Part shown: positions 1 to 39,023 of the stretch, one piece after another | Layout of the letters: each line of letters opens with the position of its first letter | Numbering within the stretch: the stretch's first letter is position 1 | Origin: Rhodobacter sp. SGA-6-6 | Lineage (GTDB): Bacteria; Pseudomonadota; Alphaproteobacteria; Rhodobacterales; Rhodobacteraceae | Length of the DNA: 39,023 nt | Reading direction: 5' to 3' | Assembly (NCBI RefSeq): GCF_011043545.1 | Contig: NZ_JAAKGP010000019.1 | Location: 1-39,023, forward strand | Translations under genes and position numbers: made by a program | The notes under the pieces: generated by a model | Seen by the model: only the letters and a program-made list of their open reading frames with translations | Database searches by the model: none | Told to the model about the DNA's origin: nothing

Positions 1-84
1 CGGAAGCGTCGCGGCTGTAGGTTTGCGCGCGCCAAGCACGATTTCATAACGGCGGAAGTAGCGGCTAAATTTTTCGAGAAACAT
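1..84 (-). CDS. 5' fragment of an unidentified protein (runs off the window)
   Basis: Only the first 28 codons are present. Reading leftward from ATG at 84, the peptide begins MFLEKFSRYFRRYEIVLGAR and continues past position 1. A GGGGG run about 4 nt upstream of the ATG could act as a ribosome binding site. The peptide is basic and aromatic-rich, and I do not recognise the family. Sampled lines here are about 55-60% GC, below the roughly 70% of the rest of the window, so the gene may belong to transferred DNA beside the tRNA-Asn gene. It may also be a chance reading frame. Confidence 0.35.
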   Translation of the reverse strand, partial: MFLEKFSRYFRRYEIVLGARKPTAATLP

Positions 85-333
85 GTGACCCCCATTTCGC
101 CCGACACTACGGCGGAGGCTTCAACCGATCAAGCGGCCAGCGGTGGCGAATGCGGTGAATACGTAAAGGGCTTACAGTGACGGCTTCGAAGTGGCGTGTT
201 CGCGGCGCAAGCTGTTCACGTTCGCGTGATCGCCTGCGGCCCGATCCAGCGCCAGCTAGGCGCTAGAAATCCGTGTATAGGATGTTAGTAGGGTTCATGT
301 GCTGCCAATTTTCCCAATGAAATCAAAGGGTAT
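85..333. other. Lower-GC intergenic stretch 3' of tRNA-Asn
   Basis: No convincing gene is seen here. Hand counts of sampled 60-nt lines give about 50-55% GC. Immediately 3' of the tRNA-Asn CCA end lies an imperfect inverted repeat (CCAAT near 334 and ATTGG near 316). An 11-codon frame reading MNPTNILYTDF lies near 265-300 on the minus strand and is probably meaningless. Low GC next to a tRNA 3' end fits an old integration site, but no integrase or duplicated tRNA end is visible in the window. Confidence 0.4.
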
Positions 334-408
334 TGGCTCCGGCGGTAGGGATCGAACCTACGACCAATTGATTAACAGTCAACTGCTCTACCGCTGAGCT
401 ACGCCGGA
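334..408 (-). tRNA. tRNA-Asn (anticodon GTT)
   Basis: Read on the minus strand, the 75-nt sequence folds as a full cloverleaf. The acceptor stem is TCCGGCG/CGCCGGA, the D-arm is GCTC/GAGC, the anticodon stem is GTTGA/TCAAT around the loop CTGTTAA, and the T-arm is GTAGG/CCTAC with TTCGATC. The discriminator is G and CCA is encoded. Anticodon GTT reads Asn codons AAC/AAU. It stands alone, about 70 nt downstream of the stop of the hydrolase gene that is on the same strand. Confidence 0.96.
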
Positions 409-477
409 ACACGGGGGCCGTATAGCAAGGGTGTCGGGGGGCGGCAAGGGGCAAATGGGGGAATTTCTCGGGGGCGG

Positions 478-1383
478 TCAGGGGCGGGACCAGAGGGCGT
501 CGGGGCCGGGGAAGGGGTCGGCCAGCGCCAGGTTTTGCTCCGCAAGATCAATCAGATGCGCCAGCGCGTTGCGGCGGGCGGCGGGCAGCAGCGCAGGCGA
601 GAGGTCGCGGTAGACCCGGGCCGTCACCTCGTCCAGTGTGGAAGGACCCGCGGCCAGCGCCTCGGCCACCTGCGCCTCCCGCCCGCGGCGGTGGGCGGTC
701 AGATCGGCCAGCCGCGCCGCCGGGTCCTCCACCGGATCGCCGTGTGCGGGCAGCATCAGCTGCCACTCCGCCCGCGCCAGCCGCTCCAGCGAGGCCATGT
801 AGGCGCCCATGTCGCCGTCCGGGGGCGAGACCAGGCTGGGCGCCCAGCCCATGACATGGTCGCCGGAGAACAGCACCTCCTCCCAGGCGAAGCAGAGATG
901 GCTGCCCAGATGGCCGGGCGTATGCACCGCCCGCAGCGCCCAGTCCGGGCCGCGGATTACCTCGCCGTCGGCCAGCTTGCGGTCGGGGGCGAAGGCAAGG
1001 TCCAGCCCCTCGCCGCCGCTGTGCAGCCCGGCCGCCACCAGCCGCCGCATCGCCGGGCTGCGGCTGTCCTGCGCGCCGCCGAAGGCCATGAGCGGCGCGC
1101 CGGTCGCCCGGGCCAGCGCGGGGGCCAGGCCGGAATGGTCCAGATGGGCATGGGTGACCAGGATGGCCGCCACCCGCTCCCTGGGCTCCAGCGCCGCCAG
1201 CACGGCCTGCAGGTGCGACTCCAGCGCCGGCCCCGGATCGATCACCGCCACCTCGCCGGAGCCGACGATGTCGGTCCAGGTCCCCGGCCCGGTCATCGGC
1301 GAGGGGTTCTGCGCCAGAACCCGCCGCAACCGGCCGGGCAGGGCGGTCCCGCCCCCGGCAGGCTTTCCAATCGCCCCGGTCAT
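478..1383 (-). CDS. MBL-fold metallo-hydrolase (LACTB2/glyoxalase II-like)
   Basis: This 301-residue protein has a metallo-beta-lactamase fold. The metal motif THAHLDH lies at residues 77-83, followed by HTPGHLGSH and SGDH segments and a late PAHGDP histidine, which together give the usual two-metal site. The C-terminal ~70 residues resemble the winged-helix tail of LACTB2-type enzymes. It has no signal peptide, so it is probably a cytoplasmic thioester or phosphoester hydrolase of unknown substrate. I chose ATG at 1383 because GGGGGGAAGG precedes it at good spacing; an in-frame ATG at 1401 would place that site inside the gene. It is back to back with the histidine kinase gene, and their start regions almost touch. 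Confidence 0.85.
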   Translation of the reverse strand: MTGAIGKPAGGGTALPGRLRRVLAQNPSPMTGPGTWTDIVGSGEVAVIDPGPALESHLQAVLAALEPRERVAAILVTHAHLDHSGLAPALARATGAPLMAFGGAQDSRSPAMRRLVAAGLHSGGEGLDLAFAPDRKLADGEVIRGPDWALRAVHTPGHLGSHLCFAWEEVLFSGDHVMGWAPSLVSPPDGDMGAYMASLERLARAEWQLMLPAHGDPVEDPAARLADLTAHRRGREAQVAEALAAGPSTLDEVTARVYRDLSPALLPAARRNALAHLIDLAEQNLALADPFPGPDALWSRP

Positions 1384-1399
1384 GGCTAGCCTTCCCCCC

Positions 1400-2719
1400 A
1401 TGGTCCTGAAACGCTTCCTTCCGCGCGGTCTTTACGGGCGCGCCGCCCTGATCCTGATCGTCCCCATCGTCACCATCCAGCTGGTGGTGTCCATGGCCTT
1501 CATCCAGCGCCATTACGAAGGGGTGACCCGGCAGATGACGCAGGGGGTGGCGATGGAACTGGCGCTGGTGTTGCAGGAATTCGACAAGGGCGCCACGGCC
1601 GGGGAGGCGCTGGCCCGCGCCCGGGTGGTGGCCGAGCCGCTGGAGGTGGCGCTGACCCTGCCGCCTGGGCCGGAGGCGCCCGCGGAGGACCGGGCCGGCC
1701 GCTTCGACGTGGCGGGCAAGACCATCGTCGCCACCCTGCACGATGCGCTGCCGCGGCTGATCGCCGCCGATGTCACCGACCCCGGCCGCATCGCCCGGCT
1801 GCGGATCGACACCGCGCTCGGCCCCGTGCAGGCGGATGTGTCGCGGCGGCGGATGGGGGCGTCGAACCCGCACCAGCTGCTGGTGCTGATGATCCTGACC
1901 TCGGTGCTGATGACGGTGATCGCCTATCTGTTCCTGCGCAACCAGCTGCGGCCGATCACCCGGCTGGCCGAGGCGGCCGAGGCCTTCGGCAAGGGCCAGC
2001 GCATCGTCTACCGCCCGCGCGGCGCGCTGGAGGTGCGGGCGGCCGGCGCGGCCTTCATCGACATGCGGGCGCGGATCGAGCGGCAGATCGAGCAGCGCAC
2101 CCTCTTGCTGTCCGGCGTCAGCCACGACCTGCGCACGCCGCTGACCCGGCTGCGGCTGGGTCTGTCGCTGCTGCCCGAGGACGAGGAGACCCGGGCCCTG
2201 ATGCAGGACGTGGCGCAGATGGAGCGGATGGTGGACGAGTTCCTGTCCTTCGCCCGCGGCGATGCGATGGAAGAGATGGAGCAGGCCGACGCGCAGGCGC
2301 TGGTCGCGCGCGTGGTCGAGGATGTCCGGCGCGGCGGCGGCGCGGTCGCGCTGGCAGGCGTGGAGGGCGAGCCGGGGCCGGTCCGGCTGCGGCCCCATGC
2401 GGTGGCCCGCGCGGTGGAGAACCTGATCGGCAATGCCCTGCGCCACGGCCGCCGGGCCGAGGTCCGGCTGGTCTTCACCGACCGCTCGCTGCGCATCTTC
2501 GTCGAGGACGACGGGCCGGGCATCCCGGCCGAGCGGCGCGAAGAGGCGATGCGCCCCTTCACCCGGCTGGACGCCGAGCGGGACCCCAACCGGGGCGGCG
2601 GCGTCGGCTTGGGCCTCTCCATCGCCGCCGATGTGGCGCGCAACCACGGCGGCGGGCTCTATCTCGGCGACAGCGAGACGCTCGGCGGGCTGAAGGCCGA
2701 ACTGGTGCTGGCGCGCTGA
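1400..2719 (+). CDS. EnvZ-like sensor histidine kinase
   Basis: This 439-residue membrane sensor kinase has an N-terminal transmembrane helix (about 12-35), a periplasmic loop, a second helix (about 158-180), a HAMP linker (about 181-233), a DHp domain with the H-box SGVSHDLRTP (phospho-accepting His242), an N-box (NLIGNALRHG), a G1 box (DDGPGIP) and a G2 box (GGVGLGLSIA). The architecture is that of EnvZ/osmosensor-type kinases, which phosphorylate OmpR-type regulators. No OmpR-type regulator gene adjoins it here. Start choice is uncertain: ATG 1400 and in-frame ATG 1382 both lack a Shine-Dalgarno sequence because the upstream bases encode the start of the opposite gene. Translation may be leaderless. 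Confidence 0.88.
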   Translation: MVLKRFLPRGLYGRAALILIVPIVTIQLVVSMAFIQRHYEGVTRQMTQGVAMELALVLQEFDKGATAGEALARARVVAEPLEVALTLPPGPEAPAEDRAGRFDVAGKTIVATLHDALPRLIAADVTDPGRIARLRIDTALGPVQADVSRRRMGASNPHQLLVLMILTSVLMTVIAYLFLRNQLRPITRLAEAAEAFGKGQRIVYRPRGALEVRAAGAAFIDMRARIERQIEQRTLLLSGVSHDLRTPLTRLRLGLSLLPEDEETRALMQDVAQMERMVDEFLSFARGDAMEEMEQADAQALVARVVEDVRRGGGAVALAGVEGEPGPVRLRPHAVARAVENLIGNALRHGRRAEVRLVFTDRSLRIFVEDDGPGIPAERREEAMRPFTRLDAERDPNRGGGVGLGLSIAADVARNHGGGLYLGDSETLGGLKAELVLAR

Positions 2720-2746
2720 CCGGGCGGGGTGCCTCGCGGCCGGCCG

Positions 2747-2811
2747 CCGGAGGGGCCTGCGCAGCCCCTCCGGACCTCCCCGCGGGATATTTATGGACAG
2801 ATGAAAGGGGC
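2747..2811 (+). repeat. Hairpin plus GGATATTT/CAGATGAA-tail repeat
   Basis: A 10-bp perfect stem (CCGGAGGGGC at 2747-2756 with GCCCCTCCGG at 2764-2773) sits 27 nt after the kinase stop. It is followed by GACCTCCCCGCG and the tail GGATATTTATGGACAGATGA. The same hairpin-plus-tail arrangement occurs on the minus strand at 23602-23541, and the tail alone at 23491-23520. The hairpin may act as a factor-assisted terminator or RNA stabiliser for the kinase transcript, but it lacks a T-run. The rest of 2720-2981 holds no gene. Confidence 0.7.
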
Positions 2812-2981
2812 AGCAGAGAGGGTGCCCTGCAGGCTGCGGGAGGGCCTTGCGGGCAATGCGCAAAGCGGGGTCGCGTGCCCTCGCCGGAGGACCTGCCCTT
2901 GCGGCCCCCGTCCCGCGCCACTAAGACTCTGGAAACTCTCCGCCGATAACCCGACAGCGCGAATGATGAGGCAGGCCCCCG

Positions 2982-3614
2982 ATGCGTGATCCGATCGACA
3001 CCTACATGAACACCCTGGTCCCCATGGTCGTGGAACAGACCAGCCGGGGCGAACGCGCCTATGACATCTTCTCGCGCCTGTTGAAGGAGCGGATCATCTT
3101 CCTCGCCGGCCCGGTGCACGACGGCATGTCGTCGCTGATCTGCGCGCAGCTGCTGTTCCTGGAGGCGGAGAATCCGTCCAAGGAAATCTCGATGTATATC
3201 AACAGCCCCGGCGGCGTGGTCACCTCGGGCCTGTCGATCTACGACACCATGCAATACATCAAGCCGAAGGTGTCGACGCTGGTCATCGGCCAGGCGGCCA
3301 GCATGGGCAGCCTGCTGCTGACCGCGGGCGAGAAGGGGATGCGCTTCTCGCTGCCGAACAGCCGGGTGATGGTCCACCAGCCCTCGGGCGGCTACCAGGG
3401 CCAGGCCACCGACATCATGATCCACGCGCAGGAGACGCTGAAGCTGAAGCGCCGCCTGAACGAGATCTATGTCAAACACACCGGCCAGACCTATGAAACG
3501 GTCGAGGCCGCGCTGGAGCGCGACAATTTCATGTCCGCCGAGGATGCCAAGGCCTGGGGCCTGATCGACGAGATCCTGGCCGACCGCGGCAAGATGGACG
3601 ACTCGTCGAAGTGA
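2982..3614 (+). CDS. clpP: ATP-dependent Clp protease proteolytic subunit ClpP
   Basis: This 210-residue serine peptidase forms the tetradecameric chamber that degrades proteins unfolded by ClpX or ClpA. The catalytic triad is visible: Ser107 in GQAASMGS, His132 in VMVHQPSGG and Asp181 in [11 protein letters not shown], each 10 residues beyond the mature E. coli numbering. The length is normal. clpX follows on the same strand. A -35/-10-like pair (TTGCGG 2899-2904, CTAAGA 2921-2926) lies upstream but is too weak to call, so heat-shock control is possible but not shown. The start ATG 2982 agrees with the family N-terminus. Confidence 0.98.
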
Positions 3615-3619
3615 CCTTT

Positions 3620-3655
3620 CGCCCCCGCGGGCCGGCGGGCCGGCGGGGGCGTTTT
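3620..3655 (+). terminator. Intrinsic terminator-like hairpin between clpP and clpX
   Basis: CGCCCCCGC (3620-3628) pairs perfectly with GCGGGGGCG (3643-3651) and is followed at once by TTTT. This looks like a Rho-independent terminator placed 5 nt after the clpP stop. It would separate or attenuate clpX transcription. Confidence 0.75.
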
Positions 3656-3731
3656 CGGATTGTGGAGGTCCGGGCCTTGGCCTAGACTTCCCCCCAGGGC
3701 GCCGGAAAGGGCGCAAGGCAAAGGGAAACGG

Positions 3732-4997
<1,266 letters not shown>

Positions 4998-5019
4998 TCC
5001 CGCAGCCCGCGTGCCCTGA

Positions 5020-5044
5020 CGCCGCCCCGCCCGGGCGGCGTTTT
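5020..5044 (+). terminator. Rho-independent terminator after clpX
   Basis: CGCCGCCC (5020-5027) pairs with GGGCGGCG (5033-5040) across a 5-nt loop and is followed by TTTT. It starts 22 nt after the clpX stop codon. Confidence 0.85.
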
Positions 5045-5060
5045 CCGTTGGAGGCGAGCC

Positions 5061-5444
5061 ATGACCATCCGCCGCATCACTACTGGGTCCACCTGGGAGC
5101 CGAAGATCGGCTATGCCCGCGCCGTGGTGGCCGGGGGATGGGTGCATGTCTCCGGCACCACCGGCACCGACCATGCCACCGGCAGCATTCCCGAAAGCGT
5201 CACCGACCAATGCGCGCTGGCGCTGGAGATCATCGGCGCCGCGCTAAACCGGGCCGGCGCCGGCTTCGCCGATGTGGTCCGCGTCCATTACATCCTGCCC
5301 GACCGGGCGGATTTCGAGCCCTGCTGGCCGCTCCTCTTCGCCGCCTTCGGCGCCAACCCGCCCGCCGCGACGATGATCGAGGCCGGGCTGATCGACCCGC
5401 GCCACCGGATCGAGATCGAGGTGACGGCGCTGCTGCCCGGCTGA
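5061..5444 (+). CDS. RidA/YjgF/Rid family protein
   Basis: This 127-residue protein belongs to the Rid (YjgF/YER057c/UK114) family, small trimeric proteins. The archetype RidA hydrolyses reactive enamine/imine intermediates released by PLP enzymes. Family features are the N-terminal GYARAV segment, the VSGTTG strand, the helix [13 protein letters not shown] and the C-terminal strand IEIEVTALL. The conserved arginine of true RidA (R105 in E. coli) is not seen in the usual position before a C-terminal E, so a divergent subfamily with a different activity is possible. GGAGGCGAGCC precedes the ATG. It is probably monocistronic, downstream of the clpX terminator. Confidence 0.85.
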
Positions 5445-5528
5445 TCGCAGAAACCCGCCCGCGGCCCTGCGCCCACTGGACCTTCGCCGCGCAATCGGCG
5501 ATACCGGGGCCAACGAACGGAGGCCCCG

Positions 5529-5903
5529 ATGTATTTCCTCAAGCGCCTGCTGACCTGGTGGAACAGCCAGACCATCGGCACCCAGCTGTTCACCGCCCGC
5601 AAGGGCCGGAAGGTGGGCGAGGACGACCAGGGCAACGCCTATTACCAGACCGCCGACGGCAAGCGTCGCTGGGTGATCTTCAAGGGCGAGATGGAGGCCA
5701 GCCGCGTGCCGCCCGACTGGCACGGCTGGCTGCACCACACCTGGGACGAGCCGCCGACCAAGGCGCCGCTGCGGCACAAGCCCTGGGAAAAGCCGCATGT
5801 CGAGAACCTCTCGGGCACCGAGCTGGCCTATGCGCCCCCGGGCTCGATCCGCCGCAGCCAGCCGGTCGAGCGGCGGGATTACGAGGCGTGGCAGCCCGAG
5901 TGA
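5529..5903 (+). CDS. NADH:ubiquinone oxidoreductase accessory subunit, NDUFA12/B17.2 family
   Basis: This 124-residue protein matches the NDUFA12 (B17.2, PF05071) family of supernumerary complex I subunits, which is restricted to alphaproteobacteria and mitochondria. Recognisable segments are [23 protein letters not shown]...RRWVIFKGE, and the signature [16 protein letters not shown]. It is predicted to bind the matrix/cytoplasmic arm of complex I. A good site (CGGAGG) lies before ATG 5529. Its stop TGA overlaps the start ATG of mlaD by one base, so the two are probably co-translated. The other nuo genes are not in the window. Confidence 0.93.
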
Positions 5904-6370
5904 TGGCCGGCACCCGCGCAGAGATCGCCGCCGGCGCCGCCGTGCTGGCCGTGGCCGCGGCCTTCGCCGTCTATGCGGCGAAGGGGGCGGGCCTGACCGG
6001 CGGCGGCGACAGCTACCCGCTGACCGCCAGCTTCCGCGCGGTGGACGGCATCTCCGCCGGCTCGGACGTGCGGCTGGCCGGGCTGAAGGTCGGCACCATC
6101 TCGTCCTTGAAGCTGAACCCCGAGACCTTCATGGCCGATGCGGTGATCGACCTGCGCGCCGACATCCGCCTGCCCACCGACAGCGCCATCCTGATCTCCT
6201 CCGAGGGGCTGCTCGGCGGCAATTTCGTCGAGATCGTCCCCGGCGGCGCGCTGGAGAACCTGGAGCCGGGGCAGGAGATCGAGGACACCCAAGGGTCGGT
6301 CTCGCTGGTCTCGCTGTTGATGAAATTCGTCGGCGGCAAGGCCGACGAGGACGAGGCGCCGGCGCCATGA
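5903..6370 (+). CDS. mlaD: MlaD-type lipid-transport substrate-binding protein
   Basis: This 155-residue protein has an N-terminal membrane anchor (about 5-25) and one MCE domain (about 35-120: FRAVDGISAGSDVRLAGLKVGTI ... EGLLGGNFVEIVPGG). It fits the periplasmic MlaD component of the Mla phospholipid-trafficking ABC system at the inner membrane. The length fits MlaD. Its usual partners mlaF and mlaE are absent here; instead it is embedded between the NDUFA12 gene and a DUF2155 gene with 1-base and 4-base overlaps. Start ATG 5903 is fixed by the coupling and by the hydrophobic N-terminus. Confidence 0.92.
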   Translation: MAGTRAEIAAGAAVLAVAAAFAVYAAKGAGLTGGGDSYPLTASFRAVDGISAGSDVRLAGLKVGTISSLKLNPETFMADAVIDLRADIRLPTDSAILISSEGLLGGNFVEIVPGGALENLEPGQEIEDTQGSVSLVSLLMKFVGGKADEDEAPAP

Positions 6371-6792
6371 AGCCGCTGGCGCTGGTCCCCGCACTGGCTC
6401 TGCTGCTGGCGGCGGCGCCCGCCGCGGCCCAGGATTTCGCCGATGCCCCCGGCGGCGTGCTGCGCTGGCTGGACAAGCTGACCGGCCAGACCGGCGACAT
6501 GGAACTGTCGCGCGGGCAGTCGGCCTCGAACGGGCGGCTGACGATCCAGCTGGACGCCTGCCGCTACCCCGCCGACAACCCGGCCGCCGATGCGCAGGCG
6601 CATCTGACGGTGATGGACTCGACCCGGGCCGAGCCGGTGTTCTCCGGCTGGATGCTGGCCTCCAGCCCCGCGCTGTCGGCGATGGACCATCCGCGCTACG
6701 ATGTCTGGGTGCTGCGCTGCGTGGTGCCGGGCTATGCCCCGCCCGAGGCGGAAGAGACCCCCGACAGCACCGAGGAGGCCGAGGGCGAATAA
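6367..6792 (+). CDS. DUF2155 domain protein, exported
   Basis: This 141-residue protein has a clear signal peptide (MKPLALVPALALLLAAAPAAAQ, probable cleavage after AAA-Q near 21-22). The mature part carries the DUF2155 pattern (GGVLRWLDKLTGQTGD, LDACRYPADNP, FSGWMLASSPALSAMDHPRYDVWVLRC) with two cysteines. It is thought to be periplasmic, and its function is unknown. The ATG overlaps the mlaD stop by 4 nt, suggesting coupling with the envelope-lipid gene. Its acidic tail runs into the 3' end of the opposite aat gene, sharing 61 bp. Confidence 0.88.
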   Translation: MKPLALVPALALLLAAAPAAAQDFADAPGGVLRWLDKLTGQTGDMELSRGQSASNGRLTIQLDACRYPADNPAADAQAHLTVMDSTRAEPVFSGWMLASSPALSAMDHPRYDVWVLRCVVPGYAPPEAEETPDSTEEAEGE

Positions 6793-7373
6793 CCCTCCGG
6801 CTCGAACCGGGCGGGCAGGGCGATCGCCTCGGCCAGCCGCCGGTGATACTCCGCCCGCGGAATCTCCACCGCGCCGAGGCTGGCCAGATGCGGGGTCAGG
6901 AACTGGGTGTCGAACAGCCGGAAGCCGCCCGCCCGCAGCCGGTGGACCAGGAAGGCCAGCGCCACCTTCGACCCGCTGCTTTCGGCCGAGAACATCGATT
7001 CGCCGAAGAAGGCCGCGCCGAGGGTGACGCCATAGACCCCGCCCGCCAGCCGGTCGCCGCACCAGACCTCAAGGCTGTGGGCATGGCCCTGCCGGTGCAA
7101 CTCCAGATAGGCGCTGCGGATCGCCGGGTTGATCCAGGTCTCCTCGCGCGCGGCGCAGGCGTCCACCACCGCCTCGAAGGCGGTGTCGGTTCGGACAGCG
7201 CAATTCCAGCGCCGGATCAGCCGGGCGAGGCTGCGGGAGATGTGGAAATCGTCCAGGGGGAAGATGCCGCGGCGACGCGGGTCGATCCAGTGCACCTGCG
7301 GGTCGGCGCGGCCCTGGGCCATCGGGAAAATCCCCATGGCATAGGCCTGCAGCAGGAGGTCGGGGTCCAGCAT
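6732..7373 (-). CDS. aat: Leucyl/phenylalanyl-tRNA-protein transferase
   Basis: This 213-residue enzyme moves Leu or Phe from tRNA to the N-terminus of proteins that begin with Arg or Lys, creating N-degrons for ClpAP. Family landmarks are LLLQAYAMGIFPMA, WIDPRRRGIFPLD, YLELHRQGHAHSLE, GVYGVTLGAAFFGESMFS and SKVALAFLVHRL. I take ATG 7373 as the start; TTG codons at 7382 and 7388 are in frame and an AAGGA site fits TTG 7382 better, so the true start is uncertain. The last 61 bp overlap the opposite DUF2155 gene, adding a Ser-rich tail. It lies downstream of accC on the same strand, separated by paired palindromes. Confidence 0.93.
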   Translation of the reverse strand: MLDPDLLLQAYAMGIFPMAQGRADPQVHWIDPRRRGIFPLDDFHISRSLARLIRRWNCAVRTDTAFEAVVDACAAREETWINPAIRSAYLELHRQGHAHSLEVWCGDRLAGGVYGVTLGAAFFGESMFSAESSGSKVALAFLVHRLRAGGFRLFDTQFLTPHLASLGAVEIPRAEYHRRLAEAIALPARFEPEGYSPSASSVLSGVSSASGGA

Positions 7374-7384
7374 CGGGGTCAAGG

Positions 7385-7432
7385 CCAAGATCCTTGCAAG
7401 GATCTTGGCAAATTTCTTTCAAGAAATTTGCC
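7385..7432. repeat. Two abutting perfect palindromes between accC and aat
   Basis: 7385-7408 is a perfect 24-bp palindrome (half CCAAGATCCTTG). 7407-7432 is a second one: GGCAAATTTCTT, then TC, then AAGAAATTTGCC. Together they make a 48-bp double hairpin in the accC-to-aat interval, with lower GC than the surroundings. It could terminate or process the accBC transcript, and its first arm overlaps the start region of aat. The two-palindrome layout resembles the elements at 14804 and 29734, though the sequence differs. Confidence 0.8.
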
Positions 7433-7464
7433 GGCGGCACGGCCGCAACCGCACCGCCCGGGCG

Positions 7465-8811
7465 TCAGCCGTAGGTCGCGGCCAGCCACTTTTCCAGCCA
7501 GTGGATCGAGTAATCGCCCTTCTGGATATCGGGCTCTTCCAAGAGCCCGCGGAACAGCGGCACCGTGGTGTCCACACCGTCGACGATCAACTCGCCCAAG
7601 GCGCGCGACAGCCGGGCCAGCGCCTCGTCGCGGTCGCGGCCGTGGACGATCAGCTTGCCGATCAGCGAATCGTAATAGGGCGGGATGCGGTAGCCGTCGT
7701 AGAGCGCCGAATCCATCCGCACCCCGAGGCCGCCGGGCGCGTGGTATTGCGTCACCCGGCCGGGGCAGGGGGCGAAGTTGGGCAGCTTCTCGGCGTTGAT
7801 CCGCACCTCGATGGCATGGCCCTGCACCTGCAGGTCCTCCTGCTCGAAGGACAGCGGCAGGCCCGCCGCCACCCGGATCTGCTCGCGCACCAGATCGACG
7901 CCGAAGATGTATTCGGTGACCGGGTGCTCCACCTGAAGCCGGGTGTTCATCTCGATGAAGTAGAACTCGCCGTCCTCGAACAGGAATTCGATGGTGCCGG
8001 CGCCGATATAGGCGATCTTCGCCACCGCCTCGGCGCAGATGGTGCCGATCCGGGCGCGCATCTCCGGCGTGATCGCGGGCCCGGGGGCCTCCTCGAACAC
8101 CTTCTGGTGCCGGCGCTGCAGGGAACAGTCGCGCTCGCCCAGATGCACCGCCTTGCCCTTGCCGTCGCCGAAGACCTGGATCTCGATGTGGCGCGGCCGC
8201 TGCAGGTATTTCTCGATATAGACCTCGTCGTTGCCGAAGGCGGCCTTGGCCTCGCTGCGCGCGGTGCGGAAGGCGATCTCCAGCTCTTCGGGCGATTTCG
8301 CCACCTTCATGCCGCGGCCGCCGCCGCCGGCGGTGGCCTTGATGATCACCGGATAGCCGATGCCCTCGGCCACGGTCTTCGCGGTCTCGACATCCGCCAC
8401 CCCGCCGTCCGAGCCGGGAACCACCGGAATCCCCAGCGATTTCGCGGTGTCCTTGGCGGTGATCTTGTCGCCCATGATGCGGATATGCTCCGCCGAGGGG
8501 CCGATGAAGGTGATGCCGTGGTCCTCCAGCGCCTGCGCGAAGGCGGCGTTCTCGGACAGGAAGCCATAGCCCGGATGCACCGCCTGCGCCCCGGTGATCT
8601 CGCAGGCCGAGATGATCGCGGCCTTGTTGAGATAGCTTTCCGAAGACGGCGCCGGGCCGATGCAGACCGATTCATCCGCCATCCGCACATGCATGGCGTC
8701 GGCATCGGCGGTGGAATGCACCGCCACCGATTTGATCCCCATCTCGCGGGCGGCGCGGATCACCCGCAGGGCGATCTCGCCCCGGTTGGCGATCAGGATT
8801 TTCTCGAACAT
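7465..8811 (-). CDS. accC: Acetyl-CoA carboxylase, biotin carboxylase subunit
   Basis: This 448-residue enzyme carboxylates the biotin on AccB using ATP and bicarbonate, the first half-reaction of malonyl-CoA synthesis. It is full length, with an N-terminal Rossmann-like domain ([18 protein letters not shown]), an ATP-grasp domain with the glycine-rich loop GGGGRGMK, the [17 protein letters not shown] and [16 protein letters not shown] signatures (catalytic Glu/Asn/Arg), and a C-terminal domain ending [11 protein letters not shown] 8811 follows accB by 12 nt, forming the classic accB-accC operon read leftward. Confidence 0.98.
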
Positions 8812-8823
8812 CGCCCCGCGCCC

Positions 8824-9318
8824 TTATTCGATGATCATCAGCGGAGCGCCGAATTCGACCGGGGCGCCGTCGTCGACCAGGATGCGTTTCACCGTCCCGG
8901 CCTTCGGCGCCGGGATGTGGTTCATCGTCTTCATCGCCTCGATGATCAGCACGGTCTGGCCCTCGGCCACGGTGGCGCCCACGGTCACGAAGGGGGTCGC
9001 GCCGGGTTCCGCCGCCAGATAGGCGGTGCCGACCATGGGCGAGGTCACCGCGCCCGGGTGCTGGCTGGGGTCTTCCGCCGCCGCCGGGGCTGCCGCGGGC
9101 GCCGCCGCTGCCGCAGGGGCCGCCGCCGCGGGGGCGTGATGCACCGGCGCCGGGGCCGCCGCCTGCACCACCGTCACCTGCTTCACCACGCGGACCTCCA
9201 GGCTGTCGTCCTCGCCGTATTCGCGTTTCACCGACAGCTCGGTCAGCTCGTTCTTGTTCAGCAGCTCGGCCAGGGCCGAGATGAAGGCGACGTCCGCGTC
9301 GGGGGAATGTTTGCTCAT
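8824..9318 (-). CDS. accB: Acetyl-CoA carboxylase biotin carboxyl carrier protein
   Basis: This 164-residue carrier protein has an N-terminal segment, an Ala/Pro-rich flexible linker (about 53-90) and a C-terminal biotinyl domain. The biotin is attached to Lys130 in EAMKTMN, and the BCCP-type thumb region (TSPMVGTAYLAAEPGATPFV) is present. The gene starts at ATG 9318 with AGAGGA upstream and leads the accB-accC operon. A plausible sigma-70 promoter lies 46-74 nt upstream on the same strand. Confidence 0.97.
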   Translation of the reverse strand: MSKHSPDADVAFISALAELLNKNELTELSVKREYGEDDSLEVRVVKQVTVVQAAAPAPVHHAPAAAAPAAAAAPAAAPAAAEDPSQHPGAVTSPMVGTAYLAAEPGATPFVTVGATVAEGQTVLIIEAMKTMNHIPAPKAGTVKRILVDDGAPVEFGAPLMIIE

Positions 9319-9363
9319 GCCGTCCTCTGTTTGGCTTTTACTGCCGGGTCTTGGCGCTGAACG

Positions 9364-9392
9364 CTTATAGGCCAGCCCGGCAGGGGTGAAAA
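9364..9392 (-). promoter_or_regulatory. Putative sigma-70 promoter of accBC
   Basis: On the minus strand TTTTCA (9392-9387) and TATAAG (9369-9364) are separated by 17 nt. They lie 46-74 nt upstream of the accB ATG. The spacing is ideal and the matches are moderate. Confidence 0.45.
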
Positions 9393-9450
9393 GCGCCCAT
9401 TCCGGAGGCAGGGGCGGCGGACGGCCCGAAACTTTCGCACCGCGCCAAAA

Positions 9451-9466
9451 TTTACCGTTTGATAAA
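9451..9466. promoter_or_regulatory. Candidate TetR-family operator upstream of preT
   Basis: TTTACCGTTTGATAAA is an imperfect 6-4-6 palindrome (half-sites TTTACC and TTTATC) inside an AT-rich patch flanked by AAAATTT on both sides. The geometry is the same as that of the RutR-type boxes at 15524 and 15558. It lies 71 nt before the preT start. The inferred ligand is one of the two TetR proteins encoded at 13581 and 14849. Confidence 0.4.
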
Positions 9467-9536
9467 ATTTCGGACCTGTGAGACGATTCGCCGGAAGCAA
9501 GCCATCAGAGCAAGCCCCAGGGAGGCGATACGCCAA

Positions 9537-10856
9537 ATGCCGAACAGCCCGCTGACGCCAGGCATCGTGCCGGCGCGTCTTTCCGCCGAAGCCCTCGCCC
9601 GCAATTTCGCCGACCACGAGCCGCCCTTCGACCTGCACGAGGCGCGGGTGGCCGCCGACCGCTGCTATTTCTGCCACGATGCGCCCTGCATGGCGGCCTG
9701 CCCGACCACCATCGACATCCCCCTCTTCATCCGCCAGATCGCCACCGGCACCCCCGAGGCGGCAGCGAAGACGATCTGGAGCCAGAACATCCTCGGCGGC
9801 ATCTGCGCCCGCGTCTGCCCGACCGAGACCCTTTGCGAGGAAGCCTGCGTGCGGGAGGCGGCGGAAGGCAAGCCGGTCGAGATCGGCCGGCTGCAGCGCT
9901 TCGCCACCGACACCGCCATGGCGAAAGAGGTGCATCCCTTCTCCCGATCCCCCTCGACCGGGAAGAGGGTTGCCGTGGTGGGCGCGGGTCCGGCTGGTCT
10001 GGCCTGCGCCCACCGTCTGGCGATGAAGGGCCACGAGGTCACGGTGTTCGAGCGCCGCCCCAAGGCCGGGGGGCTGAACGAATACGGCATCGCCTCCTAC
10101 AAGGCGACCGGCGGCTTCGCCGCGCACGAGGTGGACTGGCTGTTGTCCATCGGCGGCATCACCCTGCGGACCGGGGTGGAGCTGGGCCGCGACATCACGC
10201 TCGACGCGCTGCGCGGGGAATATGACGCGGTGTTCCTGGGGTTGGGACTGCAAGGCGTCAACGCCCTTCGGGCCGAGGGCGAGGAGAAGGAGGGCGTCCG
10301 CAACGCCGTCGACTTCATCGCCGAGCTGCGGCAGGCGCCGGACCTGGGCGCGCTTCCGGTCGGCCGCGACGTGGTGGTGATCGGCGGCGGCATGACCGCG
10401 GTCGATGCCGCGGTGCAGTCGAAGCTCCTGGGCGCCGAGAACGTCACCATCGTCTATCGCCGCGGGCAGGACAGAATGTCGGCCTCCACCCACGAGCAGG
10501 ACCATGCGGTGCAGGCGGGCGTGCGGATCATCCACAACGCCGCCCCCTTGCGGGTGCTGGGCAACGGCCGGGTGGAGGCGGTGGAATTCGCCTATACCGA
10601 GGACGGGCCGGGCGGGCTGACCCTTCTGCCCGAGACCTTCCGGCTGAAGGCGGATCAGGTGTTCAAGGCCATCGGCCAGACCCTGACCGGCGCGCCGGAC
10701 GGCATCCGGCCGGAAGGCGGCAAGATCGCGCTGACCCCGGCCAAGGTCTGGGCCGGCGGCGACTGCCGGGCGGGCGGCGAGGACCTGACCGTCACCGCCG
10801 TCGCTGAGGGCCGCGATGCCGCCGAGGCGATCCACGCCCATCTCACGGCCGCCTGA
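9537..10856 (+). CDS. preT: NAD-dependent dihydropyrimidine dehydrogenase subunit PreT
   Basis: This 439-residue flavoprotein is the electron-input subunit of the PreTA enzyme, which reduces uracil/thymine to the dihydro form. It has an N-terminal [4Fe-4S] domain with Cys motifs CYFCHDAPCMAACP and CARVCPTETLCEEAC, an FAD-binding Rossmann fold (VAVVGAGPAGLACA), a nucleotide-binding fold (VVVIGGGMTAVDAA) and a C-terminal FAD contact (VWAGGDCRAGG). I chose ATG 9537, preceded by AGGGAGG, because the frame upstream of it is non-conserved leader. preA lies downstream with a dedA gene between them. A palindrome at 9451 may be an operator. Confidence 0.95.
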   Translation: MPNSPLTPGIVPARLSAEALARNFADHEPPFDLHEARVAADRCYFCHDAPCMAACPTTIDIPLFIRQIATGTPEAAAKTIWSQNILGGICARVCPTETLCEEACVREAAEGKPVEIGRLQRFATDTAMAKEVHPFSRSPSTGKRVAVVGAGPAGLACAHRLAMKGHEVTVFERRPKAGGLNEYGIASYKATGGFAAHEVDWLLSIGGITLRTGVELGRDITLDALRGEYDAVFLGLGLQGVNALRAEGEEKEGVRNAVDFIAELRQAPDLGALPVGRDVVVIGGGMTAVDAAVQSKLLGAENVTIVYRRGQDRMSASTHEQDHAVQAGVRIIHNAAPLRVLGNGRVEAVEFAYTEDGPGGLTLLPETFRLKADQVFKAIGQTLTGAPDGIRPEGGKIALTPAKVWAGGDCRAGGEDLTVTAVAEGRDAAEAIHAHLTAA

Positions 10857-10862
10857 TGGGCG

Positions 10863-10922
10863 CGGTTTGCCCTTGCCCCCGGGCGGCTGCCGCGCCAAAC
10901 CGGGCGCGGGCAAGGGGGCGGG
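10863..10922 (+). promoter_or_regulatory. Interleaved inverted repeats covering the dedA ribosome binding site
   Basis: CGGTTTG (10863-10869) can pair with CAAACCG (10896-10902), and CCCTTGCCC (10870-10878) with GGGCAAGGG (10908-10916). The order a-b-a'-b' is that of a pseudoknot. The b' arm contains the AAGGGGG ribosome binding site of dedA, whose ATG is at 10923. The structure could limit dedA translation or separate it from preT. This is a prediction from complementarity only. Confidence 0.45.
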
Positions 10923-11456
10923 ATGGACGCGATCGCGGAGTTCTTCATCGGCTGGATCGAGCGCAACCAGGCTTGGCTGCCGCTGATCATGCTGGTCTTC
11001 GCCGCGGCCGAGACCACCGCCTTCCTGTCGATCCTGGTCCCCTCCACCGCCGTCCTGGTCGCCGTGGGGGCGATGGCGGCCACCGGAGCGGTGCCGTTCT
11101 GGCCGCTCTGGGCCGGGGCGGCGGCGGGGTCGCTGATCGGGTCGACCTTCAGCTACTGGCTCGGCCGCCGCTACGGCCGCACGGTGCTGGAGATGCGGCC
11201 CTTGTCGCGCCATCCCGAGATGGTGGAGAAGGCCCGGGCCGCCTTCGTGAAATACGGCCCGGCCACGGTGCTGGTCGGCCATTACCTGACGGTGCTGCGG
11301 CCGGTGGTCTTCCTGCTGGCCGGCATGACCGGGATGCGGCTGCGGCGGTTCATGTTCTGGAACCTGCTCGGCTGCGCCTCCTGGGCGTATCTGATCCCCA
11401 AGCTCGGCCAGTTCGGCGGCGACATCCTCGGCTGGCTCTGGTCCTTCTTCGCCTGA
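10923..11456 (+). CDS. DedA family membrane protein
   Basis: This 177-residue integral membrane protein has the DedA/SNARE-associated (VTT) core: a re-entrant helix with ETTAFLSILVPSTAVL, the GSLIGSTFSYWLGRRYG motif, and R-P-V-V-F-L-LAGMTGMRLRRFMFWN. Family members are lipid scramblases/flippases of the inner membrane, and relatives affect antimicrobial resistance and membrane potential. It has about five hydrophobic segments. It is shorter than typical E. coli DedA proteins (about 200-220). It sits between preT and preA on the same strand, so it is probably co-transcribed, although no role in pyrimidine breakdown is known. Confidence 0.85.
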   Translation: MDAIAEFFIGWIERNQAWLPLIMLVFAAAETTAFLSILVPSTAVLVAVGAMAATGAVPFWPLWAGAAAGSLIGSTFSYWLGRRYGRTVLEMRPLSRHPEMVEKARAAFVKYGPATVLVGHYLTVLRPVVFLLAGMTGMRLRRFMFWNLLGCASWAYLIPKLGQFGGDILGWLWSFFA

Positions 11457-11519
11457 CCGTCCCCGGACGGCCCCTCCGCCCCGCATCCCCTCTCCCAGCT
11501 TGTCGCAAGGAGGCCCGTG

Positions 11520-12821
11520 ATGGCTGACCTCACCTCGAATTTCATCGGCATCAAGTCCCCCAACCCGTTCTGGCTGGCCTCGGCGCCGCCGACCGACAAG
11601 CAATACAACGTCGAGCGCGCCTTCGAGGCCGGCTGGGGCGGCGTGGTCTGGAAGACCCTCGGCGCCGAGGGGCCGCCCATCGTCAACGTCTCGGGCCCGC
11701 GCTACGGCGCGATCTGGGGGGCGGACCGGCGGCTTCTCGGCCTGAACAACATCGAGCTGATCACCGACCGGCCGCTGGAGGTGAACCTGCGCGAGATCAA
11801 GGAGGTCAAGCGCAAGTGGCGCGACCGGGCGCTGGTGATCAGCCTGATGGTCCCCTGCGAAGAGGATTACTGGAAGGCCATCCTCAAGGCCATTGAGGAC
11901 ACCGAGGCCGACGGGGTGGAGCTGAACTTCGGTTGCCCGCACGGCATGGCCGAACGCGGCATGGGCAGCGCCGTGGGGCAGGTGCCGGAATATATCGAGA
12001 TGGTCACCCGCTGGGTGAAGCAGTATTCCCGGATGCCCTGCATCGTGAAGCTGACACCCAACGTCACCTCGATCCTGCCGCCCGCCATGGCGGCCAACCG
12101 GGGCGGGGCGGATGCGGTCAGCCTGATCAACACCATCAAGTCGATCACCAATGTCGACCTCGACAATTTCTCGCCCTTCCCGATGATCGATGGCAAAGGG
12201 AGCCACGGCGGCTATTGCGGCCCGGCGGTGAAGCCGATCGCGCTGAACATGGTGGGCGAAATCGCGCGCCATGAAGAGACGCGGGGCCTGCCGATCTCGG
12301 GCATCGGCGGGGTGACGACCTGGCGCGACGCGGCCGAGTTCCTGGCGATGGGAGCGGGCAACGTGCAGGTTTGCACCGCGGCGATGACCTATGGCTTCAA
12401 GGTGGTGCAGGAGATGATCACCGGCCTGTCGCAATACCTGGACGAAAAGCAGATGCGGCTGGACCAACTGGTCGGCCGGGCGGTGCCGAACTTCGTCGAA
12501 TGGCAGCACCTGAACCTGAACTACGTCACCAAGGCGCAGATCAACCAGGAGGAATGCATCAAGTGCGGCCGCTGCTATGCCGCCTGCGAGGACACCAGCC
12601 ACCAGGCCATCGCCATGTCGCCCGAGCGGGTGTTCTCGGTGAAGGACGAGGACTGCGTGGCCTGCAACCTCTGCGTCAACGTCTGCCCGGTGGAGAACTG
12701 CATCACCATGGTGCCGATGGCGAAAGGCGCGCTGGACCCCCGCACCGGCCGCCCGGTCGGCGATTTCGCCGACTGGACCACGCATCCGAACAACCCGATG
12801 GCGGTGCAGGCGGCGGAATAG
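11520..12821 (+). CDS. preA: NAD-dependent dihydropyrimidine dehydrogenase subunit PreA
   Basis: This 433-residue catalytic subunit pairs with PreT. Its FMN-binding TIM barrel of the dihydroorotate-dehydrogenase type (residues 1 to about 310) includes ELNFGCPHGM, VKLTPNV and GIGGVTTWRDAAEF. A C-terminal two-cluster ferredoxin domain carries CIKCGRCYAAC and CVACNLCVNVC. It reduces uracil or thymine at the FMN with electrons passed from PreT. AAGGAGG lies 6 nt before ATG 11520; a GTG at 11517 is in frame but too close to the site. A large palindromic repeat element begins 72 nt after the stop. Confidence 0.96.
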   Translation: MADLTSNFIGIKSPNPFWLASAPPTDKQYNVERAFEAGWGGVVWKTLGAEGPPIVNVSGPRYGAIWGADRRLLGLNNIELITDRPLEVNLREIKEVKRKWRDRALVISLMVPCEEDYWKAILKAIEDTEADGVELNFGCPHGMAERGMGSAVGQVPEYIEMVTRWVKQYSRMPCIVKLTPNVTSILPPAMAANRGGADAVSLINTIKSITNVDLDNFSPFPMIDGKGSHGGYCGPAVKPIALNMVGEIARHEETRGLPISGIGGVTTWRDAAEFLAMGAGNVQVCTAAMTYGFKVVQEMITGLSQYLDEKQMRLDQLVGRAVPNFVEWQHLNLNYVTKAQINQEECIKCGRCYAACEDTSHQAIAMSPERVFSVKDEDCVACNLCVNVCPVENCITMVPMAKGALDPRTGRPVGDFADWTTHPNNPMAVQAAE

Positions 12822-12892
12822 CCGCCGCGCCGTCGGGCGGGGCCGTCTGGGGCTGCCCACTATCTACGACCGGCTGCCTCGGGGCAGGAAAA

Positions 12893-13162
12893 GGCGAGGC
12901 ACTGCCTCGCCCCCGCCCGTGCGCGGCGGCTGCACCCGGAAACCTGTCAGCTCTGAACCCGGAGAGGCCAGCGCCCGACCCGGCGGGCGAGAAGCGCCCG
13001 CCGAGGGCGGGGCGGGCGCTGGCCGGGCCTTGGGGGCCCGGCCGGGACAACGGGAAGCGTTGCGCCGTGGCGAAGGCACGCGCCTTCGCCATGGCACCGG
13101 CGGAGCGGCGGGGTGAACCCCGCCCTACACGGGACATTCCGTAGGGCGGGGTTCACCCCGCC
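12893..13162 (-). repeat. Large modular palindromic element, copy A (inverted and rearranged)
   Basis: It contains five palindromic modules. In plus-strand order they are module 4 (12893-12911, GGCGAGGCACTGCCTCGCC), module 3 (12966-13024, nested double stem with outer arms GGCCAGCGCCCG/CGGGCGCTGGCC), module 2 (13021-13043), module 1 (13068-13091, GGCGAAGGC/GCCTTCGCC) and module 5 (13107-13162, a long stem with ends GGCGGGGTGAACCCCGCC). Modules 1-4 are reversed relative to copies at 24994, 32869 and 36799, but module 5 stays on the right. It fills the gap between convergent genes, and no protein-coding signal is seen in it. Confidence 0.9.
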
Positions 13163-13177
13163 ATCCCCGGCTCCCCC

Positions 13178-13486
13178 TCACTCCACCGGATCGTTCAGCG
13201 GGTTCAGCCCGGCCACCAGCGAGGCCATCTCATAGGCCCGCTGCGCCGCCATCGCCCGCGCCCGGGCGCTTTCCACCGCGAAGCCGCGATCCGCCGGCCG
13301 CTCCCCCACCGCATCGCCGCGGGAGGCGCCTTCGGCCGGCGCCACCGCCCGCGGCAACTCCGTCGGCACCGCCGCTTCCAAGCGGGCGCCATGCACCGCG
13401 GCCGCACCGCGCGTCTGGATGCCGTCTGCGGACGGCGAGGTTCCCGGCCATGGCACCGACGGCCGGACGGCTGAGACAGGTCCCAT
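13178..13486 (-). CDS. Small conserved-looking hypothetical protein
   Basis: This 102-residue protein of unknown function has a Pro/Ala-rich, low-complexity N-terminal half. The C-terminal part (RARAMAAQRAYEMASLVAGLNPLNDPVE) looks like a folded helix that ends in a recognisable xxLNPLNDP tail, which I have seen on small Rhodobacterales proteins of unknown role. It has no membrane segment or signal peptide. ATG 13486 is chosen; GGAG touches it and a GTG at 13495 is an alternative start. It lies just downstream of a TetR gene on the same strand. Confidence 0.55.
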   Translation of the reverse strand: MGPVSAVRPSVPWPGTSPSADGIQTRGAAAVHGARLEAAVPTELPRAVAPAEGASRGDAVGERPADRGFAVESARARAMAAQRAYEMASLVAGLNPLNDPVE

Positions 13487-13580
13487 CTCCGTCACCCCAG
13501 TCAAGGTGCCCCCACGCGGCCGAGCATAGCCGATTCCCCGAAGATTTCCCCCGCAAACTCCGCGGCATTCGATCCGCATT

Positions 13581-14198
13581 CTACGGATCGGGCCGCGGCT
13601 CCAGCAGGCGGCGGAACAGGGTGTCGAGGAAGCCGCCGGCCTCGGCGAAGGGATCGTGGCCGGGGCCGAGCACCAGCCGCACCTGGGCGTCGAAATCGGC
13701 GTAATGCTGGGTCAGCGCCCAGATCGAGAAGATCAGGTGCACCGGATCGACCCGGGCGATGCGGCCCTCCTCCATCCAGGCCCGCAGCACCGCGGCCTTG
13801 TCCTCGACCAGCGCCCGCAGGTCGGTCTCGATCACCCCGGCCAGCCGCGGCGCGCCCTGGATGATCTCGCCGGCGAAGAGCCGGCTCTCGCGCGGGTAGT
13901 CGCGGGCAAGGTCCAGCTTGCGGCGGACATAGCCCAGGATCTCGGCCACCGGCTCGCCGCGCGGGTCCATCGTCCGCAGCGGGTCGAGCCAGGTGTCCAA
14001 GAGCCCGGTCAGCAGCGCGCTGTGGATCGCCTCCTTCGAGGGGAAGTAGTAGAGCAGGTTCGGCTTCGACAGCCCCGCCACCTCGGCAATCTGGTCGAGG
14101 GTGGCGCCGCGGAAGCCATGGGCCGAGAAGACCTCGAGCGCGGCATCGAGGATGGTCTCGCGGTTCTTCCGCTGGATACGGCTGCGCGGTGCGGTCAT
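13581..14198 (-). CDS. TetR family regulator, RutR/YcdC-like (first of two)
   Basis: This 205-residue repressor has an N-terminal TetR helix-turn-helix (about 12-58: ILDAALEVFSAHGFRGATLDQIAEVAGLSKPNLLYYFPSKEAI) and a C-terminal ligand domain of the YcdC/RutR type with the IWALTQHYADF segment, which is shared nearly verbatim with the second regulator at 14849. RutR-type proteins bind pyrimidines and control their breakdown genes. I chose ATG 14198, preceded by AGGGGG; an upstream in-frame ATG at 14225 lacks support. It is probably a paralogue that governs preT-dedA-preA or the transporter, perhaps through the palindrome at 9451. Confidence 0.85.
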   Translation of the reverse strand: MTAPRSRIQRKNRETILDAALEVFSAHGFRGATLDQIAEVAGLSKPNLLYYFPSKEAIHSALLTGLLDTWLDPLRTMDPRGEPVAEILGYVRRKLDLARDYPRESRLFAGEIIQGAPRLAGVIETDLRALVEDKAAVLRAWMEEGRIARVDPVHLIFSIWALTQHYADFDAQVRLVLGPGHDPFAEAGGFLDTLFRRLLEPRPDP

Positions 14199-14314
14199 CT
14201 GGCCCCCTGTTTCCGGGATGCCCATCCTTCACGCTTCGCCGCCCGGATTCAAGGCATCGGCTCCTGCCACGCGCCTTCGGCCTGTCGTCGCGGGATGAAG
14301 GTCCCGACGAGGCG

Positions 14315-14782
14315 TCAGCCGCCCGCCAGCAGCGCCTCGATGGCGCGCACGGCCAGGCGGTGGTCCTCCAGTTGCGGCAGGCCGGAGACGGTGACGCAGG
14401 CGACCACGCCGACGCCAACGACCCGGACCGGCACCGCGCCGCCGTGGTCGGCATAGTCCTCGGGCGGAAGCCCGTGTTTCGCCAGCGTCTCGCCCTTGTC
14501 CCGGTTGCGGGTGCCGACCAGCAGCGAGGCTTCCTGGAACATCAGCGCGGTGGCCGACTTGCGGGCGGCCCAGAGGTCGTTCAGCGGCGCCGAGCCGGGC
14601 AGGGCGGCGTGGAACAGGCAGCGGTCGGCGGTGCGGATGTCGATCACGACGGCCAGGTTGCCCGAGCGCGCCATCTCGACCAGCGTCAGGCCGAGCGCCA
14701 GCGCTGTATCCTCGGTGAAGCGGGGAAAGACCAGGCGGCGGGCTTCCTCGGCCAGGTCGGACAGGCTGGGGGCTTCGGTCAT
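14315..14782 (-). CDS. UPF0303 / HbpS-GlcG-like (heme-degrading domain) protein
   Basis: This 155-residue protein belongs to the UPF0303 branch of the HbpS/GlcG-like fold (PF03928). The signature region is RKSATALMFQEASLLVGTR and LPPEDYADHGGAVPVRVVG, ending VVACVTVSGLPQLEDHRLAVRA. The name 'heme-degrading' is inherited from distant relatives, and the real activity in this context is unknown. GAGGA precedes ATG 14782. It lies between two RutR-like regulators in a pyrimidine locus, so a role in that pathway is plausible. A second in-frame ATG at 14827 would lie inside the palindromic repeat and is rejected. Confidence 0.8.
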   Translation of the reverse strand: MTEAPSLSDLAEEARRLVFPRFTEDTALALGLTLVEMARSGNLAVVIDIRTADRCLFHAALPGSAPLNDLWAARKSATALMFQEASLLVGTRNRDKGETLAKHGLPPEDYADHGGAVPVRVVGVGVVACVTVSGLPQLEDHRLAVRAIEALLAGG

Positions 14783-14803
14783 CGGCGGTCCTCGCGCTGG
14801 AAT

Positions 14804-14852
14804 CCGATTTTCGCCGAAAATCGGCAAGAAGCTGATTTTCGGCGAAAATCAG
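14804..14852. repeat. Paired 21-bp palindromes (TTTTCGnCGAAAA family), 49 bp
   Basis: 14804-14824 (CCGATTTTCG-C-CGAAAATCGG) and 14832-14852 (CTGATTTTCG-G-CGAAAATCAG) are each perfect palindromes, separated by 7 nt. The whole unit is 49 bp, exactly as long as the unit at 29734-29782. The right palindrome includes the stop codon of the TetR gene at 14849. It may act as a terminator or a transcript-processing site between two leftward genes. Confidence 0.85.
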
Positions 14853-15505
14853 TCGGCTGTCGACAGTCCGATGCCGCGCAGGATGATCGCCTTGACGCTT
14901 TCGGTCGCGGCCTTCCATTGCCGGTCGGTGAAGGGGCGGCCGCCGTTCAGCGTCTCGATCTGGTGGCCGAAGTCGGCGTAGTGCTGGGTCGTCGCCCAGA
15001 TCATGTAAAGCAGGTGCCGCGGATCGACCGGGGCCATCCGCCCCTCGTCGATCCAGCGCTGGATCGCCTTCACCCGGCCCTCGGTCCAGCTGCGCAAGGT
15101 GCCTTCCAGATAATCCTGGATCACCGGCGCGCCATGCATCACTTCCGAGGCCCAGACCTTCGACCCGAAGGGATGCTGGCGGCTGATCCGCATCTTCGCC
15201 TCGATATAGGCGCCGATGCCGGTGGCGGGGTCGGCGGCGGTGTCGAAGCTGTCGGCGGCATGGAGCCAGATGGTGAAGATGTTCTCAACCACCCGGCGGT
15301 AGAGGTCCTCCTTGGTGGCGAAGTAGTAATGCAGGTTGGCCTTGGGCAGCCCGGCCATGTCGGCGATCAGCTGCATGGTGGCGCCGCCGAATCCGGCCTC
15401 GGCGAAGACCTTCTCGGCGGCCTCCAGGATCACCCGCTCGTTCTCGCGCCGGATGTCGGTGCGGCGCGGCGGCCTGGGGCGCGGAATTTCGGCGGCATCG
15501 TCCAT
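14849..15505 (-). CDS. rutR: TetR family regulator of pyrimidine catabolism, RutR-like (second)
   Basis: This 218-residue protein has an N-terminal TetR helix-turn-helix (about 22-68: ERVILEAAEKVFAEAGFGGATMQLIADMAGLPKANLHYYFATKEDL) and a YcdC/RutR C-terminal domain (WATTQHYADFGHQIE). E. coli RutR binds TTGACCAnnTGGTCAA and is released by uracil/thymine. Two boxes very close to that consensus lie 19-68 nt upstream of this ATG, between it and the amidohydrolase gene, so self-repression and control of the catabolic operon are likely. The gene name is by similarity and context. No clear ribosome binding site is seen before ATG 15505. Confidence 0.85.
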   Translation of the reverse strand: MDDAAEIPRPRPPRRTDIRRENERVILEAAEKVFAEAGFGGATMQLIADMAGLPKANLHYYFATKEDLYRRVVENIFTIWLHAADSFDTAADPATGIGAYIEAKMRISRQHPFGSKVWASEVMHGAPVIQDYLEGTLRSWTEGRVKAIQRWIDEGRMAPVDPRHLLYMIWATTQHYADFGHQIETLNGGRPFTDRQWKAATESVKAIILRGIGLSTAD

Positions 15506-15523
15506 GGCGGGGCCGGGAATGTG

Positions 15524-15539
15524 TTGACCGGATGGTCAG
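15524..15539. promoter_or_regulatory. RutR-type operator box 1
   Basis: TTGACCGGATGGTCAG is a 6-4-6 palindrome with TGACC/GGTCA half-sites, matching the known RutR consensus TTGACCAnnTGGTCAA at nearly all fixed positions. It lies in the divergent gap between the RutR-like regulator and the amidohydrolase operon. Confidence 0.75.
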
Positions 15540-15557
15540 GTTGTGGTCGCGTATCCC

Positions 15558-15573
15558 TTGACCATACGGTCAG
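15558..15573. promoter_or_regulatory. RutR-type operator box 2
   Basis: TTGACCATACGGTCAG is the second box, centred 34 bp from the first, about three helical turns, so two dimers could bind on the same face of the DNA. It is 81-96 nt upstream of the amidohydrolase start. Confidence 0.75.
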
Positions 15574-15653
15574 GAAAAGATTCGCCGCAAGGCGTGTCGG
15601 ACCCGGACCGAAGGGCGCGCAAGATGCCCGGCGACGATAGGGAGAGCAAGCTG

Positions 15654-16904
15654 ATGCCAGCACCCGGAGAGAACCTGCGGATCGACCCCGCGCGGCTGTG
15701 GGACAGCCTGATGGAGATGGCGAAGATCGGCCCCGGCGTGGCCGGGGGCTGCAACCGCCAGACCCTGACCGATGCCGATGGCGAGGCGCGCCACCTCTTC
15801 GCCGGCTGGTGCCGGGCGGCGGGGATGACGATGGGCGTCGATTCCATGGGCAACATGTTCGCCACCCGGGCGGGCGAGGACCCCGGGGCGCTGCCGGTCT
15901 ACATGGGATCGCATCTCGACACCCAGCCGACGGGCGGGAAATACGACGGCGTGCTGGGGGTCCTCGGCGCGCTGGAGGTGGTGCGGACCATGAACGACAT
16001 GGGAGTGCGGACGAGGCGCCCGATCGTGGTCACCAACTGGACCAACGAGGAGGGTGCGCGCTTCGCCCCGGCGATGCTGGCCTCCGGCGTCTTCGCCGGC
16101 ATCCATACCGAGGGTTATGCGAAAGGGCGCACCGACCTCGACGGCAAGGTCTTCGGCGAGGAACTGGCGCGGATCGGCTGGGTCGGCGACGAGAAGGTCG
16201 GCGCCCGCAGGATGCACGCCATGCTGGAACTGCACATCGAGCAGGGTCCGATCCTGGAGGCCGAGGGCAAGACCATCGGCGTCGTCACCCACGGCCAGGG
16301 CCTGTGGTGGCTGGAGATCACCCTGACCGGGAAAGAGGCGCATACCGGATCGACGCCGATGAAGATGCGGGTCAACGCCGGCCTCGGCATGGCCCGGATC
16401 ACCGAGCGGGTGCACCAGATCGCCATGAGCCACCAGCCCGATGCGGTGGGGGCGGTGGGGCAGGTCAAGGTCTTCCCAAACTCGCGCAACGTGATCCCGG
16501 GCAAGGTGGTGTTCACGGTGGACATCCGCAGCCCCGAGCAGAGCAAGCTGGACGCGATGAAGGCCGAGGTGATCCGCGCCGCCCATGCGGTGGCGGCCGA
16601 ACTCGGCCTCGGCTGCAGCATCGAGGAGGTCGGGCATTTCGACCCCGTCACCTTCGATCCCGGCCTGGTGAAGATCGTCCGCGGCGCGGCCGAGAAACTG
16701 GGCCATTCCCACATGGACATCGTGAGCGGCGCCGGCCACGACGCCTGCTGGATCAACCGGGTGGCCCCCACGGTGATGGTGATGTGCCCCTGCGTGGACG
16801 GGCTGAGCCACAACGAGGCCGAGGAGATCACGCCGGACTGGGCGGCGGCGGGGACGGATGTGCTGCTTCATGCGGCGCTGGAGGTGGCGGAGGTGGTGGG
16901 GTGA
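15654..16904 (+). CDS. N-carbamoyl-beta-alanine / N-carbamoyl-amino-acid amidohydrolase (M20 family)
   Basis: This 416-residue zinc amidohydrolase of the HyuC/AllC/beta-ureidopropionase group (M20) would release ammonia and CO2 from the N-carbamoyl beta-amino acid made by dihydropyrimidinase, the last step of reductive pyrimidine breakdown. Metal ligands are visible: His87 (GSHLDTQ), Asp98 (KYDGV), Glu132-Glu133 (TNEEGARF), His194 (ELHIEQGP) and a late SGAGHDA histidine. The dimerisation domain lies at about 215-330. I chose ATG 15654 with AGGGAG upstream; ATG 15624 is possible. The stop overlaps the GTG start of the next gene. Context favours the beta-ureidopropionase role over hydantoin or allantoate substrates. 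Confidence 0.9.
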   Translation: MPAPGENLRIDPARLWDSLMEMAKIGPGVAGGCNRQTLTDADGEARHLFAGWCRAAGMTMGVDSMGNMFATRAGEDPGALPVYMGSHLDTQPTGGKYDGVLGVLGALEVVRTMNDMGVRTRRPIVVTNWTNEEGARFAPAMLASGVFAGIHTEGYAKGRTDLDGKVFGEELARIGWVGDEKVGARRMHAMLELHIEQGPILEAEGKTIGVVTHGQGLWWLEITLTGKEAHTGSTPMKMRVNAGLGMARITERVHQIAMSHQPDAVGAVGQVKVFPNSRNVIPGKVVFTVDIRSPEQSKLDAMKAEVIRAAHAVAAELGLGCSIEEVGHFDPVTFDPGLVKIVRGAAEKLGHSHMDIVSGAGHDACWINRVAPTVMVMCPCVDGLSHNEAEEITPDWAAAGTDVLLHAALEVAEVVG

Positions 16905-17437
16905 GCCTCGGGCTGCATCAGAGGATACTGGAGAGCCTGGTTCGTCAGTATGACGCACCGCTTATCCAGAACAATCTGCGAGGGTTCTATGTCGAGCTTA
17001 TGGTTGCGGCTTTGTTGGGCGACGGGTGGCGACATAATGGCTCCGATTGGGGCGCATATGATCTTGAGCATGTCAGCGGCACGAAAATCGAAGTGAAACA
17101 ATCCGCTGCGCGTCAAACCTGGTCCGGGCCGGAAACTGTGGCACGACAACCGATCTTCAGCATCCGCACCCCGAAAATTGAATGGGTGGGGACCGTCCCG
17201 ACGCCGCGGTCGGCAAGAATTGCGGATGCCTATGTGTTTGCCTGGCACGGGGAACATGGTCTGGCGGCCGATCACCGCGACATCTCGCAATGGTCGTTCT
17301 TTGTGGTGCCAACCCACAGCCTTCCTGATCAAAGAACCATCAGCCTCAATCCGCTGAGGGCGCTGGCTGCCCCTGTCGGTGCGGATCATCTCAAACATTC
17401 GGTCGAACAACTCTTCGGGCAAGGAGTGGCAGCATGA
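16901..17437 (+). CDS. Unknown protein with PD-(D/E)XK nuclease-like motif, low GC
   Basis: This 178-residue protein belongs to no family I can name. It starts at GTG 16901, overlapping the upstream stop (GTGA) with GGAGG before it, and its own TGA overlaps the hydA ATG, so it is translationally coupled on both sides. A restriction-endonuclease-like pattern is present: Glu32 in a helix (GFYVELMVAALLG), then Asp54 (GAYDLEH), then Glu64-x-Lys66-Gln67 (KIEVKQSA), matching E...D...ExK. The C-terminal half contains IADAYVFAWHGE and WSFFVVPT strands. Sampled lines are about 50-55% GC against about 75% in a sampled line of the neighbouring amidohydrolase, suggesting horizontal acquisition. Nuclease activity is inferred only. 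Confidence 0.75.
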   Translation: MSLGLHQRILESLVRQYDAPLIQNNLRGFYVELMVAALLGDGWRHNGSDWGAYDLEHVSGTKIEVKQSAARQTWSGPETVARQPIFSIRTPKIEWVGTVPTPRSARIADAYVFAWHGEHGLAADHRDISQWSFFVVPTHSLPDQRTISLNPLRALAAPVGADHLKHSVEQLFGQGVAA

Positions 17438-18885
17438 CCACCATCATCAAGAACGGCACCGTCGTTACCGCCGACCTCACCTACAAGGCCGATGTGCGTG
17501 TGGAAAACGGCGTGATCACCGAGATCGGACCGGACCTCAAGGGCGGCACCGAACTGGATGCCACCGGCTGCTACGTCATGCCCGGGGGCATCGACCCGCA
17601 TACCCATCTGGAGATGCCCTTCATGGGCACCTATTCCACCGACGATTTCGAATCCGGCACGCGGGCGGCCCTTGCGGGGGGCACCACGATGGTGGTGGAT
17701 TTCGTGCTGCCGGGGCAGGGGCAGGGGCTGATGGATGCCGCGCAGATGTGGCACAACAAGTCGACCCGGGCGAATTGCGACTACTCCTACCACATGGCCA
17801 TCACCTGGTGGGGCGGGAAGGTCTTCGACGGCATCGCCGACAGCATCAAGGCCGGCATGACCAGCTTCAAGCATTTCATGGCCTACAAGGGCGCCCTGAT
17901 GGTGAACGACGACGAGATGTTCGCCAGCTTCCGCCGGATCGGCGAACTCGGCGGCCTCGCCATGGTCCATGCCGAGAACGGCGACGTGGTGGCGGAACTG
18001 ACGGCGAAGCTGCTGGCCGAGGGCAACACCGGGCCGGAGGCCCATGCCTATTCCCGCCCGCCGCAGGTGGAGGGCGAGGCGACCAACCGCGCCATCATGA
18101 TCGCCGACATGGCCGGGGTGCCGCTTTATGTCGTCCACACCTCTTGCGAGGAAAGCCATGAGGCGATCCGCCGCGCGCGCCAGCAGGGGAAACGGGTCTG
18201 GGGCGAGCCGCTGATCCAGCACCTGACGCTGGACGAGAGCGAATATTTCCACCCCGACTGGGACCATGCCGCCCGCCGGGTGATGTCGCCGCCCTTCCGG
18301 AACAAGCGGCATCAGGACAGCCTCTGGGCCGGGCTGCAATCCGGCTCGCTCTCCGTGGTGGCCACCGACCATTGCGCCTTCACCACCGAGCAGAAGCGCT
18401 TCGGCCGCGGCGATTTCTCCAAGATCCCCAACGGAACCGGCGGGCTGGAGGACCGGATGCCGATGCTCTGGACCCATGGCGTGGGGACCGGGCGGCTGAC
18501 GCCGAACGAATTCGTCGCGGTGACCTCGACCAACATCGCCAAGATCCTGAACTGCTACCCGAAGAAGGGCGCGGTGCTGGTGGGGGCGGATGCGGACCTG
18601 GTGGTCTGGGACCCTTCGAGCGAGAAGACCATCACCGCGGGCAGCCAGCAGTCGGCCATCGACTACAACGTCTTCGAGGGGCAAAAGGTGAAGGGCCTGC
18701 CGCGGTTCACCCTGACCCGGGGCCTGGTGGCGGTGACGGAGGGCAAGGTGCAGACGCAGGAGGGCCACGGGAAATTCGTCGCGCGCGAGCCGCGCCCGGC
18801 GGTCAATCGCGCGCTGAGCCGCTGGAAGGACCTGACCGCGCCGCGGCCGGTGCAGCGGACCGGCGTGCCGGCGACGGGGGTGTGA
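17434..18885 (+). CDS. hydA: Dihydropyrimidinase (D-hydantoinase)
   Basis: This 483-residue cyclic amidohydrolase opens the dihydropyrimidine ring to an N-carbamoyl beta-amino acid. The binuclear metal site is complete: His56 and His58 (DPHTHLE), the probable carboxylated Lys152 (FMAYKG), VHAEN and VHTSC histidines, and the ATDHCAF aspartate. The length is normal for the family. The ATG overlaps the preceding stop (ATGA). In the pathway it acts between PreTA and the amidohydrolase encoded just upstream. A solo palindrome of the TTTTCGCCGAAAA family follows the stop. Confidence 0.96.
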   Translation: MTTIIKNGTVVTADLTYKADVRVENGVITEIGPDLKGGTELDATGCYVMPGGIDPHTHLEMPFMGTYSTDDFESGTRAALAGGTTMVVDFVLPGQGQGLMDAAQMWHNKSTRANCDYSYHMAITWWGGKVFDGIADSIKAGMTSFKHFMAYKGALMVNDDEMFASFRRIGELGGLAMVHAENGDVVAELTAKLLAEGNTGPEAHAYSRPPQVEGEATNRAIMIADMAGVPLYVVHTSCEESHEAIRRARQQGKRVWGEPLIQHLTLDESEYFHPDWDHAARRVMSPPFRNKRHQDSLWAGLQSGSLSVVATDHCAFTTEQKRFGRGDFSKIPNGTGGLEDRMPMLWTHGVGTGRLTPNEFVAVTSTNIAKILNCYPKKGAVLVGADADLVVWDPSSEKTITAGSQQSAIDYNVFEGQKVKGLPRFTLTRGLVAVTEGKVQTQEGHGKFVAREPRPAVNRALSRWKDLTAPRPVQRTGVPATGV

Positions 18886-18891
18886 ATGACG

Positions 18892-18912
18892 CGATCTTTC
18901 GCCGAAAAATCG
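18892..18912. repeat. Solo palindrome of the TTTTCGnCGAAAA family
   Basis: CGATCTTTCG-C-CGAAAAATCG is a 21-bp inverted repeat with one mismatch pair, 7 nt after the hydA stop. It has the same core as the paired elements at 14804 and 29734 but is single. It may mark a transcript boundary before the ABC transporter genes. Confidence 0.7.
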
Positions 18913-18955
18913 GGTATGGATGAAGATCGGACGGCCGGGACGAAGGGATGACGGC

Positions 18956-19747
18956 GTGAAGGATACTCTCAGCCAGCCGGTCGTCGAAGCGCGCGGCCTC
19001 AATCTGGTGTTCCAGACCGCGGACGGGCCGGTCCAGGCGTTGAAGGATGTGGACCTGACCGTCGGCAAGGGCGATTTCGTCAGTTTCATCGGGCCTTCCG
19101 GCTGCGGCAAGACCACGCTTTTGCGCTGCATCGCCGCGCTGGAGCATCCGACCGGCGGCACCCTGACCGTCAACGGCATGACCCCAGACGAGGCGCGGCG
19201 GAAGCGCGCCTATGGCTATGTCTTCCAGGCGGCGGGGCTTTACCCCTGGCGCACCATCGCCGGCAACATCCGGCTGCCACTGGAGATCATGGGCTTCGAC
19301 CGCGCCGAGCAGGAGGCGCGGGTGGAGCGGGTGCTGGAACTGGTGGAGCTGAAGGGCTTCGGCCGCAAGTTCCCCTGGCAGCTGTCGGGCGGGATGCAGC
19401 AGCGTGCCTCCATCGCCCGGGCCTTGGCCTTCGACGCCGACATCCTGTTGATGGACGAACCCTTCGGCGCGCTGGACGAGATCGTCCGCGACCGGCTGAA
19501 CGAGGAGGTGCTGAAGCTCTGGGCGCGGACCGGCAAGACCATCGGCTTCGTCACCCATTCCATCCCCGAGGCGGTCTATCTCTCCACCAAGATCGTGGTG
19601 ATGTCGCCGCGTCCGGGCCGGATCACCGATGTGATCGACAGCCCCTTGCCGCGCGAAAGGCCGCTCGACATCCGCGACTCGCGCGAGTTCATCGAGATTT
19701 CCCACCGCGTCCGCGAGGGGTTGCGCGCGGGGCATTCCGATGACTGA
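18956..19747 (+). CDS. ABC transporter ATP-binding protein (SsuB/TauB/ThiZ type)
   Basis: This 263-residue ATPase powers import with the two permeases and the binding protein downstream. Walker A GPSGCGKTT, Q-loop (VFQAAGLYPW), ABC signature LSGGMQQRASIARAL, Walker B ILLMDEPFGALDE and the switch histidine (FVTHSI) are all intact. Similarity is to the nitrate/sulfonate/taurine/thiamine-precursor class. I favour GTG 18956, which has AAGGGA upstream; an in-frame ATG at 18920 lacks a ribosome binding site and would add 12 basic residues. Substrate assignment rests on the neighbouring pyrimidine genes. Confidence 0.9.
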   Translation: MKDTLSQPVVEARGLNLVFQTADGPVQALKDVDLTVGKGDFVSFIGPSGCGKTTLLRCIAALEHPTGGTLTVNGMTPDEARRKRAYGYVFQAAGLYPWRTIAGNIRLPLEIMGFDRAEQEARVERVLELVELKGFGRKFPWQLSGGMQQRASIARALAFDADILLMDEPFGALDEIVRDRLNEEVLKLWARTGKTIGFVTHSIPEAVYLSTKIVVMSPRPGRITDVIDSPLPRERPLDIRDSREFIEISHRVREGLRAGHSDD

Positions 19748-19825
19748 GCGGCCGCAAGGGCGGACCGGAGGACCCGTCCGCCGGCAGGACATGACGGCCG
19801 CCGAGGCGGCGCCGGGAGGCCGGGG

Positions 19826-20161
19826 ATGAGCGGGGTCGCCATGCTTTCGCTGGGGGTCGCGACCGGCATCTTCCTCGTCGCCGCCTCGGCGCTGCGGGCC
19901 TATGCGATGCAGGGTCAGCTCTGGATGATCCTGACCTCGCTGGCGCTTTATGCGGCGGGCAACCTGGTGATGGTGCGGGTGATGCGCGACAGCGGCATGG
20001 CGGTGGCGATCTCGGTCTCGGCGGTGCTGCAGCTGGCGCTGGCGACGCTGGTCGCGGTGGTCTTCTTCGCCGAGCGGCCGACCGGCCTGCAATGGGGCGG
20101 CATCGCGCTCGGCGCGGTGGCCGTCGCTATGATCCTCTGGCCGACGGGGAGGGCGGGATGA
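19826..20161 (+). CDS. Small four-helix membrane protein, SMR/EamA-like
   Basis: This 111-residue protein has four hydrophobic helices (about 4-24, 31-50, 58-79, 88-106), the size and layout of small multidrug resistance/half-EamA proteins. The typical SMR Glu14 is not evident in helix 1, so classic drug export is unlikely. GGGAGG precedes ATG 19826, and the stop overlaps the ATG of the first permease (ATGA). It lies between the ATPase and permease genes of an ABC importer, so it may aid that transporter or move a related compound. Confidence 0.75.
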   Translation: MSGVAMLSLGVATGIFLVAASALRAYAMQGQLWMILTSLALYAAGNLVMVRVMRDSGMAVAISVSAVLQLALATLVAVVFFAERPTGLQWGGIALGAVAVAMILWPTGRAG

Positions 20162-21024
20162 GGCGCGCTGCCCCGGTTCTGGTAGTTCTGCTGGGCCTGA
20201 TCGCGCTCTGGTATGCCGCCTCGGTCTGGATGAACGCGACCTGGGTCTACGACCAGGCGGCGCGGGCCGGCGAAAGCCCCACGCTGATGGAGGTGATCCC
20301 GCAGACCATGGCGCAGGAGCGGCCGCTCTTGCCGCCGCCGCATCAGGTGGCCTCAAGGCTGTGGGAGGGGCTGGCGGGGCAGGCGATCACCTCGAAGCGC
20401 AGCCTCGTCTATCACGGCTTCGTCACCTTCCGCGGCACCATGGCGGGCTTTGCGCTCGGCATCGTGCTCGGCGTCGGCCTCGCCATGGCCATCGTGCGGT
20501 TCCGGGTGATGGACATGTCGGTGATGCCCTGGGCGATCATCAGCCAGACCGTGCCCATCGTCGCCATCGCGCCGATGATCCTGGTGGTGTCGAACCAGCT
20601 GGGCATCCAGGGGCGCGAGGTGCCGAAGGCGATCATCGCCAGCTACCTGTCGTTCTTCCCGGTGCTGGTCTCGATGGTCAAGGGCCTGCGGGCGCCCGAC
20701 CAGATGCAGCTGGACCTGCTGAAGACCTGGGGCGCCAGCGAGGGCCAGACCTTCCGCAAGCTGCGCCTGCCGGCCTCGATGCCCTATTTCTTCGCCTCGC
20801 TGAAGGTGGCCGTCGCCGCGGCGCTGGTCGGCACCATCGTCGGCGAACTGCCCACCGGCGCGGTGGAGGGGCTGGGGGCAAGGATGCTGCTCGGCAGCCA
20901 GTATGGCGAGCCGCTGATCACCTGGGCCGCGCTCTTCGCCAGCGCCATCCTCGCCGGCATCCTGATCCTGGCGGTCGGGCTGGTGGAGCGGCTGGCGAAC
21001 CGCCGGATGGGGGTGCGGGCATGA
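20158..21024 (+). CDS. ABC transporter permease (first)
   Basis: This 288-residue integral membrane permease of the SsuC/TauC/ThiX class has an N-terminal helix (about 6-26), a roughly 70-residue periplasmic insertion, then five helices. The EAA-like cytoplasmic loop TWGASEGQTFRKLRLPASMPY docks the ATPase. ATG 20158 overlaps the preceding stop. Its end overlaps the second permease start by 4 nt. The long soluble insertion (about 27-90) is unusual compared with the second permease and may interact with the binding protein. Confidence 0.88.
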   Translation: MRRAAPVLVVLLGLIALWYAASVWMNATWVYDQAARAGESPTLMEVIPQTMAQERPLLPPPHQVASRLWEGLAGQAITSKRSLVYHGFVTFRGTMAGFALGIVLGVGLAMAIVRFRVMDMSVMPWAIISQTVPIVAIAPMILVVSNQLGIQGREVPKAIIASYLSFFPVLVSMVKGLRAPDQMQLDLLKTWGASEGQTFRKLRLPASMPYFFASLKVAVAAALVGTIVGELPTGAVEGLGARMLLGSQYGEPLITWAALFASAILAGILILAVGLVERLANRRMGVRA

Positions 21025-21869
21025 GCGGGGGGATGGTCCTTGCCCTGGCGCTGGCCTTCTGGGCCGCGGCCTGGGCGCTGAACGCCAGGGTGGCGGCCTT
21101 CGGCCGCACCCGGGCGGGCCGCATCTTCGTGCCGGTCCTCTTCGGCATCACCCTGCTGGTGCTGTGGGAGGGGCTGGTGCGCGGCCTCGGCGTCTCGGCC
21201 GTCATCCTGCCGACGCCCTCGGCCATCGCGGCGAAATTTGCCGCTTCCACCGGCCTCCTCTGGGCCGATTTCGTGCAGACGGTGCTGAAGGGGGCGCTGT
21301 CGGGCTTCGTCATCGGCACGGCGGCCGCCTTCGCCACCGCCATCCTGGCCGACCGGGTGCCCTTCCTGCGCGAGGGGCTCTTGCCGGTGGGCAATTTCGT
21401 CGCCGCGCTGCCCATCGTCGGCATGGCGCCGATCCTGGTGATGTGGTTCGGCTTCGGCTGGCAGTCCAAGGCCGCGGTGGTGGTGGCGATGGTGTTCTTC
21501 CCGATGCTGATCAACGTGGTCGCCGGGCTGGCCGCCAGCGACCGGATGCAGCGCGACCTGATGGCGACCTGGGGCGCCAGCTACTGGCAGGCGCTGTGGA
21601 AGCTGCGCCTGCCCGCCGCGATGCCCTTCGTCTTCAACGGGCTGAAGATCGCGGCCTCCTTGGCGCTGATCGGCGCCATCGTCGCGGAATATTTCGGCAG
21701 CCCGGTGGTCGGCATGGGCTTCCGCATCTCCACCGCGGTGGGGGTGTTGAACATCGAACTGGTCTGGGCCGAGATCGCGGTGGCGGCGCTGGCCGGCTCG
21801 GCCTTCTACGGGCTGATCGCGCTGGCCGAGAAGGCGGTGACCTTCTGGCACCCGTCGCAAAGGAACTGA
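21021..21869 (+). CDS. ABC transporter permease (second)
   Basis: This 282-residue permease partners the first. It has two N-terminal helices (about 3-20, 34-54), the core helices, and an EAA loop with the sequence TWGASYWQALWKLRLPAAMPF, very like that of the first permease, which indicates a heterodimer derived by duplication. The ATGA overlap at 21021 indicates coupling. It would import, with the THI5/NMT1-like binding protein encoded next, a substrate inferred to be a pyrimidine, hydantoin or thiamine-pyrimidine precursor. Confidence 0.88.
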   Translation: MSGGMVLALALAFWAAAWALNARVAAFGRTRAGRIFVPVLFGITLLVLWEGLVRGLGVSAVILPTPSAIAAKFAASTGLLWADFVQTVLKGALSGFVIGTAAAFATAILADRVPFLREGLLPVGNFVAALPIVGMAPILVMWFGFGWQSKAAVVVAMVFFPMLINVVAGLAASDRMQRDLMATWGASYWQALWKLRLPAAMPFVFNGLKIAASLALIGAIVAEYFGSPVVGMGFRISTAVGVLNIELVWAEIAVAALAGSAFYGLIALAEKAVTFWHPSQRN

Positions 21870-21921
21870 AACCCTGACCCGGGGGAGCGAACCATCCGGG
21901 CGGCAACATGGAGGTGAGACG

Positions 21922-22911
21922 ATGAAGAAGCTGCTGACTGCCGGTCTTCTGGCGCTGATGGCGGGCTCGGCCGGGGCCGAGGACGTGACGCTGCAACTGA
22001 AATGGGTGACCCAGGCGCAGTTCGCCGGCTATTACGTCGCCAAGGACAAGGGCTTCTACGAGGAAGAGGGCCTGAACGTCACCATCAAGCCGGGCGGCCC
22101 CGACATCGCGCCCGAGCAGGTGATCGCCTCCGGCCAGGCCGACGTGATCACCACCTGGATGCCGGCGGCGCTGGCTGCGCGCGAGCGCGGGGTGCCGCTG
22201 GTCAACATCGCCCAGCCGTTCAAGAACGGCGGGCTGGAGTTCACCTGCCTGAAGGAGACCGGCGTCGAGAGCCCGGCCGACTTCCCCGGCAAGACCCTGG
22301 GGGTCTGGTTCTTCGGCAACGAATATCCGTTCTACGCCTGGATGGCCAAGCTCGGGCTGGCGACCGACGGTTCCGAGGGCGGGGTGACGGTGCTGAAACA
22401 GGCCTTCAACGTCGATGCGCTGCTGCAGAAACAGGCCGCCTGCATCTCGGTGATGACCTACAACGAATACGGCCAGGTGCTGGACGCCGGCATCACGCCG
22501 GACCAGCTGGTGACCTTCAACTACCGCGACGAGGGCGTGGTGGTGCTGGAGGACGGGCTCTACGTCATGGAGGACCGCCTGGCCGACCCGGCCTTCGCCG
22601 AGACCATGGTGAAATTCGTCCGCGCCTCGATGAAGGGCTGGAAATACGCCGAGGCCAACCCGGACGAAGCCGCGCAGATCGTCATCGACAACGACGAATC
22701 CGGGGCGCAGTCGCTGGCCCACCAGCAATACATGATGTCCGAGGTGGCCAAGCTGACCGCGGGCGGCAACGGCGCGCTGGACCCGGCGGATTTCGACGCC
22801 ACCGTGGCCTCGCTGCTGGCGGCGGTCTCGCCCGAGAACCCGGCGATCACCAAGGCGCCCGAGGGCAAGGCCTGGACGCACGAGATCACCGACAAGGCGC
22901 TGGCGGAGTAA
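21922..22911 (+). CDS. ABC transporter substrate-binding protein, NMT1/THI5-like
   Basis: This 329-residue periplasmic binding protein has a signal peptide (MKKLLTAGLLALMAGSAGA, cleavage near residue 19). The N-lobe QLKWVTQAQFAGYYVAKDKG followed by GPDIAPEQVIASGQADV is the hallmark of the NMT1/THI5 family, whose members bind thiamine pyrimidine precursors (ThiY), riboflavin (RibY) or sulfonates. Next to dihydropyrimidinase and PreTA genes, a pyrimidine or dihydropyrimidine ligand is the best inference. GGAGGTGAGACG precedes ATG 21922. A terminator follows, so it is the last gene of the operon. Confidence 0.9.
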   Translation: MKKLLTAGLLALMAGSAGAEDVTLQLKWVTQAQFAGYYVAKDKGFYEEEGLNVTIKPGGPDIAPEQVIASGQADVITTWMPAALAARERGVPLVNIAQPFKNGGLEFTCLKETGVESPADFPGKTLGVWFFGNEYPFYAWMAKLGLATDGSEGGVTVLKQAFNVDALLQKQAACISVMTYNEYGQVLDAGITPDQLVTFNYRDEGVVVLEDGLYVMEDRLADPAFAETMVKFVRASMKGWKYAEANPDEAAQIVIDNDESGAQSLAHQQYMMSEVAKLTAGGNGALDPADFDATVASLLAAVSPENPAITKAPEGKAWTHEITDKALAE

Positions 22912-22931
22912 TCGCCTGCGCTTCGGAACCG

Positions 22932-22962
22932 GGCGGGCGGGGGAGACTCTCGCCCGCCTTTT
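22932..22962 (+). terminator. Rho-independent terminator of the pyrimidine/ABC operon
   Basis: GGCGGGCG (22932-22939) pairs with CGCCCGCC (22951-22958) and is followed by TTTT. It starts 20 nt after the binding-protein stop. Confidence 0.85.
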
Positions 22963-23024
22963 CCATGCCATTCCTTAACCTTTCGCTGCTTTGCTGCCGG
23001 TGCAAGAGAAAGGAGAGGCCGCGG

Positions 23025-23420
23025 ATGAGACTGACCGGATGGCTGCTGGCGGCGCTCGGGCTGGCGGGGCTGGTCCTGCTGGTCTGGCGCGAGGGGCAGG
23101 GCGGTCCGCCGCGCTTCCTCTTCGCCATGCCGGGAAAGCCGGAGGAGGCGGCCTATTGCCTCGCCGTCTCCGAACGCATCCGCGAGATCACCCGCGGCGC
23201 CGGCCCGGCGGGGATGGAGCGGCATCTGGACGAGCAGATCGCCTTCTGGCGCCTCCGCGCCGGATCGGCGCTCGGCGCCGGCCGCGCCGCGCTGGCGCGC
23301 GACAGCACCGCGCCGGGGGTGAACGAACAGGCGCATCTGCATCTGGCGGTGCAGGATTGCGCGCTGCGGGCGATCAATTTCTACGGCCACCGCTTTCCCG
23401 GGCTGGAGGCGGGCAGTTGA
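23025..23420 (+). CDS. Hypothetical membrane-anchored protein
   Basis: This 131-residue protein has one N-terminal hydrophobic segment (about 5-21) that could be an anchor or uncleaved signal. The rest is soluble and probably periplasmic, with two cysteines (AAYCLAV and VQDCALRA) that might form a disulfide. I do not recognise the family. AAAGGAG is upstream of ATG 23025. It is a single gene between the operon terminator and a pair of inverted repeats. Confidence 0.65.
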   Translation: MRLTGWLLAALGLAGLVLLVWREGQGGPPRFLFAMPGKPEEAAYCLAVSERIREITRGAGPAGMERHLDEQIAFWRLRAGSALGAGRAALARDSTAPGVNEQAHLHLAVQDCALRAINFYGHRFPGLEAGS

Positions 23421-23490
23421 ATTGAGCGGCTTCGCCGCAAGCCTTTCGTCTCGCCTCTGCGCGCAAGCGCGCAACCGGCTCGGGTATGCC

Positions 23491-23602
23491 TCCGGCGGGG
23501 ATATTTAGGGACAGATGAAATTCGGGAGAGGTCTTCCTGACTTCATCTGGCCCCAAATATCCTCTGGGGGTCCGGGGGGCGAAGCGCCCCCGGTCCGACG
23601 AC
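23491..23602. repeat. Inverted pair of GGATATTT/CAGATGAA repeats plus GC hairpin
   Basis: The tail GGATATTTAGGGACAGATGA (23499-23518) is repeated in inverse orientation at 23541-23562 (TTCATCTGG...AAATATCC), so the region can form a stem of roughly 20 bp. To the right lies GGGGGCG-AAG-CGCCCCC, the hairpin that belongs to the minus-strand copy. The same hairpin-plus-tail arrangement follows the kinase gene at 2747-2811. It fills most of the 255-nt gap before the XRE gene. Confidence 0.8.
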
Positions 23603-23645
23603 GGCCGCAAGGGACTCCGCCGCGATTGCCTTTCCCCGCACCTCT

Positions 23646-23665
23646 TGTAAAGTCTGTAAATTACA
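23646..23665 (+). promoter_or_regulatory. Putative autoregulatory operator of the ScfR-type regulator
   Basis: TGTAAAGTCTGTAAATTACA holds a TGTAAA direct repeat with 9-bp spacing and the perfect palindrome TGTAAATTACA. It ends where the AGGAGG ribosome binding site starts, 10 nt before the ATG at 23676. Related regulators (RamB) bind short TTTGCAAA-like sites, so self-repression is plausible. Confidence 0.45.
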
Positions 23666-23675
23666 GGAGGGCCGA

Positions 23676-24977
23676 ATGGCGATCACCGCATTGACCGGCA
23701 CCCGGCTGCGCGAGCGGCGGCTGGCGCTCGGCCTCCGGCAGGCGGATCTGTCGCGGCAGGCGGGGATTTCGCCCTCCTACCTCAACCTGATCGAGCACAA
23801 CCGGCGCAAGGTGACGCCCGAGGTGCTGGCCCGTCTCGCCGCCGCCCTCGGGCTGGAGGCCGAGGCGCTGGCGGGCGGCGCCGGGCAGACCCTGGCCGAG
23901 GACCTGCGCGCCGCCGCAGCCGGCCTGCCGGGCGCGGCGGCGGAGTTGGACCGGCTGGAGGAATTCGCCGGCCGCTATCCCGGCTGGGCGGCGGTGACGG
24001 CAGGCCTGCAGGCCCGGGCCGGGCAGCTGGAACGCGCGGTCGAGGCGCTGAACGACCGGATGACCCACGACCCGCATCTCTCGGCCGCGCTGCACGAGTT
24101 GCTGTCGGCGCTGACCTCGGTGCGGGCGACGGCGGAAATCCTGGCCGAGACCGGCGATCTGGACCCCGGGCTTCAGGCCCGCTTCCACCGCAACCTGCAT
24201 CTCGACAGCGAGCGGCTGGCGGGCGGGGCCGAGGCGCTGGTGGCCTATCTCGACGGCACCGGCGGCACCGGGGCGGCGCGCGAGCAGGGCCTCGCCGCGC
24301 CGCAGGAGGAGGTGGAGGACTGGCTGGCGGCGCAGGGCTGGCATCTGGCGGCGCTGGAAACCGGCGATCCGGCGGGGCTGGCGGCGCTGGAGGAAGGGGT
24401 GGCGGGGCTGGCCTCCTCCGCCGCGCGGGAGCTGGCGCGGGCGCATCTGGCGCGGGCGGCCGAGGATGCAAGGGCGCTGCCGCTGGCGCCCTTCGCGGCG
24501 GCGCTGAAGGAGGGGGCGGACCCGGCGCGGCTGGCGGCGGGGTTCGGCACCGACGTGATCCGGGCGATGCGGCGGATGGCGCTGCTGCCGGGGGCGGAGG
24601 CTGGCTTCGTGTCCTGCGATGCCTCGGGCACCTTGACCTTCCGCAAGCCCGCCCCCGGCTTCCCCTTGCCGCGCTTCGGCGCGGCCTGCCCGCTCTGGCC
24701 GCTCTATGCCGCGCTCGGCCGGCCGATGCAGCCGGTCAGGGCGCAGGTGCAGACGCCGGGGCCCTCGGGCGCGCGCTTCGTGGCGCTGGCCTTCTGCCAG
24801 CCGCGGCTGTCCGGCGGCTTCGCCGGGCCGGAACTGCGCGAGGCGGCGATGCTGATCCTGCCCGACCCGGGGCCGGCGCAGCCGGGGGTGCTGGGGATCG
24901 GCTCCACCTGCCGCATCTGCCCGCGCCCGGACTGCCCGGCGCGGCGGGAGCCGACGATCACACGGGAAGGGGTGTAG
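23676..24977 (+). CDS. XRE/ScfR-type regulator (short-chain fatty acyl) with DHp-like segment
   Basis: This 433-residue protein has an N-terminal XRE helix-turn-helix (about 7-62: LRERRLALGLRQADLSRQAGISPSYLNLIEHNRRKVTPEVL) and a C-terminal domain ending in the Cys-rich STCRICPRPDCPAR, typical of ScfR/RamB/PrpR-like regulators of acetate and short-chain acyl metabolism. Between them, LHELLSALTSVRATAEIL around His140-Glu141 closely resembles the H-box of histidine kinases, although no ATP-binding domain follows. It precedes a stand-alone receiver and a symporter-kinase gene, so it may be a phosphotransfer partner. ATG 23676 has GGAGGG upstream and a palindromic operator. Confidence 0.85.
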   Translation: MAITALTGTRLRERRLALGLRQADLSRQAGISPSYLNLIEHNRRKVTPEVLARLAAALGLEAEALAGGAGQTLAEDLRAAAAGLPGAAAELDRLEEFAGRYPGWAAVTAGLQARAGQLERAVEALNDRMTHDPHLSAALHELLSALTSVRATAEILAETGDLDPGLQARFHRNLHLDSERLAGGAEALVAYLDGTGGTGAAREQGLAAPQEEVEDWLAAQGWHLAALETGDPAGLAALEEGVAGLASSAARELARAHLARAAEDARALPLAPFAAALKEGADPARLAAGFGTDVIRAMRRMALLPGAEAGFVSCDASGTLTFRKPAPGFPLPRFGAACPLWPLYAALGRPMQPVRAQVQTPGPSGARFVALAFCQPRLSGGFAGPELREAAMLILPDPGPAQPGVLGIGSTCRICPRPDCPARREPTITREGV

Positions 24978-24993
24978 GGTGGCGCGGTGGCCA

Positions 24994-25285
24994 TGGCGAA
25001 GGCCATCGCCTTCGCCACAGCGCACCGTTTCAACCGGACCGGCCGGGCCTCAATGGCCCGGCCAGCGCCCGCCCCGCCCTCGGCGGGCGCTTCTCGCCCG
25101 CCGGGTCGGGCGCTGGCCTCTCGGGGGCTGGGACTGCCACCGTCTCCGTTTGACATACTGCGCACGGGCGGGGCGAGGCAGTGCCTCGCCTGTTCCCGCC
25201 CGCGGATACGGAGGAGCGGCGGGGGTGAACCCCGCCCTACGGGGGATGCGCCGGGCTGTTCCCGTAGGGCGGGGTCCACTCCGCC
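24994..25285 (+). repeat. Large modular palindromic element, copy B
   Basis: The modules run 1-2-3-4-5: module 1 24994-25017, module 2 25041-25063, module 3 25060-25118 (outer arms GGCCAGCGCCCG/CGGGCGCTGGCC, inner GGCGGGCG-CTTCT-CGCCCGCC), module 4 25172-25190 (GGCGAGGCAGTGCCTCGCC), module 5 25218-25285. It begins 17 nt after the ScfR-type stop and ends 100 nt before the receiver gene. No gene is seen in 24978-25384; the receiver promoter must lie in 25286-25384. Confidence 0.9.
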
Positions 25286-25384
25286 ATGCCCCCTGTCGCA
25301 TCGCGGTTTTGACAGCGGCGGCGGATCGTCGGATAGTGCGGCGCAAGCGGCCCGGGCAACGGGCCGGGGAGGGACCGGCACGGG

Positions 25385-25768
25385 ATGGGCAAGCAGGTGC
25401 TTCTCATCGAGGATGAGGAGAACATCGCCGAGGCGATCCGCTTCATCCTGTCGCGCGACGGCTGGCAGGTCGCCCATCTGGCCGAGGGCCGCGGCGCCGC
25501 CCTGAAGGCGGCCGAGCTGATGCCGGATGTGGTGATCCTCGACCACATGCTGCCCGGGGCCTCGGGCCTCGACATCCTGGCCGAGCTGCGCGCCCGGCCC
25601 GCCACCGCGCATCTGCCGGTGCTGATGCTGACCGCCAAGGGCCAGCCGCGCGACCGCGAGGCGGCCGAGCGGGCGGGGGCCGACCGCTTCCTTGCCAAGC
25701 CCTTCGCCAATGCCGACATCCTGGCCGAGGTCCGCGCCCTGGCGGCGGGCGAGGCGGGCGCGGCATGA
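25385..25768 (+). CDS. Stand-alone response-regulator receiver
   Basis: This 127-residue single-domain receiver has no output domain. Key residues are present: Asp10 (with Glu9/Glu11) acidic pocket, phospho-acceptor Asp53 (VVILDHMLPG), Thr83 (LMLTAKG) and Lys105 (LAKPF). It would be phosphorylated by the symporter-kinase encoded two genes downstream and might relay phosphate to another protein. The stop overlaps the next ATG by 4 nt. Confidence 0.93.
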   Translation: MGKQVLLIEDEENIAEAIRFILSRDGWQVAHLAEGRGAALKAAELMPDVVILDHMLPGASGLDILAELRARPATAHLPVLMLTAKGQPRDREAAERAGADRFLAKPFANADILAEVRALAAGEAGAA

Positions 25769-26025
25769 GACGTCCGCGCCGTCCGATGTTCCTGGGCCGC
25801 ATCCCCTATCGCCGCCGGCGGTTGCGCGATGCCGCGCGGCTGCTGCCGGTGTTCGGCGCCTTCCTCTTCATCCTGCCGGCGCTGTGGTCGCCGCCGGGGC
25901 AGGGGCAGCGGCTGCTGTCCGGCGACGTGGTCTATTTCTTCATCGCCTGGGCGATCCTGGTGCTGGTCGCCGCCGCCTTCGCCCCCGGCCTGTCGGCCGC
26001 CGAGGACGAGGAAGAGGACGACTAG
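25765..26025 (+). CDS. Small two-helix membrane protein
   Basis: This 86-residue protein has a strongly basic N-terminus, two hydrophobic helices (about 25-42 and 53-75) and an acidic tail (EDEEEDD). I do not recognise a family. Position and topology recall the small DUF485/DUF4212 partners of SSS transporters (YjcH beside ActP). It is coupled to the receiver gene by ATGA and lies 3 nt before the symporter-kinase start, so a partner role for that protein is inferred. Confidence 0.75.
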   Translation: MRRPRRPMFLGRIPYRRRRLRDAARLLPVFGAFLFILPALWSPPGQGQRLLSGDVVYFFIAWAILVLVAAAFAPGLSAAEDEEEDD

Positions 26026-26028
26026 GCG

Positions 26029-28719
26029 ATGCCCTTCAACCTTCTGGTGCTGGCCTGCCTGGCCTATGTGATCTTCCTCTTCTCGGTCGCCTTCCTGGTC
26101 GAGCGGCGGGCGGGGCAGGGGCAGCTCGGCTGGCTGCGCTCGCCGCTGGTCTACACCCTGTCGCTGTCGATCTACTGCACCGCCTGGACCTTCTACGGCG
26201 CCGTCGGCTATGCCGCGCGGTCGGGGCTGGAGTTCCTGACCATCTACCTCGGCCCGACGCTGGTCTTCATCGGCTGGTGGTGGCTCCTGCGCAAGCTGGT
26301 CCGGATCGGCCGGCGGCACCGCGTCACCTCCATCGCCGACCTGATCTCCTCGCGCTTCGGCAAGTCGAACAGCCTCGGCGTGGTGGCGACGCTGATGGCG
26401 GTGGTGGCGGCCACGCCCTACATCGCGCTGCAGCTGCAATCGGTGGTGCTGTCCTTCGGCGTCTTCGCCAGCGCCACGCCGGACGGTTTCACCCCGCCCG
26501 ACGCGGCGCAGACGGCGATCTGGGTGGCGGCGGGGCTGGCGCTGTTCACCGTGATCTTCGGCACCCGCAACCTGGACGCCAAGGAGCAGCACCACGGCAT
26601 CGTCACCGCCATCGCGGTCGAGGCGGTGGTGAAGCTGGTGGCGCTGGTGGCGGTGGGGATCTTCGTGGTCTGGGGCCTGGCCGGCGGCATCGGCCCGATG
26701 CTGGAACGGATCGACGCCTCGCCGCTGGCGGGCTGGACCCTGCAGCCGGGGCGCTGGACCGGCCTGCTGTTCCTGTCCGGCGCCGCGGTGATCTGCCTGC
26801 CGCGGATGTTCCAGGTCATGGTGGTGGAGAACGCCGACGAGGGCCACCTCTCGCGCGCCAGCTGGGCCTTCCCGGCCTATATGCTGGCGATGAGCCTCTT
26901 CATCGTCCCCATCGCGGTGATGGGGCTGGAGCGGCTGCCCGCGGACGCCAACCCCGACATGTTCGTGCTGACCCTGCCCCTGTCCGAAGGGCAGGGGGCG
27001 CTGGCGATGCTGGCCTTCCTGGGCGGGTTTTCCAGCGCCACCTCGATGGTGATCGTCGAGGCCATCGCCCTGGCCACCATGGTGTCGAACCACATCGTCA
27101 TGCCGGCCTGGCTGCGGCTGCGCCCGGCGGCGGCGATGGCGGGCGACCTGCGCGGGCTGGTGCTGAACGCGCGCCGCATCTCCATCGCCGCGGTGATGGC
27201 GATGGGATACGGCTACCATTCGCTCTCCGGCGGCTCGGCCGCGCTGGCGGCGATCGGGCTGATCGCCTTCGTCGGCGTGGCGCAGTTCCTGCCGGCGATG
27301 ATCGGCGGCATCTTCTGGCGCGGCGCCACCCGCTCGGGCGCCATGGCCGGGCTGCTGACCGGCTTCTTCACCTGGGCCTATGCGCTGTTCCTGCCCTCCT
27401 TCGGCCCCGACGCCATGCTGCCCGCCTCGCTGCTGGCCGAAGGCCCCGCCGGCATCGGCTGGCTGCGGCCGCAGGCGCTGTTCGGGGTCGAGGGCATGGA
27501 CCCGCTGATCCATGCCCTGTTCTGGTCCTTGATGCTGAACGGCACGGCCTTCTTCGTCGTCTCCGTCCTCACCTTCCCCGGCCCGGTGGAGCGCCTGCAG
27601 GGCGCCGCCTTCGTCAATGTCTTCGGCGACCAGCCCGGCAGCCCCCGCCGCTGGAGCGAGGGCGAGGCCGAGCCGGAGCAGCTGCTGGTGATGGCGCAGC
27701 GCCTGTTGGGCGAGGATGCCGCGCAGGCGCTGTTCGAGACCGCGGCCCGGGCGCAGGGCAAGACCGAGACCCTGCTGCCCGACCCGACGCCGGAGTTCCT
27801 GTCGGAACTGGAACAGCGGCTGTCCGGCTCGGTCGGCGCGGCCACGGCCCATGCGATGGTCAGCCAGGTGGTCGGCTGGGCCACCGTCTCGGTCGAGGAC
27901 CTGATGGCGGTGGCCTCGGAAAGCGCGCAGCGGATGGAATATTCCGCGCAGCTGGAGGCGCAGCGCGAGGAACTGGCCCGCACCGCCGGCGCGCTGCGCG
28001 AGGCCAACGAAAAGCTGACCCGGCTGTCGGTGCAGAAGGACGCCTTCCTCAGCCAGATCAGCCACGAGCTGCGCACGCCGATGACCTCGATCCGGGCGTT
28101 TTCGGAAATCCTGACCGAGGGCGACCTGCCGCCCGAGATGGTGGCCCGCAACGGCCGCATCATCCACGAGGAGACCAAGCGGCTGACCCGGCTGCTGGAC
28201 GATCTCCTGGACCTCAGCGTGCTGGAAAGCGGCAAGGTCTCGCTCTCTCTCGGCCTCGCCAACCTGCGCGAGATGATCGACCGGGCGATCCAGGCCGCCG
28301 AGCAGGTGAAACCCGAGCGCGGCTTCACCTTCCACCGCGACCTTGCCGCCGAGAACCTGTTCCTGCGCACCGATGCCGACCGGCTGACCCAGGTCTTCAT
28401 CAACCTGATCTCCAACGCCCGCAAATACTGCGACGCCGCCAGCCCGGAAATCCGCATCAACGTGCGGATTCGGGGCGGCCGGGTGGTGGTGGACGTGATC
28501 GACAACGGCCGCGGCATCCCCAAGGAGGCGCAGTCGACCATCTTCGAGAAGTTCACCCGCCTGCCGAACGAGGCCCGGGCCAAAGGTGCGGGCCTCGGCC
28601 TGGCGATCTGCCGCGAGATCGTGGCCAACCTCGGCGGCTCCATCGCCTATCTGCCGGGGCAGGGCGGCGCGGCCTTCCGCGTGATTCTGCCCCTGCGGCT
28701 GGAGCGGAAGGCGGCCTGA
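26029..28719 (+). CDS. Sodium/solute symporter-histidine kinase fusion (CbrA/CrbS-like)
   Basis: This 896-residue membrane sensor has an SSS-type transporter domain with about 13 helices (residues 1 to about 510: YTLSLSIYCTAWTFYGAVG, GGFSSATSMVIVEAIALATMVSNH), a linker, a coiled coil (about 635-670), a DHp domain with QISHELRTPM (His679), and a HATPase domain with NLISNARKY, DNGRGIP and GAGLGLAIC. It matches CrbS/CbrA-class sensors that couple solute (acetate, histidine) transport or sensing to phosphorylation. The linker lacks an obvious PAS or STAC consensus. It is last in an operon with a receiver and a small membrane protein. Confidence 0.93.
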   Translation: MPFNLLVLACLAYVIFLFSVAFLVERRAGQGQLGWLRSPLVYTLSLSIYCTAWTFYGAVGYAARSGLEFLTIYLGPTLVFIGWWWLLRKLVRIGRRHRVTSIADLISSRFGKSNSLGVVATLMAVVAATPYIALQLQSVVLSFGVFASATPDGFTPPDAAQTAIWVAAGLALFTVIFGTRNLDAKEQHHGIVTAIAVEAVVKLVALVAVGIFVVWGLAGGIGPMLERIDASPLAGWTLQPGRWTGLLFLSGAAVICLPRMFQVMVVENADEGHLSRASWAFPAYMLAMSLFIVPIAVMGLERLPADANPDMFVLTLPLSEGQGALAMLAFLGGFSSATSMVIVEAIALATMVSNHIVMPAWLRLRPAAAMAGDLRGLVLNARRISIAAVMAMGYGYHSLSGGSAALAAIGLIAFVGVAQFLPAMIGGIFWRGATRSGAMAGLLTGFFTWAYALFLPSFGPDAMLPASLLAEGPAGIGWLRPQALFGVEGMDPLIHALFWSLMLNGTAFFVVSVLTFPGPVERLQGAAFVNVFGDQPGSPRRWSEGEAEPEQLLVMAQRLLGEDAAQALFETAARAQGKTETLLPDPTPEFLSELEQRLSGSVGAATAHAMVSQVVGWATVSVEDLMAVASESAQRMEYSAQLEAQREELARTAGALREANEKLTRLSVQKDAFLSQISHELRTPMTSIRAFSEILTEGDLPPEMVARNGRIIHEETKRLTRLLDDLLDLSVLESGKVSLSLGLANLREMIDRAIQAAEQVKPERGFTFHRDLAAENLFLRTDADRLTQVFINLISNARKYCDAASPEIRINVRIRGGRVVVDVIDNGRGIPKEAQSTIFEKFTRLPNEARAKGAGLGLAICREIVANLGGSIAYLPGQGGAAFRVILPLRLERKAA

Positions 28720-28775
28720 CCGCGGTTAACCCTTCGGCAAGGCGCGGCGGGCTAGGCTGCGGCCGAGGATCAGCC

Positions 28776-29732
28776 ATGGGTCGGCAGCGCATGAACGACA
28801 TCATCCGGCGCAAGATGGCGCGCGCCGTCCCCGCGGGGGGCGAGGGGGGGCCGGGGGCCGACCACGGCTGGCGGCTGGCCTTCGCCCGCGCGGCGCGCGA
28901 CTGCACCGGGCTCTTGGTCGAGGTGGCGGCGATGCGGCTGCACCGACGTTCCTTGGCCGAACTGCTGGAACTGCCGCCCGACCGGGGGCTGCTGGCGTTG
29001 CTGGACGGGCCGCAGGGCGGGCTCGGCCTTCTGGCGATGTCGCCCGAGGTGATGTCGGCGCTGATCGAGCGGCAGACGACGGGCCGGGTCTCGGCCAGCC
29101 CGCCCTTGCCGCGCCGCCCGACCCGCACCGATGCCGCCATGGTGGCCGGCACCATCGACCGGGCGCTGGAGGAACTGGATGCGCTGCTGGCCGAGGAGGC
29201 CGATCTGGTCTGGGCCGGCGGCTTCCGCTACGCCTCCTTCCTGGAGGACCCGCGGCCCTTGGGGCTGCTGCTGGAGGACCAGCCCTACCGGGTGCTGACC
29301 GCCGAACTGGCGCTGGAGGGCGGGGTGCGGCAGGGCGGGCTGATCCTCGCCCTGCCGGCCGAGGGCAGGGGCCTTTCCCCGCCGCTGCCCCGCCCGCTGG
29401 AGCAGGAGCCCGCCGCCCCCGGCTTCCCCGCCGCGCTGGCCGAGGCGGTGATGGGCGCGGGCTGCGTCTTGCAGGCGGTGATCGGCCGGGTGGTGCTGCC
29501 GCTGCATCAGGTGCTGGCCTTGCAGCCGGACCAGCTCTTGCCGCTGCCGGAGGCATCGCTGGACCGGATCGCGCTGGAATCGCTGGACGGCCGGCGGCTG
29601 GTGCGGGCGCGGCTCGGCCAGAACAAGGGAATGCGGGCGCTGCGGCTGGCGCCGGAGGCAACCCCGGCGGTCGCGCCGGCGGAGGCCGGTGTGCCGATGG
29701 CCCCCGGCGACGGGCTGCTGGCGGCGGGATGA
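28776..29732 (+). CDS. FliM/FliN C-terminal (SpoA) domain protein
   Basis: This 318-residue protein has a C-terminal SpoA domain (about 230-295: GRVVLPLHQVLALQPDQLLPLPEASLDRIALESLDGRRLVRARLGQNKGMRAL) as in flagellar C-ring FliM/FliN or type III secretion SctQ proteins. The N-terminal ~200 residues (DIIRRKMARA..., LLDGPQGGLGLLAMSPEVMSALIERQTTGRVS) fit a FliM-like middle domain but lack a clear CheY-binding N-terminus. No other flagellar or T3SS genes are present. GAGGA lies 7 nt before ATG 28776; ATG 28791 is possible. It could be an accessory motor protein. Confidence 0.8.
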   Translation: MGRQRMNDIIRRKMARAVPAGGEGGPGADHGWRLAFARAARDCTGLLVEVAAMRLHRRSLAELLELPPDRGLLALLDGPQGGLGLLAMSPEVMSALIERQTTGRVSASPPLPRRPTRTDAAMVAGTIDRALEELDALLAEEADLVWAGGFRYASFLEDPRPLGLLLEDQPYRVLTAELALEGGVRQGGLILALPAEGRGLSPPLPRPLEQEPAAPGFPAALAEAVMGAGCVLQAVIGRVVLPLHQVLALQPDQLLPLPEASLDRIALESLDGRRLVRARLGQNKGMRALRLAPEATPAVAPAEAGVPMAPGDGLLAAG

Positions 29733-29733
29733 A

Positions 29734-29782
29734 CGAGTTTTCGCCGAAAACTCGTATCTTGCGGATTTTCGACGAAAATCCG
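29734..29782. repeat. Paired 21-bp palindromes (TTTTCGnCGAAAA family), second 49-bp copy
   Basis: 29734-29754 (CGAGTTTTCG-C-CGAAAACTCG) and 29762-29782 (CGGATTTTCG-A-CGAAAATCCG) are perfect palindromes 7 nt apart. The layout and total length equal those of the element at 14804-14852, but the arms differ with compensating changes. It lies between convergent genes, where it could terminate both. Confidence 0.85.
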
Positions 29783-29787
29783 GGGGG

Positions 29788-30216
29788 TCAGCCCTTTCCC
29801 GCCAGCGCCTCGATCTGCGGCCGCAGGTGTTCCAGGTTGTAGCCGAAGCGGGCCGGGATGCCGATCAACTCCTCCGCCGGGCGTTGGCCCGCCTGCGCCA
29901 GCGCCCAGACGATGGAGCAGCGGTTGCCGCTGGCGCAATAGGCGAAGACCGGGCCGGGCGACTCCGCCATCGCCGCCGCCTGCGCCTGCACGTTCTGCAT
30001 CGTCAGCGCGCCGCCGATCACCGGATTGGCGACGAAGCGCAGGCCGAGCGCCTCGGCCGCCGCCCGCATCGCCGGGGTGTGCAACTCGGCCGGGATCTCG
30101 CCGTCGGGGCGGTTGTCGATCACGGTGGCGAAGCCCGCCGCCTTCACGGCGGCCAGGTCCTCGACCGCGATCTGGGGCGAGACGGCGTAGTCGGGCGTCA
30201 ACCGGCGGATGTCCAT
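29788..30216 (-). CDS. TIGR01244/DUF442 family protein (phosphatase/sulfurtransferase-like)
   Basis: This 142-residue protein with a cysteine-phosphatase-like fold belongs to the family of BLH N-terminal domains (TIGR01244). It has the catalytic loop YCASGNRCS (Cys-x4-Arg type) and upstream segments DIRRLTPDYAVSPQI and DNRPDGE. Related domains sit in sulfide-responsive BigR operons, but no BigR, rhodanese or sulfite-exporter gene is nearby. ATG 30216 gives the normal length. It diverges from a DksA-like gene, with an FNR-type box between them. Confidence 0.85.
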   Translation of the reverse strand: MDIRRLTPDYAVSPQIAVEDLAAVKAAGFATVIDNRPDGEIPAELHTPAMRAAAEALGLRFVANPVIGGALTMQNVQAQAAAMAESPGPVFAYCASGNRCSIVWALAQAGQRPAEELIGIPARFGYNLEHLRPQIEALAGKG

Positions 30217-30291
30217 GGGCTCGGGTCCTGTTGCTTGGTCGCGCCGACCATACTGCTTGGCCCGGCCCGGCGGAAGACCCGCGGCGCAGGC

Positions 30292-30305
30292 TTGACCTGC
30301 GTCAA
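30292..30305. promoter_or_regulatory. FNR/FnrL-type binding site
   Basis: TTGACCTGCGTCAA is a perfect TTGAC-N4-GTCAA palindrome, a close variant of the FNR consensus TTGAT-N4-ATCAA and similar to FnrL sites of Rhodobacter. It is centred at 30298.5, about 42 nt upstream of the start point predicted from the -10 at 30329, the class II activator position. Confidence 0.75.
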
Positions 30306-30328
30306 GGCGGCCGGGCGGGCGGCCGTGC

Positions 30329-30334
30329 CATGAT
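30329..30334 (+). promoter_or_regulatory. -10 element of the DksA-like gene promoter
   Basis: CATGAT (TATAAT-like) lies 30 nt upstream of the ATG at 30364. With a start point near 30341, the FNR-type box sits at about -42, as in class II FNR promoters, where the activator replaces the -35 element. Confidence 0.5.
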
Positions 30335-30363
30335 GACTCGAACGGGACGAGAGGATTCTGCCG

Positions 30364-30717
30364 ATGACTGCCATGCCGAAGGTGCCGGTTGCGCAACGCA
30401 AGGCGGCGATGGAAGCGCGCCTTGCCGATCTGAAGGCGCGGCTGGAGGCCATCGAGGCCGAGCTTGATTCGCATGACGAACAGGACTGGGAAGAGCTGGC
30501 GATCGAGCGCGAGGGCGACGAGGTGCTGGAGGCGACGGGCCTCTCGGGCCTGGCCGAGATCCGCATGATCGAGGCGGCGCTGGCGCGGATCGGGGCGGGC
30601 GACTACGGCGCCTGCGCCCGCTGCGGCGACGACATCGCCGAGGCGCGGCTGGACGTCCTGCCCTGGACGCCGTTCTGCCCGGCCTGCGCCGGCGCGGGCG
30701 CGCGGCAGGGCCGCTGA
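30364..30717 (+). CDS. DksA/TraR-family zinc-finger protein
   Basis: This 117-residue protein has an N-terminal coiled coil (about 10-75) and a C-terminal C4 zinc finger (Cys84, Cys87, Cys105, Cys108: C-x2-C-x17-C-x2-C). DksA/TraR proteins enter the RNA polymerase secondary channel and tune transcription. The coil tip carries DSHDEQDWEEL rather than DxxDxA, so the effect may differ from DksA itself. It is preceded by an FNR-type box and -10 element, suggesting induction at low oxygen, and followed after 22 nt by a small gene. Confidence 0.88.
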   Translation: MTAMPKVPVAQRKAAMEARLADLKARLEAIEAELDSHDEQDWEELAIEREGDEVLEATGLSGLAEIRMIEAALARIGAGDYGACARCGDDIAEARLDVLPWTPFCPACAGAGARQGR

Positions 30718-30739
30718 GACCAACGAAAGGAGGCCGGAG

Positions 30740-30934
30740 ATGACGAGGACGACCGAACGGACGAAGGCCGAACAGGGGACCGCGACGGGGCGCGAGTCGC
30801 CGCAGCAGCAGGTGGCGCTGTCGATGCTGCTGGCCGAGATGACCGCGCTTTCGGCGATGATCCCGGGCCTGAAGCATCCGCCGCTGCGCAGCGAGGCCGA
30901 GGTCGAGGCCGATTTCGACAACATGCCGGTCTGA
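30740..30934 (+). CDS. Small hypothetical protein
   Basis: This 64-residue soluble protein has a disordered Thr/Glu-rich N-terminus and a short helix (VALSMLLAEMTALSAMIPGL) with an acidic tail. I do not recognise the family. AAAGGAGG is well placed before ATG 30740, and it lies 22 nt behind the DksA-like gene, so the two are probably co-transcribed under the FNR-type promoter. Confidence 0.65.
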   Translation: MTRTTERTKAEQGTATGRESPQQQVALSMLLAEMTALSAMIPGLKHPPLRSEAEVEADFDNMPV

Positions 30935-30954
30935 CCGAAAGCCGCCGGATGCTT

Positions 30955-30973
30955 GCCAAGCCCGGTGCTTGGC
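30955..30973 (+). terminator. Weak terminator-like hairpin
   Basis: GCCAAGC (30955-30961) pairs with GCTTGGC (30967-30973) across a 5-nt loop, followed by CCTTTAC. It lies 20 nt after the small gene. The T-run is short, so termination would be partial. Confidence 0.35.
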
Positions 30974-31036
30974 CCTTTACTGGCGGCAGGGAGAAGCGGC
31001 GGCCGGACCGGATCGGCCCCGCCCGCAGGGGCACGC

Positions 31037-32839
31037 ATGGCGTCAGCCGGAGAAGAGGTCCGCGCCGATCTGCGCGAGGGCGACGGGGTGCTGCTGGTCA
31101 CGCTGGACCGGCCGCCCGGCAATGCGCTGACCGCGGCCGTCCGCGCCCGGCTGATGGAGCTTGTCGCCGAGGCCCCGGCGCGCGGCGCGCGGGCGGTGGT
31201 GATCTGCGGCGCGGGGCGCAATTTCTCGGCGGCGACTTCGGTGGATGCGGGGGCCGGCGCGCCCTCGCTCTCCGACCTGTGCCGGTCGGTGGAGGAGGCG
31301 CCGCTGCCGGTGGTGGCGGCGCTGAAGGGCGCGGTGATCGGCCCGGGGGCGGAACTGGCGCTGGCCGCCCATGCCCGCGTCGCCCTTGCCGATGCCCGCA
31401 TCGCCTTTCCCGAGGTCGGTCTGGGGCTGGTCCCCGGCGGCGGCTCCACCCAGCGGCTGCCGCGGCTGGTCGGGGCGGAGGAGGCGCTGCGGATGCTGTT
31501 GCAGGCCCGGCCGCTGACCGGGGCCGAGGCGCTGGCCGCCGGGCTGGTCGATGTCCTGGCCGAGGGCGACCTGGTCGAGGCCGCGGTGGCGCAGGCGCTG
31601 GCGATGCCGGGCCCGCGCCCGGTGCGCGCCCGCACCGACGGGCTGGCCAACATCTCCGCCGCGCTGGCCGCCATCGCCGCTGCCCGGGCCGAGGCCGCCC
31701 GCGGCATCCTGCCGGCGCCGCCGCGCCTTGTCGATTGCGTCGAGGCGGCGCTGGTGCTGCCCTTCGACAACGGCCTGGCGCTGGAGGCGGTGACGCGCGA
31801 GGATCTGGAGGCCGGCGAGGAATCCCGGGGTCTGGTCGCCGCCGCGCTGGCCGAGCGGCGGGCGGCGGTGCTGCCGCCGGCGGTGGCAGCGGTGCGGCCG
31901 AAGGCGGTGGCGCGGCTGGGGCTGGCGGGCGGGGCGCCGCTGCTGGCGCCGCTGGCGGTGATGGCTCTGGGGCAGGGGATGCATGTCCTCTGGGCCGATC
32001 CGGAGGAGGCGCGACGCGAGGCCAGCCTGCAGTGGATCGCCGCCCGGCAGGAGGCGGAGCTGAAGGCGGGCCGGCTGACCGCGGCGCAGCGCGACGCCGA
32101 CCGGGCGCGGCTGACGGCCGGGGGCGATCCCTCGGCGCTGACCGGCTGCGATCTGGTGATCCATGGCGCGGCGGATGCCGTGCTGGCGCGGCTGGCGCGC
32201 GCCATGCCCACGGTGCCGCAGCTGGTGGCGGGCGGGGCCGAGGGGGCGATCGGCCTGATGCTGGCGCCCTCGGCCCGGCTGGCGGAACTGGCGCTGCCGC
32301 CGGGCGCCGCGCCGGCGCAGGCGGCGGTGGCGGTGCAGTTCCTGCGGCGGCTCGGCCTGACGCCGGTGCTGGAGGGCAAGATGCCGGTCGCCGGCCGCCG
32401 GGTGACGGCGGCAGGCCGGGCGGCGCTGGCGCGGCTGCTGGCCCTGGGGGTGCCGCGGCGGGTGCTGGCGGCGGCGCTGGACGGTTTCGGCCATGCCCTG
32501 CCCGAGCTGCCCGATCCGGCGGACCCCGCGCCGATGCGGGCCATGGCCGAGGAGGAGGTGCTGCACCGCTGGCTGGGCGCGATGGCGAACGAGGGGCTGC
32601 GGCTGCTGGACGCCCGGGTGGCGCTGCGGCCCTCGGACATCGACCTGGTGCTGGTGGCGGGCTTCGGCTTCCCGCGCTGGCGCGGCGGGCCGATGCACCA
32701 CGCCGGCCGCCGCGGCCTGATGGTGCTGCGCCGCGACCTGCGGCAATGGGCGGCCGAGGATGCCGCGCTGTGGTCGCCGCATCCGCTGCTCGACCGGATG
32801 ATCGCCGAAGGGCGGCGGCTGGAGGAGCTGGACGGGTAG
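31037..32839 (+). CDS. Enoyl-CoA hydratase fused to a degenerate 3-hydroxyacyl-CoA dehydrogenase
   Basis: This 600-residue protein has a FadB-type layout. The hydratase half (about 10-190) keeps both catalytic glutamates, Glu106 (GPGAELAL) and Glu126 (FPEVGLGLVPGGG), 20 residues apart as in FadB. The dehydrogenase half (about 290-600) is worn: the NAD-binding loop, normally GxGxxG, reads LGLAGGAPLLAPL, and the usual substrate-site asparagine and HFFxP motif are not seen. The C-terminal part retains GFGFPRWRGGPMHHA. It is shorter than typical FadB/FadJ (about 700). Hydratase activity is likely and dehydrogenase activity doubtful. AGGGGC precedes ATG 31037. Confidence 0.82.
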   Translation: MASAGEEVRADLREGDGVLLVTLDRPPGNALTAAVRARLMELVAEAPARGARAVVICGAGRNFSAATSVDAGAGAPSLSDLCRSVEEAPLPVVAALKGAVIGPGAELALAAHARVALADARIAFPEVGLGLVPGGGSTQRLPRLVGAEEALRMLLQARPLTGAEALAAGLVDVLAEGDLVEAAVAQALAMPGPRPVRARTDGLANISAALAAIAAARAEAARGILPAPPRLVDCVEAALVLPFDNGLALEAVTREDLEAGEESRGLVAAALAERRAAVLPPAVAAVRPKAVARLGLAGGAPLLAPLAVMALGQGMHVLWADPEEARREASLQWIAARQEAELKAGRLTAAQRDADRARLTAGGDPSALTGCDLVIHGAADAVLARLARAMPTVPQLVAGGAEGAIGLMLAPSARLAELALPPGAAPAQAAVAVQFLRRLGLTPVLEGKMPVAGRRVTAAGRAALARLLALGVPRRVLAAALDGFGHALPELPDPADPAPMRAMAEEEVLHRWLGAMANEGLRLLDARVALRPSDIDLVLVAGFGFPRWRGGPMHHAGRRGLMVLRRDLRQWAAEDAALWSPHPLLDRMIAEGRRLEELDG

Positions 32840-32868
32840 GGCCTGCCCGCCGCTCTGCCCGGCTTCCC

Positions 32869-33156
32869 TGGCGAAGGCGCGTGCCTTCGCCACAGCGAAC
32901 CATTTCAACCGGGACCGGCCGGGCCTCAATGGCCCGGCCAGCGCCCGCCCCGCCCTCGGCGGGCGCTTCTCGCCCGCCGGGTCGGGCGCTGGCCTCTCGG
33001 GTTTCAGGACTGCCGATGTTTCCGGGTGCAACCGCTGCGCACGGGCGGGGGCGAGGCAGTGCCTCGCCTGTTCCCGCCCGCGGATAGCGAAGGAATGGCG
33101 GGGTGAACCCCGCCCTACGATGCCGGGTCATCCCGTAGGGCGGGGTTCACCCCGCC
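32869..33156 (+). repeat. Large modular palindromic element, copy C
   Basis: The order is 1-2-3-4-5, as in copy B: module 1 32869-32892, module 3 32936-32994 (module 2 overlaps its left edge), module 4 33050-33068, module 5 33097-33156. Module 5 is a long hairpin whose arms carry GGCGGGGTGAACCCCGCCC and its complement. It fills 30 to 317 nt after the hydratase stop, between convergent genes. No gene is seen in 32840-33184. Confidence 0.9.
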
Positions 33157-33184
33157 ATTGCCACCGCCCCCCGGAACCGCCCGG

Positions 33185-33400
33185 TCAGCCCAGGAATATC
33201 CCCAGCACCACCAGCATCAGCCCGAGCGCCGAGATCGCCAGCGCGCCCATGTTGACGATCACCACCCGCTGCAGCTCGGACCGCATCGCCTCGTCGGCCA
33301 GGCCCGACCGGCGGGCCCTGAGCGCGCGCGCCACGCAATAGACCAGCCCGGCGATGCCGCAGAGCGACACCAGGGCCCCTGCCCAGACCAAGGCCTGCAT
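33185..33400 (-). CDS. Small two-helix membrane protein, unknown
   Basis: This 71-residue protein has helices at about 4-25 and 48-70 and a short basic loop (RALRARRSGLADEAMRSELQR). I recognise no family. The start ATG 33400 has AGGAT-like bases upstream, a weak ribosome binding site. It is a single leftward gene directly behind repeat copy C, diverging from gapR. Confidence 0.65.
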   Translation of the reverse strand: MQALVWAGALVSLCGIAGLVYCVARALRARRSGLADEAMRSELQRVVIVNMGALAISALGLMLVVLGIFLG

Positions 33401-33560
33401 CTTCGATCCTTCCCTGCGCTTCCCCGTCGTCGCTAGCCCGTCGCGGCCCGGCGCGCAAGCGGCAACTCGGGGTTGCAGGCCGCGACGGGACTTGAATACC
33501 CCCGCCGGGCCGGGCTATCACCCGGGTCTCCAGACCCCAGAGACCAGCCGGAAGGACGCC

Positions 33561-33815
33561 ATGGCCGACGCGAACGACCCCTACACTGTCACGGCGGACG
33601 AGCTGCGCCAGTTCATCGAGCGGTTCGAGCAGCTGGAGTCCGAGAAGAAGGACGTGGCCGAGCAGCAGAAGGAGCTGATGGCCGAAGCCAAGGGCCGCGG
33701 CTACGACACCAAAGTGATGCGCAAGGTCATCGCGCTGCGCAAGAGGAAGCCCGAGGAGATCGCCGAGGAAGAGGCGGTGCTGGAGATGTATAAAGCCGCG
33801 CTCGGGATGAACTAG
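33561..33815 (+). CDS. gapR: GapR family nucleoid-associated protein (DUF2312)
   Basis: This 84-residue protein matches the DUF2312/UPF0335 family. The N-terminal coiled coil is ELRQFIERFEQLESEKKDVAEQQKELMAEAKGRGYDTKVMRKVIALRKRKPEE and it ends EEEAVLEMYKAALG. In Caulobacter, GapR clamps overtwisted DNA and stimulates gyrase and topoisomerase IV ahead of replication and transcription. GGAAGGACGCC precedes ATG 33561. The last 4 nt overlap the end of the opposite LysR gene. Confidence 0.95.
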   Translation: MADANDPYTVTADELRQFIERFEQLESEKKDVAEQQKELMAEAKGRGYDTKVMRKVIALRKRKPEEIAEEEAVLEMYKAALGMN

Positions 33816-34702
33816 GCCGCCAGCGCCAGCCCGCCCTTGCGGTCGACCTCGGCCTCCACCTCGGCGATCAGGCCGTCCAGCGCCGGGCTCTTGGCCTTGC
33901 GGGAGCGGCGGATGACATAGGCCAGCGCCGGCGGCCGGGGCAGCCTTTCGCCGATCACCTCCATCTCCGGCCGCAGGTGGCGGTCGCTCAGCAGCGCCAC
34001 GCCGAGGCCGCCGGTCACCGCCGCGGCGATCCCCGCCGCGCTGGAGCATTCGAACACCGTCTCCAAGAGCGCGCCGCCGTCCTGGCCGATGTCCAGCGCC
34101 CACCGGCGATAGAAGCAGTCGTCGTCGAAGGAGAGGAAGGGGATCGGGCCGTCCGCGGGCAGGGCCAGGTCGGGCGATTTCACCCAATGCAGCCCCTCGC
34201 GGAACAGCACCGTGTCGGCGGGGCGGATCTCATGCGCGAAGACCTGCACGATGGCGGCGTCCAGCTCGCCCCGTTCCAGCATCGCGCGCAGGACCAGGCT
34301 CATGCGGACGCGGGTGCGCAGCGCGACCTGCGGGTGCAGGCGGCGGAAGCGGCCGAGGATGCGCGACAGGTCCGAGCAGGCGGTGTCCTCGGTCAGCCCC
34401 AGCAGGATGCGGCCGGCAAGGTCGGTCCGGGTCAGGCTGAGCAGGGCCTCGTCGTGCAGGCCGAGGATACGGCCGGCATAGTCCAGCAGTTCCTCGCCCT
34501 GCGCGGTGAAGACCGGCGCGCCGGGGCGGCGGCTCAGCAGCGCGCAGTCGAGGCTGGTCTCCAGCCGCCGGATCTTGTGGCTGACCGCGGATTGCGTCAG
34601 GCCGAGCGCCGCGGCCGCCCGGGTGATGCCGCCGTGCTGGCGGATCGCCCGCAGGGCGCGCAGCGCGTCGATGTCGAGGCGGCGGGAGGAAAGGTCGGCC
34701 AT
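33812..34702 (-). CDS. LysR family transcriptional regulator
   Basis: This 296-residue protein has an N-terminal winged HTH (about 9-66: DALRALRAIRQHGGITRAAAALGLTQSAVSHKIRRLE) and a C-terminal substrate-binding domain (about 93-280). ATG 34702 matches the family N-terminus, with GGAGGAAAGG upstream on that strand. It diverges from an EamA exporter gene, the usual layout for a LysR protein that controls its neighbour, and the gap holds TGTCAT repeats. The effector is unknown. It overlaps gapR by 4 nt tail to tail. Confidence 0.92.
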   Translation of the reverse strand: MADLSSRRLDIDALRALRAIRQHGGITRAAAALGLTQSAVSHKIRRLETSLDCALLSRRPGAPVFTAQGEELLDYAGRILGLHDEALLSLTRTDLAGRILLGLTEDTACSDLSRILGRFRRLHPQVALRTRVRMSLVLRAMLERGELDAAIVQVFAHEIRPADTVLFREGLHWVKSPDLALPADGPIPFLSFDDDCFYRRWALDIGQDGGALLETVFECSSAAGIAAAVTGGLGVALLSDRHLRPEMEVIGERLPRPPALAYVIRRSRKAKSPALDGLIAEVEAEVDRKGGLALAA

Positions 34703-34783
34703 GGCAGGGCTCCGGCTGGATCGGAGACAAGGATGACAGATGCGGAAGCGATGGACAAGGAAGGATCGGTCTTGCGGCCGTGA

Positions 34784-34810
34784 TGTCATCGCTTGATCGA
34801 AATTTGTCAT
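34784..34810. promoter_or_regulatory. Putative LysR operator (TGTCAT repeats)
   Basis: TGTCAT occurs at 34784-34789 and 34805-34810, 21 bp (two helical turns) apart, and its complement ATGACA at 34733-34738. All lie in the 163-nt gap between the divergent LysR and EamA genes. LysR proteins often bind paired sites there. Confidence 0.35.
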
Positions 34811-34865
34811 GTGCGGCAGGCGAGAGGATCGCCTATCCCGGCGGCAGCTCCTGCACGAGGTTCCG

Positions 34866-35762
34866 ATGACCGACCTTGCCTCTTCTGCCGCGCCGACCCG
34901 GCATCCGCTCCTGTGGCCGGCGATGGCCGCGCTGCTGGTGGTCGGCTGGAGTTCCGGCTTCGTCGGCATCCGCTATGCCAACGAGGAGGCCGGCATCGCC
35001 CTGCTGCTGTTCTGGCGCTGCCTGCTGTCCGGGCTGATCCTGCTGCCCTTCGCGCTGGTCTTCGGGCCGCGGCTGCGGTTGCGCGCGGTGCTGGGGCAGG
35101 CGGGGTTCGGGGTGATGGCGGTGTTCCTGTATCTCGGCGGCTTCGCGCTGGCGATCGGGCAGCGGGTGCCGACCGGGCTGGTGGCGCTGATCTCCGATCT
35201 CTTGCCGCTGGCCATCGCCGCGCTGTCGCAGCCGGTGCTGAGAGAGAGGCTGAGCGGACGGCAATGGCTGGGCACCGCTATCGCCGTGGCCGGGGTAGTG
35301 GTGGTCTCCTTCGACAGCCTGCGGCTGGGGGCGGCGCCTCTCTGGGCCTATGTGGTGACGGTCGGCTCGATGCTGGTCTTCGCCGCGGCCTCGGTGCTGC
35401 ACCGGCGCCAGCGCGGGGCGCATATGCCCCTTCACCAGAGTCTCTGCATCCATACCCTGACCGGCGCGCTGCTGTTCGGCCTCTGCGCCTGGACGGTGGA
35501 GGGCAGCCTGACGCCGCCGCTGACGCGGGACTTCGCCATCGGCATGGCCTGGCTGGTGCTGGTCGCCACCTTTGCCACCTATTCGGTCTACTACACCGCG
35601 CTGCGGCTGTTCCCGGCCGCCAAGGTCAGCGCGGCGATCTACCTCAGCCCGCCGGTCACCATGCTCTGGTCCTGGGCGCTGTTCTCCGAACCGCTGACCG
35701 CCGCCATGTTCGCCGGGCTGGCGGTGACGATGCTGGGCGTCTGGCTGACCTCGCGCGGGTGA
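34866..35762 (+). CDS. EamA/DMT family permease (exporter)
   Basis: This 298-residue membrane protein has ten predicted helices forming two EamA repeats (RhaT/YdcZ type). Examples are the first helix with VVGWSSGFVGIRYAN and the second repeat starting near WAYVVTVGSMLVFAAAS. Family members export amino acids and other metabolites. I chose ATG 34866; an in-frame ATG at 34809 would add 19 hydrophilic residues and overlap the putative operator. It diverges from the LysR gene and ends 4 nt from the stop of the convergent next gene. Confidence 0.9.
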   Translation: MTDLASSAAPTRHPLLWPAMAALLVVGWSSGFVGIRYANEEAGIALLLFWRCLLSGLILLPFALVFGPRLRLRAVLGQAGFGVMAVFLYLGGFALAIGQRVPTGLVALISDLLPLAIAALSQPVLRERLSGRQWLGTAIAVAGVVVVSFDSLRLGAAPLWAYVVTVGSMLVFAAASVLHRRQRGAHMPLHQSLCIHTLTGALLFGLCAWTVEGSLTPPLTRDFAIGMAWLVLVATFATYSVYYTALRLFPAAKVSAAIYLSPPVTMLWSWALFSEPLTAAMFAGLAVTMLGVWLTSRG

Positions 35763-35766
35763 ACCC

Positions 35767-36639
35767 TCACGCCGCCAGGAACTGCACCCCGGGCATCGCC
35801 TTGATCCGCTCGATGTCCTCGCGGTAAGTCGCGGTCATCGCCTCGACCATCCCGGGGGTCCAGCCGGGCATCTCGAACTGCATCTCCACCCGTTCGGGCA
35901 GGGCGAACTTGTCGAGGAAGGCCGAGACGATGCGGCGGCGCTGCGGCACGGTCTGCGGCGGATGGGTGGTGATGTAGTTGCGCATCCGGGCCAGGCCGTC
36001 GGGAGTCATGATCCCGGCCAGCAGCTCGTCGGTATCCTCCAGCACCGTGCCGGGGGCGTGGCCCGCCACCGCCTCCAGCACCTCGGGCCAGATCAGCGGG
36101 GTGTCCTCGTCGGCCCAGATCACCAGCGGCACGCCGGGGTTCTGGGCGACGATCTGGCCGATCACGTCCGACCAGCGCAGCGCCGTCGGGTCGGTGCCGT
36201 CGAGGAATTCCTCGTGGCTTTTCCCCTTCTGCTTCTCGTAGAGCGCGGGCAGGAAGGTGGCGGGGTTGCGGATCGCCAGGTGGAACTCGGCCTCGATGCC
36301 GGGGAAGATCTGGGTGAAGGCGCGGATGCGCTCGCCGGCGAAGGCGTAGATCGTGCCGCGCAGCACCCATTGCGGGAAGGACAGGAAGCTGTCCCAGCTG
36401 AGGATCAGCCGGTCGGCGGCGTCCTCGTCCATGATCTGCTCCAGCACCAGTGCCTGGGTCTCGATGGTGGCGGCGGCGCCCTTCAGCTGCACCGCGGTGT
36501 CGCGCAAGAGCTTGCGGTAGCGGGTGGGGGAGGGGACGAGGATGCCCTGTTCGGCCAGGGTGGCGCGGTTCTTCAGCAGGCAGCGCACGAGGCGCTCTTC
36601 ATCGGTGCAATGGGCGCCGAGGTGATAGACGATGCGCAT
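35767..36639 (-). CDS. Sulfotransferase-like conserved protein, function unknown
   Basis: This 290-residue soluble protein begins MRIVYHLGAHCTDEERLVRCLLKNR, which lines up with the sulfotransferase 5'-phosphosulfate loop (HxGxxKTGTTxL) but lacks the Lys-Thr-Gly-Thr residues. The middle part (RIRAFTQIFPGIEAEFHLAIRNPATFLPALYEKQ) resembles the 3'-phosphate-binding segment with a conserved Arg-Asn-Pro. PAPS-dependent activity is therefore doubtful. It could be a divergent nucleotide-binding or glycan-modifying protein. It is read alone, leftward; ATG 36639. Confidence 0.6.
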   Translation of the reverse strand: MRIVYHLGAHCTDEERLVRCLLKNRATLAEQGILVPSPTRYRKLLRDTAVQLKGAAATIETQALVLEQIMDEDAADRLILSWDSFLSFPQWVLRGTIYAFAGERIRAFTQIFPGIEAEFHLAIRNPATFLPALYEKQKGKSHEEFLDGTDPTALRWSDVIGQIVAQNPGVPLVIWADEDTPLIWPEVLEAVAGHAPGTVLEDTDELLAGIMTPDGLARMRNYITTHPPQTVPQRRRIVSAFLDKFALPERVEMQFEMPGWTPGMVEAMTATYREDIERIKAMPGVQFLAA

Positions 36640-36798
36640 GGATGGTTCGCTGCCCGGTCTTGTCCCGGCCCCGCGGCGGGGCCATTGCGCGCGACTATAT
36701 GGTGAGTTTGCGGGCAGATAAACCGGATTTCTGTTGCGGGCGGGAGGGGGTGATGCGCGCGGGTTGCGGTCTGCCAGGGAGGCTTGCCGTCCCCGTCT

Positions 36799-36995
36799 TG
36801 GCGGAGGCCGATGCCTCCGCCATAGCGCAACGTCTCCCCTTGTCCGGCCGGGACCAAAGGCCCGGCCAGCGCCCGCCCCGCCCCCGGCGGGCGCTTCTCG
36901 CCCGCCCGGTCGGGCGCTGGCCTCTCGGGGTCTTGGGCTGCAAGCGTTTCCGGGTGATATGCCGCGCACGGGCGGGGGCGAGGCAGTGCCTCGCC
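36799..36995 (+). repeat. Large modular palindromic element, copy D (no module 5)
   Basis: The order is 1-2-3-4. Module 1 36799-36822 has GGCGGAGGC/GCCTCCGCC where the other copies have GGCGAAGGC/GCCTTCGCC, a compensated pair change. Module 3 is 36864-36922 and module 4 36977-36995. Module 5 is missing. It lies in the divergent 440-nt gap 36640-37079 between the sulfotransferase-like and permease genes, which otherwise shows no gene. Confidence 0.88.
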
Positions 36996-37079
36996 TTCTC
37001 CCGCCCGCCTCCGGCCTTGAGCCAAGGAAAGCTCCTCCGGTTGCGGCGAATCCCGATCCGGCCTAGGGAAGGGGCCGAG

Positions 37080-38735
37080 ATGCCCGCGCACCCCCCATCC
37101 TCCGCCGCCCGCCGCCTGCCGCGGCCCGACCGCTGGACGCTCGGCGCCTGCGTCATCGCCGCGCTGGTGCTGGCGCCGGTCGCCTCGGTGCTCTGGATCG
37201 CCTTCCACCCGACCGAGAACATCTGGCCCCATCTCGCCGCCACCGTGCTGCCGCGCTACCTGAGGGCGACGCTGATCCTGATGGCCGGGGTGGCGGCGCT
37301 GACCGCGGCCATCGGCGCCGGGGCGGCCTGGCTGGTCTCGGTCTACGATTTCCCCGGCCGCCGGGCGCTGGCGCTGGCGCTGGCCTTCCCGCTGGCGATC
37401 CCGGCCTATGTCGGCGCCTATGCGCTGGTCGACGTGCTGGACTATGCCGGGCCGGTGCAATCCGCCCTGCGCGCCGCCTTCGGCTGGCAATCCGCCCGCG
37501 ACTACTGGTTCCCCGAGACCCGCTCGCTCTGGGCCGCGATCCTGGTGCTGTCGGCCGCGCTTTATCCTTACGTCTACATCCTTGCCCGCGCCGCCTTCGC
37601 CGAGCAGTCCGGCGCGATGTTCGAGGTGGCCCGCGCCCTCGGCCAAGGGCCGGGCGGCGTGTTCCGCCGGGTCGGCCTGCCGCTGGCCCGTCCCGCCATT
37701 GCCGCCGGCGTCGCGCTGGCGCTGATGGAGACGGTGGCGGACTACGGCACCGTGCATCATTTCGGGGTGCAGACCCTGACCACCGGCATCTTCACCACCT
37801 GGCTGGACGGCGGCAATGCCGGAGGGGCGGCGCAGATCGCCGGGGTGGTGCTGGCGCTGATCTTCCTTCTGGTGGCGCTGGAGCGGATTTCGCGCCGCGG
37901 CGCCCGCTTCCACGCGGCTGCCCGGGCGCAGAGGCCGGTGGAGCGGCAGCGGCTGCGCGGACCCTCTGCCGCGCTGGCCTTCGCCGCCTGCGCCGCGCCG
38001 GTATTGGCGGGCTTCGTGCTGCCGGTCGGCGTGATGCTGTGGCATTCGGCGCAGGCGCCCGACCAGTGGCTGGCGCCGGGGCTGATGAAGGCGCTGGCCA
38101 ATACGCTGACGGTGGCGGGGCTGGCCGCGCTGGCCACGGTGGCGGCAGCGGTGTTCCTGGTCTACGGCATCCGGCTGGCCGGGCGGGGGGCAGCCCGGGT
38201 GGTGCTGCCGCTGACGACGCTCGGTTACGCCACGCCGGGCGCGGTGCTGGCGGTGGGGCTGCTGTTCCCGCTGGCGGCGCTGGACCACCGGCTGGCCGAC
38301 GGGATCGAGGCGCTGACCGGCCACGATCCCGGGCTGCTGATCACCGGCACCGCCTTCGCGCTCGGCCTGGCCTATCTGGTGCGCTTCTTCGGCATCGCGC
38401 AAGGCGCGGTGGACAGCGCCTTCGGCCGCATCCCGCCCTCCTTGCCGATGGCGGCGCGGTCGCTGGGGCGGACGGCGGGCGGCGCGCTGACGGCGGTCTA
38501 CCTGCCGCTGATGCGCCGTTCGGTGCTGACGGCGCTGCTGGTGGTCTTCGTCGATTGCGTCAAGGAACTGCCGGCGACGCTGCTGCTGCGCCCGTTCAAC
38601 TACAACACCCTTGCCACCCGGGTGTTCGAGCTGGCCTCGCTGGAACGCCTGTCCGAGGCCGCCCCGGCCGCGCTTCTGGTGATGGCGGTGGGGCTGGCGG
38701 CGGTGGCGGTGGTGGCGAAGGGGCAGGGACGGTAA
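37080..38735 (+). CDS. Iron-type ABC transporter permease, fused double domain (FbpB/SfuB-like)
   Basis: This 551-residue protein contains two copies of the six-helix permease domain (about 15-290 and 310-550). EAA-like loops are FEVARALGQGPGGVFRRVGLPLARP in the first half and PMAARSLGRTAGGALTAVYLPLMRR in the second, as in ferric-iron (FbpB/SfuB/AfuB) transporters. ATG 37080 follows GGGAAGGGG. No binding-protein or ATPase gene lies beside it in the window, so partners must be encoded elsewhere. A 14-bp palindrome (GCCTTGCGCAAGGC, 38763-38776) follows the stop. Confidence 0.92.
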   Translation: MPAHPPSSAARRLPRPDRWTLGACVIAALVLAPVASVLWIAFHPTENIWPHLAATVLPRYLRATLILMAGVAALTAAIGAGAAWLVSVYDFPGRRALALALAFPLAIPAYVGAYALVDVLDYAGPVQSALRAAFGWQSARDYWFPETRSLWAAILVLSAALYPYVYILARAAFAEQSGAMFEVARALGQGPGGVFRRVGLPLARPAIAAGVALALMETVADYGTVHHFGVQTLTTGIFTTWLDGGNAGGAAQIAGVVLALIFLLVALERISRRGARFHAAARAQRPVERQRLRGPSAALAFAACAAPVLAGFVLPVGVMLWHSAQAPDQWLAPGLMKALANTLTVAGLAALATVAAAVFLVYGIRLAGRGAARVVLPLTTLGYATPGAVLAVGLLFPLAALDHRLADGIEALTGHDPGLLITGTAFALGLAYLVRFFGIAQGAVDSAFGRIPPSLPMAARSLGRTAGGALTAVYLPLMRRSVLTALLVVFVDCVKELPATLLLRPFNYNTLATRVFELASLERLSEAAPAALLVMAVGLAAVAVVAKGQGR

Positions 38736-38803
38736 GGGCCTCGGCTTCTCCCGCCCGCACAAGCCTTGCGCAAGGCCCCGCATCGGCGGTATGGAAGCGC
38801 CGT

Positions 38804-38859
38804 GCCCCTATAGCTCAGCTGGTAGAGCATCTGATTTGTAATCGGAGGGCCTTGGAGTC
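38804..38859 (+). pseudogene. Truncated tRNA-Thr(TGT) remnant
   Basis: The 5' part is a good tRNA: acceptor strand GCCCCTA, D-arm GCTC...GAGC, anticodon stem TCTGA/TCGGA around TTTGTAA (anticodon TGT), then a variable loop. After CTTGG the sequence continues AGTCAAAAAGC, lacking the TTCG of the T-loop, the 3' T-stem and the 3' acceptor strand. No matching GGGGC end is found before the next tRNA. It is read as a broken tRNA-Thr or the left half left by an integration event. Confidence 0.7.
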
Positions 38860-38941
38860 AAAAAGCGAATCGGATCATGCGCTTAGGGTCAGCGCGGTCC
38901 GACCGAGTACCGAATAGGCACCGGAATCGGTGTCCGCCAGG

Positions 38942-39016
38942 GCCGGCGTAGCACAGCGGTAGTGCAGCGGTTTTGTAAACCGAAGGTCGGGAGTTCGATC
39001 CTCTCCGCCGGCACCA
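38942..39016 (+). tRNA. tRNA-Thr (anticodon TGT)
   Basis: This 75-nt cloverleaf has acceptor GCCGGCG/CGCCGGC, D-arm GCAC/GTGC, anticodon loop TTTGTAA (anticodon TGT, reading ACA and wobble codons), T-arm GGGAG-TTCGATC-CTCTC, discriminator A and encoded CCA. One G-A mismatch is present at the top of the anticodon stem. It lies 82 nt after the truncated tRNA-Thr remnant. Confidence 0.95.
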
Positions 39017-39023
39017 TTCTCCC

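Follow-up and report, generated by a model that had tools for sequence, protein, structure and literature searches.

A lone gene of predicted PD-(D/E)XK fold, very probably acquired horizontally, lies between hyuC and hydA in Rhodobacter sp. SGA-6-6

Between the hyuC and hydA genes of Rhodobacter sp. SGA-6-6, in a stretch of 39,023 nucleotides that was analysed as a whole and is here called the window, lies a small gene, X, whose product is on balance best explained as an orphan restriction-type nuclease, a stand-alone DNA nuclease of the defence type that travels as single-gene cargo. Since the relatives of X occur singly in prophages, on plasmids, in an integron-like array and in distant bacteria, X is probably a defence nuclease that acts alone, rather than an enzyme of metabolism. 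Four results are computational: the predicted fold, a conserved set of catalytic residues, the lack of X in congeners and a transfer unit the size of one gene.

The coordinates of the features are collected in Table 1. X overlaps both of its neighbours by four bases, and the GTGA and ATGA overlaps that an earlier note on this DNA had described are exact. The TGA stop of hyuC occupies 16902-16904 and the GTG start of X begins at 16901, while the TGA stop of X (17435-17437) overlaps the ATG of hydA, which begins at 17434. The GTG start agrees with the two nearest relatives, whose alignments begin at residue 4 of X, and a GGAG at 17423-17426, within X, is a candidate ribosome site of hydA. With such overlaps, X could be translated from the operon message, most likely without a promoter of its own. 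The same note had named an amidohydrolase and a dihydropyrimidinase as the neighbours, which is confirmed by matches above cut-off to NF006769 and TIGR02033. The best model for the hyuC product is NF006769, 'allantoate amidohydrolase' (674 bits, cut-off 452), and the protein is a hydantoinase/carbamoylase-family amidase; the ATG at 15654 was assumed as its start, the longest open reading frame beginning at 15543. With regard to base composition, the GC content of X is 57.5% (50 to 62% in its nine 60-base lines), against 69.2% in hyuC and 66.9% in hydA, and at third codon positions it is 60.9% against 92.5% and 90.9%, respectively. X is also the GC minimum of the window, as every other 537-base stretch clear of it has a higher GC content. 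The contrast reported earlier (50-55% against about 75%) is thus real, but its size had been overstated (57.5% against 67-69%).

Table 1. Gene X, its neighbours and the putative catalytic codons (positions in the window).
Feature	Positions	Strand	Details
hyuC-like Zn-dependent amidase	15654..16904	+	TIGR01879 375.5 bits vs cut-off 204; NF006769 674 vs 452
Gene X	16901..17437	+	178 aa, single-domain protein of predicted PD-(D/E)XK fold, solitary cargo gene
hyuC-stop/X-start overlap, GTGA	16901..16904	+	
E32 codon, acidic residue of first core helix	16994..16996	+	DSSP helix 24-39; 99/102
D54 codon, 'PD' aspartate right before strand 55-57	17060..17062	+	102/102
E64-V65-K66 codons, (D/E)XK motif within strand 62-69	17090..17098	+	E and K 102/102
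X-stop/hydA-start overlap, ATGA	17434..17437	+	
hydA, dihydropyrimidinase	17434..18885	+	TIGR02033 592 bits vs cut-off 393
hydA 5' part, candidate import tract	17434..17550	+	first ~100-120 bases, unusually unlike sister genome

X is not a general feature of its genus or of its family. With X as the query, no match was found in any of 12 congeners, 10 of which have a hydA match, nor in 23 further genomes of the family. A profile detected a relative in 10 of 393 other genomes of the family, one copy each, and in all 10 the GC content of the gene is below that of its surroundings. Within genera the distribution is sporadic, with one carrier among six genomes in the genus of G725 and one among 21 in that of G764. 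When the junction was compared in nine congeners (G012, with a partial hydA, being omitted), the coding parts of hyuC and hydA were 81-95 bp apart with no gene between them in five, and a different gene occupied an interval of 525-564 bp in the other four. Absence from congeners, rarity in the family and low GC and GC3 all support the transfer proposed earlier, and X is very likely horizontally acquired cargo. Universal presence in the operon, which had been named as an argument against recent transfer, was not observed either: X is found in one of 13 genomes of the genus. A match to X in G053 was rejected as chance (32% over 102 residues, with an in-frame stop and without the family motif).

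The 5' end of hydA may bear a trace of the import. Its identity to the sister genome, G010, is 68% in bases 1-120 and about 90% for bases 181 to 600, and codons 1-35 are 71% identical against 85% for the whole gene. The same region also varies between congeners that lack X, codons 1-35 being 74% identical against 79% in the pair G010-G006, so an import tract at this end is suggestive only.

A second member of the family, 44% identical to X, lies between hyuC and hydA in another genus (G725), with the same GTGA overlap, and is followed by a small gene that by eye resembles a lipoprotein gene. Among five congeners of G725, three have this lipoprotein-like gene alone in the interval, one has it with another gene and one (L167) has it behind a VasI-like gene, with a duplicate of the hydA 5' end (about 27 codons) between the two. 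This duplicate, 3' of the VasI-like gene, may have been left behind when an incoming hyuC-gene-hydA fragment recombined. A tree of the family, in which one row (L163) was in the wrong frame and which was used for phylum labels only, did not resolve the kinship of the two hyuC-hydA copies. Elsewhere in the bacterial family, three members in three genera (G634, G766 and G764) adjoin a gene which we take to be EttA, and the member in G459 (L165) is flanked by genes presumably for a nucleoside-type ABC permease and for purine nucleoside phosphorylase. Across 20 genomes of a single genus (L172-L191), the 130 bases 3' of EttA, inspected by eye, show a common terminator, often a GCGGATTTGACTTCAAATCCGC-type repeat, and then divergence, with a thioesterase gene 697-1233 bases on in the 10 genomes where it is within reach.

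These contexts bear on the proposal that X could be an enzyme acting on nucleic-acid bases, or an accessory factor of pyrimidine or hydantoin metabolism. That a gene with overlapping start and stop sits between two enzyme genes of the same pathway, and does so in two genera, would fit such a role. Against it stand the absence from all 12 congeners, although 10 of them have a hydA match, the nuclease active-site residues of X, and the contexts themselves: of the 11 members in the bacterial family, X included, two lie between hyuC and hydA (G000 and G725), and in other bacteria the neighbours are mutually unrelated. A role in base metabolism is not supported and was rejected on this distribution and context, any part in the pathway being scarcely credible.

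The hyuC-hydA interval was compared in the best-scoring hydA loci of 29 further genera, a non-random choice from 214 matching genomes among 248, of which 28 were used (G485, at a contig end, being omitted). It exceeds 200 bp in 15 of the 28 genera with both genes, and among the genes in it are some of the GIY-YIG type (two by test and a further two by inspection) and one for a family 61 glycosyltransferase; five of 10 interval genes tested had no Pfam match. The control interval between hydA and the ABC ATPase gene exceeds 200 bp in 16 of 27, and since it is as variable, the idea of a special hotspot between hyuC and hydA was dropped. The operon is loose throughout, and the place of X is one among several tolerant gaps. 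The idea that every gene in the interval has low GC was likewise rejected, the mean GC of the gap minus that of hydA being -0.013 for 25 occupied intervals and +0.021 for 18 short ones. Three loci have GIY-YIG genes between hyuC and hydA (assigned by Pfam in L192 and L198 and by eye in L194). In each of them another frame is open over 141-182 codons, overlapping hyuC by GTGA at one end and hydA by ATGA at the other, as if the coupling had been kept across the insert, a pattern to be read with the caution that GC-rich DNA makes open frames likely.

The sharing of sites between genera also bears on the possibility that X spreads itself, as a free-standing homing endonuclease or by other means, cutting X-less alleles by hyuC/hydA or EttA and being copied in by repair. 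The second-best fold match of X, to the homing enzyme I-Ssp6803I, the occurrence of family genes at one place in different genera but sporadically in each (hyuC-hydA in G000 and G725; EttA in G634, G766 and G764), and a transfer unit that is the gene alone would all agree with homing. Site sharing needs no homing, however, since the hyuC-hydA interval also takes unrelated genes (GIY-YIG, glycosyltransferase, VasI-like) and the next interval is equally variable. Moreover, the genes flanking the family vary, and the prophage and integron-like settings bring their own mobility. We regard homing as unlikely.

X has no match among Pfam or NCBIfam models (E up to 1), nor in PADLOC (PADLOC-DB 2.0.0) or PHROGs (E up to 10). 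By tblastn, X matches 13 plasmid records (E to 0.01) and three phage records, two of them of the same phage (E to 0.1), in an identity range of 30-39%. As a single-sequence query it found no match in one-genome-per-species contigs, where a profile gave 220 confirmed places from 268 pattern matches; in viral sequences the profile gave 37 loci. As the scan relied on one short motif, these counts are lower bounds. According to their titles, the best 80 of the 220 places, which were taken further, come from Pseudomonadota, Actinomycetota, Bacillota, Bacteroidota, Chloroflexota, Acidobacteriota, Planctomycetota, Gemmatimonadota, Cyanobacteriota, Deinococcota and other phyla, and one is from an archaeal MAG (Methanosarcinaceae). 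The subgroup nearest X (L028-L048 and L091) includes many MAGs, whose bin names (CAR, COS, IRC, RHO, SB) presumably denote sponge metagenomes. One candidate, L005, was rejected as a relative, as the match spans 43 residues only and the open reading frame looks terminase-like by eye. A search of the open literature for six accession numbers of the family found no paper mentioning any of them.

An alignment of X with 101 relatives was built from 117 loci (the best 80 of 220 from the bacterial scan and the 37 viral ones), 16 being left out as copies, truncated or with stops (L045, L048, L067, L068, L079, L086, L109, L111, L112, L118, L120, L122, L130, L134, L140 and L144). D54, E64, K66 and Q72 are invariant in the 102 rows, and E32 is retained in all but three. 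The E32, D54, E64 and K66 pattern pointed out earlier is thus at the positions given for it and, being conserved across relatives, is beyond chance. In five of 10 relatives from the bacterial family of X, outside the 102-row alignment, QVK replaces EVK. The 'methyl-directed' PADLOC model PDLC03212 has weak matches in 27 of the 102 rows (best 2e-4, limit 0.1), X itself being unmatched. The intact catalytic set also speaks, together with the open frame and the neat start and stop overlaps, against X being a dead passenger devoid of function, which its sporadic presence would allow and which we consider very improbable.

The structure predicted by AF2 from the 102-row alignment has a mean pLDDT of 89.6 and a pTM of 0.85. 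In this model, two N-terminal helices (the first at 3-18) are followed by the strands with D54 and E64/K66 and by two C-terminal helices, and the residues have the layout of the superfamily, whose alpha-beta-beta-beta core bears an acidic residue in its first helix, a D ahead of the second strand and (D/E)XK in the third: E32 is in helix 24-39, D54 before strand 55-57 and E64/K66 in strand 62-69. In a Foldseek search of the PDB, E values were 1.3e-4 for NhoI, 2.2e-4 for I-Ssp6803I, 1e-3 for Eco15I and 2.6e-2 for PvuII; among the 50 matches listed, only the first three have a probability of 1.00. Superposition on NhoI gave a TM-score of 0.47-0.56 and an rmsd of 6.9-8.6. The best two matches among viral predicted structures (E 3-4e-4) are without names. 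At the sequence level, phmmer found no match in PDB sequences for X (at E 10) or for one QVK relative, and profile searches reached NhoI at E 0.084 and 0.16. In the former, made with X and 11 relatives, D54 and E64-x-K66 are aligned to WD and QVK of NhoI. E32 is aligned with a helix glutamate of NhoI, presumably its Glu50, an offset between the numberings being possible. The restriction-nuclease fold that the earlier note had proposed from the residue pattern is therefore upheld: the core is present in the model, the residues lie in the canonical elements and the best Foldseek matches in the PDB are to restriction and homing enzymes, so the AlphaFold and Foldseek check, in which a structure without the core would have spoken against the idea, came out in its favour. 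As far as the model goes, X almost certainly has a PD-(D/E)XK fold. With a TM-score of about 0.5 and non-significant sequence matches, its membership of the BisI family of NhoI and Eco15I is not established, and that it works like these enzymes is a fair working idea.

Family genes appear to move on their own. Two of them, in MAGs labelled Chloroflexota (L044) and Gemmatimonadales (L046), have 625 bp in common at 96.0% identity, from 56 bp before the open reading frame to 16 bp after it, with no other homology on either strand within the contigs of 4.7 and 6.3 kb; the MAG labels may be wrong, yet the differing flanks hold regardless of them. Similarly, two Peribacillus genomes (L069 and L083) have 645 bp in common at 91.9% and no other homology on either strand within 16.5 kb each. 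What is transferred is the gene by itself. In Vaginella massiliensis (Bacteroidota), three copies (L053, L067 and L068), 99-100% identical over about 0.85-0.89 kb, lie within about 31 kb, in the region at about 868-902 kb of one contig. Each unit is bounded by CGTTA at both ends and has a 3' attC-like palindromic element of ~185 bases, and further attC-like elements punctuate the region. Near one end of the array, at a distance of about 3 kb, is a gene for a tyrosine recombinase; it is the best match of the genome to an integron-integrase model, below the cut-off, with sub-threshold matches also found in 14 of 14 control genomes. The region can be read as a putative integron cassette array.

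In viral sequences, 30 non-redundant loci remained after removal of seven near-copies from the 37. A recombinase gene lies within two open reading frames of the family gene in 14 of them, 13 downstream and on the same strand, although these are not 14 independent events, as many related gut phages are included. The most frequent neighbour families are Resolvase, Phage_integrase, HTH and CI-repressor, with HTH_3 in 14 and Phage_CI_repr in seven of the 107 neighbouring open reading frames scanned (of 109, L140 being left out). In phage Brigit, for instance, the family gene lies between an HTH gene and that of a large serine recombinase. This is the lysogeny region, where genes that a resident prophage expresses are commonly found. 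The proximity to recombinases is what would be expected if X were a non-defence helper of mobile elements in DNA processing, such as a junction resolvase or a recombination or repair nuclease, and weak structural matches to phage resolvases (E 0.06 and about 0.43) point the same way. The best PDB matches, however, are restriction and homing enzymes, and the family is also found away from evident mobile-element genes, as X is between hyuC and hydA; such a helper role seems rather improbable.

With regard to bacterial loci, the 80 best of 220 were considered without the near-copies L042, L067, L068 and L086, and 145 neighbouring proteins were scanned (147 minus two very long open reading frames). 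No protein family occurs in more than two of the 145. A survey for defence islands had been suggested, and it gave no PADLOC enrichment beside family genes: 73 families were matched from the 145 near proteins and 141 from 109 proteins at least 4.5 kb away (E 1e-10), a rough comparison because families instead of distinct proteins were counted and the open reading frame calls were crude. On a Priestia plasmid the family gene is found amid genes for Vsr, HNH, a cytosine methylase and an MspI-type enzyme, and on a Cellulosimicrobium plasmid one restriction gene adjoins it and a second is about 4 kb distant; the other plasmid contexts examined had no restriction surroundings. Of the transferred defence protein first put forward, the transfer thus stands, and defence is plausible but unproven, with the prophage and integron-like settings and a nearest fold match to restriction enzymes that depend on modification in its favour and the PADLOC neighbours against it.

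In four mycobacterial loci (L055, L061, L066 and L073), a gene for 162-205 residues shares four bases with the start of the family gene and is included in the DNA common to these loci, a group to which L007 also belongs; on a Mycobacterium gordonae plasmid, the gene at the corresponding position has 81-85% identity with it. Judging from this arrangement, the mycobacterial members are possibly a two-gene form. This co-shared overlapping gene is what suggests that X might be a nuclease that acts as a toxin or in abortive infection and has a partner gene in some lineages. No partner was seen at the other bacterial loci, where the neighbour clusters consist of phage lysogeny genes or of nearly identical copies of a single locus, nor in the window, and this explanation is judged quite improbable.

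If X is an orphan restriction-type nuclease, it would belong to a thinly spread family of small single-domain proteins that moves via prophages, plasmids, an integron-like array and chromosomal gene gaps, and would have been inserted between hyuC and hydA in this way. The protein would dimerise through its first helix and, as an orphan without a methylase, make metal-dependent cuts in incoming double-stranded DNA, possibly modified, as the sensor-less BisI enzymes do by analogy. Its cleavage would protect the host or a resident prophage, and it would take no part in pyrimidine breakdown. BisI enzymes characteristically cleave multiply methylated GCNGC, in dependence on 5mC and with an (H/R)(V/I/T/M) methyl-binding pair. 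That the action of X depends on DNA modification is a possibility drawn from this analogy, and is put forward with reserve. More broadly, it may be tentatively suggested that these proteins form an undescribed family of restriction nucleases free of methylase and sensor, found across many phyla, in prophages, on plasmids and in at least one archaeal MAG, spread as single genes and expressed by start-to-stop stitching into operons. If so, a protein family in which X matches no Pfam, NCBIfam, PHROGs or PADLOC model would be a widespread single-gene defence, and a clean case of lone accessory genes gaining expression inside housekeeping operons. Since the enzymes nearest in fold recognise methylated cytosine although they have no reader domain, the family would also provide new enzymes to try for modified-base recognition.

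Among known systems, the type II restriction endonuclease PvuII is a fold neighbour of X; PvuII works together with a methylase, whereas neither gene adjoining X encodes one. The second-nearest fold is that of I-Ssp6803I, a PD-(D/E)XK homing endonuclease that is intron-encoded and has a fixed target, unlike X, which is free-standing and has kin at many unrelated sites. Integrons are described as stores of small anti-phage cassettes, including reduced type II and IV restriction genes (PMC12409362); the three Vaginella copies are cassette-like units, whereas no such unit was noticed by eye at X in the window. Hotspots of horizontal transfer between core genes occur without mobile elements, as set out in Oliveira 2017 (PMC5635113), and the site of X is like them in having differing genes at one place between conserved genes, but here the adjacent interval is equally variable. 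The nearest solved fold is that of the BisI family (NhoI and Eco15I), of which PMC11347163 states that the nearest canonical relative of NhoI is PvuII, that changes of active-site residues in the catalytic domain of Eco15I abolished activity and that a separate sensor domain is lacking. The active site of the family is QXK (QVK in NhoI, QIK in Eco15I), against EVK in X and most of its relatives, and the sequence similarity of X to it is not significant (no phmmer match; the profile E values given above). Notwithstanding, NhoI as described there has the same order of elements as the X model, with the core preceded by two helices and followed by two at the C-terminus, and X (one domain of 178 residues, TM about 0.5) is likewise without a sensor domain and an orphan (PMC11347163).
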